Made by a program: the position numbers and the translations under genes. DNA of 64,000 bases, from NCBI RefSeq assembly GCF_002285795.1, contig NZ_CP022961.1, positions 4,406,001 to 4,470,000 of the forward strand, given 5' to 3'. Below are positions 1 to 64,000 of the stretch, in pieces. Every line of letters starts with the position of its first letter. The first letter of the stretch is position 1. Below the pieces are notes generated by a model that saw nothing but the letters and a program-made list of their open reading frames with translations, was not told the origin of the DNA and made no database searches. Source of the DNA: Plantactinospora sp. KBS50. GTDB lineage: Bacteria; Actinomycetota; Actinomycetes; Mycobacteriales; Micromonosporaceae.

Positions 1-161
1 TTGTCGGGGACACAGGGTCCGGCACTACGCCTCCTCGGGCTCGCCCAGCCCAACAGGATGCGTGTAGGCAACTACAGGGCGCAACTGTCTGCCGGAAGAA
101 CGACACCTACGGCCAGCCGGCATGAGACGTGGAGCCCACCGCCTAAGCATCCTAGGAGAAT

Positions 162-293
162 GTGGGCTCCGACGAGATCGCTGCCACCCTCCGCTACAGC
201 CACTCGACCGAAGCCGTCGCCTGGTACGGCAGGATGCCCGCGGACCGCTCCCCCACCTACCACATCACCGCCATCCGGATGGTGGCCACTTAG
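162..293 (+). other. Possible small ORF or 3' gene remnant (43 aa)
   Basis: A GTG-started frame reads about 43 codons and ends in a TAG that overlaps the convergent integrase stop by a few bases. The reading has a protein-like composition (it contains LRYSHSTEAVAWYGRM) rather than the Arg/Pro-rich look of shadow frames. A stop lies just upstream in the same frame, so this is either a very small gene or the tail of a decayed gene of the integrated element. I do not recognise a family. Confidence 0.25.
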
Positions 294-1807
294 TGACGGG
301 CGGTCGCCGGCCAGGCATCGAAAGCGGCTTCCGTCGTAGCGAGTGGGTGTGGTTGGCCGGTCATGGCGGCCAGTGCGGTGGCGACGGCTTGTAGGTCGGC
401 TTTGATGTAGGTGGTGGTGGCTGGGCCGGTGGAGTCGGTGTGTCCGGCGTAGGCGCGGGCGATGCCGTAGCCGTAGTGGCGTTCTACCCAGGTCAGGGTG
501 GTGTGGCGTAGCCAGTGGGTGGAGATGCCCTGGGCGGTCACCCACGGCAGCTGTTCGCCGATGCGTTTCCACAGGTGGTCGTAGCGGCGGCTGGTGATCG
601 GCCGACCGTTGCGGTAACGCAAAAGCCGATCGCTGGGCAGGACTGCGCCGCGGGCGCGGGCGTGGTCGTCGAGGTGGGCGGCCAGGTCGAGGGTGATGGG
701 TTGCCAGCGCAGGGTGGCGCCCTTCTCGGTCAGTCGCACCAGCCCGCGGTCGGTGTTCAGGTCGGTCAGTCGTAGCCCGAGTGCGCCGCCACGGCGGCAG
801 GCGGTCTCGGTATGCAGACGCAGCAGCAGAGCGTCGAGGATGACGTCATTGCCGCTGGTACGAGCGGCAAGGTTGATCTCCTCCAGTTCGTCGGGGGTCA
901 GGGCGCGGCGGGTGCTCGGTAGTCGGCGGGGCTTGACCACCCGATGGGCAGGGCTGGCAGCGGCGTCGATAAGCCCATCGGCGATAGCCCGGTTATAGAT
1001 CGCGCGGGCAGCAGCGATCACCAGCTCACCCGCATGCCGGCCACTGCGGCTGTTACGCCGTGACCGGGCGGTCGCTGCGGCCTGCCGCTGCATGGCCTCG
1101 ATGTCGCTGGCCGCGACCGCATCCAACCGACGGTCACCCCACACGGCGGCCATCCGCTGCCAGTAGGTGCCATACGTGCGCCGGCTGCCCGGCCCGGCCG
1201 CGGCGACAACCTGCGGCAGGTACTCGGCCAGCGTCGGCAGACCCGGACCAGGCTCGGCCTGCAGATCGGCGAGGGTAACGCCCAGATGGGCCAGCATCTG
1301 CCGGGCAGTAGCGACCCGGGCGGGATCAGCTGACACGACGACCCCGATCACCTGGGTGTGCAGGTCGGCCAGCAGTCGCGCGACGCTACTGGCCGGATGG
1401 ATCACCAGCAAACCATGGGAGGCGAGCGCGGCGAGCAGCAGCGGCTGCCCCGGCAGGATCCCGCACATGTGCCGGACGCTGGCCGGTAACGGCAGTTCCC
1501 CTCGGCTACCCACCACATGTCGTCCGGATGACGCTGACGCGATCACCAGCATTCCCCGCTGTGGGTAGATGTCGATACGGTGGCCCGCCGGCCAGCCCAG
1601 CGCGTCCAACAGGCCCCGTTCGGTCACTCGACCGGATCGGTCCGCACGCGCCACACCGATCACCACCGAGTCCGGAGAAACGTCGGCTGCCGAATCTGGT
1701 GCAGGAAGCGCCGGAAGCGGCGCCGGACGGGGTCGCAGTCTGCCGGGAAGCGGTGCCGGAATCAGCACACCGATGAGCTGCTCACGGTCGCGGCCAGATC
1801 GTGTCAT
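290..1807 (-). CDS. Tyrosine site-specific recombinase (integrase) with AbrB-like N-terminus
   Basis: A 505-residue integrase that would catalyse integration or excision of a mobile element. The C-terminal half carries the tyrosine-recombinase residues: an Arg in ACRRGGALGLR, the H-x-x-R box in HWLRHT, the His of AGH and the nucleophilic Tyr in TTTYIKA. The middle (about residues 190-270) looks like a core-binding SAM-like domain. The first 170 residues are unusual for an integrase: they read like an AbrB/SpoVT-type barrel (LPASVRHMCGILPGQPLLLAAL), a module more often encoded as a separate small protein. The gene faces away from the tRNA-Leu 150 bp upstream of its start, so the element probably extends to the left with its attachment site in the tRNA. 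All catalytic residues are present, so it may be active. Confidence 0.9.
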   Translation of the reverse strand: MTRSGRDREQLIGVLIPAPLPGRLRPRPAPLPALPAPDSAADVSPDSVVIGVARADRSGRVTERGLLDALGWPAGHRIDIYPQRGMLVIASASSGRHVVGSRGELPLPASVRHMCGILPGQPLLLAALASHGLLVIHPASSVARLLADLHTQVIGVVVSADPARVATARQMLAHLGVTLADLQAEPGPGLPTLAEYLPQVVAAAGPGSRRTYGTYWQRMAAVWGDRRLDAVAASDIEAMQRQAAATARSRRNSRSGRHAGELVIAAARAIYNRAIADGLIDAAASPAHRVVKPRRLPSTRRALTPDELEEINLAARTSGNDVILDALLLRLHTETACRRGGALGLRLTDLNTDRGLVRLTEKGATLRWQPITLDLAAHLDDHARARGAVLPSDRLLRYRNGRPITSRRYDHLWKRIGEQLPWVTAQGISTHWLRHTTLTWVERHYGYGIARAYAGHTDSTGPATTTYIKADLQAVATALAAMTGQPHPLATTEAAFDAWPATARH

Positions 1808-1957
1808 GACCAGCCCAACCGCGAAAACACCGCTACGCGCCGGCCGCGACGCACAGCCCGCCGATGCCCAGGATCAGGTGTTATCGCAGGTATGCGGGCC
1901 CGATACCACCACGGAATCGAATCTGGTTCATGCCTGGTGGAACTCCACCAAAACCGG

Positions 1958-2001
1958 TGTCCGAGGGGGGACTTGAACCCCCACGCCCTATACGGGCACT
2001 A
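1958..2001. other. Predicted integrase attachment site within tRNA-Leu 3' half
   Basis: Integrases of this class commonly recombine within the 3' half of an adjacent tRNA and restore the gene on insertion. The integrase start lies 150 bp from this tRNA 3' end. The matching second copy of the core would lie outside the window to the left, so the exact core cannot be delimited here. Confidence 0.3.
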
Positions 2002-2041
2002 GCACCTCAAGCTAGCGCGTCTGCCATTCCGCCACCCGGAC
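1958..2041 (-). tRNA. tRNA-Leu (anticodon GAG)
   Basis: Read on the minus strand, an 84-nt class II tRNA folds cleanly. The acceptor stem GTCCGGG pairs with CTCGGAC (one G-U), and the anticodon stem CTAGC/GCTAG encloses the loop TTGAGGT, giving anticodon GAG. There is a long variable arm (TGCCCGTATAGGGCG) and a T-arm with GTTCAAGTC. The discriminator base is A and no CCA is encoded, as is common in actinomycetes. The 3' end faces the integrase. Confidence 0.95.
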
Positions 2042-2199
2042 CTGGGTGTCGGCCTCGCCCGTCAGACCGGGACGACTGCGCCGTCCATCGGCCGCCCGGG
2101 TGGGCCGCTCGGGGCATTACTGTACACGCCGCTCAACGATCATGCACAGCCGCCCGTGGCAGCGGAAATCACGGGCGATGCCGGGCGGTTCCGGGCAGC

Positions 2200-2613
2200 A
2201 TGCCGGACATGACGATCTCTCGGAGCAACCCCGAAGGGCTGCACGCCACTCCCGGTTACCACCATGTCACGGTGGTACCGGCGGGTCGTACCGCGTACCT
2301 GGCCGGGCAGTGTCCGCTCGACCCGTCCGGCGACCTGGTCGGGGCGGGTGACCTGGTGCTCCAGGTCGATCAGGTCGTGGCGAACACCCTGGTCACGCTG
2401 CGTTCGGTGGGTGCCGGTCCGGAGCATGTGGTGCGTACGGTGATCTACGTCGCCTCGGCCGACCGGTCGGCGTTGGTCTCGGCGTGGCAGCGGCTGACCG
2501 CGTCGCCGCTGTCGGCCGCCTTCAGCACGGCCAGCACGCTGGTGGGCGTGGCCCAGCTGGGTTATCCCGGTCAGCTGGTGGAGCTGGACGTCACGGCCGT
2601 GCTACCCGACTGA
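2200..2613 (+). CDS. RidA family (YjgF/YER057c/UK114) protein
   Basis: A 137-residue protein of the RidA family, whose members hydrolyse reactive enamine/imine intermediates such as 2-aminoacrylate released by PLP enzymes. Family hallmarks visible are AYLAGQCPLD, repeated runs matching the trimer core (VANTLVTLRSVGA), VVRTVIYVA and the conserved Arg region. The C-terminus LGYPGQLVELDVTAVLPD is typical. A second in-frame ATG lies nine bases downstream; no strong ribosome binding site separates the two. It is a stand-alone gene between the tRNA and a TPR protein. Confidence 0.85.
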   Translation: MPDMTISRSNPEGLHATPGYHHVTVVPAGRTAYLAGQCPLDPSGDLVGAGDLVLQVDQVVANTLVTLRSVGAGPEHVVRTVIYVASADRSALVSAWQRLTASPLSAAFSTASTLVGVAQLGYPGQLVELDVTAVLPD

Positions 2614-2667
2614 TTGTGGCCGCCGGGCGGGCTGGCGTGTCCGGCGTCGGCCGGGCAGCATGGCGGG

Positions 2668-3987
2668 GTGCCCCAGCCCCCGAACCTTTCCCGGGTCCAG
2701 CAGGACGCGAACGCGCTGCGGGATGCCGGTGACCTGGTGGGTGCCCGCCGGCTGCTGGCGCAGGCCATCGCCGCCGCCCGGCCGGCGTACGGGCCGGATC
2801 ATCCGGATCTGCTGGCCACCGCGCACCTGCTGGCGCAGCTGCACCGCCGGGCCGATGATCCGGCGGCGGCGCGGCGGGTGTTGGAGGAGGCGCTGGCCGA
2901 GGGCCAGCGCCGGTGGGGTGACGATCATCCGGTGCTGCTGACGATCTCGCACGAGTTGGGCGGCGTGGCGGAGGAACTGGGCAATCGGCACGAGGCCCGG
3001 AAGAATTTTGCCCGGGTCGCGACGCACGGCCCGGCCGTCTGGGGGGCGGACCATCCGGCGGTGCGGTCCGCCCGCGCCTACCTGGGCGCCGGGTCCGCGC
3101 CGGGCGCGCCGGCCGCCGACGTCCCGCCGGCCGGCGGACCGGGGTACGCGCCGACCACCGATGCCGGGTACGCCCCGACCGACCATTCCGGGTACGCCCC
3201 GACGAGCGGACCGGGGTACGCGCCACCGGCCGCCCCGGTGCCCTCGCCGATCTCGACGCCGCCGTCCCGGCCCTCCGGTCCGGTGGATGATCCGTTCCGG
3301 CGTTCGGACCGCCGGCCGCCCGAGCCGGTCACCGAACCGACGGCGTACCCGTCAGTGGACCGACCGGCGGCGTACCAGGACCCGGGTCCCCAACCACCAC
3401 CGTTCGCGCAGGCAGGACACCAACCCCAGGCCGCGCAGGCGGGACACCAGCAGGCCACGCAGGTGGGATACCAGCCGCAGGCCGAACACGTGGGGTACCC
3501 GCCGGCGACCGGGACCGGGGCGTACCCGGGTCCTCCGGCGCCGGAGCGCGGCGGCCGCAGTTGGGTGGCCGCGGCGGTCGCGGTGGCCGCCGCGGCGGTG
3601 GCGATCGCGGCCGCGGGGGTGGTCGCGGTGATCGTGCTCAGCGACGGGTCCGAGCCGGGGCCGCCGGGCCCGAGCGGCGGGGCGACCGAGGGTCCGGTGT
3701 CCGGCCCGCCGCCGCGGGATCTGCGGCTGCGTGATGGCCGGACCACGATCACGGTGAGCTGGACGGACCCGAGCGCGGGGACGGTGCCGTTCATCGTGGC
3801 CGGTGGCCGGTCGGGGCAGAATCTCGGCGCGCTGGCCTCGGTGGATGCCGGCCGGACGAGTTACACGGTGAACGGGTTGAGCCCGGAGGTCGACTACTGT
3901 TTCACGGTGCTGGCGGTGTACGGCACCGACTCGTACGCGACGGCGAGTCAGGTTTGCACGAGGCGGTCCTCGGCCACGCCGCGTTGA
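2668..3987 (+). CDS. TPR and fibronectin type III single-pass membrane protein
   Basis: About 439 residues, GTG start chosen because the protein-like sequence begins there. Residues 1-130 form tetratricopeptide-like repeats (paired helices rich in Leu/Ala with HPDLLATAHLLAQL, HPVLLTISHELG). A low-complexity stretch follows with repeated GYAP and Gln/His/Gly units (about 150-290). One transmembrane helix spans about residues 298-325, and a C-terminal fibronectin III domain covers about 355-435 (GRTSYTVNGLSPEVDYCFTV). The TPR part should be cytoplasmic and the FN3 part extracellular. It lies directly before a larger FN3 protein, so a role in envelope organisation is plausible, but the specific function is unknown. 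Confidence 0.8.
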   Translation: MPQPPNLSRVQQDANALRDAGDLVGARRLLAQAIAAARPAYGPDHPDLLATAHLLAQLHRRADDPAAARRVLEEALAEGQRRWGDDHPVLLTISHELGGVAEELGNRHEARKNFARVATHGPAVWGADHPAVRSARAYLGAGSAPGAPAADVPPAGGPGYAPTTDAGYAPTDHSGYAPTSGPGYAPPAAPVPSPISTPPSRPSGPVDDPFRRSDRRPPEPVTEPTAYPSVDRPAAYQDPGPQPPPFAQAGHQPQAAQAGHQQATQVGYQPQAEHVGYPPATGTGAYPGPPAPERGGRSWVAAAVAVAAAAVAIAAAGVVAVIVLSDGSEPGPPGPSGGATEGPVSGPPPRDLRLRDGRTTITVSWTDPSAGTVPFIVAGGRSGQNLGALASVDAGRTSYTVNGLSPEVDYCFTVLAVYGTDSYATASQVCTRRSSATPR

Positions 3988-4170
3988 CCGACTGTCGGAT
4001 GCCGGACCGGTCCGCTGTCCGCCCGGCGACAGGCATGCTACCCGCGGTCGTCCGGCCACGCTGTCGGTTGTCCACAACCGCCACGGTGAGTGTCCACAGG
4101 CACTACGGCACGGGTTTCCCCGGCTGTCGGCCCGGCCATATGATGTCACCCGTTCTGTCCTGAGCAGGGC

Positions 4171-6888
4171 ATGGACGAGTCATCGCGCGGCACGGTCACA
4201 AACGGGGTGGGGAGGCGGCCGGCTGTGGTCACCACAGGCATCGGCACCACGGACAGCGGGGGCGGCGCGGCGCAGCCGCCGGGCGGCGACGGGCGGCGAC
4301 GCCGGCGGGTCCCGGGCGGCCTGGTCACGATCGGTACGGTCGCCGCGCTGGTCGCCGGGCTCGGGCTGACGGTGCTCGGCCTCGGTGCCGCCGACAACGC
4401 GGTGGCCAGCTACGACGCGAGTTCGTGGCTGTGGAGCACCACCCGGGGCGAGCTGGCCCGGGTGAACGGCGTGACCGCCAAGGTGGACACCCGCACCCAG
4501 GTGGCGCAGGCGCAGGGGCACACCATGCAGGTGGTGCAGACCGACCGGATGTTGCTGCTGCGGGACCTGAACACCGGTCAGGTCAGCTCGCTGGACCTGG
4601 CGACGTTGCAGGTGATGGCGGGTACGCCGACGACGGCGGGGCTGGGTGTCTCGGTGGCGTTGGATCCGGCCGGGGCGTTCGTGGTGGACGCCGTGCAGGG
4701 CGTGGTGCGGCAGCTCGATCCCCGTTCGTTGCAGCCGGTCGGCGAGCCGGTGAACTTCCCGCCGGGCATCACCGGCGGCACCTTCGACGGTGCGGGTCGG
4801 CTGTGGGTGGGCGTGCCGAGTCAGGGCACCGTCACTGCGATCACGCCGGCGGCGCTGCCGTCGGCGCCGGCGTCGGATGGCGGCGCGGGGGCGGCCGGGG
4901 TGGGTCCCAAGCTGGTGAAGACGGTGACGGTGGCTCCGCCGAGTCACGACCTGGCGGTCTCCACCCTGGATGACGGCGTGGCGGTGCTGGACCGGACGGT
5001 GGGTGCGCTCAGTACGGTGCGCGGCGCGGAGCAGCGCACGGTGCCTCTGCAACTGGCCGGGGCCGGGGCGATGCCGGGGCGGACCAGCGGTACGACGGTG
5101 CCGGTGACGGTGCCGGACAGCCGGGACGTGGTGGTGGTCGACCAGGCCGGGGCGACGAAGCGGTTCGCGGTGCCGGGCGAGGGGGCCGCGTTGCAGCCGG
5201 CGGTGGCCTGGGCGGGTCTCTACTACGTCGCGGACCCGGCGAACGGGATGATCTGGGCGTTGGATGTCGACGGGCAGGTGGTCGACAAGATCGACTCTCG
5301 GGACACGCCGGGTGTGCTGGAGCTGGAGGTCCGGGAGAATCACCTGTTCATCAACTCGCCGACCTCGGCGATCGCCCGGGTGGTGGATGACCGGCGCACG
5401 GTGAGCAAGGTGGACAAGTACGCCAACGACATCCTGGGTGGCGACCCGCCGCCGGCGCCGCCGCCACCTCCGCCGCCGAAGAAGCCGGTGGTGAGCCGCC
5501 CGAGCGCGCCGCGCAGCGTGACGGCGTCCGCGGGCAACGCGCAGGCCCGGGTGAGCTGGCGGCCGGCCGCGGCCAACGGTTCGACAATCATCCGGTACGT
5601 GGTGACCGGCGCCGGTCGCAGCGTCGAGGTCGGCGCCAACCAGCGGTCGGTGGAGTTCACCGGCCTGACCAACGGAAAGACCTACCGGTTCAAGGTGCAC
5701 GCGGTCAACGGCAAGGGCGCCGGGCCGGACCGGACGAGCAACCCGGTGGTGCCGACCTCGGAGGTGCCGGATGCGCCGGAGAGCGTGACGGCGCAGGCGC
5801 GGCCGGACGGCACGGTGCTGGTGCGCTGGCCGGCGGCGAACGGCCAGGGCTACGACATCACCAAGTACGCGGTGACCTCGGTTTCGGCCGGTACGACCGC
5901 GCCGGTGGGCGACTCGAAGAAGACGGAGCTGGTGATCCGGGCCGGCGAGTTGGAGTACGGCACCCAGTACGCGTTCACGGTCGTGGCGGTGAACGAGAAG
6001 GGGGCCGGGTCCAAGGCCTCGCCGGTGAGCGACACGGTGGTGCCGTTCTCGACGCCGGCCGCGCCGGCCGGGTTGACCGCCCGGACGGTGGCCGGCGAGG
6101 CGGGCGCGATCTCGGTGGTCTGGTCGCCGGCGGTGGACAACGGCCGGCCGATCAGCAGGTACGTGGTCGAGGCGGCCGGACGGAAGGTCGAGGTGACGGG
6201 TACGTCGACGACGTTGACCGGGCTGGGTGACGGGCAGAACGTGACGGTGAAGGTGCACGCGGTCAACGAGGCCGGCGCCGGCGCGGTGTCCAGCGCCACG
6301 GCCCGCACGGTCGCCCCGCCGAAGGTGACGGTCACGGGTAGTTCGGCGGGTGTGACAAGCGCGACGGTGACGTTCACGGTGGACGCCGGTGGCGGGAAGG
6401 CGACCTGCACGCTCACCCCGAAGGGCGAGTCCGCGGTCTCCGGCGGCTGTTCCAGCATCAAGGCGACCGGTCTGGCGCCGGGGACGTCGTACACGTTCAC
6501 GGTGACGGCGCGCAACGCGGCCGGCACCGGCACGGCGACCCGCACCCAGGCCACCGACGTGCTGTACGGGACGGCGACCTGCAACAACGGGTCGTCCGGC
6601 GACCAGAAGACGTACTGCGACTCGGACCGGCCGAACGAGCGCAACGGTAACGAGATCTTCAGTGGCACCCGGCAGGTGAACAGCGAGCAGGTCGGCTGGG
6701 CCAAGCCGGGGACCCGGCTGAAGTCGTACTGTCGCAAGTCCGGCGAAGAGGTGTACGCCTACATCTACAACAACGAGAAGCGCAGCACCTGGTGGGTCCA
6801 GGTCGACTACAAGGGCCGCAACTACATCCCGTGGGCGTGGCTCAACCTGGACGGTGGGGACGACCTCAACGTCCTGCCCACCTGCTGA
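4171..6888 (+). CDS. Large membrane-anchored fibronectin type III domain protein
   Basis: A 905-residue protein with a short cytoplasmic N-terminus, one transmembrane segment near residues 50-72, and a long extracytoplasmic part. Residues about 80-410 look like a beta-propeller (repeats such as LNTGQVSSLDLATL and LDRTVGALSTV). A Pro-rich hinge at about 424-440 precedes at least three FN3 domains (about 441-720) and one more beta-rich domain. The last 100 residues form a Cys-containing module with four or more cysteines and many Trp/Tyr residues, perhaps an SH3-like wall-binding domain. It precedes the moxR-DUF58-transglutaminase operon by 206 bp, an arrangement I associate with actinomycete envelope clusters; the biochemical role is not established. 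Confidence 0.85.
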   Translation: MDESSRGTVTNGVGRRPAVVTTGIGTTDSGGGAAQPPGGDGRRRRRVPGGLVTIGTVAALVAGLGLTVLGLGAADNAVASYDASSWLWSTTRGELARVNGVTAKVDTRTQVAQAQGHTMQVVQTDRMLLLRDLNTGQVSSLDLATLQVMAGTPTTAGLGVSVALDPAGAFVVDAVQGVVRQLDPRSLQPVGEPVNFPPGITGGTFDGAGRLWVGVPSQGTVTAITPAALPSAPASDGGAGAAGVGPKLVKTVTVAPPSHDLAVSTLDDGVAVLDRTVGALSTVRGAEQRTVPLQLAGAGAMPGRTSGTTVPVTVPDSRDVVVVDQAGATKRFAVPGEGAALQPAVAWAGLYYVADPANGMIWALDVDGQVVDKIDSRDTPGVLELEVRENHLFINSPTSAIARVVDDRRTVSKVDKYANDILGGDPPPAPPPPPPPKKPVVSRPSAPRSVTASAGNAQARVSWRPAAANGSTIIRYVVTGAGRSVEVGANQRSVEFTGLTNGKTYRFKVHAVNGKGAGPDRTSNPVVPTSEVPDAPESVTAQARPDGTVLVRWPAANGQGYDITKYAVTSVSAGTTAPVGDSKKTELVIRAGELEYGTQYAFTVVAVNEKGAGSKASPVSDTVVPFSTPAAPAGLTARTVAGEAGAISVVWSPAVDNGRPISRYVVEAAGRKVEVTGTSTTLTGLGDGQNVTVKVHAVNEAGAGAVSSATARTVAPPKVTVTGSSAGVTSATVTFTVDAGGGKATCTLTPKGESAVSGGCSSIKATGLAPGTSYTFTVTARNAAGTGTATRTQATDVLYGTATCNNGSSGDQKTYCDSDRPNERNGNEIFSGTRQVNSEQVGWAKPGTRLKSYCRKSGEEVYAYIYNNEKRSTWWVQVDYKGRNYIPWAWLNLDGGDDLNVLPTC

Positions 6889-7094
6889 TCGCACGGCGGG
6901 CAGGCGGCGCGTTCCGGCCCGGCGGGCGGCCGGTGCGCGCGCCGTGGCCGACCGCGCGCCGACCGTAGGCGACGCGGGCCGACGCGGGCCGACCGCCGGT
7001 CGACCGCGGCCCGACCGCAGGCCGACCGGCCGTGCCCACCGCGGCGGCAGGGTCGGCCGGCGGCACCGAGCAGCACGAGGCAAGGAGCACGATC

Positions 7095-8093
7095 GTGACC
7101 GGCACCGAACCCCTGACCTCGCGCGAGGTGCAGGGCTTCGCGACCGTCGCCACCCGGCTGGCGCACGCCATCGGCTCGGTGGTGCTGGGCAAGCCCGAGG
7201 TGGTGCGGCTGGCGCTCACCGCCCTGTTCGCGCAGGGGCACGTGCTGCTGGAGGACGTACCGGGGGTGGGCAAGACGACCCTGGCCCGGGCGATCGCGGC
7301 GACGGTACACGGGCAGTGGCGGCGGATCCAGTTCACCCCCGACCTGCTGCCGGCGGACGTGTCCGGGGTGACCATTTTCAACCAGGCTTCCCGCAGCTTC
7401 GAGTTCCATCCGGGGCCGGTGTTCGCGAACATCGTGATCGCCGACGAGATCAACCGGGCGTCGCCGAAGACCCAGTCGGCGCTGCTGGAGGTGATGGAGG
7501 AGCGCACGGTCACCGTGGACGGGGTGCGGCACCCGGTGCCGCAGCCGTTCCTGGTGGTGGCGACCCAGAACCCGGTCGAGATGGACGGCACGTACCGGCT
7601 GCCGGAGGCGCAGCTGGACCGGTTCCTGGTGAAGCTGTCGGTGGGCTACCCGGAGGAGGCGGTCGAGGTGGAGGTGCTGCGCGGCGCCACGCTGCGCTCC
7701 CCCGACGCGCTGGAGGCGGTCACCGACACCGCGATGATCGGCCAGATGGTCCAGTTGGCCCGCCGGGTGCACATCGCGGAACCGCTCTACACGTACGCCG
7801 TGCGGCTGGCCGCGGCGACCCGCGCGCACCCGCAGGTGCGGGTCGGGGTCAGCCCGCGGGGTGTGATCGCGCTGACCCGGGCGGCCTGCGCGTACGCGCT
7901 CGCGGACGGCCGCGGTTGGATCATGCCGGAGGATCTCAAGCGGCTGGCCGAGCCGGTCTTCGCGCACCGCATCCTGCTCACCCCCGAGGCGCAGATGCGG
8001 GGGGTGACCGCCGCGCAGGTGCTGGCCGAGTCGGTCGCCTCGGTGCCGGTGCCGCTGCCGTCCGGGCAGCCCGCGGCCGTGACCGCCGGCTGA
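7095..8093 (+). CDS. MoxR-family AAA+ ATPase
   Basis: A 332-residue MoxR-type AAA+ ATPase. Walker A is EDVPGVGKTT near residue 55, Walker B IVIADEINRASPK near residue 114, and sensor/arginine-finger motifs follow (VATQNPVEMDGTYRLPEAQLDRF). MoxR proteins act as chaperone-like ATPases working with a VWA/DUF58 partner. I chose the GTG at 7095 rather than the longer frame because AAGGAG sits seven bases upstream. It is the first gene of a tight operon with DUF58, a small membrane protein and a transglutaminase-fold protein. Confidence 0.92.
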   Translation: MTGTEPLTSREVQGFATVATRLAHAIGSVVLGKPEVVRLALTALFAQGHVLLEDVPGVGKTTLARAIAATVHGQWRRIQFTPDLLPADVSGVTIFNQASRSFEFHPGPVFANIVIADEINRASPKTQSALLEVMEERTVTVDGVRHPVPQPFLVVATQNPVEMDGTYRLPEAQLDRFLVKLSVGYPEEAVEVEVLRGATLRSPDALEAVTDTAMIGQMVQLARRVHIAEPLYTYAVRLAAATRAHPQVRVGVSPRGVIALTRAACAYALADGRGWIMPEDLKRLAEPVFAHRILLTPEAQMRGVTAAQVLAESVASVPVPLPSGQPAAVTAG

Positions 8094-8109
8094 GTCGACG
8101 GAGCGGAGC

Positions 8110-9369
8110 ATGGGCATCACCTCGCGCGGGATCGGGCTGCTCGCGGCGGCCGGCGTACTGCTGGTGGCGGGCGTCCGGTTCGCCTACCCCGAGTTGGTCG
8201 TGCTGGGCGTGGCCGCCGCCGTCGCGCTGGCCTGCGGCCTCGCCACCGTGCTCGGCCGGCCGCGGTTGGCGGTCGACCGGGTGGCCGACCCGGACCGGGT
8301 GGGCCGGGGCGAGCCGGCCGCCATGACCCTGACCGTGCGTAACCGGGGACGGCTGCGGGCGGCGAGCCTGGTGGCCGAGGACCGGTGCGGGGGCCGCGCG
8401 GTGCCGGTACCGCTGCTGCGGCTGCGTCCCGGCCGGGACACCACGGTCAGCTACCCGGTGCCGACCTCCCGCCGGGGTGTGGTGCCGGTGGGTCCGCTGC
8501 GGATCACCGCCCGGGACGCGCTCGGCCTGCTGGCCATCGCCCGATCCACCGGCGACGCCGCGCAGGTGTGGGTGCATCCGCGGGTGCATCCGATCGGGGC
8601 GGTGCCCGCGGGGATCAGCCGCAGCCTGGACGGCCGGCAGGACCGGGTGCCGCACGGGTCGATCACCTTCGACACGCTGCGGGAGTACGTCGTCGGCGAC
8701 GAGTTGCGCCGGGTGCACTGGCGGACCAGTGCCCGGATCGGCGAGCTGATGGTGCGGGAGTACGTGGACACCAGTCTGCCGCGGCTGGTGGTGCTGTTGG
8801 ACGACCGGGCCGGGGCGTACCCCGAGGTGGTCGACGGGGTGGCCGAGGCGTTCGAGTCGGCGTGTGAGGCCGCCGCCTCGGTGCTGACCGCCGCCCATCG
8901 GGAGGGCCTGCCGGTGGGCCTGCTGCTGGTCGCCGACACCGATCCGGACAGCGCCCCCGACCCCGCCCACCCCGACGGCACCGCCCACCCCGGCGGCACC
9001 GGCGGCACCGGCGGCACCGGCGGCACCGGCGGCACCGGCGGCACCGGCGGCACCGGCGGCGGGAGTTTCCTCGACCGGCTCGCCGCGGTCACCCTGCGTC
9101 CGGGCCGGGCGCGGGTCGACGAGCTGGCCGCCGCGACCAACCGGCTGCGGCAGGACCGGCTGGGCGACACCCTGGTGTTCCTCACCGGGCCGGGCGCAAG
9201 GGACGACCTCGGCCGGGTCGGCGCGCTGCGCGGGACGTACCCGTCGGTGGTGGTCGGGATCTTCGAGGCCGGTGACCCGCCGCCGGCCGGCGGACCCGGC
9301 GTGGTGGTGATCGCCGCCGGCGACGGCGCCGAGTTCGCCGCCGAGTGGGACGGGGTGCGGCGGTGGTGA
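8110..9369 (+). CDS. DUF58 domain-containing protein
   Basis: A 419-residue protein with two N-terminal transmembrane helices (residues about 8-50), a beta-rich domain, and the DUF58 signature EYVVGDELRRVHWRTSAR near residue 200, followed by a VWA-like fold (RLVVLLDDRAG). It is the usual partner of MoxR. A Gly-Gly-Thr repeat, encoded by a nine-base unit, forms a flexible loop near residues 295-316. The stop overlaps the next start in the form GTGA, so translation of the operon is likely coupled. Confidence 0.88.
   Translation: MGITSRGIGLLAAAGVLLVAGVRFAYPELVVLGVAAAVALACGLATVLGRPRLAVDRVADPDRVGRGEPAAMTLTVRNRGRLRAASLVAEDRCGGRAVPVPLLRLRPGRDTTVSYPVPTSRRGVVPVGPLRITARDALGLLAIARSTGDAAQVWVHPRVHPIGAVPAGISRSLDGRQDRVPHGSITFDTLREYVVGDELRRVHWRTSARIGELMVREYVDTSLPRLVVLLDDRAGAYPEVVDGVAEAFESACEAAASVLTAAHREGLPVGLLLVADTDPDSAPDPAHPDGTAHPGGTGGTGGTGGTGGTGGTGGTGGGSFLDRLAAVTLRPGRARVDELAAATNRLRQDRLGDTLVFLTGPGARDDLGRVGALRGTYPSVVVGIFEAGDPPPAGGPGVVVIAAGDGAEFAAEWDGVRRW
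8993..9060 (+). repeat. Nine-base tandem repeat inside DUF58 gene
   Basis: About seven copies of GGCGGCACC encode (Gly-Gly-Thr)n. The period is a multiple of three, so copy-number changes would keep the frame. This is a typical slippage-prone coding microsatellite. Confidence 0.85.
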
Positions 9370-9728
9370 GGTGGCTGCGGGTGCTCACCGTGCCGGCCGT
9401 ACTGGTGGTGCTGATCGGCCTGGCCGGGGTGGTGCTCGGCCGGGTGTACGCCGGCGGGTTGGTGACCGGGCTGGTGACCGGCGCGGCGGCCGGCTCGGTA
9501 CTGGTCGGTGTCGCCGCGCGCCGGCTGCCGTCCTGGCTGGTGGCGCCCCTGTCGGTGCTCGGCCTGGTCGGTTACGCCACGTTCGGGATGTGGTGGGCCG
9601 GCCGGCACGCCGGCACCCGCGGTGAACTGCCGGCGGTGGCGCTGGACGCGATCGGGAACGGCATCCCCCGGCTGCTGACCGCGCTGATCCCGGTGCAGCC
9701 CGCGCCGGACACGGTGATCGTGCCCTGA
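9366..9728 (+). CDS. Small membrane protein of the MoxR operon
   Basis: A 120-residue hydrophobic protein with about three predicted transmembrane helices (VPAVLVVLIGLAGVVLG, LVTGAAAGSVLVGVAA, LVAPLSVLGLVGYATFGMWW). The GTG start overlaps the DUF58 stop codon, and the transglutaminase-fold gene starts three bases after its stop. I do not recognise a named family. It may be a split-off part of the membrane region found at the N-terminus of TgpA-like proteins. Confidence 0.75.
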   Translation: MRWLRVLTVPAVLVVLIGLAGVVLGRVYAGGLVTGLVTGAAAGSVLVGVAARRLPSWLVAPLSVLGLVGYATFGMWWAGRHAGTRGELPAVALDAIGNGIPRLLTALIPVQPAPDTVIVP

Positions 9729-9730
9729 CG

Positions 9731-11728
9731 GTGGCCTGGCTGGCCGGGCTCGCCGGCACCGAGGTGGCGCTGCGCGCGGGACGGATCCTGCTCAGCTACC
9801 TGCCGGCGGCGATGTTCTACGCGGGCGTGCTGTACGTGGTGGGGCCGAACGCCGAACGGGCGATCTGGCCGAGCGTGGGGTTCGCGGCGGCGGCCGCGCT
9901 GGGGCTCGCGGTGTCCGGGCTGGGACCGCGGGGTGCGGCCGATCCGGCGGCGGGGCTGGATGCGGCGGTACGCTCGGCGCTGCGGCTGCGCCTGCTGGCG
10001 AGCACGGCGGCCGGGCTGGCGGTGGTGGTCGGGTTGGCCGCGGCCGTGGCGCCGGTGATCGCCGGGCGTGGCAGCGGTGACCCGGTCGACCCGCGCCGGT
10101 ACGTCCAACCGCCCACCGTGGACAGCCTGGACGAGAGCCCGCTGATCAGGATCTCCGGCTGGGCGCTGCACCCGGATCAGGAACTGTTCCAGCTCAGCAG
10201 CGAGCGCCGGCCGCGTACCGGGGCTGACCCGGATGAGCCGGGCGACCCGGGTGCACGGTCCCCGGACGGCACCGGCGGCGATCCGGAGCCCGCCGACGGC
10301 GACGGCGATCCGGGGCCGGATGCCGACGGCGGTGCGGGGCCGGACACCGGCGGCGACCCGGAGCCGGACACCGGCGGCGGCGCCGAGTTGCCGGTCCGGC
10401 TCGCCGTGCTGAGCGACTACGACGGGGTGACCTGGCGGGTCGGCGCCACCTACCGCAACGCCGGCCGGATCCTGCCGGCCGCCCCGCTCGACCCGGACAC
10501 CACCGTCGAGACCGTCCGGCAGCGGATCACCGTCACCGGGCTCAGCGGCCAACTGCTGCCGGCCGTGGCAACCCCCGAGCAGGTCACCGGCGCCCGGGTG
10601 GCGTACGACCCGGCCAGTGGGACGCTGATCCGGCCGGAGGGTCTGACCCCGGGGGTACGGTACGAGGTGGTGTCCGCGCTGGAGCGGCCCGATCCGAACG
10701 CCCTGGCCGTGGCGGACGTACCGGCCGGGGACGAGGTGGCCCGGGCGCTGCGGGTGCCGGACGGCGCCCCGGAGCAGCTTCAGGCGCTGGCCGCACAGCT
10801 CGCCGAGGACAACGGTGCCCCGTACAGCCGGGCGATCACGGTGCAGGACTTCCTGGCCGAGCACTACCGGCTGGTGTCCGACGCGCCGAGCGGGCACGCG
10901 TACCCGAATCTGACGTTCTTCCTGTTCGGTCCGCGCAACGCGGGCGGGCAGCGCGGCACCTCCGAGCAGTTCGCCGCCGCGTACGCGGTGCTGGGCCGGA
11001 TGATGGGGCTGCCCACCCGGGTGGTGGTGGGCTTCTCGTCGCGCACCGGCGACGGCCCGGTGCGGGCCGGCGACGCGTACGCCTGGCCGGAGGTGTTGTT
11101 CGAGGGGCTGGGCTGGGTGGCGTTCGACCCGCTGCCCCGCCCGGACACCCAGTCGCGGGCGGTGGAGGAGGACTTCAAGCCCAGGCCGGCGGATCCGCCG
11201 CCGACGCCGCAGGACACCCCGCCGAGCGACGTGCCGACCCCGGCGGCCACCGCGGGTCCGGTGGATGCGGCGCCGGACCGGGGCGTACCGGGACCGTTGC
11301 TGGCCGGGGGCGGCGCGGGTGGCGTGCTGGTGCTGGTCGTTGCCGCGGCGCTGACGCTGGTGCTGCTGCGCCGCGCCGAACGGCGCCGACGGCTGGCCCA
11401 GGGCAGCCCCGCGCAGCGCATCGCCGGCGCCTGGCAGGAGGTGATCGATGCGCTCCGGCTGGCGGGCCAGCCACCGGGACCGAATCTGGCGGCCAGCGAG
11501 GTGGCCCGGCACGCCCGGACGGTCGCCGAACCGGCCGGCCCGGACATCACCCGGCTGGCCGACCTGGTGAACCGCAACGCCTTCGCCCCGGACGCCGCCG
11601 ACGAGGCCGCGGCGCGGCAGGCCGCCGCGGACGCGGTCGCGTACGCGACGGCGCTGCGCGACCGGAGGCCGTGGTGGCGCCGGCTGTGGTGGTCGGCGCA
11701 TCCCGGTCCGCTGCGCCGCCGCCACTGA
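9731..11728 (+). CDS. Transglutaminase-like (TgpA-type) membrane protein
   Basis: A 665-residue protein. Three hydrophobic helices lie in the first 125 residues, then a low-complexity Gly/Asp/Pro stretch (about 160-215), an extracytoplasmic domain with the transglutaminase core (about 390-480), another helix near 525-545 and a cytoplasmic tail. The core keeps the fold motifs LPTRVVVGF and WVAFDPLP. The expected nucleophilic Cys is Ser in GTSEQFAAAY, and the expected His of H-A-W is Tyr in DAYAWPEV. It therefore looks catalytically degenerate and may act as a scaffold. It ends the moxR operon; a duplicated CCGCCGCCACTGAG follows its stop. Confidence 0.85.
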   Translation: MAWLAGLAGTEVALRAGRILLSYLPAAMFYAGVLYVVGPNAERAIWPSVGFAAAAALGLAVSGLGPRGAADPAAGLDAAVRSALRLRLLASTAAGLAVVVGLAAAVAPVIAGRGSGDPVDPRRYVQPPTVDSLDESPLIRISGWALHPDQELFQLSSERRPRTGADPDEPGDPGARSPDGTGGDPEPADGDGDPGPDADGGAGPDTGGDPEPDTGGGAELPVRLAVLSDYDGVTWRVGATYRNAGRILPAAPLDPDTTVETVRQRITVTGLSGQLLPAVATPEQVTGARVAYDPASGTLIRPEGLTPGVRYEVVSALERPDPNALAVADVPAGDEVARALRVPDGAPEQLQALAAQLAEDNGAPYSRAITVQDFLAEHYRLVSDAPSGHAYPNLTFFLFGPRNAGGQRGTSEQFAAAYAVLGRMMGLPTRVVVGFSSRTGDGPVRAGDAYAWPEVLFEGLGWVAFDPLPRPDTQSRAVEEDFKPRPADPPPTPQDTPPSDVPTPAATAGPVDAAPDRGVPGPLLAGGGAGGVLVLVVAAALTLVLLRRAERRRRLAQGSPAQRIAGAWQEVIDALRLAGQPPGPNLAASEVARHARTVAEPAGPDITRLADLVNRNAFAPDAADEAAARQAAADAVAYATALRDRRPWWRRLWWSAHPGPLRRRH

Positions 11729-11783
11729 GCCAACCGCCGCCACTGAGCCGACCAAGATGGCCCCGAATCCGGCCGCCCGCCGC

Positions 11784-12243
11784 CGGCCAGAAGATCGTGG
11801 GTGACGATGATCGTGGTACGCCCGAGCCGCAGCAGGCGGGTGGCCTCCTGCACGGCTCGGTCCCCACCGGATGTTGTCCCCGACGGATCCGGTGAAAAGG
11901 TACCCCTCCTGCGGTACGTAGGCGATCGTGCGGCGCAGGTCAGCCTGCGCCAACCGGTCAGGCTGGCCACCAGCCGGCCCGGGCGGCTGTGTTCGTGGTA
12001 CTGCATGGGCACGCGTTGGAGATGAGCGAACAGTGCCACCCGGGCGGTGCACAGCATGCCGTGTCCGGCCCGCGCGACTGCCCGGACCTGGGTACGAGCC
12101 GCCAGTACTTCAAGGAACACGAGACAAGCCGCGGCCACCACGAACACGCGGCGCAGCGACCCGATCATCCGCACATCCACGCCGGCCACAGACGACGCCA
12201 CAGTGATGCCATCCTGAGCCAATACGACTTGTTGTGGTGCCAC
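11784..12243 (-). pseudogene. Relic of an ABC exporter (fused permease/ATPase)
   Basis: Three disconnected pieces of a type I ABC exporter lie in order on the minus strand. The first is a transmembrane piece ending in LFAHLQRVPMQYHEHSRPG, the usual coupling-helix region. The second is a Q-loop piece in another frame (LRRTIAYVPQEGYLFTGSVG). The third is the H-loop (TTIIVTHDLLA) back in the first frame. Walker A, signature and Walker B are gone. The whole remnant fits in 460 bp, against about 1,700 bp for an intact gene, so this is a gene eroded by several internal deletions rather than a single sequencing slip. Confidence 0.8.
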
Positions 12244-12264
12244 CCATGTGCCAGGATGGCACCA
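12204..12264. promoter_or_regulatory. Repeated inverted half-sites, probable operator of the RHH regulator
   Basis: Three related half-sites precede and touch the start codon of the ribbon-helix-helix gene: TGATGCCATCCTG at 12204-12216, TGGTGCCA at 12235-12242, and CAGGATGGCACCA at 12252-12264. The first and third are inverted copies differing at one base, and the second and third also pair as TGGTGCCA/TGGCACCA. This is the arrangement expected for autoregulation by a dimeric ribbon-helix-helix protein. Confidence 0.5.
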
Positions 12265-12877
12265 TGGACCTGAACCCGCACGTGCAGAACCTCGGACGCG
12301 AGTTCGCCGCCCTTGCCGAGACCGGCGGTACGGAGGCGCGTGCGCTGGTCGAACGCCTGGCCGGCTCGCTCGAATCGGCGATCCGGATGACCCTGCTGGA
12401 CGCGCTCTCGGCCGCCGCCGACGAGATCACCCGGGACCTGGCGCCGGGCTCGGTGCAGGTACGCCTGCGCGGACGCGATCCGGACTTCATCGTGACCGCG
12501 CCCGCCGCCGACGCCCTCGCGGCCGGCGACTCCCCCGGCTCCGCGCCCGGCGACGCCGGGTTCGCGACCGGCACCCCGCCGGCGGGGCCGCCGGCACCAC
12601 GTCCGGCGGGGAGGCACCGGCCGGACGGGGGCCGGATGCCGAACTGCTGTTCACCGACGACGGACCCGCCGCGCGGATCAACGTCCGCATGCCCGAGCAG
12701 CTCAAGGCCGCCGTCGAGGAGGCCGCCGCCCAGGAGGGACGCTCGGTCAACGCCTGGCTGGTCCGAGCGGCGGCCGCCGCCGTACAGCCGACCCAGCGGG
12801 ACCGGCACGACCAGCGCGACCAGCCGCGCGGCAGCGGCAAGCGGGCCAAGCAGCGCCTCACCGGCTGGGTGCGCTGA
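12264..12877 (+). CDS. HicB/Arc-type ribbon-helix-helix regulator (frameshifted in this sequence)
   Basis: The N-terminal part (MDLNPHVQNLGREF to about residue 80) is in one frame. The C-terminal DNA-binding part (ARINVRMPEQLKAAVEEAA, then VNAWLVRAAAAAV) is in the frame one base back, so one base appears to be missing in the GC-rich linker near 12560-12600. The C-terminal motif is a ribbon-helix-helix domain like those of HicB-type antitoxins, used here probably as a plain repressor because no toxin gene is adjacent. The first frame stays open and runs out of register straight into the DUF4097 gene, so an automated caller may report one false 508-residue fusion. It heads the cluster with DUF4097 and an ABC exporter. 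Confidence 0.75.
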
Positions 12878-12950
12878 CCTCACCCGGCACTTCCGCCACC
12901 CGTCCCCGACCTGCGGGGACGCCCATTCCACACCCGACCGGGAGACCACC

Positions 12951-13790
12951 ATGCCTTCTTTCGACACGCCCGAACCGATCTCCGTCACCCTCGAACTCGG
13001 GGTCGCCCGCCTGCGGATCGCCGCGAGCGACCGGGCCGACACGGTTGTCGAGGTCCGGCCGACCGACGACGCCGACGAGTCCGACGTGCAGGCCGCCGCG
13101 CAGGTACGGGTCGACTGCACCAACGGCGCGCTCCAGATCACCGGCCCGCGGCGCGCCTTCGACTTTTCCAGGAAGAGCCGCTCGGTGGACATCTCCATCG
13201 AACTCCCGAGCGACTCCCGACTTGCCGCCCACCTGCTGATGGGCGACGTGCGCAGCACGGGCCGGCTCGGCGAGTGCCGGATCAGGACCACCGGCAACAT
13301 CTGGCTGGAACGGACCGGAGCGCTGCGGCTGCACACCGGCGCCGGCCACGTCACCATCGACGGCGTCGCCGGCGACGCCGAGGTCTCCACCGGTACCGGC
13401 AAGATCCAGATCGGCGAGGTCGAGGGCGCCGCCGTGGTCAAGAACTCCAACGGTGACACCACGATCGACAGCGTCACCGGCGACGCGCGGGTACGCAACG
13501 CCAACGGCGCGGTCACCATCGAGCGGGCCGGCGCCGGTGTGGACGCGAAGACCGCAAACGGCAACATCCGGATCGCCGAGGTTGCCCGCGGCTCCGTCGC
13601 GCTCGGCACCGCCGCCGGCGACCTGGAGATCGGCATCGCCGAGGGCACCGCCGCCTGGCTCGACGTGCACACCGGGTTCGGACACGTGCGCAACCTGCTG
13701 GACAACGCCGCCACGCCGGAGACGAGCGACGAGACCGTCGAGGTACGCGGCCGCACCTCCTACGGCGACATCGCCGTCCGCCGCTCCTGA
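12951..13790 (+). CDS. DUF4097 family beta-repeat protein
   Basis: A 279-residue protein made of short repeated beta units (VSTGTGKIQIGEVEGAAVV, VRNANGAVTIERAGA, AKTANGNIRIAEVARG, VRGRTSYGDIAVRRS), typical of the DUF4097 beta-helix/adhesin-like family. ATG at 12951 follows a purine-rich GGGAGACCACC. No signal peptide is visible. It sits between the RHH regulator and the DrrA-type ATPase, an arrangement that suggests a shared regulatory unit. The function is unknown. Confidence 0.85.
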   Translation: MPSFDTPEPISVTLELGVARLRIAASDRADTVVEVRPTDDADESDVQAAAQVRVDCTNGALQITGPRRAFDFSRKSRSVDISIELPSDSRLAAHLLMGDVRSTGRLGECRIRTTGNIWLERTGALRLHTGAGHVTIDGVAGDAEVSTGTGKIQIGEVEGAAVVKNSNGDTTIDSVTGDARVRNANGAVTIERAGAGVDAKTANGNIRIAEVARGSVALGTAAGDLEIGIAEGTAAWLDVHTGFGHVRNLLDNAATPETSDETVEVRGRTSYGDIAVRRS

Positions 13791-13816
13791 CCCACCCCCA
13801 TCCCGAAAGAGGACCC

Positions 13817-14776
13817 ATGACCAGCGGACCAACCCGGACGGCGATCGCCGCGACCGGGCTACGGAAATCGTTCGGCGACCAGGTCGTACTCGACGGCCTC
13901 GATCTGCACGTACGGCAGGGCACGGTCTTCGCGCTGCTGGGCGCGAACGGTGCCGGGAAGACCACCGCGGTGCGGATCCTGTCCACCCTGATCCGCGCCG
14001 ACGCCGGCGACGTCCGGGTGGCCGGGCACGACCTCGCCCGGGAGCCCGACGCGGTGCGCGCCGCGATCGGCGTGACCGGCCAGTTCTCCGCGGTGGACAA
14101 CCTGCTCACCGGCGAGGAGAACCTGCTGCTGATGGCGGACCTGCGGCACCTCGGCCGGGCCGAGGGCCGGCGACGCGCCCGTACGCTGCTGGCGCGGTTC
14201 GACCTGGCCGATTCGGCCGGCAAGCCGGCGTCGACGTACTCGGGGGGCATGCGCCGGCGGCTCGACCTGGCCATGACGCTGGTCGGCGACCCGCAGCTGA
14301 TCTTCCTGGACGAACCGACCACCGGCCTGGACCCGCGCAGCCGACGGAACATGTGGCAGATCATCCGGGATCTGGTGGCCGGCGGCGTCACCATCTTCCT
14401 GACCACGCAGTACCTGGAGGAGGCCGACCAGCTGGCCGACCGGATCGCCGTCCTGCACGACGGTCGGGTGGTCGCCGAGGGGACCGCGCAGGAGCTGAAG
14501 CGCCGCATCCCCGGCGGGCACGTGCGCCTGCGGTTCGCCGACCCGGGGTCCCTCGACACGGCCCTGCGCGTACTCGGTGCGGCGTCCCACGACGGCGACC
14601 CGCTCACCCTCCGGGTGCCCAACGACGGCAGCCTGCGCGCGCTGCGGACCCTGGTCGGCCGGCTGGACGACCAGGCCGTCGAGGTCGACGAGTTGTCCGT
14701 GCACACCCCCGACCTCGACGACGTCTTCCTCGCCCTCACCGGCGACCCCCACGACCGGAAGGTGACCCTCCGATGA
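13817..14776 (+). CDS. ABC exporter ATP-binding protein, DrrA type
   Basis: A 319-residue ATPase of the daunorubicin-resistance (DrrA) family. Walker A is LLGANGAGKTTAVRI, the signature YSGGMRRRLDLAM, Walker B LIFLDEPTTGLDPRSR, and the H-loop lies in FLTTQYLEEADQLADRI. The C-terminal 80-residue extension is characteristic of the DrrA subfamily. Its stop overlaps the next start (ATGA), so it is translationally coupled to the permease. Together they form an exporter for a hydrophobic compound or drug, of unknown substrate. Confidence 0.92.
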   Translation: MTSGPTRTAIAATGLRKSFGDQVVLDGLDLHVRQGTVFALLGANGAGKTTAVRILSTLIRADAGDVRVAGHDLAREPDAVRAAIGVTGQFSAVDNLLTGEENLLLMADLRHLGRAEGRRRARTLLARFDLADSAGKPASTYSGGMRRRLDLAMTLVGDPQLIFLDEPTTGLDPRSRRNMWQIIRDLVAGGVTIFLTTQYLEEADQLADRIAVLHDGRVVAEGTAQELKRRIPGGHVRLRFADPGSLDTALRVLGAASHDGDPLTLRVPNDGSLRALRTLVGRLDDQAVEVDELSVHTPDLDDVFLALTGDPHDRKVTLR

Positions 14777-15621
14777 GCACCCCGACCAGCACCGCGGCAA
14801 CCACGGTGAGCCTCCGGTTCCACCCGCTGCGCGACTCGGCGACGATGCTGCGCCGCAACCTGCGCCGGATGCTGCGATACCCGTCGATGACCGTGACGCT
14901 CGTGGGGATGCCCGTGGTCATCCTGCTGTTGTTCGTCTACGTCCTCGGCGGCACGCTGGGCGCCGGGATCGGCGGTACGCCGCACCTCGGCGCGGCCGGC
15001 GGGCGGGCGGAGTACGTCAACTACGTGGTCCCGGCGATCATCCTGATGACCATCACGGCCACGGTTCAGGGAACCGCGATCTCGATCGCCATGGACATGA
15101 CCGAGGGGATCATCGCCCGGTTCCGCACGATGCACATCGCCCGCGTCTCGGTGCTGACCGGGCACGTCCTGGGCAGCATGATCCAGGCCACACTCGGCCT
15201 GGTGTTCGTGATCGGCGTGGCGCTGCTGGTCGGCTTCCGCCCCACCGCCGGGCTGGACGCCTGGCTGGCCACGGCCGGCCTGCTGCTGGCGGTGACGTTC
15301 GCACTGGTCTGGCTGTGCGTCGCGCTCGGTCAACTGAGCAACAGCGTCGAGACCGCGAGCAACCTGCCGATGCCGCTGATCCTGCTGCCCTTCTTCGGCA
15401 GCGGGTTCGTGCCCACCGATTCGATGCCGGGCGGTCTGCGCTGGTTCGCCGAGCACCAGCCGTTCACCCCGATCATCGACACCCTGCGCGGGCTGCTCAC
15501 CGGCACGCCGATCGGCAACAGCGCGTGGATCGCGCTCGCCTGGTGTGTCGTCATCGCGGTGGGCGGGTACCTCTGGTCGAGGCGGCTGTTCAACCGCGAG
15601 CCCGCCACCGCTCAGGGGTGA
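14773..15621 (+). CDS. ABC-2 type permease, DrrB type
   Basis: A 282-residue membrane protein with about six transmembrane helices and the ABC-2 signature near residues 195-225 (NLPMPLILLPFFGSGFVPTDSMPGGLRWFAEHQPFTP, read here in parts). The N-terminus MLRRNLRRMLRYPSM is the usual cytoplasmic lead-in. The ATG overlaps the TGA of the ATPase gene. It is the membrane partner of the DrrA-type ATPase. Confidence 0.92.
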   Translation: MSTPTSTAATTVSLRFHPLRDSATMLRRNLRRMLRYPSMTVTLVGMPVVILLLFVYVLGGTLGAGIGGTPHLGAAGGRAEYVNYVVPAIILMTITATVQGTAISIAMDMTEGIIARFRTMHIARVSVLTGHVLGSMIQATLGLVFVIGVALLVGFRPTAGLDAWLATAGLLLAVTFALVWLCVALGQLSNSVETASNLPMPLILLPFFGSGFVPTDSMPGGLRWFAEHQPFTPIIDTLRGLLTGTPIGNSAWIALAWCVVIAVGGYLWSRRLFNREPATAQG

Positions 15622-15769
15622 CCGCTCCTGCGAACCTCAGTTCAGCTCGATGCCTCCCGACCTGCGCCGCGCTGACCGGACAACCGTCCGAACGTGCACG
15701 ACCGCCCGGCCGTGACGACGCGGGAAGTTTGCCTGATCCGCACCTCGCAGAGGCGCCACCGCGTCCTTC

Positions 15770-16062
15770 ATGGCTCAGGCGACGCTGCGGACCCCTCGTA
15801 TCCAGCTCGTTTCCCTGGCAGAGCAACACTTTTTCTTCGACCAGCTCAGCGACGGGTACGACGCGTTGCTGGATGAGCAGAAGGCCGGCGGGTGCGCCTT
15901 CTATGTGCTCCTCGCTCGGGGCGACTCCGTCCTCGGCAGGTTCAACCTCTACAACATCGACGATCACAGCGCGGAACTCGGCTACCGGGTCGCGCAGCAC
16001 GTTTCCGGCCGTGGCGTGGCAACCGCGACTGTCCGGCGGCTGTGCCAACTGGCGGTGGCGGA
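15770..16062 (+). pseudogene. Truncated GNAT acetyltransferase
   Basis: The first 95 residues match the RimJ/RimL-type N-acetyltransferase layout (LRTPRIQLVSLAEQHFFF, then SVLGRFNLYNIDD, AELGYRVAQHVSGRGVATA, which is the acetyl-CoA site). After RRLCQLAVAERC the expected last 60-70 residues are missing, and the frame runs into the antisense of the methyltransferase gene that ends at 16079. This is a physical truncation by a past rearrangement, not a one-base slip. Confidence 0.75.
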
Positions 16063-16078
16063 GCGATGTCCCCTCGGA

Positions 16079-16903
16079 TCAGGGTTTGCGGGCGACCGCC
16101 CCGTACCCGGACACGTCGGCCGCGCAGGGCCGGTCCTCGGGTGCGCGGTCCGGGCGCCAGTCCACGAGCGACCCGATGCCCGGCGGCACCAGCTCCAGCC
16201 CGGTGAGGAACCGCGCGACACCGTCCCGGTCCCGCGGGACGAACGGGCCCTGCGCCGGGGTCATCACCTCCCGGATCCGGACCACCACCTCGGGCGGCAG
16301 GAAGTCCATGGTGGCGTGCGACACCACCAGGTAGCTGCCCGAGGGCAGGGCGTCGACGAGCCGCCGCACCACCGCGGCCGGATCGTCCTCGTCGCGCAGG
16401 AAGTGCAGCACGGCGACCAGCATGAGCGCGACCGGCCGGTCGAGGTCCAGGGTGGCGAGCAGGTCCGGATGCTCCAGGATCTTCTTCGGCTCCCGCAGGT
16501 CCGCGTCCAGGTAGGCGGTGCGGCCCGCGGCGGCCCCGGTGAGCAGGGCACGGGCGTGTGCCAGCACGATCGGATCGTTGTCCACGTAGACCACGCGGGC
16601 GTCCGGGGCGATGGCCTGGGCCACCTCGTGCGTGTTGTCGGCCGCCGGGATGCCCGTACCGATGTCCAGGAACTGCCGGATGCCCGCCTCGCCGGTCAGG
16701 TAGGCGACGGCCCGGCGCAGAAAGCGGCGGTTCTCCACGGCGGCGATCCGGACCGCCGGAAACGCGGCGGCGACGGCGTCCCCGGACTCGCGGTCGGCGG
16801 CGAAGTTGTCCTTGCCGCCCAGCCAGTAGTCGTAGCGCCGGGCCGGGTGCACCACACTGGTGTCGATCCGGCCGGCCGAGCCCGCGCTGTGTATACCGTC
16901 CAC
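16079..16903 (-). CDS. SAM-dependent methyltransferase, DUF574/Methyltransf_19 family
   Basis: A 274-residue protein of the actinomycete-specific family of predicted methyltransferases. It starts with VHPARRYDYWLGGKDNFAADR, the diagnostic N-terminus, and has the SAM motif FLDIGTGIPAADNTHEVA near residue 75 and VVYVDNDPIVLAHARAL. The GTG at 16903 was chosen because a GGGGGAGG lies six bases upstream. These proteins are abundant in Streptomyces and Micromonospora; substrates are unknown. Confidence 0.9.
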   Translation of the reverse strand: MDGIHSAGSAGRIDTSVVHPARRYDYWLGGKDNFAADRESGDAVAAAFPAVRIAAVENRRFLRRAVAYLTGEAGIRQFLDIGTGIPAADNTHEVAQAIAPDARVVYVDNDPIVLAHARALLTGAAAGRTAYLDADLREPKKILEHPDLLATLDLDRPVALMLVAVLHFLRDEDDPAAVVRRLVDALPSGSYLVVSHATMDFLPPEVVVRIREVMTPAQGPFVPRDRDGVARFLTGLELVPPGIGSLVDWRPDRAPEDRPCAADVSGYGAVARKP

Positions 16904-17017
16904 CGGCGACCTCCCCCGTCGATGTCGCGTCCGACCACCGTACCCGAAGATCGCCGGTCGTTGATGCCGCGATTCCGGACCGATCGGGCCGCGCCGCGGG
17001 CGTGCCAGGATCCCGGG

Positions 17018-18004
17018 ATGCCCGCAAGCACCGAGCACACGACCGACGACGAGCACACCACGGACACCGGGCACACCGCCGGCGGCGAGCACACCGCCGG
17101 CCGCGAGCGCCCGCCCGACACCGGCGCCGCCGGCACCGCGTACACCGCCGAACCGCCGGGCCGCACCGGGCGCAGCCGGCCGACCCCGTTCGACGCCTGG
17201 GAGCGCCGCGCGTGGGCCGGCCGCGGCCGGGCGTACGCCGACAGCTACGCGGCGGCCTGCGCGTACCCGGCGGAACCCCTGCTGGACGCGGTCGGGGCGG
17301 GTCGGGGGACCCGGCTGCTGGACGCGGGCTGCGGACCCGGCGTCGTGGCCGCGCTGGCGGCCGGGCGCGGCGCCCGGGTGACCGCGGTGGACGCCGAGCC
17401 GAGCATGCTGGCGCTGGCCGCCCGGCGGGTGCCGGGCGCCGGGGTGCTGGCGGCGCTGCTGCCGCACCTGCCGTTCCCCGACGGCGCCTTCGACGTCGCG
17501 GCCGGCAACTTCGTGATCAACCATGTCGGCCGGCCGGTGGCCACGGTGGCGGAACTGCGTCGGGTCACCCGGCCCGGCGGCCGGGTGGCGCTGACCATCT
17601 GGCCCCAGCCGCCGTCGGGGATGCAGCAGTTCTGGCTCGACGTCATGGCCGCCGCCGGGCTGCGCGCTCCGGCCGGCCTCCCGACGGTCGCCGAGGAGGA
17701 GAACTTCGACCGTACCCGGGCCGGCTTCGCCGGGTTGCTGCGCGCCGGCGGGCTCACCGCGGTCACCTGCCGGCGGCTGGACTGGGAACTGCGGGTCGAT
17801 CCGGAACGCTGGTGGCACGGCCCGCTGCACGGGCTGGGCGCGCTGGGCCGGATCCTGCCCCGGCTCGACCCGGTCGCACAGGCCGAGGTACGGCGGCACT
17901 ACGACCGACTGATCGACCGCCGTCGTACCCCGGACGGCCTGATCGCGCTGCCCACCGGCGCCCTGCTGGCCACCGGCGCGGTGCCGACCGTCCTATCCGA
18001 CTGA
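17018..18004 (+). CDS. Class I SAM-dependent methyltransferase with His/Thr-rich N-terminal tail
   Basis: 328 residues. The methyltransferase core begins near residue 85 with LLDAGCGPGVVAALAA (SAM-binding motif I), followed by VTAVDAEPSML, FPDGAFDVAAGNFV and VTRPGGRVALTIW. The first 60 residues are a low-complexity tail with repeats of EHTTD, HTAGGEHTAGRE and similar, absent from ordinary family members. A start further downstream cannot be excluded, since no clear binding site marks the ATG. It is divergent from the preceding methyltransferase. Confidence 0.8.
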   Translation: MPASTEHTTDDEHTTDTGHTAGGEHTAGRERPPDTGAAGTAYTAEPPGRTGRSRPTPFDAWERRAWAGRGRAYADSYAAACAYPAEPLLDAVGAGRGTRLLDAGCGPGVVAALAAGRGARVTAVDAEPSMLALAARRVPGAGVLAALLPHLPFPDGAFDVAAGNFVINHVGRPVATVAELRRVTRPGGRVALTIWPQPPSGMQQFWLDVMAAAGLRAPAGLPTVAEEENFDRTRAGFAGLLRAGGLTAVTCRRLDWELRVDPERWWHGPLHGLGALGRILPRLDPVAQAEVRRHYDRLIDRRRTPDGLIALPTGALLATGAVPTVLSD

Positions 18005-18051
18005 TGGGACGGCCCCCGGCGACCCGCACGCCACCGCCTACGCTGTCGGCC

Positions 18052-18906
18052 ATGTCCATCAGCAGGCCGATCGCCATCGCACTCGTCGTCGCCGTCACCC
18101 TCGCCGGCTGTTCGCCGCAGGACGAGGCCGACCCGGGCAGCGCACCGAGCGGGGTCGCCTGCACCAAGGAGAGCCTGCCGACGCAGACGCCGGGCCGGCT
18201 GACCATCGCCACCGACGAGCCGGCGTACGAGCCGTGGTTCCGGCAGGACAAACCGGACAACGGCGAGGGTTTCGAGGCCGCCGTGGCGTACGCGGTCGCG
18301 CAGCGGCTCGGCTACGCCCATGATGACGTGACCTGGACGCGGGTCAAGTTCGACAGCGCCATCGCCCCGGGGCCGAAGAAGTTCGACTTCGACATCAACC
18401 AGTTCTCCATCACCGACGAGCGTAAGCAGGCGGTGGACTTCTCCGCGCCGTACTACCTGGTGCGGCAGACCGTCATCGCGCTCAAGTCCTCGAAGATCGC
18501 CGGGAAGGGCTCGCTGGCCGACCTGAAGGACGCGGTGCTCGGCGCCCAGGTCGGGACCACCAGCTACCAGGCGATCACCGACGTCATCAAGCCCGACCGC
18601 AAGCCGCAGGTCTACAACAGCAACGAGGACGCCAAGAAGGCGCTCCAGAACGGACAGATCGACGGCCTCGTGGTCGACCTGCCCACGGCCTTCTACATCA
18701 CCTCGGCCGAGTTGACCGACGCCACAGTCGTCGGCCAGGTCCCGCAGGTGGGCGCGCCGGAGGCGTTCGGGCTGCTGCTGGACAAGGACTCCCCGCTGAC
18801 CTCGTGCGTCAGCACCGTCGTCAGCCAGCTCGACAAGGACGGCACGTTCAAGCAGCTGGAGCAGAAGTGGCTGGCCCAGGTGGCCGGGGCCACCGAACTG
18901 ACGTGA
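18052..18906 (+). CDS. Amino-acid ABC transporter substrate-binding lipoprotein
   Basis: A 284-residue extracytoplasmic binding protein. A lipobox LAGC places the lipid-modified Cys at residue 20, and the mature part is a type 2 periplasmic-binding fold (LTIATDEPAYEPWF, FDFDINQFSITDERKQAVDFS, GAQVGTTSY). ITDERKQAVDFSAPYY is characteristic of polar amino-acid/glutamine binders. Its stop overlaps the permease start (GTGA). Ligand specificity cannot be read from sequence. Confidence 0.92.
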   Translation: MSISRPIAIALVVAVTLAGCSPQDEADPGSAPSGVACTKESLPTQTPGRLTIATDEPAYEPWFRQDKPDNGEGFEAAVAYAVAQRLGYAHDDVTWTRVKFDSAIAPGPKKFDFDINQFSITDERKQAVDFSAPYYLVRQTVIALKSSKIAGKGSLADLKDAVLGAQVGTTSYQAITDVIKPDRKPQVYNSNEDAKKALQNGQIDGLVVDLPTAFYITSAELTDATVVGQVPQVGAPEAFGLLLDKDSPLTSCVSTVVSQLDKDGTFKQLEQKWLAQVAGATELT

Positions 18907-19766
18907 TCCTGGCGCAGCCACCGGCCCCGCTCGCACCGCAGCGCTCGGTCGCGCAGCAGCGGCGGATCGCGTACCGCCGCCGGCAGACCGTGCGCAGCGC
19001 GCTGGTCGCCGCCGCCTCCACGGCGGCGCTGGGCACGCTGCTGGTGGTCGCGGTGACCGGAGCTCCCGGCTGGGATCGGGTACGCGACTCGTTCCTCGAT
19101 CCCACGATCGCCCGGGACGCGTTGCCGGCGATTCTGGCCGGGCTGTGGCTGAACCTGCGGCTGCTGGTGTGCTGCGCCGTGGGCGCCCTGCTGCTCGGGC
19201 TGGTGATCGCGCTGCTGCGCACGCTGCGCGGCCCGGTCTTCTTTCCGGTACGGGCGCTCGCTGCCGGCTACACGTACGCCTTCCGCGGCCTGCCGCTGAT
19301 CATCGTGCTGTACGTGCTCACCCTCGGCGTGCCGGGGCTGCGCCTGCGCGGCACGCCCTCGCTGCTGGTGCTCGGCGGGCTCGCCCTGGTGGTCACCTAC
19401 GCCGGCTACCTGGCCGAGGTGTTCCGGGCCGGCATCGAGTCGGTCCATCCCAGCCAGCGGGCCGCGGCGCGGTCGCTGGGACTGACCTACCGGCAGACCA
19501 TGCGGCACGTCGTGCTGCCGCAGGCGGTCCGGCGGGTCGCTCCCCCGTTGCTGAACGACGTGGTCGCCCTGCAGAAGGACGTCGGCCTGGTCTCCCTGGC
19601 CGGGCCGATCGACGCGGTCCGGGCCGCGCAGATCGAGACCGCGCACACCTTCAACTACACCCCGTACGTCGTGGCCGGGGTGCTGTTCGTGCTGCTGGCC
19701 GCGCCGCTGATCGCGGTCACCGACTGGGTCACGCTGCGCTCGGCCCGGCGCCGGTCCGGAGGCTGA
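18903..19766 (+). CDS. Amino-acid ABC transporter permease
   Basis: A 287-residue inner-membrane protein with a transmembrane helix near 35-55 and a HisM/GlnP-type permease domain. The EAA loop reads AGIESVHPSQRAAARSLGL. The N-terminal 30 residues are Arg/Gln-rich and cytoplasmic. The GTG start overlaps the TGA of the binding-protein gene, and the ATPase gene starts two bases after its stop. It forms a complete importer with its two neighbours. Confidence 0.92.
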   Translation: MILAQPPAPLAPQRSVAQQRRIAYRRRQTVRSALVAAASTAALGTLLVVAVTGAPGWDRVRDSFLDPTIARDALPAILAGLWLNLRLLVCCAVGALLLGLVIALLRTLRGPVFFPVRALAAGYTYAFRGLPLIIVLYVLTLGVPGLRLRGTPSLLVLGGLALVVTYAGYLAEVFRAGIESVHPSQRAAARSLGLTYRQTMRHVVLPQAVRRVAPPLLNDVVALQKDVGLVSLAGPIDAVRAAQIETAHTFNYTPYVVAGVLFVLLAAPLIAVTDWVTLRSARRRSGG

Positions 19767-19767
19767 G

Positions 19768-19851
19768 GTGACCGACCGGGAGACCGAGGTGACAGACCGG
19801 GAGACCGAGGTGACGGACCGGGATGCTGCGGTGACGGACCGGGATGCTGCG
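19768..19851 (+). repeat. 21-base tandem repeat carrying GTG start codons
   Basis: Four near-identical 21-base units (GTGACNGACCGGGANRCYGMG) begin at 19768, 19789, 19810 and 19831, with a diverged fifth at 19852. They lie at the very start of the ABC ATPase gene and are in frame. Confidence 0.85.
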
Positions 19852-20637
19852 GTGACCGGCCGGCCGGCGGGGCCGGCTGACCGGCCGGCGGGGGTGCCGG
19901 TGCTGCGCTGCCAGGGGCTGCGCAAGACGTTCGGCGGCCAGGTCGTGCTCGACGGGCTCGACCTGGCGGTGGCCGAACATCAGGTGACGGCCCTGATCGG
20001 GGCGTCCGGCTCGGGCAAGTCGACGCTGCTGCGCTGCGTCAACCTGCTGGAGGAACTGGACGACGGGATCATCGAACTGGACGGTGTGGACATTTCCGCT
20101 CCCGGGGTGGACGCGGATCTGGTCCGCCGTCGGATCGGCATGGTGTTCCAGTCGTACAACCTCTTTCCGCACCTGAGCGTGCTGGACAACGTCACCCTCG
20201 CGCCGCGCCGGGTGCACCGGCGGGCGCGGGCGCAGGCGGAGGAGCAGGCCCGCAGGCTGCTCGACCAGGTCGGCCTGGCCGGCAGGGCGGACGACTACCC
20301 GGACCGGCTCTCCGGAGGCCAGCAGCAACGGGTGGCGATCGTCCGGGCGCTGGCCAACTCGCCCCGCCTGATGCTGTTGGACGAGGTCACCTCGGCGCTG
20401 GATCCGGAGCTGGTGGGCGAGGTGCTGGCGATGATCCGCGACCTCAAGGCCGACGGGATGACCATGGTGCTGGCCACCCACGAGATGAGCTTCGCCCGCG
20501 AGGTCGCCGACCTGGTCTGCTTCCTGGACGCCGGGCGGGTGGTGGAGAGCGGGCCGCCGGCCCAGGTCTTCGGCGACCCGACGCAGCCGCGGACCCGCCA
20601 GTTCCTGCGCCGGATCATCGGGGCCGGCCGGCTCTGA
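19768..20637 (+). CDS. Amino-acid ABC transporter ATP-binding protein
   Basis: The ATPase of the importer. Walker A is LIGASGSGKSTLLRC, the Q-loop VFQSYNLFPHLS, the signature LSGGQQQRVAI, Walker B LMLLDEVTSALDPE and the H-loop LATHEMSFAREV. It ends in a typical GlnQ-like C-terminus. The first 30-35 residues are a heptapeptide repeat (VTDRETE, VTDRDAA) from a 21-base tandem repeat. Each unit begins with GTG, so up to five starts are possible, and the true one may be the last (19852). Confidence 0.9.
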   Translation: MTDRETEVTDRETEVTDRDAAVTDRDAAVTGRPAGPADRPAGVPVLRCQGLRKTFGGQVVLDGLDLAVAEHQVTALIGASGSGKSTLLRCVNLLEELDDGIIELDGVDISAPGVDADLVRRRIGMVFQSYNLFPHLSVLDNVTLAPRRVHRRARAQAEEQARRLLDQVGLAGRADDYPDRLSGGQQQRVAIVRALANSPRLMLLDEVTSALDPELVGEVLAMIRDLKADGMTMVLATHEMSFAREVADLVCFLDAGRVVESGPPAQVFGDPTQPRTRQFLRRIIGAGRL

Positions 20638-20723
20638 CGCCGGGTCCGGTGGTGCCGTTCCGGCCCGGCGGGCCGCCGCGCCGGACTAGTATCCGCCTCA
20701 TATACCGGCAAAAGGGGGAAACC

Positions 20724-21554
20724 ATGCCGTATCTGTCGGTCGGGGCGGAGAACTCGGGAACCATCGACATCTACTACGAGGATCATGGGGACGGGCAGCC
20801 CGTGGTCCTGATCCACGGCTTCCCGCTCAGCGGCGCGGCCTGGGAGAAGCAGGTCGACGCGCTGGTGGCGGCCGGGTACCGGACCATCACGTACGACCGG
20901 CGCGGCTTCGGCCGCTCCAGCCAGCCCGTCGACGGGTACGACTACGACGTGTTCGCCACCGACCTCGCCGAACTGCTGACCGTGCTCGACCTGCACGACG
21001 TGGCGCTGATCGGGCACTCCATGGGCACCGGCGAGGTGACCCGGTACCTGGCCCGGTTCGGCTCGGAACGGATCAGCAGGGTGGTGCTCATCGCACCGGT
21101 CCCGCCGTACCTGTTGAAGAAGTCGGACAACCCCGACGGCGTCGACCAGAGCGTCTTCGACCAGATCAGGGCCGCCATCCACACCGACCGGTACGCCTAC
21201 CAGACCGCGTTCCTGCACGACTTCTACAACCTCGACCAGAACCTCGGCAAGCGGGTCAGCGAGGAGGTGGTCCGGGCCAACTGGAACGTCGCGGTCAACG
21301 CCTCGCCGATCGGCACGAGGGCCTGCGTCGACGCCTGGCTCACCGACTTCCGGGACGACCTGGCCGCCATCGACGTGCCGGCGCTGATCATCCAGGGCGA
21401 CGCCGACCGCATCCTGCCGTTCCCCGCCACCGGTCAGCGGCTGGCCGCGGCGATCCCGGACAGTCAGCTCATGGTGATCGAGGACGGTCCGCACGGCATC
21501 CCGTGGACCCACGGCGACGAGATCAACCGGGAGCTGCTGACCTTCCTCAAATAG
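20724..21554 (+). CDS. Alpha/beta hydrolase (non-heme chloroperoxidase/esterase type)
   Basis: A 276-residue alpha/beta hydrolase. The oxyanion region is LIHGFPLSGAAWEKQ, the nucleophile elbow GHSMGTGEV (Ser), the acid Asp in IIQGDADRILPF and the His in EDGPHGIPWTH. This is the layout of cofactor-free perhydrolases/haloperoxidases and related esterases. AAAGGGGGAAACC precedes the ATG at ideal distance, and AT-rich bases (CTAGTATCCGCCTCATATACC) suggest a promoter just upstream. It appears to be monocistronic. Confidence 0.9.
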   Translation: MPYLSVGAENSGTIDIYYEDHGDGQPVVLIHGFPLSGAAWEKQVDALVAAGYRTITYDRRGFGRSSQPVDGYDYDVFATDLAELLTVLDLHDVALIGHSMGTGEVTRYLARFGSERISRVVLIAPVPPYLLKKSDNPDGVDQSVFDQIRAAIHTDRYAYQTAFLHDFYNLDQNLGKRVSEEVVRANWNVAVNASPIGTRACVDAWLTDFRDDLAAIDVPALIIQGDADRILPFPATGQRLAAAIPDSQLMVIEDGPHGIPWTHGDEINRELLTFLK

Positions 21555-21557
21555 GCG

Positions 21558-22424
21558 CTACCGCCGGCCCACCGTCAGGGTGGACACCCCGGCGGCGGAC
21601 TCCACCTCGATCCGGTCGGTGGCGTCGGCATAGCCCCGCTGTTCGAGGACGGTCCCGGCCGACACCCCGGTACGGGTGGCGCCGTCCACGGTCACCGTGC
21701 CGGCGCCGCCGCCGATCCGCACCTGCACCGGCGCGCTCCCGTCCCGCAGCACCGTCAGCCGGTGCACCCCGGCGGCCGTGCGCACGGTCACCGTGCCCTC
21801 CGGGCGGGGCAGCACGACGTCGATCCGGCTGGCGCCCCCGCCGAGGTCGATCCAGGACACCCGGCCACCGCTCAGGTCCAGCGACTCGGTGGAGGCGCCG
21901 CCGCTGACCCGGATGCTCCAGCGCCGCCCGCTGTCCAGCGTCACGTCCACGGTCGCCGATCCGCGCTGTCCGCTACCCACCAGCCGGGCCAGCACAGTGG
22001 ACCCGTCGACCTTGACATCCACCCGGACCCGGGATCCGCGGGCGGTGGTGACCCGCGCCAGGTCGTCGCCGAGGTCCGCGACGCGTACCCGGATCGTGTC
22101 GGCGCCGCCACTCAGGCTGAACGTCGCCGCCGGGTGATCGTCCGCGGTGCCGGCCGGTGGGGTGGCGGCGGTTGTCGGGTCCGTGCCCGGCTGGGGACCC
22201 TCGGTCGTGGCCCCGGCCGTGGCCCGGGCGTCGGCGGAGCCCACCCGGCGGCCCGGCGGCGGCGCGGGTTCGGCCGGCGCCCCACGCCCGGTGCGTTCAT
22301 CCAGCCGTCCCGCGTCGGCCCCGTCGGAGCCGTCGGAGCCGGTGCAGGACGACAGCGCCAGGACGACGAGTACGACGAGTCCGCCGCGCAGCGATCGGCG
22401 TCCGGTCTTCCTCCGCGTGGTCAT
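21558..22424 (-). CDS. Predicted lipoprotein with beta-repeat domain
   Basis: 288 residues. The N-terminus RRSLRGGLVVLVVLALSSCTG is a lipoprotein signal with Cys near residue 26. It is followed by an acidic/Gly/Pro linker (to about 105) and a domain of repeated beta strands (WSIRVSGGASTESLDLSGG, IDLGGGASRIDVVLPRPEG, VRTAAGVHRLTVLRDGS). The ATG at 22424 has GAGGAG six bases upstream; the longer frame would place that site inside the gene. The function is unknown and the beta-repeat style resembles DUF2807/DUF4097 proteins. The preceding hydrolase gene ends only three bases from its 3' end (convergent). Confidence 0.75.
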   Translation of the reverse strand: MTTRRKTGRRSLRGGLVVLVVLALSSCTGSDGSDGADAGRLDERTGRGAPAEPAPPPGRRVGSADARATAGATTEGPQPGTDPTTAATPPAGTADDHPAATFSLSGGADTIRVRVADLGDDLARVTTARGSRVRVDVKVDGSTVLARLVGSGQRGSATVDVTLDSGRRWSIRVSGGASTESLDLSGGRVSWIDLGGGASRIDVVLPRPEGTVTVRTAAGVHRLTVLRDGSAPVQVRIGGGAGTVTVDGATRTGVSAGTVLEQRGYADATDRIEVESAAGVSTLTVGRR

Positions 22425-22736
22425 CGACGCCTCCTCGGTCATGCCCGGCTACTACCCCGTCAATCGGCTACCACGCGGCGCGGCGCCGATCGGCTCAGGC
22501 CACCCCGATGGCGCCGCCCCGGTCGGGCGCGGCCACCCCGTGAACATCCGCGGGCGCAGCGATCGTCCATTGTGTGGCGTCGGCGTGCGCCCGCGGGATC
22601 GACCACGGCCGGCAACGGCTGCGCGGGTCGCGAAGGCCCGCGGACCGGTGTCACCGGCGATGGGTCGGTCGTGCCGGCTAAGCATGCCAGATCGGGAGAT
22701 CTCGCCGGAACGGTGCCGGCCGGATAGGGTTCCCCG
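22425..22736. other. Divergent intergenic region with inverted repeat
   Basis: This 312-bp gap separates the divergent lipoprotein and DUF1028 genes and must contain both promoters. An inverted repeat CCGCGGGCGCA (22548-22558) / TGCGCCCGCGG (22586-22596) with a 27-base loop is visible. No convincing coding sequence is seen. Confidence 0.5.
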
Positions 22737-23597
22737 GTGACCTTCTCGATCGTCGCCCGATCCGCCGACGGGCAGCTGCACGGTGTCGCCGTGGCCAGCA
22801 AGTTCCTCGCCGTGGGCGCGGCGGTGCCGGGCGCCGAGGCGCGGGTCGGGGCGATCGCCACCCAGGCGTACGCGAACCTGGCCTATCGGCCGCAGGGCCT
22901 GACGCTGCTGCGTACCGGCGTTGCCGCGCCCGACGTGGTGGCCGGTCTGGTGGCCGCCGACCCCGGCCACGACCAGCGGCAGGTCGGCGTGGTCGGCGCC
23001 GACGGCGACGGCGCCACCTACACCGGCGCGGGCTGCCACGACTGGGCCGGCGGGCAGGCCGGACCCGGCTGGGCGGCGCAGGGCAACATCCTCACCGGGC
23101 CCGAGGTCATCGACGCCATCCGGGACGCCTGGCTCGCCGGCGCCGACGAGCCGCAATTCCCGGTACGACTGCTCGCGGCGCTGCGGGCCGGTGACCGCGC
23201 GGGTGGCGACCGGCGTGGCCGGCAGAGCGCGGCGCTGCTGGTGGTCTGCCCCGGCGGCGGGTACGGCGGTGGCAGCGACGTCCTGGTCGACCTGCGGGTG
23301 GACGACCACCCGGATCCGGTCACCGAGTTGGGCCGGCTGCTGGACATCCACACGATGCTGTTCGGGAAGCCGGACCCGGCGACGCTGCTCGACCTCACCG
23401 GCGACCTGGCGGCCGAGGTGCGCCGGCGGCTCACCGCGCTCGGCCATCCGCCGGCCGGCGACGATCTGGACCCGGCGCTGGACTCCGCCCTGGACTCTGC
23501 CCTGGACTCCTGGGCCGGCGTGGAAAACCTGGAGGAACGCCTCGTCCCCGGCCGGATCGACCCGGTGGTGCTCGACCACCTGCGCCGGCTCTCCTGA
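22737..23597 (+). CDS. DUF1028 domain-containing protein (Ntn-hydrolase-like)
   Basis: A 286-residue protein beginning VTFSIVARSADGQLHGVAV, the DUF1028 hallmark. The family adopts an Ntn-hydrolase-like fold with a conserved Thr/Ser at position 2. Further family motifs are ASKFLAVGAAVPGAEA, ATQAYANLAY and GNILTGPEVIDAI. The C-terminal segment (VTELGRLLDIHTMLFGK) is the usual add-on domain. A short in-gene duplication encodes repeated ALDS near residue 250. Substrate unknown. Confidence 0.88.
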   Translation: MTFSIVARSADGQLHGVAVASKFLAVGAAVPGAEARVGAIATQAYANLAYRPQGLTLLRTGVAAPDVVAGLVAADPGHDQRQVGVVGADGDGATYTGAGCHDWAGGQAGPGWAAQGNILTGPEVIDAIRDAWLAGADEPQFPVRLLAALRAGDRAGGDRRGRQSAALLVVCPGGGYGGGSDVLVDLRVDDHPDPVTELGRLLDIHTMLFGKPDPATLLDLTGDLAAEVRRRLTALGHPPAGDDLDPALDSALDSALDSWAGVENLEERLVPGRIDPVVLDHLRRLS

Positions 23598-23696
23598 GCC
23601 CGACCCGCCGGCCGGGCCGCCGCGGACCTGGACCGCTGGGGTGGGCCGGAACCGCCGGCCCGGATCGCTTGGAGCGCGGACCGGGACCCGCCGGCC

Positions 23697-23732
23697 GGGA
23701 CGTCTGAGCGGGCCGGGACGTCTGAGCGGGCC
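23697..23732. repeat. Two 18-base direct repeats between convergent genes
   Basis: GGGACGTCTGAGCGGGCC occurs twice in tandem in the 166-bp convergent gap between the DUF1028 gene and the mycothiol-isomerase-like gene. No function can be assigned. Confidence 0.7.
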
Positions 23733-23763
23733 GGGACCGCCGGCCGGAGCCCCTCTGGGCCGG

Positions 23764-24600
23764 TCAGCCGAAGGACAACCAGCGCAGGCCCAGCTCCGCC
23801 ACGGCGGCCCGTTCGGCGGGGCGCAGCGGCGACCGTCCGGTGGCCTTGGCGATGAAGGTGAGCCGATCCCAGCCGAGTTCCGGACAACGCGCCGTGGAGC
23901 CCTCCATCGGACCGGCTTGCGGACCCGGACCGGCTCCCGGACCGGCTGCCGGACCCGGACCGGCTGGCGGACCCGGATTGGCTTGCGGCCCGGCTGGCGG
24001 ACCCGGATTGGCTTGCGGCCCGGACCCGTCCGCCGCGGCGCCGGGCCGCAGCAGCAGCCCTTCGATCACCATGGCCGCCGGCTCCGTCAACCATGGCCGG
24101 CGGTCCAGCGCCGCCGCCAGGTCCAGCCCGTGCACGCCCAGCTCGACCACCCGGGTCAGCAGGAACTCGTCCAGCTCCATCCGGTCACCGTGCCGGGTCG
24201 CCACCACGCGGTCGGCCGGCTCGGCGGCGGCCGCCGCGGCCGCCGCACGCCAGACCCGGTCCAGGTCCTCGACCAGGTCCCGCCCGGAGGGTACGGCGGC
24301 GGCCTCGCTCCGCGCGGCGGCGACCCGCGCGCCGTCGGTGGCGGCGGTGAACTTGCTCGGACCGTAGTATCCGGCGGCGTCCACCTCGGCGGGGCCGGGC
24401 GCCGGACCGGCGAGCATGTCGATCAGGCGGGCCGTCGCCGTCCGGACGTGCGCCAGCAGGTCCGCGACGGTCCACGGCTGGCAGGCGGTGGGCCGCGCGA
24501 AGTCCGCGGCCGCCAGCGCACGCATGGCCCCGACCAGTTGCCGGGCCTCCGCTTCGAAGGCCGCCCGCACGCCGCCGGTGTCCATGCTCCGCGCGGTCAC
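23764..24600 (-). CDS. Maleylpyruvate isomerase-like (mycothiol-dependent/DinB fold) protein
   Basis: 278 residues. The N-terminal four-helix MDMPI/DinB-type domain reads FARPTACQPWTVADLLAHVRT with the metal-site His in HVRT, and a second His lies in LGVHGLDLAAAL. Actinomycete members use mycothiol or have unknown substrates. A low-complexity insert rich in Pro/Gly/Ala (NPGPPAGPQANPGPPAG) near residues 195-235 comes from a tandem duplication. GTG at 24600 overlaps the stop of the PAP2 gene (GTGA), so the two genes are co-translated. Confidence 0.82.
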   Translation of the reverse strand: MTARSMDTGGVRAAFEAEARQLVGAMRALAAADFARPTACQPWTVADLLAHVRTATARLIDMLAGPAPGPAEVDAAGYYGPSKFTAATDGARVAAARSEAAAVPSGRDLVEDLDRVWRAAAAAAAAEPADRVVATRHGDRMELDEFLLTRVVELGVHGLDLAAALDRRPWLTEPAAMVIEGLLLRPGAAADGSGPQANPGPPAGPQANPGPPAGPGPAAGPGAGPGPQAGPMEGSTARCPELGWDRLTFIAKATGRSPLRPAERAAVAELGLRWLSFG

Positions 24601-25529
24601 GACGCCGGGGTACGCGGGGAGACCGTGCGCCGGGGTGCGGGCGGGCCGGCGGGGGCCAACCGGGGCACCACGCGGTGCACACCGGCCAGCACCAGACCCA
24701 TCACCAGGCAGGTGGTGCCGGTGATCCCCAGCGCGCTGCCGGCGTACGCGATCAGCAGGCGGTTGTCGCTCAGCTCGTCCGGCGGGGTGGGTCGCAGCGC
24801 AAGGGTCCAGTCGGCGGCGTACCAGGCGATGCCCAGCATGGCCGCGGCGGCCAGCAGCAGCAGGCCGGTCGCCACCCGGTGCGCGTCGGCGGACCTCGGC
24901 TCGGTGTCCACCCGGTCGGTCAGCAGCAGCCCCAGCCCGATCAGCGACGCCCAGGCGCCGACGATCAACAGCGAGGCGACGGCGTCGCTCGGCCGGTGCC
25001 AGCCGGCCGAGAGCGTGGCCACGCCGGCCAGCGCCGTGTACGTGGCACCGAGCAGTGCCCCCCAGGCCCGCGCGGTGCGCGGCAGCACCATGATCAGCGC
25101 CACGGCGACCGACGCGGCCACCGCGGTGTGCCCGCTGGGCAGGCTGTTGCCGGCGGCGGCGCGCTCGGGATCGATGCCCAGGTCCGGCCGGATGAGCAGG
25201 TACTTGAGCACCTGTACGGTGATGTTCGCCCCGGCGATCAGCAGCGTGGCGAGGATGGCCAGCGCGATCCGCCGCCGGATCAGCGCGATGAAGCCGATCA
25301 CCGTCGTGGCCACCAGCAACGATGCCACGGACATGGCGTTCAGCACGGTGGCCACCAGGCCACCGATATGGTCGCGGCCGATGTAGTTGCCGGTGAGGGC
25401 GACCGTGTCCAGCCACTGACCGCTCTTGGTGAGTACGGCGTAGCGCCACAGCGCGGCGAACGCGGCCAGGTGGACGGCGGTCAGGAACACCAGCCAGGTG
25501 GCCATCAGGCCGGTCCGCCGTTCTTGCAT
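24597..25529 (-). CDS. PAP2 superfamily membrane phosphatase
   Basis: A 310-residue membrane protein with about eight helices. The phosphatase motifs are KYLLIRPD, PSGHT and SAGWHRPSD, so all three catalytic boxes (Lys/Arg, Ser-Gly-His, His) are intact. Such enzymes dephosphorylate lipid phosphates (phosphatidate or undecaprenyl diphosphate) at the outer face of the membrane. A second in-frame ATG eight codons in is a possible alternative start. It is the first gene of a two-gene unit. Confidence 0.9.
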   Translation of the reverse strand: MQERRTGLMATWLVFLTAVHLAAFAALWRYAVLTKSGQWLDTVALTGNYIGRDHIGGLVATVLNAMSVASLLVATTVIGFIALIRRRIALAILATLLIAGANITVQVLKYLLIRPDLGIDPERAAAGNSLPSGHTAVAASVAVALIMVLPRTARAWGALLGATYTALAGVATLSAGWHRPSDAVASLLIVGAWASLIGLGLLLTDRVDTEPRSADAHRVATGLLLLAAAAMLGIAWYAADWTLALRPTPPDELSDNRLLIAYAGSALGITGTTCLVMGLVLAGVHRVVPRLAPAGPPAPRRTVSPRTPAS

Positions 25530-25589
25530 GCGCAGAGGCTAGCGGGCCGTGGGCGCCACCGCGCTGCGGGAGGGTGGTTTTGCCGGGTA

Positions 25590-25725
25590 CGCGGCAGCGT
25601 GTCGCGGCGGCGTGCCCGGGACGGGGTGCTCCGGGGGCGTGGCCCGGACGGCGTGGCCGGGCGACGTGCCCGGGACGGGCTGCCGCGGGCGGCGTGTCCC
25701 GGGACGGCGTGGCCCGGGGTGCGCG
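25590..25725. repeat. Degenerate GC-rich repeats in divergent gap
   Basis: The 275-bp divergent gap between PAP2 and DUF3159 genes contains scattered copies of GTGCCCGGGACGGG and GGCGTGGCCCGGACGG-like units. They look like degenerate tandem repeats. Promoters for both genes should lie here, but no clear boxes are seen. Confidence 0.4.
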
Positions 25726-25804
25726 GCCTGGTGGTGCCGGCCACGCTTCCCGCCGCCTCGTCGGTTGGTTAGGGTGCCCTCAGTACCTGGGAGGGGGGAC
25801 GCCC

Positions 25805-26464
25805 ATGCCGGCCGGTCCGGAGCGGGCCCGGGACGAGTCGCTGACCGAACTGCTCGGCGGACGTCGCGGCGCTGTGGACGCCACCGCGCCGCCGGTGGCG
25901 TTCGGGGCGGGCTGGCTGCTGGGCGGCCAGTCCATCCTGGCCGGGGTGATCGCCGCCCTGGTGGTCGGAGTGGCGATCGCCGGCTGGCGACTGCGCCGCG
26001 GCGACCGCCCCCGGTCGGTGCTGATCGGACTGCTCGCGGTCTGCGTCGCCGCCCTGGTGGTGCTGCGCACCGGCCGGGCCGCGGACTTCTTCCTGCTCCA
26101 GGTCGTGTCGAACGCGGCCAGCGCGCTCGCCTTCGCGGTGAGCATCGTGCTGCGCTGGCCGCTGCTCGGCGTGGTCGTCGGCACGGTGCTGGGCCAGCGT
26201 GGCCGGTGGCGGCGCGATCCGGTGCTGCTGCGCGGGTACGGCCGGGCAAGCTGGGTGTGGGCGGCGCAGTACACCCTGCGGGTGCTGGTGTTCGTGCCGC
26301 TGTATCTGGCCGATCAGGTGGTCGGGCTGGTCGCCGCCCGAGTGGTGCTGTCCTGGCCGCTGGTGGCCGCGACCCTGGCGGTGAGCTGGTGGGTGATCCG
26401 CCGGTCGCTGCCGCCCGAACACCCCGGCCTGCGTCATCCGGTCCAGCCGGCGCCCGCCCCGTGA
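25805..26464 (+). CDS. DUF3159 family membrane protein
   Basis: A 219-residue protein with about five transmembrane helices (for example AGVIAALVVGVAIAGW and SVLIGLLAVCVAALVVL) and the DUF3159-type segment YTLRVLVFVPLYLADQVV near residue 165. GGGAGGGGGGA precedes the ATG. DUF3159 proteins are actinobacterial membrane proteins of unknown role. The stop codon is embedded in the start of a 71-bp palindrome. Confidence 0.8.
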   Translation: MPAGPERARDESLTELLGGRRGAVDATAPPVAFGAGWLLGGQSILAGVIAALVVGVAIAGWRLRRGDRPRSVLIGLLAVCVAALVVLRTGRAADFFLLQVVSNAASALAFAVSIVLRWPLLGVVVGTVLGQRGRWRRDPVLLRGYGRASWVWAAQYTLRVLVFVPLYLADQVVGLVAARVVLSWPLVAATLAVSWWVIRRSLPPEHPGLRHPVQPAPAP

Positions 26465-26540
26465 TCAACTCGTCTTCGGTGAAGTTGGGGTGTTCCGGCC
26501 GCCGCAACCCCCCGACTTCACCGAAGACGAGTTGACCTTG
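26461..26540. repeat. Dispersed palindromic element, copy 1
   Basis: Perfect 21-bp arms, TCAACTCGTCTTCGGTGAAGT (26465-26485, one base beyond 20 shown jointly with its complement at 26515-26535), enclose a GC-rich centre; the palindrome is 71 bp. A second copy in opposite orientation lies at 46854-46931, and the similarity extends outside the arms (CAAGG on one side, GTTGATCA on the other). Both copies sit between convergent genes, so a bidirectional terminator or REP-like element is likely. Confidence 0.8.
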
Positions 26541-26556
26541 ACACTCGTCGCGCGGC

Positions 26557-27220
26557 CTAGCCCGCGGAGAGCTGGTTGTAGCAGCCGGCGGCCTCCTGGC
26601 CGGAGAGCGCGCGGATCGCGGTCATGATCTCGTCGGTGATCTCCCGGCGCCGGGTGGCCTCGGGACGGCCGGCGTCCCGGTCGAAGCGCAGCGGCGTGCC
26701 GAAGCGGATGGTGACCCGACCCGGTCGGGGCAGTCGGGCGCCGACCGGCTGGATGCGGTCGGTGCCGAGCACGGCCACCGGTACGACGGGCGCGCCCGAG
26801 GCGAGCGCGAGCCAGGCGACCCCGGTGCGACCGCGGTAGCTGCGCCCGTCCCGCGAGCGGCTGCCCTCCGGGTGGATACCGAACGCCCGACCCCGGGCCA
26901 GGACGCCGAGCGCGATGTCGAGGGCGTCCCGTGCGGCCCGGTGCCCCCGCGGGGACGGGGATGGCCTCGACCCCGGTGAGCCAGGTACGCAGCAGCCGGC
27001 CGGTGAGGCCCGGCCGCCGGTAGTACTCCTGCTTGGCCAGAAAGGACACCGGCCGCGGGGCCACCACCGGGATCACCACGCTGTCCAGTACGGAGATGTG
27101 GTTGGCCGCGATGATCACCGGCCCGCGGCGGGGCACGTTGGCCCGGCCCTCGACCGTGGGGTGCAGGATCAGCCGGGCCAGCGGCGCCACGACCAGTCTG
27201 GTGGTGCGTTGTACGAGCAC
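26557..27220 (-). CDS. plsC: 1-acyl-sn-glycerol-3-phosphate acyltransferase (PlsC family; frameshifted in this sequence)
   Basis: The N-terminal part reads IIAANHISVLDSVVIP, where the NHxxxxD motif has become N-H-I-S-V-L-D as in PlsC enzymes, then FLAKQEYYRRPGLTG. The reading then slips. The C-terminal half (FGIHPEGSRSRDG with the P-E-G-T/S-R motif, then PVVPVAVLGTDRIQPVGAR) is in another frame to the stop at 26557. Two missing C bases near 26940-26960 would restore a normal VPRGGTRAARDAL junction. The enzyme makes phosphatidate for membrane lipids. GTG start with GGAGGG four bases upstream. It follows the TetR gene by 62 bp and is probably co-transcribed. Confidence 0.82.
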
Positions 27221-27282
27221 GTCGCCCTCCGGGAGGTCGCGGTCGGATCGTGGGCAGGTGGCGGTCGGGTGGCGCCAGGTGG

Positions 27283-28026
27283 TCACGGTGGCGGCCAGGT
27301 CCCGGACCGGCGGTCGGCCGGGCGGAGGTGGGCGTCGAGGGCGGCCCGCAGTACGGGTGTCACGTCCTGGGCCTGGACGACCAGTTGGAGGCTCCCCCAG
27401 GCGCGCAGTTGGGCGAGGCCGTGCAGGTTCGCCCACAGCGCCGCGGCCACCACCTCCGGGTCCGGCGGCCGGGGCGGCACCTCGGGCCGCTCGGACAACG
27501 TCGCGGGCGGCGCCTCGGGCCGCTCGGACAACGTCGCGGGCAGCGCCTCGGGCGGGTCGGACGGCGCCTCGGACAACGCCTCGGGCGGCGCCGACCCGGC
27601 CTCGGGCCGCCGGGTCAGTGCCTCGGCGACCAGCCGGGCGAGGGTGTCGAAGAGTGGCCGGCTGGCCTGGCGCAGCCCTTCGGCGCTGCCCTGGAGCAGG
27701 TCGTGCCGGAACATCAGCGCGAACATCTCGGGTCGGGTCTCGGCGAAGCGCAGATAGCCGTTCGCCACGGCCAGCATCCGGGCGTACGGGTCCGGATGGT
27801 CGGCCGCGACGGCGGCGCCGACCTCCGCGGCCAGCGCCCGGTAGCCCTCCCGGGCGATGGCGGCCAGCAGGTCCCGGTGGGTCGGGAAGTGCCGGCGCGG
27901 GGCGCCGTGCGAGACGCCGGCCCGGCGGGCGATCTCCCGCAGCGTCAGGCCGGCCACGCCCTCCCGGGCGAGCAGTTCGACGCCGGCCCGGACGAGCCGG
28001 GACCGTAGGTCCTCTTCGGTCGGCAC
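27283..28026 (-). CDS. TetR/AcrR family transcriptional repressor
   Basis: 247 residues. An N-terminal helix-turn-helix (LTLREIARRAGVSHGAPRRHF, residues about 25-45) is followed by a TetR_C-like ligand domain (YARMLAVANGYLRFAETRPEMFALMF). A low-complexity Pro/Glu/Ala insert with a repeated LPATLSERPEAPP unit sits near residues 140-190, which is unusual. It is upstream of plsC and directly downstream of a clear inverted-repeat operator, so it likely represses itself and the acyltransferase. Confidence 0.9.
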   Translation of the reverse strand: MPTEEDLRSRLVRAGVELLAREGVAGLTLREIARRAGVSHGAPRRHFPTHRDLLAAIAREGYRALAAEVGAAVAADHPDPYARMLAVANGYLRFAETRPEMFALMFRHDLLQGSAEGLRQASRPLFDTLARLVAEALTRRPEAGSAPPEALSEAPSDPPEALPATLSERPEAPPATLSERPEVPPRPPDPEVVAAALWANLHGLAQLRAWGSLQLVVQAQDVTPVLRAALDAHLRPADRRSGTWPPP

Positions 28027-28032
28027 GGACCG

Positions 28033-28063
28033 TGTCTACCGCATGCGAGTAGACAGTGTCTAC
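28033..28063. promoter_or_regulatory. TetR-type operator: three TGTCTAC half-sites
   Basis: TGTCTAC at 28033-28039, its inverse GTAGACA at 28049-28055, and TGTCTAC again at 28057-28063. The last two form a perfect palindrome GTAGACA-G-TGTCTAC. The site begins seven bases upstream of the TetR start, as expected for an autoregulatory operator. Confidence 0.75.
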
Positions 28064-28258
28064 CTCCGGGTGGCCGGGGTAACACGGCGACGCCTCCGGG
28101 CGCGTGGAAATTGCGGCCACCGGAACTGTCGCATTGCCGCACTTCGCTCCCCCACGTCCGCGCCGGACCGTCCAACTGGCGGCGGATGAATACCATTGCC
28201 GTGCCATTGCGCTGCCGGACGTCGACGCAGAGCCTTCACCTCCACAGGGACGGAAGCC

Positions 28259-29323
28259 GTGTACGAACTACAACGGCGGTTCATGACCCTCTCCGCCCGG
28301 ACCCGGGTGGCGGTGCTGGCCGCCACCGTCGCCGCGCTGCTCATCACCGGTACGGCGATCTGGAGTCTGGCTGCGCCGGATGACGACACGATCAACGCCT
28401 ACCTGCACAGGTCCGGCCTGGCCGGTCGGCACGAGCTGCGGGTCGGCATCTTCCAGGACCAGCCGCTGCTGAGCTACGCCGAGCCGAAGGATCGGAATTC
28501 CACCCGGCTCAAGGACCACGCGGGATTCGAAATCGAGCTGATCCGGGAACTCGCGAGCTACCTGGGTTTCACCGAGGACTCCGTGAAGGTGATCGACACC
28601 CAGGTGCAGAACCGGGGAAAGGATCTGAACGACAACACCGTCGACGTGGTGGTGGCCTCCTTTTCGATCACCCCGGATCGGGAGCGGGACGAGGTCGACT
28701 TCGCCGGCCCGTACCTCAAGACCGAGCCGGAGGTCCTCATGCGCACGGGCAGTTGGGCGGAGGACAGCATCACCATCCGGAATCTCGCCGACCTGCACGG
28801 AAGGCTCTGCACCATCGGCAGCTCCACCTCCGACGACGCGTTGCGCACGAAGGACATCAACGACTTCGACGGCCGCGCGACCAGCGACGACTGCGTCAAG
28901 GGTCTGCTCGACAGGAAGTACGACGCGTTCATGCTGGACAGCGTCGTGCTCGCCGGATACATCGAGCAGCATCCGAAGCAGTTGAAGCTGGTGGACCTGG
29001 TGCTCAACCAACAGGAGAAGTACGGCATCGCGGTCGCCAACCACGACGAGTACCTGCGCCAGGTCATCGGAAACTTCCTCCAGGACAGCTACGAACGCGG
29101 CGACGCCGGGGCGTGGCAGCACGCCTGGGACCGGACCCTGGGCCGGGTGCTCGGGGACAGTTCCCAGCCCCGACCGGAAGGCGTGCGGGTGCTGCGCGAC
29201 TACCAGGACGGGTTCCAGGCGCAGCCTGCGCCGTACCAGCCCGCGCAGCGACCGCCCGCGACCGGGCCACCGCGGGCACCGGCCGTGCGGGTACGCGACG
29301 CGCGCCGGGCCAGGCGGCGGTGA
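28259..29323 (+). CDS. Membrane-anchored substrate-binding (type 2 periplasmic-binding) protein
   Basis: 354 residues from the GTG (or 346 from ATG at 28283). One N-terminal transmembrane helix (VAVLAATVAALLITGTAIW) has no lipobox. It is followed by a glutamate-binding-like fold: HELRVGIFQDQPLLSYAEP, GFEIELIRELASYLGF, VDVVVASFSITPDRERDEVDF. The C-terminal 45 residues are Pro/Arg-rich and disordered. No ABC permease or ATPase is adjacent; the next gene, overlapping by GTGA, is a polytopic membrane protein. It may be a ligand sensor rather than a transporter component. Confidence 0.8.
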   Translation: MYELQRRFMTLSARTRVAVLAATVAALLITGTAIWSLAAPDDDTINAYLHRSGLAGRHELRVGIFQDQPLLSYAEPKDRNSTRLKDHAGFEIELIRELASYLGFTEDSVKVIDTQVQNRGKDLNDNTVDVVVASFSITPDRERDEVDFAGPYLKTEPEVLMRTGSWAEDSITIRNLADLHGRLCTIGSSTSDDALRTKDINDFDGRATSDDCVKGLLDRKYDAFMLDSVVLAGYIEQHPKQLKLVDLVLNQQEKYGIAVANHDEYLRQVIGNFLQDSYERGDAGAWQHAWDRTLGRVLGDSSQPRPEGVRVLRDYQDGFQAQPAPYQPAQRPPATGPPRAPAVRVRDARRARRR

Positions 29324-30342
29324 GCGAGCCGACACCGCGGGCCGAACCGATCCGGCCGTTCGACCGGGAGGCGTTCTGGACGCTGGTGGTCGCGCTGCCC
29401 GCGCTCATCTCCATTCTCCGGCTCTGGGCCGAGGCCGGCGGCGACCTGGAGACCACCCTGCTGCTGGTCTCCAACGTCGGACCGGTGAACCTCATCGCCG
29501 GCCTGGTGGTCACCGCCACCTGGCTCGTCTCGGCGGTCCTGGTCGCCATCTTCGCCATCGGAACGGTGACCCGCGCCGCCCTCCCCGGCGGCACCGAGCG
29601 GTACGGCTGGGCCGCGTTGTTCGCCCGGCTCGCGGCGGCGGCGCCGGGTTGGCTGCGGCTCATCGCCTTCGTCCTGGCCGCCCTCACCTGGCAACTGCTG
29701 TTCCTGCCCTGGTTGATTCTCGCCGCGTGCGCGGCGTTCGGCTGGTACCCGTCGGGTCCGCGGCGCCGGTTGGTGGGCTGGGTGCTGGCCGGGGCCGGCT
29801 ACCTGGCGGCCACCGGGCCGGTGGTGGCGGCGGCGGTCGGACGCGGCTACGTCGTGCCGCTGCTGCACCTCCTCGGGCCGCCGGTGCTGCTGGCCCTCGG
29901 CGCGGCCCGGCCGATGCCGGCCGCCGCGGCCCGGCCGTTCGCGTCGGCGACGCAGGCCGGTACGGCGCTGCTCGCGCTGGCGGCCGCCGCCCCGGTGCTC
30001 GCGACGCCGGTGCTGCCGCTGTCCGTGGTGACCGTCGGCGTGGCGGACGAGGACCAGCCCCCGCAGCCGATCCGGGGCCACGTGGTCGAGGTGAACGATG
30101 CCACCACGGCGATCCTGCGGGCGCACGGTGGCGTGGTGTTCGTCGACAACCAGCAGGTGAAGGCCCGGGTGCTCTGCCCCGACGAGGGTGCGACCCCGCG
30201 ATACCGGCTGTGGATCCTCGGCGTACACGTCGAGAACTCGTTCTTGCAGGGCGCCGGTCGACTGCGCCGGCCGGCGACGCCGGTCGACCCCCGCTGCCGG
30301 CCCACGATCCCGGAGCGGGCGGCCGGGGACGAACCCGCCTGA
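29320..30342 (+). CDS. Polytopic membrane protein paired with the binding protein
   Basis: A 340-residue protein with about six transmembrane helices (residues 20-230). It ends in a roughly 100-residue soluble domain containing PIRGHVVEVNDATTAILRAHGG and VFVDNQQVKARVLCP, which reads like a small beta-barrel. The GTG overlaps the stop of the binding-protein gene. I do not recognise a family; the coupling suggests a complex of ligand-binding protein and membrane partner. A strong hairpin terminator follows. Confidence 0.65.
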   Translation: MSEPTPRAEPIRPFDREAFWTLVVALPALISILRLWAEAGGDLETTLLLVSNVGPVNLIAGLVVTATWLVSAVLVAIFAIGTVTRAALPGGTERYGWAALFARLAAAAPGWLRLIAFVLAALTWQLLFLPWLILAACAAFGWYPSGPRRRLVGWVLAGAGYLAATGPVVAAAVGRGYVVPLLHLLGPPVLLALGAARPMPAAAARPFASATQAGTALLALAAAAPVLATPVLPLSVVTVGVADEDQPPQPIRGHVVEVNDATTAILRAHGGVVFVDNQQVKARVLCPDEGATPRYRLWILGVHVENSFLQGAGRLRRPATPVDPRCRPTIPERAAGDEPA

Positions 30343-30364
30343 GCAACCCGCGCCGGACGCCGGA

Positions 30365-30408
30365 CCGCCGCCGGGGGCCGCGCCCGAAGGCGCGGTCCCC
30401 GGCGGCGG
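30365..30408 (+). terminator. Hairpin terminator
   Basis: A stem of about 20 bp (CCGCCGCCGGGGGCCGCGCC with its near-perfect complement, one G-U pair) closes on a CGAA tetraloop, 22 bases after the stop of the membrane-protein gene. No U-tract follows, as is usual in actinomycetes. Confidence 0.75.
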
Positions 30409-30578
30409 CTGGACGTCGGAAAGGGGTGGCGGGCCGGACCGGACCGCTGCGTCGGCCAGTCCGGCCGGCCCGCCACGGGGTGACCCGGCCGCGGGTAAGC
30501 CGGGCCACGGCCCGGTGGTGGGGACACCGGGCCAGTCACCGGGTCACGCGGAGTGTCCGTTCCGCGCGACCGAGGGTC

Positions 30579-30623
30579 GGGAAGGGCTCCCCACATCGGG
30601 AGCGATGGCAAGGAGCCCTTCCC
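30579..30623. terminator. Bidirectional hairpin between convergent genes
   Basis: A perfect 12-bp stem GGGAAGGGCTCC/GGAGCCCTTCCC with a 21-base loop lies just beyond the GH48 stop. It can terminate transcripts arriving from either side. Confidence 0.65.
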
Positions 30624-30628
30624 TGAGT

Positions 30629-33535
30629 TCAGCCGATCAACATGCCGTAGTCGGCCAGGGCGAGCGCGACATCCGACTGCGCCCAGAACCGGTGGTAGGT
30701 GAAGACCGGCGCGGCACCGCCGTTGAGGTACGCCTCAACCTTGGGCCAGTCGGGGTCGTTCTTGTAGAAGGAGCGGATGTCCAGGAAGGACTTCCCCGGT
30801 GCGATCACGTCGCCGTTGGGCATCGTGCCGCTGAAGCCGGACGGAACGAACAGCCCCTGGTGGGTGCTGGAGTTGTAGACGTCGTCCAACCGGTTGTAGT
30901 CGGCCCTGGTCTCCGGCACCGCGACGCCCTTGGCGTCGGAGTGCGTGAGGATGCCGTCCAGCAGAGCCTTGGCGGTGGCCTTGGCCTGCGCGTTACCGGA
31001 CTTGGCGCCGTAGTAGACGAGCGTACGGGCGTACGCGCCGGCCACTCCGACGTCGTTGGTGTAGTCCTGAACGGTCACATGCAGTCCACTGTTGTTCACC
31101 GAGGTGGTACCGGACGTCCAGTTGCCGCCCGGCTGGCCGCTCCACGCGAGGGTGGACGGGATCTGGTACGCCCCGTTCGCCCCGGTGGTGGTGTTGGCGA
31201 TCGCCCAGGCGACCCACTTGTCCAGCACCGCCTTGGCCCGGGTGTCACCGCTCTCGTGGTAGTACTCGGCAACCCGCTCCATGCTCCACGCCTGGAAGCC
31301 GAACCACTGGTTCGACGGCGGGTCATGGTAGACCGGCTGCCAGTCGTACGCCAGCCCGTAGAAGGTCGGCGTGCCGGCCGGCGGGGCCTCGTAGTCACCG
31401 TTCCAGCTGTTCGTCGCGCCACCGGCGATGCCGCCCTCGGACGACTGGAGCCAGGTGTAGAAGTCGATCTGCCGGGTCAGGCTGGTCGACCAGTCCGTCT
31501 TGGCACTCGCCGACCTCGGGGTCAGCGCCGACACCGTGGACAGCGCGTATGCCGCCATCGGGTTCTGGTAGCCGCTGTGGTTGTGGCTGGAGCCGATCCG
31601 CCAGCTCCACGCGCCGTCCATCGCCCCACCCCAGGCGTAGTACCAGGAGAGCAGGTAGCTGGAGGCGTCCTTGCCGGTGCCCGCCGCGCAGGACGGGCTG
31701 GTGCAGCCCGGCTTCTTGAAGTACTTGTCGTACATCGCGTACCGCAGGTAGTCGCCCATCTTGGCCGCCTTGGCCACGGTGGCCGCGATGTCGGCCTGCT
31801 TGCCCTGCTCGGTGGCCCACTGCAGGGCCCAGTAGGCCGCCTCGACCGCCCGGGCGTCCGCGTCCGGCGCGTTGGTGAACTTCCACTGCTTCGCCGGGTT
31901 GGAGTCCTGGGTGAACAGCGGGCCGTAGCCGTTCGGTCCGCCGTCGGCGAAGGTCTCGCAGGAGGGCTGCGTGATGGTCTCGAAGACCGACTCCTGCGGG
32001 CCGCGCTGGTAGGTGTTGATGTACGCGGGCCGGGTGGTGTGGTCGCCGCACTTGCCGAAGCCGTACACGTTGTCCACGTCGATCAGCCAGTGCATGCCGT
32101 AGACGTCGCTGTTGCCGTACGTGCTGGTCAGCTCGTCGTACAGCGGGTCCCTACCGGCCTGCACGCCGGTGTCGAAGGCCACCGGGTACTGGTCCGGGTA
32201 CGGCTTCTCCGGGGCGTACTGCGCCGGGCTGCCCGCGTTGTAGCCGCCGCTGTGGTAGTCCGTGCCGCTGGGGATGATGTACTTCTCCATCACCGTCCAG
32301 GCGTTGTTGAACGGCGCCCAGTTGCCCTGGATCCGGCCGTACTGCGCCTCCAGCCACAGCCAGTAGCTGAACGCCTCGGAGGTGGTCTCGTGACCGTGGT
32401 CCGGGGCCTCCACCAGGAACGTCTCGACCGAGTGGTACGGCACGCCCTCGGGGCTGAAGTATCCGTTGGACGGCGCCTTCAGCTTGTTGTAGAGGGTCAT
32501 GAACTCGGTCACGTAGGTGCCGCCGGCCACGTCGTCGTCGGCCTCGGTGGCGGTCACCTCGGAGGCGGAGTAGCCGGTGGCGGTGGCCCGGATGGTGGCC
32601 GTGCCGTTGGTGGTGTCCGCGTCCTGGGCCGCGGAGACCGTGACCGCAACCCCGGTGTTCCAGTTGCTCGGGGTCAGCGTGACGCTGGTGGCCGACAGGG
32701 TGATGTCGGGATCACCGGTCTTGCTGAGCGCGATCGTCACGTTCCCGCTCGGCGCGGCGCTGAGCGTGTAGCGCACCGTCACGCTGCCGCCCTCGGGCAC
32801 CGTCACCGACGCCGGGGTGGCGATGATGGCGGGACCGCTGGGCGCCGAGACGGTGAACGACTTCTCGGCCGTCGCGGTCAACGCGGGTGTGCCGTTGTCG
32901 TACGCCTTGGCCTGCACCGTGTAGCTGCCCGCCGGCAACGCACTCTGGGTGTACGTGTACGGCGCCGTGGTGTCGGTGTTGATCAGCATGCCGTTGCGAT
33001 AGAACTCGACCTTGCTGATCGAGCCGTCCGGGTCGCTGGCGGTCGCCGTGAGCGGCACGTCCGCGGGGGCGGTGAACGGGCCGGCCGGCACGCTCAGCGA
33101 CACCGTGGGCGCCTGGTTGCTGCTGGCGCCGCCGCAGGTGACTCCGTTGATGGAGAACGAGGTCGGCTTCGGGTTGCTGCCGCTGTAGGAGCCGTTGAAG
33201 CCGATGTTCGTGCTGGCCCCGGTGGCCAGGGTGCCGTTGTACGACAGGCTGGTGGCGGTGACCTGGTTGCCGCTCTGCGACCACGTGGCCGACCAGCCCT
33301 GGGTGACCTGCTGGTTGCCGGGGAACGCGAACCGCAGCGTCCAGCCGTTGATCGGGTCGCCCAGGTTGGTGAGGGTGACGTTGGCCGTGAAGCCGTTGCT
33401 CCAGTCGTTCGTCGCGTACGTCACGTCACAGGACGCTGCCGCCATGGCGGGCGTGGCCGGTACGGTGAGTCCGGCGGTTACCAACACGGCCGCCGCGACT
33501 ATCGCCGTACGGCGACGTTTCGCCCACAGTTTCAT
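30629..33535 (-). CDS. Secreted GH48 cellulase with CBM2 and Ig-like modules
   Basis: A 968-residue exported cellulase. A Sec signal with twin basic start (MKLWAKRRRTAIVAAAVL ... AMA) is followed by a family 2 cellulose-binding module (about residues 34-135; Cys bracketing, NGWTLRFAFPGNQQVTQGW). Next come an Ig-like domain (about 145-235, LTATASDPDGSISKVEFYRNG), a Calx-beta/Big-like segment, and the GH48 catalytic domain (about 350-968: FMTLYNKLKAPSNGYFS, EAPDHGHETTSEAFSYWLWLE, QWFGFQAWSMERVAEYYHESG). GH48 enzymes are processive cellobiohydrolases attacking the reducing end of cellulose; the Glu of HETTSEA is the likely acid catalyst. AGGAGGA lies eight bases upstream of the ATG. Two CebR-type boxes upstream suggest induction by cellobiose. 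Confidence 0.95.
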   Translation of the reverse strand: MKLWAKRRRTAIVAAAVLVTAGLTVPATPAMAAASCDVTYATNDWSNGFTANVTLTNLGDPINGWTLRFAFPGNQQVTQGWSATWSQSGNQVTATSLSYNGTLATGASTNIGFNGSYSGSNPKPTSFSINGVTCGGASSNQAPTVSLSVPAGPFTAPADVPLTATASDPDGSISKVEFYRNGMLINTDTTAPYTYTQSALPAGSYTVQAKAYDNGTPALTATAEKSFTVSAPSGPAIIATPASVTVPEGGSVTVRYTLSAAPSGNVTIALSKTGDPDITLSATSVTLTPSNWNTGVAVTVSAAQDADTTNGTATIRATATGYSASEVTATEADDDVAGGTYVTEFMTLYNKLKAPSNGYFSPEGVPYHSVETFLVEAPDHGHETTSEAFSYWLWLEAQYGRIQGNWAPFNNAWTVMEKYIIPSGTDYHSGGYNAGSPAQYAPEKPYPDQYPVAFDTGVQAGRDPLYDELTSTYGNSDVYGMHWLIDVDNVYGFGKCGDHTTRPAYINTYQRGPQESVFETITQPSCETFADGGPNGYGPLFTQDSNPAKQWKFTNAPDADARAVEAAYWALQWATEQGKQADIAATVAKAAKMGDYLRYAMYDKYFKKPGCTSPSCAAGTGKDASSYLLSWYYAWGGAMDGAWSWRIGSSHNHSGYQNPMAAYALSTVSALTPRSASAKTDWSTSLTRQIDFYTWLQSSEGGIAGGATNSWNGDYEAPPAGTPTFYGLAYDWQPVYHDPPSNQWFGFQAWSMERVAEYYHESGDTRAKAVLDKWVAWAIANTTTGANGAYQIPSTLAWSGQPGGNWTSGTTSVNNSGLHVTVQDYTNDVGVAGAYARTLVYYGAKSGNAQAKATAKALLDGILTHSDAKGVAVPETRADYNRLDDVYNSSTHQGLFVPSGFSGTMPNGDVIAPGKSFLDIRSFYKNDPDWPKVEAYLNGGAAPVFTYHRFWAQSDVALALADYGMLIG

Positions 33536-33791
33536 CTCTCGGGTCCTCCTCGCCGGACCAATGGCCGGGACGGTGCGCCGCGGCCGTAGCGCCGTCGACG
33601 ATGCGGAGGGTGTCCGCCTCGTGCGGCGCGGGGAACGTCGGGACCCGTTCCGGGCGGACGGACGGTGCGACCCGCCGCCGCTGGTGGAACGGTGCTGCCC
33701 GGTCGGGCGCCGGTCCGGCTGAACACCGGATGCCCTCGGCGGCCCACGCTCGCGCGCTTGGCTCCCTGCGAGATAGTTCGAGAGTCTTCCA

Positions 33792-33805
33792 TGGGAGCGC
33801 TCCCG
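33792..33805. promoter_or_regulatory. CebR-type operator 1
   Basis: TGGGAGCGCTCCCG, 13 of 14 bases identical to the CebR consensus TGGGAGCGCTCCCA known from Streptomyces cellulose/cellobiose genes. It lies 257 bp upstream of the GH48 start. Confidence 0.75.
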
Positions 33806-33928
33806 GTGCAAGTGAAGCCCGGTTACACCCCCTGCGGCCTGCGAATAGACCCGCTCTGATGTTTCGATCTTGTTTTAGGTCTTTTCCAATCTCGTTACGC
33901 CGACTACAGTCCTCAATCACCACATTGA

Positions 33929-33942
33929 TGGGAGCGCTTCCA
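33929..33942. promoter_or_regulatory. CebR-type operator 2
   Basis: TGGGAGCGCTTCCA, 13 of 14 bases identical to the CebR box, 124 bp beyond operator 1. An AT-richer stretch (TTTCGATCTTGTTTTAGG and onward) lies between the two boxes and probably holds the promoter. The 781-bp gap from 33536 to 34316 contains no convincing gene. Confidence 0.7.
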
Positions 33943-34109
33943 CAGACGGAACGCTATCGAAGAGCACTGGTGCGTCCGCTGCCCGGCGGACACACCACGG
34001 AAAACCGGCTCACGGGCCGGCGGCGGTCCAGCCCGGACTCCGTCACCGGCCCGCCGCACCAACGGAAGGAGGTGCACCAGCGGCACTCGCGTGGCCCGGC
34101 TCCCGCGCG

Positions 34110-34174
34110 GCACGTACGGCCCTCGTACGTGCAGACGTTCGATGTGGGGGCGGAGTTGCCCTCTCCGTCCCCAC
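34110..34174 (-). terminator. Two consecutive hairpins ending the conservon operon
   Basis: Hairpin one is GCACGTACG/CGTACGTGC (34110-34118 and 34124-34132, loop of five). Hairpin two is GTGGGGGCGGAG/CTCCGTCCCCAC (34144-34155 and 34163-34174, one G-U, loop of seven). They follow the roadblock gene in its direction of transcription. Short direct repeats of GCCGAAGCACCATCAGCCCG lie between them and the stop codon. Confidence 0.6.
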
Positions 34175-34316
34175 ACCACAATAGACCTTGACCGACCTCT
34201 CCCCAGGGACCGTTCGGTCAACCCGAACCCGGTCGACCCGACAGCCCTCCCCCGCATCATCGGACGCGTCGGACCGGACCGGGCCGAAGCACCATCAGCC
34301 CGGCCCGAAGCACCCA

Positions 34317-34738
34317 TCAGCCCGTCAGGGCCTGCTGCAGCTCGGCCCGCAGCGCCGGGGTGAGCATCTCCCCCGCCTGCTTCGCCAGCCGCGCCATCTC
34401 GTAACCGACCACCCCGATGTCGGCCTCCGAGCCGGCCAGCGTGGCCAGGATCGAACCATCCCGCACCTGCATCACCAGGAAGTATCCGCGGCCCATCTCG
34501 ACGACGGTCTGCTTGACCACATCCCCGTCGAACATCTGGGCGGCGCCGGCGGTGATGCTCATCAGCCCGAGGTGACCGCCGCGAGCCGGTCGGCGTGATC
34601 GCGCGGCAGGTGGCCGGACACCGCCACCAGCAGCCCGTCCGAGGAGACCACGATCGCGTGCGCGACCCCGGGAACCCGCTCGGCGAAGGCATTGACCAGC
34701 CAGCTCAGATCGCGGGCCTCTTGACTGAGGGATGTCAC
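34317..34738 (-). CDS. Roadblock/LC7 domain protein (CvnB-like; frameshifted in this sequence)
   Basis: The N-terminal half ([37 protein letters not shown]) is in one frame and ends at a stop after VTSG. The C-terminal half ([40 protein letters not shown]) is in another. One extra C (GGGCCTGATG instead of GGGCTGATG near 34565) restores [16 protein letters not shown], the normal sequence of this family, with total length near 140. Roadblock proteins modulate small GTPases; in conservons, CvnB follows the sensor kinase CvnA. GTG at 34738 overlaps the kinase stop (GTGA). Confidence 0.82.
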
Positions 34739-37617
34739 CTGTTGTTCCTTTCGTCCCTCGCGCCGTACGGCGTCAGGGAAATCTCGGTCGTTTCTTCGTC
34801 CTCGGCGCGCCGTACACCGCCGTAGAACCGGGACAGCATGCCTCCGATCGCCTCGGGATCGGGTTCCGGCCGGGGGGTCGGCACCTGCGGACGGGCGGAC
34901 GTGCTGACCGCGGGCAGATGCGCCATCGGCACCCGCAACGGCAGACCCCGTTCGGTCAGCGGCGGCGGCTCGGGTGGCCGCCCGGCGCTCGGCCCGGCGG
35001 AACCGGCCGCGTCGCCGTTCGCCACCGGGCCGCCGTTCGGGACGGCGCCGCCGGGAGCCGCGCCGTTCCCGCCGCCACCCCGGCTCCACCAGGTACTCGT
35101 CTCACCGGCCGACGCCGCGGCCAGCACGTCCTCGGCGCGCGGGGGCACCGGCCGGCGGGTGCCGCGCCCGTCGTCGGCGCTCCCGGCGCCACTCCCGGCG
35201 CCGCCGGAGACACCGGCACCGCCGCCGGACGCACCGGCGCCGCCGCCGGAGACACCGGCGCCGTCGCCGTACGCACGGGGGCCGCCGCCGGAGACACCGG
35301 GGCCGTCGCCGTAGGCGGGAACGGTCGGCGGATACCCGGCGAAGTTCGCCGGTACGACCGTCGAGGCGGGTGCCGGAACGACCGACGATCCGGGCGCCGG
35401 GTCGGCCGCCCGGGGCGGGGGATCCTGCACGGCGGTGCCCGGCACCAGCGCCACCGGAACGCCCCGCACGACCGGCGCCGGCACGGCCTCGCCGCTGTCC
35501 GGGTGACCCGCCATCCGCGCCGTCAGCATCCGCCGGCCCGGTCCACGGTCGAGCTCCGGCCCGCCGTCCTCGGCCAGCAGCGCGGCGGGCAGCCGTACCC
35601 GGGCCGTCGCCCCGCGGTCCGCGGGCCGCAGCCGCACCTCGATGCCCTGCCGGGCCGCCAGGTGGCTGACCACGAACAGGCCCATCCGCTGCGACGCCGC
35701 GACGTCGGCCATCGGCGGCGCGGCCAGCACCGCGTTGGCCTCGGCCAGCCCCGCCCCGGACAGCCCGAGACCCCGGTCGGTGATCTCCACGATGACGCCG
35801 CCCGCGCTGTCCAGCCGGCCGGTCAGCTCGACCGGCGTGTCCGGCGGCGAGAACGAGGTCGCGTTCTCCAGCAGCTCCGCGAGCAGGTGTACCAGGTCGG
35901 CGACCGCGTGACCGAGCACGTACGGCTGGCCGACGACCCGGTGCCGGATGCGCTGGTACTGCTCGACCTCCGCGACCGCCGCCAGCATGACCGCGGTCAG
36001 CGGCACCGGCTGCGACCACCGCCGGGTGGACTCGGAGCCGGCGAGCACCAGCAGGCTGTCGTCGTTGCGTCGCATCCGCGCCGCCAGGTGGTCCAGCCGG
36101 AACAGGTTGTCCAGTTGCTCCGGATCGCTCTCCTCGCGCTCCAGCTCGTCCAGCAGTTCCAGCTGCCGCTCCACCAGCACCTGACTGCGCCGGGCCAGGT
36201 TCACGAACATGGCGTTCACGCTGCGCCGCATCTGCGCCTGCTCGACGGCCAGCGTCACCGCGCTGCGGTGCACCGCCACGAACGCCTCGGCCACCTCACC
36301 GATCTCGTCCAACGAGCGCACCACCGCCGGGGAGACCTCGATCTCGGTCCCGCTGATGTCCAGTCCGCGCAGTCGTTCCAGCGCCTCCGGCAGCTCGATC
36401 TGGGCCACCTGGATCGCCTGGCGGCGCAGCTTGTTCAGCGAGCGGGCCAGCGACCGGCCGATCAGCACCGAGGTGACCACCGCGATGATCAGCACGGCCA
36501 GCACCACGCCGGCCACCAGCAGGGTACGGCGCAGCTGGTCGGCGCTGACCGCGGTCGCCCCGTCGATCGCGTCGCCCAGCACGGCGGACTGCACGCCCTC
36601 CAGCAGGGCCAGTCGCTGGCTGCTGGCCGTCCACCAACGGTCCGGGTTCAGCACCGCCGGCTGCCGGCCGTTGGTGGGGATGGTGGTCTCCTCCAGCCGG
36701 GTCGCCGCCGCGGACTCCGGCCGCCCGGCCGCTTCCTCGTACCGGCCCACCTGCTCGGTGGTGGCGGCGGCCCGGAACTCGGCCAGCGCCGCGAACTGCT
36801 GGGACCGCAGGTCACTCAGCCGCACCAGGTCGTCCGGGCCGTACCGGCCGGCCCGCGCGGCGCCGTAGAGCTGCGCCCGGATCTGCGAACCGATGTCCTG
36901 CACCCGGGCCAGCTGCACGTACCGCAGCACCGAGTCGGTCAGCTCGCTCTGCTCCGCGCCCGGACTGGGCTCGGCGAGCAGCGCGAGCAGCGCGTCCAAC
37001 GCCCGGCCGTAGTTGCCCAGGACCGTGCTCGGGTTGAGCACCCCGGCGCCGACCGCGGTCCGGGTGTCGGGCAGTTGGCGCAGCGCGTCGTCCACGCGTT
37101 GGTAGGACAGCCGCCAGGCGGCGTCCGAGTTTGCCAGCGGCGCGGCGGCGGAGCGCAGCTCGTCGACCGCGGCGTCCACCTCGGCGTAGATGGGTTGCAG
37201 CGCGGCCCGCGCCTGATCCGGGCTGGTCGGTTCGCGGGGCTGCCGCTGCGGGTCGCCGTCCTGCCCGGACGCGTTGGGCCCGTCCTGGTCCGAATTCGCC
37301 AGCCCGGCCAGCTCACCGGCCGTACGGTCGCGTTCCAGGTGCAGCGCGTTGAGCACGTCGGTGATCTGGCGACCGACGCTCACCTGCCCGGCGAACTGGT
37401 CCAGCGCGCTGGCCTGGCCGAACAGCCCGCCGGTCTGGAGGCCGGCCAGCACGAGGAACGCCAACGACGGCACCACCAGGACCGCCACCAGCTTGCTGCG
37501 GATCCGCCAGTCGTGCACCCGCAGCGGCGAGCGCCGCCGGTGCGGAACGACCCGCACATCGAGCCGGCGGCGATGGGTACGCACCTCGTCCGTCCCCCGG
37601 TCCGGCTCAGTACTCAC
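34735..37617 (-). CDS. Nitrate/nitrite-sensing-domain sensor histidine kinase (CvnA-like)
   Basis: About 960 residues. The first transmembrane helix is [18 protein letters not shown], followed by an extracytoplasmic NIT-type all-helical sensor domain (about residues 75-360), a second helix [24 protein letters not shown], then a kinase core. The likely phosphoacceptor is the His of [14 protein letters not shown] and the ATPase motif is [13 protein letters not shown], with [16 protein letters not shown] as G box. The last 300 residues are a disordered Gly/Val/Pro-rich tail with the repeated unit GAGVSGGG. The start is a GTG with AGGAGG close upstream. A roadblock gene follows, but the DUF742 and GTPase genes of a full conservon are absent. 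Confidence 0.88.
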
Positions 37618-37734
37618 CACTCCTCCTACCCTGCGGAACGCGGCCCGTCCTGACAGGTGGAGTCCATCCAACCAGGCACGGAACGACTGTCAACGGTCCG
37701 CGACCGCGGTCCGCGCGGCCCAGGAAGGATACTG

Positions 37735-39132
37735 TCAGCTCCCGTCTCCTGTCGCCGCGCCACCCTCCGGCTCATCCGTCCGGCTTACCGGTTCGATACC
37801 GGTCGCTGCGTCAAGTCGGCCGATCGCCACCAACGCCGCACCGGTCGCACCAATCTCCGAGGTGCTGGCCCGCCACACCTCGCGGGGCGACAGGGTCTGC
37901 GCGAACGAGCGCCGCCACCAGGCCGACGCGGTCATCGCGCCGCCGCCGAGCACGACCCGGACCCGCTTCTGCACCGTCGACTCGATGTCGTCGAGGCTCA
38001 CCGCCACCTGCCGGCACAGCGCGCTCATCAGGCCGGCGACGATGTCCACGGCGCCGGAGCTGAAGTCCAGCCCGGCCAGTTGACCCGACCCGGCCGGGGC
38101 CAGCCCGGGCGGACGGTCCCCGCCGAAGCGCGGGTCGGCCCGCACCCCGCCGCCGGGCGAGACGGCCTCCAGCGCCTCGTCGAGATCCTCGCCCGTGGGC
38201 AGTCGCAACACCCGGTCGGCCCAGGCGAACAGGTTGCCGCCGCCGGAGAACGCGGCTCCGGTCACGATGTGTCCGTGGTCGACCCGGTAGCGCCAGAGCG
38301 AGGGCGGCAGCGGCGGCAGCGGCTCGCCCGCGGGCGCCGGCTGCACCAGCCGGACGGCCGCCGAGGTGCCGACGGTGACCGCGGCCCAGTCCGGATCCAC
38401 GGCCCGGCAGCCCACGTTGGAGGCGGCGCCGTCGCCGACCGGCGGCGCCCACGGCGCGTCCCGCAGCGCCGGCCACCGCCGCGCGTGCTCCGGCCGCAGC
38501 CGCCCCCGCCAGCCGTGCGGCGCCAGCTCCGGCAGCTCGCCGGCCCGCACCTGGGCCAGCTCGCACGCCTCCCCGTCCCAACCCATCGACCGCAGGTCCA
38601 GCAGCCCGGTCGCGGACGCCTGGGAGACGGACATCGGCGCGCAGTCCAGCAACATGCCGAGGATGTACTCCGCCAGGCCGCCGAACCGGACCCCCGGACA
38701 GTCCACCCGCTCCCGCAGCCAGGGCAGCCGCACGTTCCAGTAGAACCGGTGCCACCAGGTCCCGGTCCGGTGGTGGAAGGCGGTCGGGTCGCTCGGCACG
38801 GGCGCGCCGGGCAGCGGCTCCGGTCGGGTGTCCAGCCAGGTCAGCACCGGACCCAGCGGTTCACCCGCCGGGTTCAGCGGCACCACCGAGTGCCACTGGG
38901 CGGCGGTGGTCACCAGCTCGACGTCCTCCAGCCAACCCGCCGCCGCCAGCTCGTCCAGGCACTCCAGCAGGGCCGACAGGAACTCCGGGCCGTCGATGGT
39001 GGCCGTGCCGTCGGCGCCCAGGGCGAGGCGGACCGGCCGGCGGGCCAGGGCGCCGGGCAGCGGCACGGCGTCCGCGTCAAGCACCAGGCCACGCACCGAC
39101 GAGGTGCCCAGGTCGAGAGACAAAATGGTCAT
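37735..39132 (-). CDS. FGGY-family carbohydrate kinase
   Basis: A 465-residue sugar kinase of the xylulokinase/gluconokinase/glycerol-kinase superfamily. The N-terminal phosphate loop is ILSLDLGTSSVRGLVLDAD, the mid segments AWHS-type QWHSVVPLN and TWLDTRP, and the C-terminal adenosine motif LGGGAMTASAWWRRSFAQ with the Gly-rich ATGAALVAIG. Substrate is not determinable from sequence; gluconate or a pentulose are the usual options. It is divergent from the anthranilate synthase gene, with the trp leader in the gap. Confidence 0.88.
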   Translation of the reverse strand: MTILSLDLGTSSVRGLVLDADAVPLPGALARRPVRLALGADGTATIDGPEFLSALLECLDELAAAGWLEDVELVTTAAQWHSVVPLNPAGEPLGPVLTWLDTRPEPLPGAPVPSDPTAFHHRTGTWWHRFYWNVRLPWLRERVDCPGVRFGGLAEYILGMLLDCAPMSVSQASATGLLDLRSMGWDGEACELAQVRAGELPELAPHGWRGRLRPEHARRWPALRDAPWAPPVGDGAASNVGCRAVDPDWAAVTVGTSAAVRLVQPAPAGEPLPPLPPSLWRYRVDHGHIVTGAAFSGGGNLFAWADRVLRLPTGEDLDEALEAVSPGGGVRADPRFGGDRPPGLAPAGSGQLAGLDFSSGAVDIVAGLMSALCRQVAVSLDDIESTVQKRVRVVLGGGAMTASAWWRRSFAQTLSPREVWRASTSEIGATGAALVAIGRLDAATGIEPVSRTDEPEGGAATGDGS

Positions 39133-39235
39133 CCCGGCACACCGTACCCGGCAGGACGGTCGCGTACGTCCCGTCTCCGGAGCCGGATCACGCCGGGGGT
39201 CACACCGGACGCCCCGGTCGGCGTATTGTCGCGGC

Positions 39236-39295
39236 ATGTCCGCGCGCCTGTCCCTCTGGTGGCCCACCCGACCGGTGGCCCCCGACAGCGCGTAA
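39236..39295 (+). CDS. Trp leader peptide with tandem Trp codons
   Basis: A 19-codon ORF reading M-S-A-R-L-S-L-W-W-P-T-R-P-V-A-P-D-S-A, ending TAA. Two adjacent TGG codons and a following terminator-like hairpin are the classical layout of ribosome-mediated transcription attenuation by tryptophan. It lies 89 bp before the anthranilate synthase gene on the same strand. The leader itself has no function other than regulation. Confidence 0.75.
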   Translation: MSARLSLWWPTRPVAPDSA

Positions 39296-39303
39296 TCCGC
39301 CCA

Positions 39304-39328
39304 GCTGGCCGCCTTCCCGGTGGCCAGC
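39304..39328 (+). terminator. Attenuator hairpin of the anthranilate synthase leader
   Basis: GCTGGCCGCC pairs with GGTGGCCAGC (one G-U) around the loop TTCCC, followed by CCCGTTTCCC. The TGGTGGCC of the Trp codons can pair with GGCCACCA near 39349-39356, and a GGTGGCC at 39274-39280 can pair with GGCCGCC in the terminator stem. These give the alternative structures expected of an attenuator. Confidence 0.65.
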
Positions 39329-39384
39329 CCCGTTTCCCGCGTACGGCGGCCACCACAGCCGGCCGACGAGTCCGAGGAAACGTC

Positions 39385-41456
39385 ATGCACCTGAGTGAAC
39401 TGCCGGCGCTGGTCGCCGCCGGCGTCGACCCCGGTCCCTTCGCGCTGCTGCACCGCGCCGAGGAACCGGACCTGGAAATCATCACCGGTCCGGTCCGTAC
39501 CGTGGGCCGGCTCGCCGACCTGCCGGCGGACGGCCCGGAACCGGCGGACGGCCCGGCACCGGCGCCCGGTCCGCGCACCCTGGCCGTCGTGCCGTACCGG
39601 CAGATCGCCGAACGCGGCTTCGCGCACATCGACGACGGCGTGCCGATGGAGGCGCTGACGGTCACCGGGTACGCCCGGATGCCGCTGTCCGAGGCGGTCG
39701 CCGCGCTGCCGGACACGCCCGTGCTCGCCCGCGACGGCCGATTCGACATTCCGGACGAGGCGTACGCGGAGATCGTCCGCGAGGTGCTCGCCGAGGAGAT
39801 CGGCCGGGGCGAGGGGGCGAACTTCGTCGTGCACCGGGTCTTCGAGGCCACCCTCGACCAGCCGCCGCTGCTCGCCGCGCTCGCCGCGCTGCGCCGGCTG
39901 CTGGTGGACGAGCGGGGCGCCTACTGGACGCACCTGGTCTACACCGGGTCCCGCATCCTGGTCGGGGCCAGCCCGGAACGGCACGTCAGCGTCGCCGACG
40001 GGCTGGTGCTGATGAACCCGATCAGCGGCACCTTCCGGCACCGCGGTGTCGGGGTCGACGAGGCCGCCCTGCTGCGCTTCCTCGCCGACGACAAGGAGAT
40101 CGACGAGCTGGACATGGTGCTCGACGAGGAACTGAAGATGATGGCCGCGGTGGCCGACCGCGGTGGCCAGGTCGTCGGGCCGTACCTGAAGGAGATGTCC
40201 CGGCTGGCGCACACCGAGTACCTGCTGGCCGGGCACGGCCGGTTGGACGTCCGGGAGGTGCTGCGGCGCACCATGTTCGCCCCCACCCTGACCGGCAGCC
40301 CGATCGAGAACGCCTGCCGGGTGATCGCCCGGCGGGAGCCGCACGGCCGGCGGTACTACGGGGCGTGCTGGCGCTGCTGGGCCGGGACGGGGCCGGCCGG
40401 CAGACCCTGGACGCCCCGATCCTGATCCGCACCGCCGAGATCGGGCCGGACGGCTCGCTGCGGGTTCCGGTGGGCGCCACCCTGGTCCGGCACTCCACCC
40501 CGGAAGGCGAGGTGGACGAGACGCACGTCAAGGCCGCCGGGATTCTCTCGGCGCTCGGCCTGGCCAGCGGGGGTGCGCCGGGCACCGTACCGGCGTCCGC
40601 GCCCGGCGGCGCCGTACCGGAACCGGCCGGCGCCCAGCCCGGCGGCGCCGAACCGGGCGGCGCCGAACCCGGCGGCGCCGAACCCGGCGGGACCGCCGGG
40701 GAGCCCAGGCCGGCGGCGCCGCGCCTGGCCGAGCTGCCGGCGGTACGGGCGGCGCTGGCCGCCCGGGCGGAACGGCTGGCCCGGTTCTGGCGGGAACAGC
40801 GCGACCCGGACCGGCCGGCGGTGCCGGCGCTGGCCGACCGGACGGCGCTGATCGTCGACGGCGAGGACACCTTCACGGCGATGCTCGCGCACCAGCTCCG
40901 CTCGCTCGGCCTGCGGGTGCGGGTCGAGCCGTGGCACGCCGTGCCGGCGGACGTGCCCGGCGCGGACCTGGTGGTGCTCGGACCCGGCCCGGGCGACCCG
41001 ACCAGCACCGGGGACGACAAGATGGTCGCGCTGCGCCGGGTCGCGCGCGGGCTGCTGGCCGCCGGCCGGCCCACCCTGGCGGTGTGCCTGGGTCACCAGT
41101 TGCTCTGCGGGCTGCTCGGGTTGCCGCTGCACCGGCGGGACACCGCGTACCAGGGCCTGCAACGGGTGGTCGAGCTGTTCGGGGTGCGCCGCCGGGTCGG
41201 CTTCTACTCGACCTACACGGCGTTGGCCGGCACCGACCGGCTGGACACGCCGTACGGTTCGGTCGCGGTCGCCCGGGAGGAGAGCGACGGTGCCGTCCAC
41301 GCGATCCGCGGGCCGGGTTTCGCCGGTGTGCAGTTCCATCCGGAGTCGGTGCTCAGCGCGGACGGGCTGGCCGTGCTCACCGACCTCGTCAGCGAACTGC
41401 TCCCCGCGCCGGTACCGGTGGCCGATCCGGTGATTAGCCGGCGCGCGGGCGGGTAG
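39385..41456 (+). CDS. Anthranilate synthase, fused TrpE-TrpG/PhzE type (frameshifted in this sequence)
   Basis: A fused chorismate-to-anthranilate (or aminodeoxyisochorismate) enzyme of about 690 residues. The chorismate-binding half carries NPISGTFRHRG, DELDMVLDEELKMMA, VVGPYLKEMSRLAHTEY and LTGSPIENACRVI, very like PhzE. A Gly/Glu/Pro linker follows, then a class I glutamine amidotransferase with AVCLGHQLLCG (Cys) and GVQFHPES (His, Glu). The frame breaks after RRYYG near 40360: a run of four G instead of five. One added G gives GRRYYGGVLALLGRDG. The Trp-Trp leader suggests a role linked to tryptophan rather than phenazines; no phz genes are nearby. GAGGAAA precedes the ATG. Confidence 0.88.
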
Positions 41457-41467
41457 CGGACAGAACG

Positions 41468-41511
41468 CCGGTGGTCCGGGTGGGTTTGAGAGCCCCCACC
41501 CGGACCACCGG
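41468..41511 (+). terminator. Strong hairpin terminator
   Basis: A perfect 17-bp stem CCGGTGGTCCGGGTGGG / CCCACCCGGACCACCGG with a ten-base loop, 11 bases after the anthranilate synthase stop. The rest of the 251-bp gap holds short GC repeats (CGATCCGGTCC and GGCCCGCC units) and nothing else recognisable. Confidence 0.85.
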
Positions 41512-41707
41512 TTCCGCCTCCCCGTCGGCCGCCCGCGCTCGCGCGCCGGTCCGGCCCGCCGTTCCTCCCGATCTGTGTCCGGTCCCGATCCGGTCCCGAT
41601 CCGGTCCCGCCGGCCGGCCCGGCCGCGCCGTACCCGTCGAGCCGGGGTCCGGCCCGCCGGCCCGCCGGCCCGCCGGCCCGCCGGTCGGCTCAGCCCTTTC
41701 GGACGGC

Positions 41708-42328
41708 TCAGCCGGCCGCCCGGCCGCGGCGCAGGACCTCGGCGACCTGTACGGCCCGCCGCGCGGTCAGCGCGGTCGCACCGAGCGCCACCGAGTCGGG
41801 CGCCGTCTCGCCGTTGTTGCTGGTGTGCGAGCCGCCGTACGGGTTGCCCGCGACGAACTGGCTGGGGTCGGTGTAACCGGGCGTCACCACGATCCCGCCC
41901 CAGTGATAGAACACGTTGAACATCGACAGCAGGGTGGCCTCCTGGCCGCCGTGCGCCGTGGCGGTGGAGCAGAATCCGGCGTACACCTTGTCGGCCAGCA
42001 GTCCCTGCGACCAGAGCGGCCCGCTGGTGTCGATGAACTGCTTCAGCTGGGCGGCCATCACGCCGTACCGGGTGGGCGTACCGAAGATCACCACGTCGGC
42101 CCAGGAGAGGTCGTCGAGTTCCACCTCCGGCACGTCCTGGGTCTCCAGGCGGTGCGCCTGCCAGCCCGAGTTCGACCGGATCGCCTCCTCCGGCGCCAGC
42201 TCGCGCACCTTGCGCAGACGTACCTCGGCGCCGGCCTCCTCGGCGGCCTGGGCTGCCTCCACGGCCATCTGGTAGGTGATGCCGGTGGCGCTGTAGTACA
42301 CCACCGCGACCTTGGTGCGGCCCTGCAT
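41708..42328 (-). CDS. wrbA: NAD(P)H:quinone oxidoreductase, WrbA type
   Basis: A 206-residue flavodoxin-like FMN enzyme that reduces quinones by two electrons, limiting redox cycling. Seen motifs are VAVVYYSATGITYQMA (FMN phosphate loop), VIFGTPTRYGVMAAQLKQFID (WrbA signature), STATAHGGQEATLLSMF and TPGYTDPSQF. AGGGGGAGG precedes the ATG. It is a single gene between terminator repeats and a divergent methyltransferase. Confidence 0.95.
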   Translation of the reverse strand: MQGRTKVAVVYYSATGITYQMAVEAAQAAEEAGAEVRLRKVRELAPEEAIRSNSGWQAHRLETQDVPEVELDDLSWADVVIFGTPTRYGVMAAQLKQFIDTSGPLWSQGLLADKVYAGFCSTATAHGGQEATLLSMFNVFYHWGGIVVTPGYTDPSQFVAGNPYGGSHTSNNGETAPDSVALGATALTARRAVQVAEVLRRGRAAG

Positions 42329-42545
42329 GGGCCTCCCCCTTCCGTCGGACCGATGCCGGCGCGGAGGGCTACCCGCCGCCGGATCCGGCAAACCTCGCGG
42401 AAGGGGACCGCAAATCGGATCGACGGTCGGGTGCCGGGCCGATAGCGTGACCCGCACGTCTGAGTCGGAGGTGGTTCTGTGCCCGTCGTCCCCGCGTCTC
42501 TCGGCCTGCCCATCATCCGAACTTCCGACGTGAGGACACCCAGAC

Positions 42546-43310
42546 GTGGATCTCCCCCGTACCTTCACCATCCGCGAGCGTGACCACCGCATCCACAACC
42601 CGATCGACGAGGTCAAGCTCGCCACCCTCGGCCGAGCGCTCCGGCTCCGCCCGGGGATGACCCTGCTCGACCTGGCCTGCGGCACCGGCGAGCTGCTCTG
42701 CACCTGGAGCCGGGAACACGGCATCCGCGGCACCGGCGTGGACATCAGCACGGTCTTCGTCGCGGCGGCCCGGGACCGCGCCGCCGAACTCGGCGTCACC
42801 GACCGGGTCGCCTTCGAGCACGGCGACGCCGCCGGGTACGTCGTGGCGCCGCCGGTCGACGTGGCGGCCTGCATCGGTGCCACCTGGATCGGCGGCGGCG
42901 TGGCCGGCACCATCGAACTGCTGGCGGCCAGCCTGCGGCCGGGCGGGCTGCTGCTGGTCGGCGAACCGTTCTGGCGGCTGGACCCGCCGGACCGCACGAC
43001 CGTCGAGGGCTGCCACGTCGGCAGCCGGGACGAGTTCCGTGACCTGCCCGGCCTGGTCGAACTCTTCGGCGAGGTGGGCTGGGACCTGGTCGAGATGGTG
43101 CTGGCCGACGAGGACAGCTGGGACCGGTACGCCGCCGCCCAGTGGCTCACCGTACGGCGGTGGCTGGACGCCAACCCGGACGACGAGCTGGCCGACCATT
43201 TCCGTGCGGAGCTGGCCACCGCGCCGCTGCGGTACGTCCGCTACCAGCGGCGTTACCTGGGTTGGGGCGTGTTCGCGCTGATGCGCCGCCAGGACCGGGC
43301 GGATATGTAG
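42546..43310 (+). CDS. Class I SAM-dependent methyltransferase
   Basis: 254 residues. The SAM motif is LLDLACGTGELLC near residue 40, then GTGVDISTVFVAAA and FEHGDAAGYV. The N-terminus FTIRERDHRIHNPIDEVKLATLG is characteristic of a methyltransferase subgroup acting on small molecules. GTG start at 42546; its binding site is weak. Substrate unknown. It may be co-transcribed with the downstream SDR gene (144-bp gap). Confidence 0.85.
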   Translation: MDLPRTFTIRERDHRIHNPIDEVKLATLGRALRLRPGMTLLDLACGTGELLCTWSREHGIRGTGVDISTVFVAAARDRAAELGVTDRVAFEHGDAAGYVVAPPVDVAACIGATWIGGGVAGTIELLAASLRPGGLLLVGEPFWRLDPPDRTTVEGCHVGSRDEFRDLPGLVELFGEVGWDLVEMVLADEDSWDRYAAAQWLTVRRWLDANPDDELADHFRAELATAPLRYVRYQRRYLGWGVFALMRRQDRADM

Positions 43311-43454
43311 TGGAACGGGGATTCCGGTACCCGTCCCGGCGGGTACCAGAGTCCCGGATCGCCGTCGGGCGGCGGTCGTCGTCGGGCGGCGGCAGGTCGG
43401 GCACCTCGGGCGGCACGGATCCGCCCGAGGTGCCGGCACGGTGGAGGGAGCGGC

Positions 43455-44237
43455 ATGCATCGGTGGTACGTGGTGACGGGCGGCGGCCGGGGTGTCGGCC
43501 AGGGAATCGCGCAGCGGCTCCTGGACGACGGACACGGGGTGGTCACGATCGAGTTCGACCCGGCCGCGGCGGCCTGGACGGCGCACCATCCGGCCGCCGA
43601 CCGGCTGAAGACGGTCGTCGGAGACGCCGCCGACGAGCGGGTCACCGACCGGGCCGCCGACATGGTGCCGGCGGGCGCCCGACTCGCGGGCTGGGTGAAC
43701 AACGCCGCGGTCTTCCAGGACGCCTCACTGCACACCGCCACCAGCGCCGAGATCTCGGCGCTGGTGGCCCGCAACCTCGACCCGGTGATCAACGGCTGCG
43801 CCACCGCGGTCCGCCGGTTCCTGGCCGCCGACACCGGCGGCGCGATCGTCAACGTCTCGTCGCACCAGGCCCAGCGGCCCGTGCCCGGCTGCCTGCCGTA
43901 CGTCACCGCGAAGGCCGCGATCGAGGGGCTGACCCGGGCGGTCGCCGTCGAGTACGGCAGCCGGGGCATCCGGGCCAACGCCGTGGCGCTCGGTTCGATC
44001 GGCACCGAGCGCTACACCGCGTACCTGGCCGGGTTGGACCGCTGCGAGGCGGACCGGGTCAGCGCGGAGATGGCCGCGCTGCACCCGGTCGGCCGGGTGG
44101 GCCGGCCGGACGAGGTGGCCGCCACCGTCACCTACCTGCTGTCCGACTCCGCGAGCTTCATCACCGGGGCGACCGTCCCGGTCGACGGCGGTCGCTCGGT
44201 GCTGGCCCGCGACCCGGAGGCGCACGAGCCGGCGTGA
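43455..44237 (+). CDS. SDR family oxidoreductase
   Basis: A 260-residue short-chain dehydrogenase/reductase. The cofactor motif VTGGGRGVGQGIA is at residue 7, the NNAAVF motif is followed by catalytic Ser in NVSSHQ and the Y-x-x-x-K in PYVTAKAAIEGL, and the C-terminal part reads LSDSASFITGATVPVDGG. GGAGGGAGCGGC precedes the ATG. An ordinary NAD(P)-dependent alcohol/ketone oxidoreductase; substrate unknown. Confidence 0.93.
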   Translation: MHRWYVVTGGGRGVGQGIAQRLLDDGHGVVTIEFDPAAAAWTAHHPAADRLKTVVGDAADERVTDRAADMVPAGARLAGWVNNAAVFQDASLHTATSAEISALVARNLDPVINGCATAVRRFLAADTGGAIVNVSSHQAQRPVPGCLPYVTAKAAIEGLTRAVAVEYGSRGIRANAVALGSIGTERYTAYLAGLDRCEADRVSAEMAALHPVGRVGRPDEVAATVTYLLSDSASFITGATVPVDGGRSVLARDPEAHEPA

Positions 44238-44275
44238 GCCGGCGGAATGTCGGTCCCCGCTCCTACGATGCGGCG

Positions 44276-45463
44276 ATGGAGCTGACCGGGGAGCAGGCCC
44301 TCGCCCTGCGGATGTCGAGCCTGCTGCTGCGCGGCGTGCCGGGCACCGACGGCGGGTCGGGCGCCCACAGTGGTCCGGGCAGTGACGGCGGGTCGGGCAG
44401 TGACGGTGCCGGTGCACGGCCGGCCGACGTGGCCGGCGTCGTCGAGTGGTTCGGCGCCATGCAGGCACAGGACCTGGCCAGCGGGCTGTGGTCGCTGGGG
44501 GTCCGGCTGCCGTCGTTCACCCTGCCGGACGTCGAGGCGGCGATCGAGCGCCGCGAGGCGCTGCGCACCTGGCCGATGCGCGGCACCGTGCACCTGGTGC
44601 CGCCCCGGGACGCGCGCTGGATGCTGGAGGTGATGGGCTCCCGGCCGCTGGCCGCCGCGGCCGCCCGGCGGAGCGTCCTCGGCCTGTCCGAGGAGACGGC
44701 CGACCGCGCCGTGGACGTGCTCGGGACGGCGCTGGCCGGCGGGGGGCGGCTGCGCCGCTCCGAGTGCATGGCCGCGCTGGCCGCCGCGGGCATCGACGGC
44801 GCCGGCCAGCTCGGCTACCACCTGCTGTGGTACGCGGGCCAGCGCGGCGTCACCTGCATCGGCCCCAACATCGGCAAGGAGCAGACGGTCGTCCTGCTGG
44901 ACGAGTGGGCGCCCGATCCGCACCGGCCGGACCGGGACGAGGCGCTGGCGCTCATCGCCACCCGCTACTTCCGCAGCCACGGTCCGACCACCCGGCGGGA
45001 CTTCGCCGGCTGGAGCGGTCTGACCATGGCCGACGTCCGGCGGGGCATCGCCGCCGCCGGCGAGGCGCTGGTCGCCGTGCGGTGCGACGGTGCCGAGATG
45101 TACGCCGATCCCGCCCTGCTGGACGCGGCCACCGGCACGCCCGCACTGCTCGCGCCCGCCGACGACCTGCTGGTGCTGCCGGGCTTCGACGAGTACCTGC
45201 TGGGCTTCAAGGACCGTGCGCTGATGATGGAGCGCGAGCACCTGGCGGCGGTCATTCCCGGCGGCAACGGGGTGTTCCGGTCCACCGTGGTGCGGGCCGG
45301 CCGGGTGATCGGCACCTGGAAACGCACGATCGGCAGGACGCACACGACCGTGGAGGTTCTCCCGCTGGTGCCGCTCACCGGCAAGGAGCGCTCCCGGGTG
45401 GAGGAGGCCTTCGCGCCGTACTCCCACTACCTCGGCCAGCCGCTGCGCTTCGGCTGGCCGTGA
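44276..45463 (+). CDS. Winged-helix DNA-binding domain protein (HTH_42/YcaQ-like)
   Basis: A 395-residue member of the family that includes the AlkZ/YcaQ DNA glycosylases. Typical motifs are WFGAMQAQDLASGLWSLGV, TWPMRGTVHLVPPRDARWML, ATRYFRSHGPTTRRDFAGW and LLVLPGFDEYLLGFKDR. Actinomycete members are numerous and mostly uncharacterised, and AlkZ-type activity toward antibiotic-alkylated DNA is one option. A short Gly/Ser/Asp linker with the repeat GSGSDGG lies near residue 25-45. Confidence 0.85.
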   Translation: MELTGEQALALRMSSLLLRGVPGTDGGSGAHSGPGSDGGSGSDGAGARPADVAGVVEWFGAMQAQDLASGLWSLGVRLPSFTLPDVEAAIERREALRTWPMRGTVHLVPPRDARWMLEVMGSRPLAAAAARRSVLGLSEETADRAVDVLGTALAGGGRLRRSECMAALAAAGIDGAGQLGYHLLWYAGQRGVTCIGPNIGKEQTVVLLDEWAPDPHRPDRDEALALIATRYFRSHGPTTRRDFAGWSGLTMADVRRGIAAAGEALVAVRCDGAEMYADPALLDAATGTPALLAPADDLLVLPGFDEYLLGFKDRALMMEREHLAAVIPGGNGVFRSTVVRAGRVIGTWKRTIGRTHTTVEVLPLVPLTGKERSRVEEAFAPYSHYLGQPLRFGWP

Positions 45464-45561
45464 CGGGCGGTCCGGCGCACCGCCGTCGGTACGGGCTGGC
45501 GGTCCGCACGTACCTGCGCAGCGACCCGTCACGCTAGCGTCGGGGTGCGGCCCGGCCGCGG

Positions 45562-45733
45562 ACCTCGACGCGGAACCCGCGGCCGGCCGGCGGCTCGACC
45601 GCGCACCTCGACCCGGAACCCGCGGCCGGCCGGCGGCTCGACCCCGGACCTCGACCCGGAACCCGCGGCCGGCCGGCGGCTCGACCCCGGACCTCGACCC
45701 GGAACCCGCGGCCGGCCGGCGGCTCGACCGCGC
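45562..45733. repeat. 43-base tandem repeat, four copies
   Basis: Units beginning ACCTCGACSCGGAACCCGCG start at 45562, 45605, 45648 and 45691, a fixed 43-base period with nearly no divergence. The period is not a multiple of three and no gene spans it. It fills the 394-bp gap between the winged-helix and phosphotransferase genes. Confidence 0.9.
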
Positions 45734-45857
45734 CTGTGGAACCCGCCCTGGCCGGCGATACCCTCGGGCATGATGCCCGGCCCGGCGGGCTGGCCCGGTG
45801 GCCACCCGGCGGGCCGGGTCACGATCACGCCGTCAACGACGAGGGACCGACAGGATC

Positions 45858-46823
45858 ATGATGGAACAATCCGGGCGGCACCGCCGGCCGGCCGGCCTGA
45901 CGATGACCGGTGACGAACGAACCGCCTGGGCGGACCTGCCGCCGGAGATCGCGGCCGCGGTCGAGCGGCGGCTCGGCAGCCCGGTGGTCGACGCGACGAG
46001 CCAGCCCGGCGGCTTCTCCGCGGGCGTGGCCGCCCGGGTACGCCTGGCCGACGGCGGCAGGGTGTTCGTCAAGGCCGCGAACGCGCTCGCGGCGCCCGGC
46101 GTGGCCCGGTTCCACCGCCGGGAGATCATCGTGTCGAGCCAGCTCCCGCCGGAGGCGCCCGTACCCCGACTGCTGGACGTCTACGACGACGGCACCTGGG
46201 TGGCCCTGATGTTCGAGGAGGTCGACGGGGTGCTTCCGGCGCAGCCGTGGCGGCCCGACGACCTCGACCGCGTCCTGGACGCGACGACCCTGCTGGCCCG
46301 GGTCCTCACCCCGACGCCGGTGGACCCGGCGACGCTGGCCCGACCGCGGCTCGGCGGCTGGCAGGCGCTCGCCGCCGAGGGGGCCGCGGAGCGGGTCGGT
46401 GCGCTGTCCCGCTGGGCGGCCGGCAACCTCGACCAGCTCGCCGAGCTGGAGGCCGGCGCCGGGCCGGCGCTGGCCGGCACGACGCTGCTGCACGGCGATC
46501 TCTACCCGTTCAACGTGCTGCTCTCCCCGACCGGGGTGTACGTCGTGGACTGGCCGCACGCCTGGGTCGGGGCCGCGCACTGCGACGTCCTCACCCTGCT
46601 GTCGACCGCGTCGCTGGCCGGGCTGGACCCGCAGCCGTACGCCGACCGGCATCCGCTGACCCGGGACCTCGACCCGGACGCGATCGACGCCTTCCTGGCG
46701 GTGCACTCGGGCTTCCTGCTCCGGCTGGCGTCCATGGCCGGCACGGACGCCGGCCACAGCCTGGTCGACGCGGCGACCGCGCTGGGTCTGGCCTCGCTGG
46801 ACTGGCTGCGCCGCCGCCGCTGA
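45858..46823 (+). CDS. Aminoglycoside phosphotransferase (APH)-family kinase
   Basis: About 321 residues. APH/fructosamine-kinase fold: N-lobe VFVKAANALAAPGVARFHRRE with the ATP-binding Lys, catalytic loop LLHGDLYPFNVLL, and metal site VVDWPHAW (D-W instead of D-F/D-x). These features are shared by resistance kinases and metabolic small-molecule kinases; substrate unknown. Two adjacent ATGs start the frame, and an in-frame ATG at 45903 is a third option. Confidence 0.85.
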   Translation: MMEQSGRHRRPAGLTMTGDERTAWADLPPEIAAAVERRLGSPVVDATSQPGGFSAGVAARVRLADGGRVFVKAANALAAPGVARFHRREIIVSSQLPPEAPVPRLLDVYDDGTWVALMFEEVDGVLPAQPWRPDDLDRVLDATTLLARVLTPTPVDPATLARPRLGGWQALAAEGAAERVGALSRWAAGNLDQLAELEAGAGPALAGTTLLHGDLYPFNVLLSPTGVYVVDWPHAWVGAAHCDVLTLLSTASLAGLDPQPYADRHPLTRDLDPDAIDAFLAVHSGFLLRLASMAGTDAGHSLVDAATALGLASLDWLRRRR

Positions 46824-46853
46824 CCCGACCGGACCGGACCGGACCGGCTCCGC

Positions 46854-46931
46854 CAAGGTCAACTCGTCTTCGGCGAAGTTGGGGTGTCCGGACCGCTGGG
46901 ACACCCCAACTTCAAGGAAAATGAGTTGATC
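46854..46931. repeat. Dispersed palindromic element, copy 2
   Basis: The second, imperfect copy of the 71-bp palindrome. The left arm TCAACTCGTCTTCGGCGAAG then TTGGGGTGTCC pairs with GGACACCCCAACTTCAAGG and AAAATGAGTTGA, with mismatches in the middle. Flanks CAAGG and GTTGATCA are shared with copy 1, which has the opposite orientation. It lies between convergent phosphotransferase and LysE genes. Confidence 0.8.
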
Positions 46932-46942
46932 ATGGCCGGGTG

Positions 46943-47590
46943 TCAGCCGGCCACCACCGGCCGGGCCCGGTCGGTGGCCAGCCGGACGGCCAACGCGCCG
47001 AGCACGGTGCCCATCACGTACCGCTGCATCCGCAGCCACCCGGGGCGGCGGGTGAGGAACGTCGAGACCGTGCCCGCGGCGAGCACGATCAGCAGGTTCA
47101 CCGTGAGCGCGACGACGATCTGCACGCCGCCGAGCAGGAACCCCTGCGCCATCACGTGCCCGTGGGCCGGCTGGACGAACTGCGGGATCAGCGACAGGTA
47201 CATGATGGCGATCTTCGGGTTGAGCAGGTTGGTCAGCAGTCCCATCCCGAACAGCCGCCGGGCCGGGTCCGGGGGCAGGTCGGCGGGCTGGAACACCGAC
47301 ACACCCCCGGGGCGCAGCGCCTTGATCGCCAGCCAGGCCAGGTATCCGGCGCCGGCCATCTTGAGCGCGACGTAGAGCGGGGGCACCGCCACGAAGATCA
47401 CGGCGAGGCCGAGGTTGGTCGCGACGAGGTAGACGCCGAAGCCGACGGCCACCCCGGCAAGCGAGATGACGCCCGCGCGCCGTCCCTGGGTGATGCTGCG
47501 CGACACCAGGTACATCATGTTCGGCCCGGGAGTGAGCACCATCGCCAGAGCGACGGCGCCGACCCCGAGCAGCGCCGAAGTAGTGATCAT
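46943..47590 (-). CDS. LysE family amino-acid exporter
   Basis: A 215-residue membrane protein with six helices and the LysE/RhtB signature MVLTPGPNMMYLVSRSITQG at the N-terminus, plus GMGLLTNLLNPKIAIMYLSL in the middle. Members export amino acids such as lysine, homoserine or threonine derivatives. The ATG at 47590 is used. It is convergent with the phosphotransferase gene across the palindrome. Confidence 0.93.
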   Translation of the reverse strand: MITTSALLGVGAVALAMVLTPGPNMMYLVSRSITQGRRAGVISLAGVAVGFGVYLVATNLGLAVIFVAVPPLYVALKMAGAGYLAWLAIKALRPGGVSVFQPADLPPDPARRLFGMGLLTNLLNPKIAIMYLSLIPQFVQPAHGHVMAQGFLLGGVQIVVALTVNLLIVLAAGTVSTFLTRRPGWLRMQRYVMGTVLGALAVRLATDRARPVVAG

Positions 47591-47818
47591 GTTTTCGATC
47601 CTTACATCTGCGGGCCGGCCCGGGAACTGTGTTCCTCACTACCCACAACGGCCACGGAACCGGCCGGTATGCCCTCGCCCCGGCCGAGGGCGGGCGGGTC
47701 GGAGGTCCCGGTCGACAAGCCGGACGGTCCTGTGCGGCGGGTGGCCGCGGGGTGTTGCCTGGAGGTGGAGGGTCAGCTCCCGGGACAGACAGGGAACAGC
47801 GCGCAGGAGGCGATCACC

Positions 47819-48250
47819 ATGATCGGAACGTATGCCGCCGCCGCGGTGCCGGACAGCGCCGCGTTGGACGTCCGCTTCGTGTCCGGCGAGTCGTACGAGG
47901 TCACGGTGCGCGGGCACACGGTCCGGGTCGACCAGCCGGCCGGCTCGGGCGGTGCGGACAGCGCGCCGACGCCGGTCGAGCTGTTCGTGGCGTCGCTGGC
48001 CACCTGTGTGGCGTTCTACGCCGGCCGGTACCTGGCCCGGCACGGACTGAGCCGGGACGACCTTGGTGTGACGGTCGACTTCCGGATGGCCACCGACCGT
48101 CCGGCGCGGGTCGCCGGGGTGCGCCTGTCGCTGCGGGTGCCGGCGGACCTGCCGGCCAACCGCCGGGCCGGCCTGCTGGCGGTGGCGTCGCACTGCACCG
48201 TGCACAACAGCCTGGTCACGCCGCCGGAGGTGACCATCGAGCTGGCCTGA
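47819..48250 (+). CDS. OsmC/Ohr family protein
   Basis: A 143-residue OsmC-like peroxiredoxin-type protein. The two redox cysteines lie in LFVASLATCVAFYAGRYL and LAVASHCTVHNSL, the spacing expected for reduction of organic or sulfur peroxides. AGGAGGCGATCACC precedes the ATG. Its proximity to the persulfide operon (starting 0.8 kb away on the other strand) may be coincidental. Confidence 0.9.
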   Translation: MIGTYAAAAVPDSAALDVRFVSGESYEVTVRGHTVRVDQPAGSGGADSAPTPVELFVASLATCVAFYAGRYLARHGLSRDDLGVTVDFRMATDRPARVAGVRLSLRVPADLPANRRAGLLAVASHCTVHNSLVTPPEVTIELA

Positions 48251-48346
48251 CCGGCGGGACCCGGGCGCGGGTCGGCACGGCCCGCGCCGGCCACGACCGG
48301 CACACCGGGCGCCGGCCACGACCGGCACACACCACCGGCTGCGGGC

Positions 48347-48448
48347 AGGCCGCCACCGCCGGATACGACCCGGACGGCACCATCGGCTACGGGCACGGGT
48401 AGGCCGCCACCGCCGGATACGACCCGGACGGCACCACCGGCTACGGGC
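48347..48448. repeat. 54-base direct repeat, two copies
   Basis: AGGCCGCCACCGCCGGATAC and the following 28 bases occur at 48347 and again at 48401. Just upstream (48285-48330) GCCGGCCACGACCGGCACAC is also doubled. The 190-bp gap between the OsmC and methyltransferase genes consists mostly of these repeats. The second copy overlaps the methyltransferase 3' end. Confidence 0.8.
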
Positions 48449-49040
48449 GGTTCGCCACCACCAGGGTGTCGAGCGCGTCGATGCTGCCGCCGTCGGTCTG
48501 CACCGGCCGGCGTACCGTCCCGGCCCGCGCGACGCGCAGGCCGGGCAGGTGCGCGGTCACCGACTCCGGGGTGTGCAGCACCGCCGGGTCCTGCGGGCCG
48601 CCGGTACCGCCGGTGAGGTTGGCCAGGTCGTGACCGACCAGCACGAAGGTGCCGCCGGGCCGGACCGCGCCGGCCGCCCGGCGCAACACCGGCGCCAGCA
48701 CGGGCGCCGGCAGGTGCAGGTACGCGATGAGCACCAGGTCGTAACCGTCGGCCTCCGGCTGGTACGTCGTCACGTCGGCCACCTGCCACGTGACGTCCAC
48801 GCCGCCCCGGCGGGCCAGTTCCCGGCCGCGTTCGACGGCGACCGCGGAGAAGTCGACGGCGGTGACCTGCCAGCCGCGCCCGGCGAGCCAGATCGCGTTG
48901 CGTCCCTCCCCCGCGGCCAGGTCCAGCGCCCGGCCGGGCGGCAACGGCGTGGTCGCCTCCACCACGAACCGGTTCGGCTGCGCGGTCCACACCAGATCGG
49001 GTGAACCGGCGTACCGGGCGTCCCACTGGGCGCTGTCCAT
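48441..49040 (-). CDS. Class I SAM-dependent methyltransferase (TehB-like)
   Basis: A 199-residue methyltransferase. The N-terminus reads WDARYAGSPDLVW, typical of the TehB/thiol-methyltransferase-like group. SAM motif I is ALDLAAGEGRNAIWLAGRG, then VTAVDFSAVAVERGRELA, and motif post-I/III ADGYDLVLIAYLHLP. GAGGAGGACGGC precedes the ATG. It lies at the end of the persulfide operon, 20 bases after the TauE frame, so it may be its last gene; chalcogen or thiol methylation would fit but is speculative. Confidence 0.88.
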   Translation of the reverse strand: MDSAQWDARYAGSPDLVWTAQPNRFVVEATTPLPPGRALDLAAGEGRNAIWLAGRGWQVTAVDFSAVAVERGRELARRGGVDVTWQVADVTTYQPEADGYDLVLIAYLHLPAPVLAPVLRRAAGAVRPGGTFVLVGHDLANLTGGTGGPQDPAVLHTPESVTAHLPGLRVARAGTVRRPVQTDGGSIDALDTLVVANRP

Positions 49041-49060
49041 GCCGTCCTCCTCTCACCGCG

Positions 49061-50079
49061 TCAACGGATGCTGCGGTCCCGCCCCCGGTCTCGACCCGGC
49101 GAGTCCCGACCGGGAGACCGCACCAGCCTGCCAGCAACGGACCCGGCGGCGCCCTCGGGGACCCGGTCCCACCAGCCGACCGGCCCCCACCAGCCGACCG
49201 GCCCCCACCAGCCGACCGGCCCCCACCAGCCGACCGGCGCCGGCGGCGCGGGACCAGCACGACGCCGGCCACGGCCGCGGCCGCCACCAGGACCGCCGCC
49301 ACCAGCGTCACCTCGGGCCGGGCAGGCGCGGGCAGTTGCTGCCCGAGCATGACCAGCCCCACGACCAGGACGAGGCCGCCGAACGTCCGGCGCAGCACGG
49401 CCGGTGGCACCCGGCCGGCGAGCCGCCCGCCGACCAGGCTGCCGGCGACCGCCGCCCCGGTCACGGCCAGCGCGAGCGGCCAGTCGAGGGTGACGTCGCC
49501 GAGGTGGCCGGCGAACCCGGCGAGGGTCTGTACCGCGATGACGGCCAGCGACGTGCCGACCGCGACCGGCATCGGCAGCCCACCGAGCAGGGTGAGCGCC
49601 GGGACCACGAGGAAACCGCCGCCGGCGCCGACCAGGCCGGAGACCAGGCCGACCCCGGCGCCCACGGCCAGCGCGCGGAGCACCGGAAGCTGCCGGCCGG
49701 CCGGACCGTCGCCGCCGGGCCGGCCGACCAGCATGGCGACCGCGGTGCCGAGCATCATCAGCGCGAACGCGGTGAGCAGCACCGGCGGCGGGACGAACCG
49801 GGCGAGCCAGCCGCCGGCGTACGCCCCGGCCATGCCCGCCAGCCCGAAGACGCCACCGGTACGCCACCGGATCCGCCCGGCGCGGGCGTGCGGCAGCAAC
49901 GCCACCGTGCTGGTGACGCCGACGACCAGCAGCGAGGTGGCGATCGCCGGCCGCGCGGGCTGGCCGGCGACGTACACCAGCAGCGGCACGGCGAGGATCG
50001 ATCCACCGCCGCCGAGCAGGCCGAGGCTGACCCCGATGAGCACGGCCAGCCCGACGGTCAGCGCGAGGCCGACGGTCAC
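49061..50079 (-). CDS. TauE/SafE family sulfite/sulfur-anion exporter (3' end uncertain)
   Basis: A polytopic membrane protein with about eight helices. The N-terminal repeat is LAVLIGVSLGLLGGGGSILAVPLLVY and the internal repeat VGLVSGLVGAGGGFLVVPAL, the two TauE halves. GTG at 50079 overlaps the rhodanese stop (GTGA). The main frame stays open through the next gene, which is implausible. A one-base loss near the 18-base repeat at 49180-49235 would move it to a frame that stops at 49061, 20 bases before the methyltransferase start, and I adopt that end. In cst operons TauE exports sulfite or thiosulfate. Confidence 0.78.
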
Positions 50080-50683
50080 GGTTGGCTCCCGGCCGCCTGT
50101 TCCGTCCGCAACTGGCCGACGATGCTGTCCAGGTCGCAGCCCGCGCCCCGGTTGTACGGCAGTCTGGCCAGCAGCATGCCCAGCGCGCAGGTGTTGGTCA
50201 GGGCGGCGACCGTGAGCCCGGCGCCGATGGCGGCGGCCACCCATTTCAGGCCGGGCAGGGCCACCGAGGCCAGCACGCTGAGCAGCACGGTCGCGCCGGC
50301 CACGAGGCGTACCTGCCGTTCCAGGTCCCACCGCGGCCGGCCCTGGTTGATCTGCGCCCCGGCCGCCTGCCAGGCCAGCATGCCGCCGTCCAGGACGCGC
50401 AGGTTCGGCAGCCCGGTCTGCGCGAGGGTGAGCCGGGCCTGCCCGGCGCGGGCGCCGGAGCGGCAGACCAGCACCACGTCCTCGTCGAGGTGGCTGCGCA
50501 GTTCTCCGCGGTGCTCCCGGAGCAGGTCCAGGGCACGTTGTAGGCGCCGGGGATGTGCGCGGTCTCGAACTCGGCCGGGGTGCGCACGTCGAGCACCCGC
50601 GGCGCGCGGCCGGAGTCGCGCAGCGTACGCAGCGCCGCGACGTCGATGAGCGAGCCGGTCGGGGGTTGTTGGGTAGCGCTCAT
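50076..50683 (-). CDS. Rhodanese with C-terminal DUF2892 membrane domain (YgaP-like; frameshifted in this sequence)
   Basis: Rhodanese domain: LIDVAALRTLRDSGRAPRVL, VRTPAEFETAHIPGAYNVP. After a break it continues with VLVCRSGARAGQA, whose Cys is the persulfide-carrying residue, and LDGGMLAWQAAG. Two transmembrane helices of the DUF2892 type end the protein (LVAGATVLLSVLASVALPG, GAGLTVAALTNTCALGMLLA). The break at 50531-50533 is a CCC that should be CCCC, giving NVPLDLLREHRGELRSHLDE. AGGAGA is adjacent to the ATG. It transfers sulfane sulfur between persulfide carriers. Confidence 0.85.
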
Positions 50684-50727
50684 GTCTCCTCGTTCGGGTC
50701 GGGGGTCCGGGGGATGTCGGGCGAGGG

Positions 50728-52128
50728 TCAGCGCGGGGTCGCCATCGCCACGCCGGCCGCCGCGGCCCGCTCGAACAGGTCGTCGATGACCACGACGTCG
50801 CGGCCGGCGTTGGCCAGCAGCGATCCGGCGGCGGTGGCCCGGTATCCGGACGCGCAGTGCACCCAGACCGCGCCCGGGGGCAGGTCGGCGAGCCGGGACG
50901 GCAGGTCGGGCAGCGGTACGTGCACGGCGCCCTCGATGTGCCCGTCGCGCCACTCGTTGGTCAGCCGCACGTCCAGCACCACGTCCGGCCCGGGCAGCCC
51001 GGCGGGTACGTTGCCGGACCGCGCGGCGGCCAACGCCGGGAAGTCGGTCAGGTGCATTTCGCGCAGCCGGGCGGGATCCTCGACCCATCCCTCGGCCGCG
51101 CCGGTGGCCTGCGCGGCGGGCCGTTCGATGCCGATCCGTACCAGCTCGCGCTGGGCGTCGGCGATCTGCTCCGGGGTCTGCGCCAGCAGCGTGATCGGGG
51201 TGCCCCGGTCGACAAGCCAACCCAGCCAGGTGGACATCGGGCCGTCGAGGCCGAGGCTTATCGTGCCGGCGAGGTGGCCGGCGGCGTACGCCTTGCGGTG
51301 GCGCAGGTCGACCACCCACTCGCCGCCGGCCAGCCGGGTCCGCAGTTGCCCTGCGTCGGCCCGGAACACCGGGCTGAGGTCGACCGGCGCCGGACCGCCG
51401 GCGTTGGCCACTCCCATGTGGGCGTAGTAGGCCGGGTAGGCGTCCAGCCCGGCGAGGGTCTGCGTGACGAAGTCGTCCGTGGCCAGCCGCAGGACGGGGT
51501 TGACCTCCTTCTCCCGCCCGATTGTCGACTCCGGGGCGTCGGACTGGCTGGCGGAGCAGAAGCTGCCGAACCCGTGCGTGGGCCACACCTGCGCGCCGTC
51601 GGGCAGCAGGTCGGCCAGTCGCCGGGCCGAGGCGTGCTGGTGTCCGGCCAGGTCGTGCGCGTGCTGCTGGCCGAGCAGGTCGGTCCGGCCGGTGCTGCCG
51701 AACAGCAGCGAGCCGCCGGTGAACACGCCCACCGGCCGCCAGCCCGCTGCGGTGGCCTCGTCCAGGACGTACGAGAGGTGGTGGAACGTGTGCCCGGGCG
51801 TGCCGACGACCCGCAGCCGCAGCGAATCGGAGACCGCGATCTCGTCGCCGTCGGTCACCGGCTTCCGGGCGAAGTCGACCCGGTCGGCGGCGGACACCAG
51901 GTAGTCGGCTCCGGTCAGCCGGGCCAGTTGCAGGCCGCCGGAGACGTAGTCGTTGTGGATGTGGGTCTCCACCACGTGCGTGATCCGGACTCCCCTGCTG
52001 CCCGCGAGGTACAGCACGCGGTCGATGTCCCGCTGTGGGTCGACCACGACGCCGACCCGGCCGTCGGAGGCCAGATAGCTCCGGTCGCCGAGCGAGGACG
52101 TGGCGATGACGGACACCTCGACTGTCAC
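50728..52128 (-). CDS. Persulfide dioxygenase-like MBL-fold protein with two rhodanese domains (CstB-like)
   Basis: 466 residues. A metallo-beta-lactamase domain has metal ligands in ETHIHNDYVSGG (His56, His58, Asp60; the last His of HxHxDH is Tyr), GTPGHTFHHLSYVL and PTHGFGSF. Two rhodanese domains follow: the first (about 260-345) lacks a Cys in its loop (LLAQTPEQ) and the second has HCASGYRAT with the reactive Cys. This is the layout of CstB-type persulfide dioxygenase-sulfurtransferases that turn low-molecular-weight persulfides into thiosulfate. GTG at 52128 was chosen for GAGGGGA nine bases upstream. A palindromic operator lies just beyond. Confidence 0.88.
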   Translation of the reverse strand: MTVEVSVIATSSLGDRSYLASDGRVGVVVDPQRDIDRVLYLAGSRGVRITHVVETHIHNDYVSGGLQLARLTGADYLVSAADRVDFARKPVTDGDEIAVSDSLRLRVVGTPGHTFHHLSYVLDEATAAGWRPVGVFTGGSLLFGSTGRTDLLGQQHAHDLAGHQHASARRLADLLPDGAQVWPTHGFGSFCSASQSDAPESTIGREKEVNPVLRLATDDFVTQTLAGLDAYPAYYAHMGVANAGGPAPVDLSPVFRADAGQLRTRLAGGEWVVDLRHRKAYAAGHLAGTISLGLDGPMSTWLGWLVDRGTPITLLAQTPEQIADAQRELVRIGIERPAAQATGAAEGWVEDPARLREMHLTDFPALAAARSGNVPAGLPGPDVVLDVRLTNEWRDGHIEGAVHVPLPDLPSRLADLPPGAVWVHCASGYRATAAGSLLANAGRDVVVIDDLFERAAAAGVAMATPR

Positions 52129-52150
52129 TACGGTCACTCCCCTCAAAAAC

Positions 52151-52171
52151 CGCATACCCCGGGGGTATGCG
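52151..52171. promoter_or_regulatory. CsoR/CstR-type operator 1
   Basis: CGCATACCCC-G-GGGGTATGCG, a perfect palindrome with ten-base arms, 23 bp upstream of the persulfide dioxygenase gene. The TACCCC/GGGGTA core is the known recognition core of CsoR-family repressors. Confidence 0.85.
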
Positions 52172-52350
52172 GAAGACAGACTTCCGCACGGCTGTCCGCG
52201 CACAAGTACCCGACCAGGCCGCGATCACGCGACCGGCCGGACGCCGATCCCGGTCAGGACCGGCAGCCCCGACCCAGACCGGCAGCCCCGGTCAGGACCG
52301 GCGACGCCGGCTCGGGCTCGGCGGCCCCGACCGGGACCGGGGGCGCCGAC

Positions 52351-52857
<507 letters not shown>

Positions 52858-52921
52858 TCACCGGGCGGCCCTCGCGCCGGGACACCTGGACCCCTGTCGA
52901 CGATCCGCGAAGGAACCCTCC

Positions 52922-54298
52922 ATGAGAACAAGGCTCAGAATGCTCGGCGCCGCGCTGGCCGCCGCGCTGGCGGTGACCGCCGCCGCGGCGACGATCAACG
53001 CCGGCCCCGCGTCCGCGGCGGCGCTCACCGAGATCACCAACTTCGGCACCAACCCCAGCAACCTGCGGATGTACCTGTACGTACCGGACCGGGTCACCAC
53101 CCGGCCGGCGCTGGTGGTGGCCGTGCACTACTGCACCGGCACCGGCCCCGCCTTCTATTCCGGCTCCCAGTTCGCCTCGCTGGCCGACCAGTACGGCTTC
53201 ATCGTGATCTACCCCTCGGTCACCCGCGCCAGCCAGTGCTTCGACGTCTCCTCCCCGCAGGCGCTGCGGCACGACGGCGGCAGCGACCCGGTCGGCATCA
53301 TCTCGATGGTCAACTACGTGAAGCAGCGGTACAACGTGGACCCGGACCGGGTGTTCGCCACCGGTGTCTCGTCCGGCGCCATGATGACCAACGTGCTGCT
53401 CGGCGACTACCCCGACGTCTTCGCCGCCGGTGCCGCCTACGCCGGCGTCCCGTTCGGCTGCTTCGCCACCACCAACGGTTCGGAGTGGAACTCCGAGTGC
53501 GCCAACGGGCAGATCACCAAGACCCCGCAGGAGTGGGGGGACCTCGTCCGCAACGCGTACCCGGGATACTCCGGCCGGCGGCCCCGGATGCAGCTCTGGC
53601 ACGGCACCAACGACGAGACGCTGCGCTACCCGAACTTCGGCGAAGAGATCAAGCAGTGGACCAACGTGCTGGGGGTCAGCCAGACCCCGTCGTACACGGA
53701 CACCCCGCAGTCCGGCTACACCCGCACCCGGTACGGAGGCACCGGTGGCATGGCGCCGGTCGAGGCCATCAGCATCCAGGGCGCGCCGCACAACCTGCCG
53801 GTCGACGCCGCCCAGGCGATCCGCTTCTTCGGCCTCGACTCGACCACGCCGCCGACCACCGCGGCACCCACCACCGCACCCCCGACGACGGCGCCGCCGA
53901 CCACCGCACCGCCCACCACCGCGCCGCCGACCACCGCACCGCCCACCACCGCACCCCCGACCACGGCACCGCCGCCGTCGGGCGCCTGCCGGGTCGGGTA
54001 CGTGGTGAACGCGTGGAACACCGGCCTGACCACCTCGGTGACGGTGACCAACACCGGCTCGTCGACGATCAACGGCTGGGCGCTGACCTTCACCCTGCCG
54101 GCCGGACAGACCGTCACCAACGGCTGGAACGCCACGATAGCCCCGACCAGCGGCGCGGTGACCGCCCGTAACGTCTCCTACAACGGCACCATCGCACCGG
54201 GCGGCTCGGTCAACTTCGGCTTCCAGGCCAACCACACCGGCAACACCGCCAGCCCGACCTCGTTCACCCTCAACGGCACCGCCTGCACCCTCGGCTGA
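52922..54298 (+). CDS. Secreted CE1/PHB-depolymerase-type esterase with C-terminal CBM2
   Basis: 458 residues. A signal peptide (MRTRLRMLGAALAAALAVTA ... ASA) is followed by an alpha/beta-hydrolase domain of the poly(3-hydroxybutyrate) depolymerase/feruloyl-acetylxylan esterase group. Its nucleophile is GVSSGAMMT (Ser), the acid HGTNDETLRY (Asp) and the His in GAPHNLPVD. A TTAPP-repeat linker then leads to a family 2 carbohydrate-binding module bracketed by Cys (GACRVGYVVNAWNTG to NGTACTLG). The enzyme probably removes acyl groups from xylan on cell-wall material. GAAGGA precedes the ATG and a perfect hairpin terminator follows. Confidence 0.92.
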   Translation: MRTRLRMLGAALAAALAVTAAAATINAGPASAAALTEITNFGTNPSNLRMYLYVPDRVTTRPALVVAVHYCTGTGPAFYSGSQFASLADQYGFIVIYPSVTRASQCFDVSSPQALRHDGGSDPVGIISMVNYVKQRYNVDPDRVFATGVSSGAMMTNVLLGDYPDVFAAGAAYAGVPFGCFATTNGSEWNSECANGQITKTPQEWGDLVRNAYPGYSGRRPRMQLWHGTNDETLRYPNFGEEIKQWTNVLGVSQTPSYTDTPQSGYTRTRYGGTGGMAPVEAISIQGAPHNLPVDAAQAIRFFGLDSTTPPTTAAPTTAPPTTAPPTTAPPTTAPPTTAPPTTAPPTTAPPPSGACRVGYVVNAWNTGLTTSVTVTNTGSSTINGWALTFTLPAGQTVTNGWNATIAPTSGAVTARNVSYNGTIAPGGSVNFGFQANHTGNTASPTSFTLNGTACTLG

Positions 54299-54303
54299 GC
54301 CGC

Positions 54304-54337
54304 GGCCGTGGCGGCGCCGGACGGCGCCGCCACGGCC
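54304..54337 (+). terminator. Hairpin terminator after the esterase gene
   Basis: A perfect 15-bp stem GGCCGTGGCGGCGCC / GGCGCCGCCACGGCC closes on GGAC, five bases after the stop codon. It lies within the 55 bp separating the esterase and aldo/keto reductase genes, so these are probably separate units. Confidence 0.85.
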
Positions 54338-54353
54338 GGGCTACCGTCGCCGG

Positions 54354-55247
54354 ATGCCTCACGACGACATCACCGCGGCCGCCGCCGGCACCTGGACGCT
54401 TGGCGACCGGACCGTACACCGGATGGGCTTCGGCTCGATGCGGCTGACCGCCGACGCCGACCCGGACCGCGCGGTCACCGTGCTGCGCCGGGCCGTCGAC
54501 CTCGGGGTGAACCACATCGACACCGCCGCCTTCTACCGGTCGCCGGGCGGCACCCTCGGGGTGGGCACCGACCCCGCCCGGTACGCGCCCGACCTGATCC
54601 GCACCGCGCTGCATCCGTACCCGCAGGACCTGGTCATCGCCACCAAGGTCGGCTTCGCGTGCGATCCGGCCGGCGACCTGGCCGAGGCGCTGACCCCGGC
54701 GGACCTGCGCCGCCAGGTCGAGGAGAACCTGCGCCGGCTCGGCCGCGACCACCTGGACGTGGTCAACCTGCGGATCGTCAGACGGCCCGGCCGTGACTCC
54801 GTGGCCGAACCGTTCGGCGCACTCGCCGAACTGCGCGACGCCGGGCTCATCCGGCACCTCGGACTGTCCAACGTCCGCGCCGACCACCTCGACGAGGCGC
54901 AGGCCATCGCGCCGGTGGTCTGCGTGCAGAACAACTACGCGATCGACAACCGGACCGACGACGACCTGTTGCGGCTCTGCGCCGAGCGGGGCATCGCCTT
55001 CGTACCCTTCTTCGCCCTCGCCGGGCCGCGCCGCGAGGCGGGCGCGGCCACCGCACACACCGCGGCCGTGCAGGCCGTCGCGGCCGCACACCGGGTGACC
55101 CCGCACCAGGTACGCCTCGCCTGGACGCTGCACCGCGGACCGCACGTGCTGGCCATCCCCGGCACGGGCGACCCGGAGCACCTGGTCGGGAACGTCTCGG
55201 CCGGCGCGCTCCGGTTCAGCGCCGACGAGCTGGCCAGCCTCGGCTGA
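54354..55247 (+). CDS. Aldo/keto reductase
   Basis: A 297-residue NADPH-dependent reductase of the AKR superfamily. The barrel start is MGFGSMRLTAD, the catalytic Asp and Tyr lie in VNHIDTAAFY, the Lys in VIATKVGF, and LIRHLGLSNVRADHL and IPGTGDPEHL are the cofactor-binding segments. The usual His of the tetrad is replaced by Asn in LDVVNLR, as in several actinomycete subgroups. The 3' end overlaps the convergent DUF998-like gene by 32 bp. Confidence 0.92.
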   Translation: MPHDDITAAAAGTWTLGDRTVHRMGFGSMRLTADADPDRAVTVLRRAVDLGVNHIDTAAFYRSPGGTLGVGTDPARYAPDLIRTALHPYPQDLVIATKVGFACDPAGDLAEALTPADLRRQVEENLRRLGRDHLDVVNLRIVRRPGRDSVAEPFGALAELRDAGLIRHLGLSNVRADHLDEAQAIAPVVCVQNNYAIDNRTDDDLLRLCAERGIAFVPFFALAGPRREAGAATAHTAAVQAVAAAHRVTPHQVRLAWTLHRGPHVLAIPGTGDPEHLVGNVSAGALRFSADELASLG

Positions 55248-56283
55248 CCCGCAGCCGGGCACGCGGCCGCAGCCGCGACCACCGCCCGGTACGCCGGGCC
55301 GCCAGCGCACCCGCCGGCCCGGCCGGTGCCGCAGCGTCCCGCCCGGCCGGGACCGCGCCGGCCGGCGCCGCCTGCCGCAGCAGCGTCCCGAGCAGCACCA
55401 GCAGCACGATCTCGGCCACCACGACCAGCCGCTCCAGCAGACCGACGTACGGGCGCAGCGGTGAACCGGCCAGGTAGGCCACGACGAACGGGACCAGCGC
55501 GGCCAGGCACGCGCCGGCCACCGCGGCGACGATCCGGGTACCGGCTCCCCGGCGCCGGGCCGCGGTCACCAGCGCACCGAGGGGCAACCCCAGCAGCGCG
55601 CCGACCGAGGCCCACTGGTGGACCAGGCCCGTCGAGCTGACCGGCATCCCGACCGGGTCCCGGGGAAACATGGTCAGCACGACCAGGCCCAGGCACCAGC
55701 ATCCGAACAGGGCCGCGGCCGTACCGCCGAACCAGCGCGCCGGCCCGGCGGTGCTCCGGCCGGTGCGGTCCGGCACGGCGGACCCCTGGCCGGTGCGGGC
55801 CGGCCGGTCCGGGCCGGTCCGGGCCAGCGGGCCGAGCAGCGCGACCGAGCCGACGGCCAGCACCAGCACCCCGCCGTCGAAGACCCAGCCGACCGGGGAC
55901 AACGCGTAGTCGCTGATCGTGTCCGCGACCGGGCTGAGCCGGGTCACCAGCACGTGCAGCAGTCCGAACAGCACAAGCGCGAGCGCGGCGGCGGACAGCC
56001 CGAGCGCCCGGGTGAGGACCCGCCAGGAACGGACCACCGCCCGGCACAGGGCCGGCACGCCGTACGGGCTCGCGGCCCGCGCGCGGGCACGGGCGGCGTA
56101 CCCGCGGCCCGAGGCCCGCCACCGGTCCCCCGCCTTCGGCCGGCCCGGCGACCGCGACCGGCCCGCCACCGCGGGCCGGAGCGCGGCGAACCGCCCCGGC
56201 GGATCGGCCGGGCTCCGGCGGCGCCGGGGCCAGGCCGGACGGGCCGGCCTGGCATGCCGGCGCGGCAGCCCCAGGTCTGTCAT
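55216..56283 (-). CDS. DUF998-like membrane protein with Arg-rich N-terminus
   Basis: 355 residues with about six to seven transmembrane helices from residue 90 on (GLSAAALALVLFGLLHVLV, FDGGVLVLAVGSVALLGPLA, LFGCWCLGLVVLTMFP, and others). SPVADTISDYALSPVGW is the DUF998 hallmark. The first 85 residues are an Arg/Pro/Ala-rich tail that may be partly untranslated, although GGAGG four bases before the ATG supports this start. Function unknown. The last 32 bp overlap the aldo/keto reductase gene tail to tail. Confidence 0.75.
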   Translation of the reverse strand: MTDLGLPRRHARPARPAWPRRRRSPADPPGRFAALRPAVAGRSRSPGRPKAGDRWRASGRGYAARARARAASPYGVPALCRAVVRSWRVLTRALGLSAAALALVLFGLLHVLVTRLSPVADTISDYALSPVGWVFDGGVLVLAVGSVALLGPLARTGPDRPARTGQGSAVPDRTGRSTAGPARWFGGTAAALFGCWCLGLVVLTMFPRDPVGMPVSSTGLVHQWASVGALLGLPLGALVTAARRRGAGTRIVAAVAGACLAALVPFVVAYLAGSPLRPYVGLLERLVVVAEIVLLVLLGTLLRQAAPAGAVPAGRDAAAPAGPAGALAARRTGRWSRLRPRARLRVSRGWPARRR

Positions 56284-56371
56284 CTCGCCTCCAGCATCGC
56301 CCAGAGGCTAGCTGTTCCCGCCCTGCGCCCCGCCACACCACCGCCGTTGCACGCCCAGGCGATGAACCTCA

Positions 56372-56417
56372 GGAAGCGCCCCTTCCCCTACCGAAACCGA
56401 TGAGAAGGGACGCTTTC
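56372..56417. other. Imperfect hairpin in a divergent gap
   Basis: GGAAGCGCCCCTTCCC pairs with GAGAAGGGACGCTTTC with two mismatches and one G-U. It lies in the 314-bp gap (56284-56597) between divergent genes; the rest of the gap shows no coding potential. The GGAAG...CTTCC theme resembles the hairpin at 30579-30623, so a dispersed hairpin family is possible. Confidence 0.5.
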
Positions 56418-56597
56418 CAACGGCGGGTACGACTCCCCCTCAACCGGCGTTCTCGGCTACCGTTGTCGATGTCTTTTCCGGGTGTTCGCCGCCGACGTCG
56501 AACCCACCACGCCCCCGGCACGTACCCCGATCGGTGAAACCTGCCCATCGGCACGTCCGGTGGGCCAGGATCGTCGAGGAGACGAGGAGGTGCCGCC

Positions 56598-57074
56598 GTG
56601 CACGACACCCGGACTTCCGAGCTGTTTTTCGAGGTCGCCGGAACGCCACCCATCCGGACCGACGGCCTTTCGGTATTCACCGCCGGGCACCGGCAGGCCG
56701 CCCGGGTCAGGGCGCTGCTCACCGCCGCGTGCGCAGCCGCCCAGACGACCGGCTGGCGGTCGCTGCACGGACCGGTCGCGCTGGAGGTGGTGCTGCGCTG
56801 TCCACCGGAACACCGGGTGGTCGACGCGGCCCAGCTCCTCGGCGGGGTCGGGGCCGTACTGCAGGACAAGAAACGGATCGGGGCCGTGGGCCTGGCCCAC
56901 CTCGGGGTGCTGGCCGACGTCGCGCTCTACGACGACGAACGGCAGATCCGCCAGCTGAGCTATCGCGAGGAACCGGCCACGGACTTCTCGTACCTGGTCC
57001 GGGTGACCGCGCTGGAGCCCGCCAGCCCGCTGGCACCGACGACGCGCCAGGCCGCTCCCCCGGCCCCGGTTTGA
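56598..57074 (+). CDS. Hypothetical protein with faint RusA-like C-terminal motif
   Basis: 158 residues, GTG start with GGAGGT six bases upstream. The middle reads VALEVVLRCPPEHRVVDAAQ and the later part ALYDDERQIRQLSYREE. The D-D-x-R-Q-I segment and general strand order recall RusA-type Holliday junction resolvases, but the D-x-D-N motif is not intact. I treat the resemblance as weak. It could be a non-catalytic derivative or an unrelated protein. A second small gene follows 82 bp downstream. Confidence 0.6.
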   Translation: MHDTRTSELFFEVAGTPPIRTDGLSVFTAGHRQAARVRALLTAACAAAQTTGWRSLHGPVALEVVLRCPPEHRVVDAAQLLGGVGAVLQDKKRIGAVGLAHLGVLADVALYDDERQIRQLSYREEPATDFSYLVRVTALEPASPLAPTTRQAAPPAPV

Positions 57075-57156
57075 TCCACCGGCACGGCCACCGGTCAACC
57101 GGTTTGGCCGGCCTCCGCGGTGGGGTACCGCGGACGCGACGATGAAGGGAGTGCGC

Positions 57157-57441
57157 ATGTCCGAGCCACACGTGACGCTCGATCCGCAGGGCCTCGATCC
57201 GGCCGGGCGCAGGCTGCGCGGGCCGCTGGAGGACCAGTTGACCTCGGCGTTGCGGGCGGCCAGCGATCGGGTGCGCGCGGCCTATGCCGGCGAGCCGGTC
57301 GAGGAGGTGTGCCGGCGGCTGCTCGACGAGACGCGCGCCGGGCTGCACCCCGACATCGCCGCCGGCTTCGATCCCGACATGGACGAGTTCTGCCGGGTGG
57401 CCATCGCCATCGTCCGCCACGAGGCACCGCACCCGAACTGA
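57157..57441 (+). CDS. Hypothetical small protein
   Basis: 94 residues, largely helical (EDQLTSALRAASDRVRAAYA, then EEVCRRLLDETRAGLHPDIA). The ATG has AAGGGAG six bases upstream, which decides it over the earlier ATG at 57142. No family recognised. A small cytoplasmic protein that may be co-transcribed with the preceding gene. Confidence 0.6.
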   Translation: MSEPHVTLDPQGLDPAGRRLRGPLEDQLTSALRAASDRVRAAYAGEPVEEVCRRLLDETRAGLHPDIAAGFDPDMDEFCRVAIAIVRHEAPHPN

Positions 57442-57520
57442 GCGGATGGGCCGGTGCGGGCCGGCACGGCCGCGCCGACCCGCCTCCGGCAGCCCGAAAC
57501 CGGCCCGGTCCGCGCCCCGT

Positions 57521-57601
57521 CCGCGGCCAGTCCCGGTCCGCGGCCAGTCCCGGTCCGCGCTCAGACCCGGCCCGCGCTCAGACCCGGCCCGCGCTCAGTC
57601 C
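57521..57601. repeat. 17-base tandem repeat, about five units
   Basis: Two copies of CCGCGGCCAGTCCCGGT are followed by two of CCGCGCTCAGACCCGGC and a partial fifth. The array runs into the stop codon of the flavoenzyme gene (57595), so the 3' end of that gene is part of the repeat. Confidence 0.85.
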
Positions 57602-58547
57602 CGCAGCGCCGACTCGGCCACCTCGGCCGCGCAACCCCAGCTCATCGTCATCCCGGCGCCGCTGTGCCCGTACGCGTGCACCAGCCGCACGCCACCGGGC
57701 AGGCCCAGCGGGTCCCGCTCGACCCGCGCGCCGCCGTACCGGGCCGGGCGCAGCCCCGCGAGTTCCGCCCGGACCACCGCGCCGGCCAGTTGCGGCACCA
57801 GCGCCGTACACCGGGCCAGGATCGCCCGGGCCGCCGTCGGGTCCGGCCCGGTGTCGGTCTCCCCCGGCTCGTACGTCCCGCCCAGCACCACGTCCCGGCT
57901 GCGCGGATGCACGTAGGTGATGCCCTCCGGGGCGTCCTCGTCGCGGACCGACACGTGCAGCCCCGGGTTCGCCACCACCAGCACCCGGCCGCGGGCCGGA
58001 TGCACCGCGGGGTCGTCCGCCAGCCGGCCCGCGCCCAGCCCGGCCGCGTTGACCACCACCGGGGCGTACCGGGCCGCCTCGGCCAACGTCCCGAGCCGCC
58101 GCCGGATCAGCACGACACCGGCACCGGCCAGCCCGGCCCACAACCAGTCCAGGTACGGACCCATCTCCACCGAGGGCACCGTGCAGCACCACTGCCCCGC
58201 GTACGGGCCGGGGGTGGATCCTCGACCCGGAAGTCCGGCACGGCCGGCGCCCACCAGGGCGGCTCGGCGGCGGTGCGCAGCAGCATCCGGGTCGGCCGCA
58301 GGGCCACGCCGGGCACCCCGGTCGCCGCCTGCCCGGTGAAGACCACGAACGCCTGCCGGCTCCAGCGCAAGGCCCGGGGATCCTCGGCGACGTGCGACGG
58401 GTACCAGACCGCCGCGGCCACCCGGGACACCAGCCGCTCGGGCTCGTCGGCGGTCAGCACCGCCACCCGCGCACCCCGCTCGACCAGCCGGGCCGCGCAG
58501 GTCAGGCCGACGATGCCGGCACCGACCACCACGGCGTCGTACTGCAC
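57595..58547 (-). CDS. FAD-dependent D-amino-acid-oxidase-like oxidoreductase (frameshifted in this sequence)
   Basis: The N-terminus AVVVGAGIVGLTCAARLVERG is a Rossmann FAD site, followed by SRVAAAVWYPSHVAEDPRAL, as in D-amino-acid oxidases. After DFRVEDPPP the reading moves to another frame and continues YLDWLWAGLAGAGVVLIRRR, APVVVNAAGLGAGRLADDP, GHSGAGMTMSWGCA, the last being the FAD-binding C-terminus. Five G on the plus strand at 58210-58214 should be six; one extra base gives a continuous protein of about 317 residues. GTG start. It would oxidise D-amino acids or similar amines to imines with release of hydrogen peroxide. It is divergent from the PfkB-TIR gene. Confidence 0.85.
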
Positions 58548-58692
58548 GCCCTTGAGCCTAGGCCCGGTGTCAAAGCCCTCCTGGAACACCGGCGGGGTCA
58601 GGAACGCCGCCCGCGGGTCGCGGTCCCCGAATGGCGGCAGTTGCCCGGGTGAACGCTTGCGACCATCGAGCCGGATGGAACAGCATCGAGTA

Positions 58693-61600
58693 ATGACCTC
58701 AGCGGGCGGGGAGTTGGGGCCCGGGGCGTCCATGCCGGACATCGTGGGATTCGGTGCACTCAATGTCGATTTCATCGCCAGCGCTTCCGGGCTCTCCCAA
58801 CGGATGGCGGAGCGCATCACCGAGTCGGTGGCCCGGTTCGAGTGGAACCGGGAGGGGCCGGTCGACCAGCGGACGATCGAGGACGCGATCGGCAATCTCG
58901 GGGTGGCCTCCCTCGGCTACTCCCTCGGCGGGTCCGCATGGCTCACCATCTTCGCCCTTGCCCAGATGAACGTGGGCATCAGCCTCGGATACGTCGGCGT
59001 GGTCGGCCGGGTGGAGGCACCCGGGCTGTCCTTCGTGGGCCAGATGGACGACCTGGGCATCGACCACCGCTGGGTGGCTCGGCGGCCCGACCTGCTCAGC
59101 GGCACCTGCCTGTCTTACATCGACGACATCGACCGGGTCATGCTCATCCACCCAGGGGCGAACATCGAAATGGCCGGACACATCCGCGACAACCTCGACT
59201 CGATGGCGAGTTACCTGTCCGGCGCCCGATGCGTGCACCTGACCTCGTTTCTCGATCAGGTCACGCCCACGCAGGTGCTCGCGGTGCTGCGCCGGGCGAA
59301 GCACCGCAACCCGGACCTGCTGCTCAGCTTCGATCCGGGGTTCGACTGGGCCGAGCATCCGAGCGCCGCCGTTGAGGGACTGCTCGACCTCGCCGACCTG
59401 CTGTTCGTGAACTATCGGGAGTTCAAGGCGCTCGGCCGGTACGGGCATGGCGAGCCCGACCAGCTGGTGGCGGCCCGGGCGCTTCGGCGCTGCGGACCCG
59501 GCTGCACGATCTTCGTCACCAAACGGTACGACCTGGTCGAGGTGTTCCGGCTGGTCCCCGGGGCATGCTCACCCAGCACTTTCAACTCAACCGGCCGCTG
59601 CGCGAGGCCGAGTTGGAGGACGCGACCGGGGCCGGCGACGTGTTCGCGGCCGGGGTTCTCGCCGCCCTCGTCTCCCGGCGGTTGCAGGTCGAACTCGGCG
59701 CCTTCGTCGGGCTGGATCTTGCTGGTTACAAGACCCGCCGGGGCACGACCGCCGGACCCGGGGAACTTCCCACCCTGGCCAAGGGCTTCCTCCAGAAGAC
59801 CGAACGACTCCGCCGGCCCGGCAGCCGGCCGACGGCGGTCTTCCTGGCGCACGACAACCATCCGCAGTGGCTGGTGCTGCGGCGCTTTCTCGAACAACAG
59901 TGCGGGCTGCCGACGGTCGAACTGGTCTCCACCGGGCAACCGCCCCGGGCCGACGAGTTGGCCGAGGCGCTGCAGCGGTGCAGCTTCGCGGTCTGCCTGC
60001 TCAGCGCCGGGGACGTGCGCTCGTCGGGTCGGAGCCGAACCGACCAGAACACCGTTCACCAGGCTGGCATGTTTCAGGGCCGGTACGGCTTCGGACGGGT
60101 TGCGATACTCGTCGAGGACGGCTGCGACACCTTTTCCAACATCGCCGGTCTGATCCGCCTCGACTTCGCCGCCGGCCGGATCACCAGCACGTTCCTGGAG
60201 TTGGAGCGGATGTTGCGTCGCGAGGGTCTCATACGCCGAGGGATGGCCGACGTGGCGGATCGTGAGACAGCTGGCACGTCGGGGTTCGCGCTGGACGTGA
60301 TCGGCGTCGGCGCCCTCAACCTGGACTACATCGCCGCCGAGCCCCCGCCGGGCGCGACCGGCACGGGCGCCACCTCGGCCGGGGCGACCGGCCCGGCACC
60401 CCGCGCGGTGCCCGGGACGGGGCCGCCGCCGGCCGGCGCCACCGGTCCTCGCCGGCCCGCCGACCGGAGCCGGCTCACCGACCGGATAGCGCGGCTGCTG
60501 GACGGCGTCGGGCTGCCGTTCGAACCGGGCACGGAGGCGTTGGTGGACGCGCAGACGATCAATGCCGCCATCGAAACGGTCAGCTCCACCCGCCCGGACA
60601 CCAGCCTCGGCGGCTCCGCCTTCAACGCGATCTTCGCGATCGCCCAGACGCAGGTGGGGGTACGGCTCGGGTTCGTCGGGGTGGCCGGCCGGGTTCCCGT
60701 GATCGGCCTGTCCAGCGTGCAGCAGTTCGAGGCCCTCGGCGTCGACCACCGGTTCGTGTTCCGGGACGACTCCCGGCTGTGCGGGATCTGTTTCTCCTTC
60801 GCCGACGGCAGCGGCGACCGTACCCTGCTCACCCACGCCGGCGCGAACGACGAGTTGGCCGAACACCTCGACCGGGAGTTCGACGCCGTGGTGGGTTACC
60901 TGGCTACCGCCCGGGTGATCCACGTGACCTCGTTCCTGGACAACCGCAGCCCCGGCCGGCTGCTGCGGGTGCTCGCGGCGGTCAAGCGGGCCAGCCCGGC
61001 CACCGCCGTGTGTCTGGATCCGGGGCACGTGTGGAGCGTCGGGGGCACGGCGGACGTGGAGGGCCTGCTCGGACTCAGCGACTACCTGTTGGTCAACTAC
61101 CGCGAGTTCCGCGCGCTGGGTCGGCACGCCGAGGGCGAGTCCGACGAGATCGTGGCGGGGCGGCTGATCGCCCGGATGGGCGGCGCCGGGATCGTGCTCA
61201 TCAAGCTGCCGGCCGGTGTCTGGGCCTACCGGCGAGAACGCGGCAAGCTGCTCGGGGACTTCTACGCGCAGACCCCGTTGATGAGCGCCGAGATCGCCGA
61301 CGACACCGGCGCCGGCGACGTCTTCGCGGCCGGCCTGCTCACGGTGCTCACCAGCGACAAGCTCCAGGTCGAGCTGGGTTCGCTGCTCGGCATGCGGCTC
61401 GCCCGGCACAAGCTGCGGTACGTCGGCAGCGCCGGGCACGCCCAGTTCGCCGAGGTGACCCGCGACTTCATCGGGTCGGCCGCCGGCGAACGCCGGACCG
61501 CGGGTACGCCCCGGGGCGTCTTCATCGCGCACGGCGCCCACCCGGAGTGGCTCGCCGTGCAGCGCTTCATCGCCGACCGGTTCGAGCTGCCGGTGTACTC

Positions 61601-61937
61601 CTTCGAGAGCGGGGCGTGGGGCGGCCGGTCCGTCACCGAGGCGCTCGCCGACTACCTGGAACGGTGCAGCTTCGCGGTCTGCGTGCTGACCGCCGAGGAC
61701 TTCACCGGGGACGGCCGCCGGCTGGCCCGGCAGAACGTGATCCATGAGGTCGGGCTCTTCCAGGGCCGGCACGGGTTCGACCGGGTGGCCGTGCTCGCCG
61801 AGGAGGGCTGCGACTTCGTGCCACCGGCCGCGGCGCCGTACACCATCACCTTCCCGCCGCACGGCATCGGAACGGCCTTCTACCAGCTCGCCGAGATGAT
61901 CGTCGCGCAGGGCGTGGGCGACCCGGACGACCGCTGA
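58693..61937 (+). CDS. Tandem PfkB-kinase/TIR-like fusion protein (PfkB-TIR-PfkB-TIR; one frameshift)
   Basis: About 1081 residues once one base is restored at a GGGG run (59560-59563). Domain order: PfkB/ribokinase-fold kinase 1 (about 14-370; IVGFGALNVDFIA, GGSAWL, TGAGDVFAAG); TIR-like nucleotide-binding domain 1 (about 378-515; VFLAHDNHPQWLVLRRF, CSFAVCLLSAGDV, QNTVHQAGMFQGRYG); kinase 2 (about 530-936; VIGVGALNLDYIA, GGSAFNAIFAIAQ, TGAGDVFAAG); TIR 2 (about 941-1081; VFIAHGAHPEWLAVQRF, ARQNVIHEVGLFQGRHG). The TIR parts resemble the PF10137-type domain of TIR effectors such as those of cyclic-nucleotide immune systems, in which the Glu of N-V-I-x-E is the NADase residue. TIR 2 has it (codon 61746-61748), but TIR 1 has Gln (60060-60062). 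No stop separates the halves. The start is ATG 58693 or 58732. The function is unproven; a stress or defence role is inferred. Confidence 0.85.
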
Positions 61938-61986
61938 GCCGCGCGCCCGCCGGTGCCGGCACCGGCGGTGGTCCGCCTGGTCGGGC

Positions 61987-64000
61987 TCAGCGACGGAGGG
62001 TGAGGATGAGGTCGGCGACCAGGGCGGTCCAGCCGGTCTGGTGCCAGGCGCCCAGGCCGGCGCCGTTGTCGCCGTGGAAGTACTCCGGGAAGACGATCCG
62101 GTCCCGCCAGTCCGGGTGGGTCTGGAACAGCCCGGTGGCGCCGTACATCGGCCGCCGGCCGTCCGGGCCGGGTACGAACAGCGAGATCAGCCGCTCGGAC
62201 AGGTCGTCGGCGACCTGCCGCAGCGTCCGCTGCCGCCCGGAGCCGGTGGGGTACTCGACCAGCAGGTCGTCGCCGTAGAAGGCCGCGTAGTCGCGCAGCG
62301 CGCCGATCAGCAGGTAGTTGGTCGGCAGCCAGATCGGGCCGCGCCAGTTCGAGTTGCCGCCGAACAGCCCGCTCGTGGATTCTGCCGGCTCGTAGCCGAC
62401 GGTGCAGACCTGCCCGCCGAGGATCACCGTGAACGGTTCGGCCAGGTGCGCCCGGGACAGCGTGCGCAGCCCGTACGGCGAGAGGAACTCGTCCTCGTCG
62501 AGCATCCGGGCCAGCAGCCGGATCATCTGGTCCGGGCCGACCATGGCCAGCAGCCGCTGCTGGCGCCCGTCCGGGCCGAGCCGCCGCTCGCCCACCACGT
62601 GCGCGTACTCGGGCCGGTTGGCCAGCGACCAGCGTAGCCGGGCGGCCACGTCCGGCAGCCGGCGCAGCGTGCCCGAGGTGAGCCGGGTGGTGGCGGTCAG
62701 CGGCAGCAGCCCGACCACCGAGCGCACCCGCAGCGGCACCCGGCTGCCGTCGGGCAGCCGCAGTACGTCGTGGAAGAAGCCCTCGGCGTCGTCCCACAGT
62801 CCCTGCTCGTACGCGGCGGCGGCGATCAGCGCGAAGTGTTCGAAGAACTTCGTGGCCAGGTCCGAGTAGACCGGGTCGTGCACCGCCAGCACCAGCGCCA
62901 TGTCCAGCAGGTTCAGCGCGTACATGGCCATCCAGCCGGTGCCGTCGGACTGTTCCAGCACCCCGGCCACGGGCAGCGCGGCCGACCGGTCGAACGGGCC
63001 GACGTTGTCCAGCCCGAGGAAGCCGCCCTCGAAGACGTTGTTGCCGCCGGTGTCCTTGCGGTTGACCCACCAGGTGAAGTTCAGCAGCAGCTTGTGCATC
63101 ACCCGGGCCAGGAAGTCGAAGTCCCGGCCGCCGTCGATGGCGAACACCTGCAACGCGGCCCAGGCGTGCACGGGCGGGTTGACGTCCCCGAACGCCCACT
63201 CGTACGCCGGGATCTGCCCGTTGGGGTGCTGGTACCACTCGCGCAGCAGCAACAGCAGTTGCGCCTTGGCGAACCCGGGGTCCACCCGGGCGATGCTGAC
63301 GCAGTGGAAGGCCAGGTCCCAGGCGGCGAACCACGGGTATTCCCAGGAGTCCGGCATGGAGATGACGTCGAAGCTGCTCAGGTGCGCCCACTCGGCGTTG
63401 CGGCCGTGCCGGCGGCCGGCCGGCGGCGGCGCCGCGGCCGCGTCGCCGGTGAGCCAGCGCCGCACGTCGAAGTGGTAGAACTGCTTGCCCCACATCAGCC
63501 CGGCGAGGGCCTGCCGGGCCACCGCGGTCTCCGCGGCGCTGGCGGCGGGCGGGATCACCCCGGCGTAGAAGCGGTCGGCCTCGGCCCGCCGGTCGGCCAG
63601 CACGGCCGCGTGCCCGGCGGCCAGGTCCAGCTCCGGCGGGTCGTCCGGGGCCGGCGGGGGCGCCGTGGCCGCGAGCCGCAGCCGGATCCGCGCGCAGCCG
63701 CCGGCCGGCACGTCCAGTACGTAGTGCAGCGCGCCCTTGCTGCCGGTACGCGCCGGGTTGACCGTGGCCGCGCCGGTCACCACGTGGTCGTTGATGCCGT
63801 CCTTCGGGTACGCGCTGCGCCCGTCCAGTCCCCACAGCCGGCGGGTGTTCGTCTCGTTGTCGCACAGCAGCGGTTCCGGGTCGCCCTCGCCGGCCAGCAC
63901 GAGCTGGCCGAGTTCGGGGTGCCGGCCCACCAGCCGGCCGGGCTCCCCGGTGATCACCGGCACGGTGTCGCGGCCGGGCAGTCCCCAGGACCAGGTGTTG
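61987..64000 (-). CDS. GH63/MGH1-like glycoside hydrolase (partial, runs off right edge)
   Basis: At least 671 residues. The frame is open to the end of the window, so the N-terminus is missing. (Alpha/alpha)6-barrel motifs of GH63-type glucosidases are seen: SFDVISMPDSWEYPWFAAWD, FPEYFHGDNGAGLGAWHQTG, GNSNWRGPIWLPTNYLLIGA and VNRKDTGGNNVFEGGFLGLD. Family members hydrolyse alpha-glucosides including glucosylglycerate, mannosylglycerate or processed oligosaccharides. No signal peptide can be assessed. It is convergent with the PfkB-TIR gene, 49 bp apart. Confidence 0.88.
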   Translation of the reverse strand, partial: NTWSWGLPGRDTVPVITGEPGRLVGRHPELGQLVLAGEGDPEPLLCDNETNTRRLWGLDGRSAYPKDGINDHVVTGAATVNPARTGSKGALHYVLDVPAGGCARIRLRLAATAPPPAPDDPPELDLAAGHAAVLADRRAEADRFYAGVIPPAASAAETAVARQALAGLMWGKQFYHFDVRRWLTGDAAAAPPPAGRRHGRNAEWAHLSSFDVISMPDSWEYPWFAAWDLAFHCVSIARVDPGFAKAQLLLLLREWYQHPNGQIPAYEWAFGDVNPPVHAWAALQVFAIDGGRDFDFLARVMHKLLLNFTWWVNRKDTGGNNVFEGGFLGLDNVGPFDRSAALPVAGVLEQSDGTGWMAMYALNLLDMALVLAVHDPVYSDLATKFFEHFALIAAAAYEQGLWDDAEGFFHDVLRLPDGSRVPLRVRSVVGLLPLTATTRLTSGTLRRLPDVAARLRWSLANRPEYAHVVGERRLGPDGRQQRLLAMVGPDQMIRLLARMLDEDEFLSPYGLRTLSRAHLAEPFTVILGGQVCTVGYEPAESTSGLFGGNSNWRGPIWLPTNYLLIGALRDYAAFYGDDLLVEYPTGSGRQRTLRQVADDLSERLISLFVPGPDGRRPMYGATGLFQTHPDWRDRIVFPEYFHGDNGAGLGAWHQTGWTALVADLILTLRR

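Follow-up and report, generated by a model that had tools for sequence, protein, structure and literature searches.

A putative TrpL1-type tryptophan attenuator with a candidate ribosome-binding-site lock before a fused PhzE-type enzyme gene in Plantactinospora sp. KBS50

Introduction

In Plantactinospora sp. KBS50, a short open reading frame with two adjacent tryptophan codons precedes the gene of a fused PhzE-type enzyme. Does tryptophan control this gene, and if so, at which step of its expression? We addressed the question in a stretch of 64,000 nucleotides (the window; contig NZ_CP022961.1, positions 4,406,001 to 4,470,000) of a genome that consists of one contig and is 99.99% complete. 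Our best explanation, to which we assign a probability of about 0.78, is a ribosome-mediated tryptophan attenuator that is homologous to the TrpL1 leader of Streptomyces and stands before a fused PhzE-type anthranilate synthase.

Results

Leader peptide and promoter

The features at the start of the locus are the following.

39224-39229, + strand: -10 promoter box TATTGT, 6 nt before the leader ATG (TAnnnT in relatives at fixed spacing)
39236-39295, + strand: leader peptide ORF of 19 codons, MSARLSLWWPTRPVAPDSA, with ATG at 39236 and TAA at 39293-39295 (ORF reading; conserved leader in relatives)
39257-39262, + strand: adjacent Trp codons TGG TGG, presumed stall site (79 of the best 80 of 549 relatives)

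The relatives compared were the best 80 of 549 sequences that match the first part of the enzyme. A Trp-Trp leader lies at the same place in 79 of these 80, and by eye most of the peptides resemble MLAHLTCWWPADPAAxPRA. The one exception among the best 80 of 549 is Pseudofrankia sp. BMG5.36 (L021), whose leader reads TGG CGG and has one Trp left. At positions 2857-2862 of that sequence the second Trp codon is the Arg codon CGG and the RNA segments are kept, which makes it a natural single-Trp leader. The Trp-Trp leader is also found in all 17 further orthologues, which come from same-family genomes. The ORF ends directly after WW-x-A in 8 of these 17 and the downstream RNA segments are retained there, which suggests that the RNA and the Trp codons are under selection and the remainder of the peptide is not. 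We accordingly rejected the idea that the peptide is selected beyond WW-x-A.

In all 98 rows with upstream sequence, a TAnnnT box precedes the leader start by 6 or 7 nt, against a shuffled expectation of 1.4/98; L091/L014, L095/L007, and L104/L078 look like the same genomes, making the rows partly non-independent, L078 and L104 were left out at contig ends, and no row is Streptomyces-like (a label inferred from the peptide match to published TrpL1 or TrpL2). The box is readable in 17/17 further orthologues too. According to the available text of PMC8079986, S. lividans has TAnnnT as its -10 motif, on average 6.3 nt away from the transcript start, and its TrpL1 is reported to be leaderless. Given the box 6-7 nt upstream in 98/98 rows, the mRNA of our leader is probably leaderless as well, with a predicted start at or adjoining 39236.

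Pairing segments of the leader RNA

Five segments of the leader RNA matter for the folding.

39264-39268, + strand: segment 1, CCACC, which pairs with segment 2 (1:2 paired in 99.1% of cells, 46 sequences)
39274-39280, + strand: segment 2, GGTGGCC, which pairs with segment 1 or with segment 3 (antiterminator; 2:3 paired in 98.8%)
39304-39313, + strand: segment 3, GCTGGCCGCC, 5' arm of the 3:4 hairpin (helix counts; covariance model R1)
39319-39328, + strand: segment 4, GGTGGCCAGC, 3' arm of the 3:4 hairpin (two pairs changed on both sides, in the window)
39348-39354, + strand: segment 5, GGCCACC, complementary to segments 2 and 4 in the window (sequence complementarity, pairing probabilities); GGCCGCC in many relatives

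The original prediction described a 19-codon ORF with two adjacent TGG codons, followed by a 10-bp hairpin with a short T run, and alternative pairings with the Trp codon region. The ORF, the hairpin (GCTGGCCGCC / GGTGGCCAGC, 10 bp, loop TTCCC), and the alternative pairings (1:2, 2:3, and 3:4) are all found in the window. The T run is there as TTT at 39333-39335; it amounts to just three T, four bases past the stem, which makes the hairpin a poor intrinsic terminator by itself, short of a proper U-tract. Folding of 39220-39400 was better than that of shuffled sequences (z -2.62), and 1 of 200 shuffles was as good. The prediction had also staked itself on conservation in relatives, where leader, hairpins, and promoter box are indeed kept.

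Among 46 aligned sequences, the cells of helices 1:2, 2:3, and 3:4 are paired in 99.1%, 98.8%, and 88.9%, compared with 18-70% for slid versions, counts that derive from similar sequences. The 3:4 core is retained in all 46, and the antiterminator and terminator helices, which exclude each other, can both form in nearly all of them. Shuffles reached the covariation score of 1:2 in 10/500 cases, of 2:3 in 500/500, and of 3:4 in 0/500. Changes on both sides of a helix affect one pair in 1:2 and two pairs in 3:4, all located in the window. The changed pair of 1:2 is A-U there and G-C in the other sequences, and both halves of this change alter the leader peptide (Ala to Thr, Ala to Val), a further sign that the RNA is what is selected. 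Helix 2:3 has no two-sided change in the 46 sequences, nor does its covariation exceed that of its shuffles. RNAalifold favours 2:3 plus an outer helix on the alignment, with a covariation term of almost nil (-0.32). The case for the helices is thus conservation plus a few compensatory changes.

Segment 2 lies 17 nt from the first codon of the Trp pair in 112 of the 121 distinct loci; the leader stop codon is offset from the same codon by 12-15, 24-27, or 36-39. With the usual footprint, a ribosome at the Trp codons would cover segment 1 and keep segment 2 free; from each of the stop positions, a terminating ribosome would reach over at least part of segment 2. This spacing looks like textbook attenuator geometry. 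The stretch after the stem has a mean T count of 2.48 of 9 in 89 Micromonospora-like sequences, and good U-runs occur in some Actinoplanes-like ones. The locus would thus work like an attenuator, in which termination at 3:4 is putative.

Relation to Streptomyces TrpL1

The covariance model R1 was made from 44 sequences of Micromonosporaceae and Frankiaceae, without Streptomyces leaders. In the own genome, a single copy is convincing (E 1e-10, the next at E 0.07). Among 346 genomes of the phylum, nine gave matches with an E of at most 0.001 under stricter filters. Besides the own genome, the nine comprise another member of its family and seven genomes that belong to a single genus of a different family. 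The window copy scores 63.2 bits, compared with 82.7 bits for the other same-family copy. All seven other-family genomes carry TrpL1-type leaders (E 5e-9 to 1e-7) with the motif WWWTA.PAA; that of L114, for example, reads MFAHSTQNWWWTAHPAAH, and published S. lividans TrpL1 reads MFAHSTRNWWWTAHPAAH. The gene behind each of the seven is of the fused PhzE type and 53-55% identical to the first part of the window enzyme. We conclude from these matches that the window leader likely shares ancestry with the Streptomyces TrpL1 leader.

Three of the seven genomes gave second R1 hits, and the two that were read (L119 and L120) have MTTRTCTQLWWAA before a trpS-like gene starting MKRVFSG.KPT. Published TrpL2 of S. 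lividans likewise precedes trpS (available text of PMC8079986). The trpS-like leaders of L119 and L120 have two Trp codons, whereas published S. lividans TrpL2 (MMTRTCTQLWRAA) has one. A search of 38900-39600 with the Rfam families, Trp_leader included, returned two matches at E of 10 or less, both to unrelated sRNA families and far below gathering scores.

A segment complementary to the Shine-Dalgarno site

The place where a terminator would have its U-tract is occupied by a segment whose sequence complements the enzyme gene's Shine-Dalgarno site.

39331-39337, + strand: anti-Shine-Dalgarno segment CGTTTCC at the terminator U-tract position, containing TTT 39333-39335 (covariation with the Shine-Dalgarno site)
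39376-39382, + strand: Shine-Dalgarno region GGAAACG of the enzyme gene (complementary to 39331-39337)

The two sites change together in relatives: GTCGTTCC occurs with GGAACGAC in L078, GGTTCTCC with GGAGAACC in L011, GTCCTT with AAGGAC in L007, and CGTTCC with GGAACG in L003. We compared the duplex energy of matched and mismatched species against a null in which the columns of the first segment were permuted alike in all sequences, preserving relatedness and composition. For 47 sequences thinned by similarity, one trpS leader among them, the gap was -2.79 kcal/mol, compared with -0.31 ± 0.35 in the null (0/200). Other thinnings gave -2.62 for 57 sequences (0/200) and -2.25 for 94 (0/60). When a 12-base segment was slid from -60 to +30 in 46 sequences, the gap was -1.1 to -2.5 at 0 to +9 past segment 4, with its peak at +3 and +6 (-2.48 and -2.09), and lay between -0.74 and +0.32 elsewhere. 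A separate set of 15 sequences outside the main test, with L123 and L125 left out, showed a gap of -2.08 (1/500).

Folds with at least five pairs between the segment and the Shine-Dalgarno site were found in 83/89 Micromonospora-like, 2/6 Actinoplanes-like, 1/7 Streptomyces-like TrpL1-type, and 2/2 trpS-type sequences. At the 5% level, 68 Micromonospora-like sequences went beyond their own shuffles and none of the Actinoplanes-like, Streptomyces-like, or trpS-type did, in a grouping made partly after the fact, the Actinoplanes-like group having been picked once its U-runs were seen. The mean T count of 9 was 2.48 in Micromonospora-like sequences versus 4.67 in Actinoplanes-like and 3.86 in Streptomyces-like ones. 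The rank correlation between U-run and Shine-Dalgarno hairpin was -0.35 over 119 sequences, a comparison in which the starts of L123 and L125 are misplaced, and 0.00 in the 17 new orthologues. The hairpin is present in 5 of 11 sequences with a U-run and in 90 of 108 without one. It also occurs in 9 of the 17 new orthologues, some of which have a U-run too, and L128 and L132 have both together. A clean swap of U-runs for the Shine-Dalgarno hairpin was rejected on the zero correlation in the 17 and on these double cases.

The weak U-tract and, at the same place, a segment covarying with the Shine-Dalgarno site point to a second element that would hide the ribosome-binding site. The data suggest that the segment is a lock on this site, and perhaps a shift to translational control. 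No description of the segment was found in the searchable literature, a body that leaves outside most subscription papers and the 2015 actinobacterial survey (cited in PMC4833913). In L146 (positions 330-500), a sequence outside the statistics, which has a three-Trp leader, a very long complement was noticed by eye that joins the region past the hairpin to the Shine-Dalgarno site (CGTTCCTTCCT with AGGAAGGAACG).

Shine-Dalgarno exposure and the ribosome position

Equilibrium folding of 94 relatives gave a Shine-Dalgarno exposure of 0.246 with the ribosome stalled and 0.250 with the ribosome at the stop codon, the stalled value being higher in 48 of the 94. The seven Streptomyces-like sequences gave 0.228 versus 0.236. 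A few single relatives deviate in either direction, and the window itself has 0.66 when stalled and 0.34 at the stop, by pairing of segment 2 with 39348-39354. Freeing segment 4 rather than using it up raised the exposure from 0.272 to 0.307 over 95 sequences including the window (more than 0.05 higher in 18, lower in 3). We rejected a tryptophan-dependent exposure at equilibrium as a property of the group, on the values of the 94 relatives. Co-transcriptional kinetics could differ from equilibrium folding.

Pairing of segments 4 and 5 has a mean probability of 0.77 in 88 Micromonospora-like sequences versus 0.71 for shuffled loops; 66 of the 88 lie above their own shuffled mean and 12 reach the 10% level. 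It is stronger in seven Streptomyces-like (0.97 vs 0.60) and six Actinoplanes-like sequences (0.91 vs 0.66). As a general ON structure, segment 5 with segment 4 was rejected for its weakness outside the window (0.77 vs 0.71).

The downstream enzyme

The enzyme gene is read in two frames.

39385-40347, + strand: putative fused PhzE-type anthranilate synthase, chorismate-binding part, first frame (Pfam Chorismate_bind 3e-18)
40348-40364, + strand: one-base reading-frame change (L001 alignment; most relatives read through in one frame)
40365-41456, + strand: rest of the chorismate-binding part and class-I glutamine amidotransferase, second frame (Pfam GATase 2e-24)

The chorismate-binding part and the class-I glutamine amidotransferase are fused, in two frames in the window. 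Relative to the protein of orthologue L001, the window encodes residues up to 322 in frame 3 and those from 323 onward in frame 2. A full-length alignment in a single frame was obtained for 76 of the best 80 of 549 relatives, and a programmed frameshift was set aside for this reason. Among the other four, L008, L017, and L055 end early in short stretches, and L049 changes frame. The enzyme gene of L049 (Micromonospora tarensis) no longer keeps to a single frame beyond residue 406 of the L001 enzyme. The frame break of the window may be a mutation or a sequencing error. Neither this break nor the segment that pairs with the Shine-Dalgarno site figures in the original prediction. As the enzyme frame is broken here, the window copy of the leader may control a dying gene.

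The original prediction took the enzyme to be PhzE-like and read the tryptophan leader as a sign of anthranilate or tryptophan metabolism, or of a Trp-responsive secondary pathway. The likeness of the enzyme to PhzE is borne out by orthologue L001, which as a query against solved structures hits PhzE (3r74) at E 3e-176 and the next chain at 3e-21. Three other chorismate-binding enzymes are encoded in the own genome: a separate complete TrpE (L081, over the NF010086 cut-off), a PabA-PabB-type fusion (L082), and L083, an isochorismate synthase that scores above the TIGR00543 cut-off. A tree was made of 40 fragments, without TrpE and PabB rows, and one supported clade (96/89) of 25 rows in it includes the window, the Frankiaceae, and the Streptomyces-like sequences. 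The leader is present in 25/25 rows inside this clade and in 0/15 outside, the latter being paralogues of 49-57% identity, and it thus marks one enzyme clade in this sample. L146 had been taken for a paralogue by its identity; the tree and its own leader place it inside the leader clade.

The S. venezuelae gene of Lin 1998 and that of Ashenafi 2015 are said to be the same. Secondary accounts, in their available text, place an anthranilate synthase gene of S. venezuelae under the control of a trp attenuator (Lin 1998, as cited by PMC1262725 and PMC4833913), and they call the fused protein of that species an anthranilate synthase (Ashenafi 2015, as cited by PMC5958127, PMC5897657, and PMC5036795). 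Protein sequence does not tell ADIC synthases from anthranilate synthases (available text of PMC5958127). The clade shared with TrpL1-type Streptomyces-like genes and the cited S. venezuelae work support the tryptophan reading of the original prediction, and we take the enzyme as a putative tryptophan-linked anthranilate synthase.

Within the sequence stretches examined around each enzyme gene, two neighbours recur. A divergent FGGY-type sugar kinase lies at 37735-39132 (- strand), and 71 of the best 80 of 549 relatives have a kinase match next to their enzyme gene. Downstream, at 41708-42418 (- strand), there is a WrbA-type oxidoreductase, and 53 of the same 80 relatives show a WrbA match.

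Discussion

The locus contains a leader, a promoter box, alternative segments, a few compensatory changes, and an anti-Shine-Dalgarno segment that covaries with its target. Stalling, termination, a response to tryptophan, and a coupling of the 3:4 hairpin to the Shine-Dalgarno hairpin are what we infer for its operation. Transcription would begin at or adjoining the leader AUG, and the first ribosome would load on a leaderless mRNA. If charged tRNA-Trp is scarce, the ribosome would stall on the two UGG codons and cover segment 1; segment 2 would then be free to pair with segment 3, no 3:4 hairpin would form, and the enzyme gene would be expressed. If tryptophan is plentiful, the ribosome would reach the stop codon and overlap segment 2, the 3:4 hairpin would form, and expression would fall. 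The second element would hide the ribosome-binding site, and in the OFF state it may act together with 3:4. As a tentative extension, which we hold to be somewhat unlikely, the trp attenuator of Micromonosporaceae and Frankiaceae may have been rewired, the U-tract being replaced by the anti-Shine-Dalgarno segment, such that the ribosome on the Trp codons would govern the start of enzyme translation, either by itself or jointly with termination.

How the two hairpins share the work is where other explanations compete. It is quite conceivable, if short of probable, that the locus is an ordinary transcription attenuator and that a constant Shine-Dalgarno hairpin sets basal translation or mRNA stability without sensing tryptophan. 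The 3:4 hairpin with a U-run in some Actinoplanes-like and Streptomyces-like members speaks for it, as does the equilibrium exposure of the Shine-Dalgarno site, about equal in both ribosome states; the short U-tract of the window speaks against it, and an unrelated element would be odd exactly at the U-tract position. We doubt the opposite possibility of a purely translational attenuator, with no useful termination at 3:4 and access to the Shine-Dalgarno site decided by the leader ribosome. The U-tract is weak in most Micromonospora-like sequences, the anti-Shine-Dalgarno covariation is strong and localised, and in the window the predicted exposure rises on stalling through 2:5 pairing. But the 3:4 core is retained in 46/46 aligned sequences, to which the window adds compensatory changes, the relatives as a group show no change of equilibrium exposure on stalling, 4:5 pairing is scarcely above shuffles (0.77 vs 0.71), and some sequences (L128 and L132) have both the U-run and the Shine-Dalgarno hairpin.

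The remaining explanations deny a working attenuator in this genome. A clade-conserved leader may be decaying here along with its frame-broken enzyme, a reading to which the one-base frame change, the R1 score of 63.2 versus 82.7 bits for the other same-family copy, and the separate complete TrpE (L081) lend weight. We consider it improbable: three of the differences that the window shows in its leader helices are compensated, a pattern not expected from decay, and the frame break may be a sequencing error. The probability is negligible that a short two-Trp ORF and G+C-rich hairpins have met by chance in a G+C-rich region. Such hairpins are common at 72% G+C (39200-39400), and model matches in the own genome go down to E 0.07, but just one copy there is convincing (E 1e-10), the leader recurs in 79 of the best 80 of 549 relatives (the last keeps one Trp) and in 17/17 further orthologues, and the promoter box is found in 98/98 rows. 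The conservation of the leader refutes the chance reading.

We therefore retain the attenuator homologous to TrpL1 as the preferred reading. It would extend the TrpL1-type attenuator to a large actinomycete group, and the leader would serve as a sequence flag that separates the tryptophan-linked anthranilate synthase from its look-alike relatives. If the Shine-Dalgarno segment senses tryptophan, the family would be a natural series from a termination switch to a translation switch; if it does not, the segment is still a conserved part of these mRNAs. Should the rewiring be true, related species would show a transcription switch becoming a translation switch in one homologous RNA, with the intermediates visible.

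T-boxes are RNAs that bind tRNA. The translation-acting T-boxes of actinobacterial ileS genes resemble the window in combining an amino-acid sensor with a Shine-Dalgarno-sequestering hairpin as output (available text of PMC1262725), and they differ from it in having no leader peptide. The trpE leader of Bacillus subtilis is also alike, with transcription attenuation and a hairpin that hides the trpE ribosome-binding site; that hairpin is driven by the TRAP protein, whereas the window has a leader peptide with Trp codons (available text of PMC12288461). PhzE, an ADIC synthase (PDB 3r74), shares with the enzyme the fused chorismate-binding and amidotransferase parts (E 3e-176 with L001). The tryptophan-regulated Streptomyces homologue, by contrast, is described second-hand, in the text available, as an anthranilate synthase.

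The closest systems are the actinobacterial trp attenuators. Those of Seliverstov et al. 2005 are alike in their two or three UGG codons and the triples gGCC-rGCy-GGCC; all their terminators are followed by poly-U, whereas the window has UUU only (available text of PMC1262725). Neither the word Micromonospora nor Frankia occurs in the main text of that paper, as far as this text is available (PMC1262725). The trpE leader TrpL1 of S. lividans, MFAHSTRNWWWTAHPAAH, has a run of Trp codons and is reported leaderless, and the Streptomyces-like R1 loci have the same segments 2, 3, and 4 and a fused anthranilate synthase downstream. TrpL1 has three Trp codons and the window two, the stop codon usually comes later here, and the uridine-enriched stretch of published TrpL1 contrasts with the poor U-tract after 3:4 in the window (available text of PMC8079986). 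The Shine-Dalgarno-pairing helix is found in 83/89 Micromonospora-like sequences versus 1/7 Streptomyces-like TrpL1-type ones. The core of the leader is of an already known actinobacterial kind, and what sets it apart is the lineage-specific segment that would pair with the Shine-Dalgarno site.
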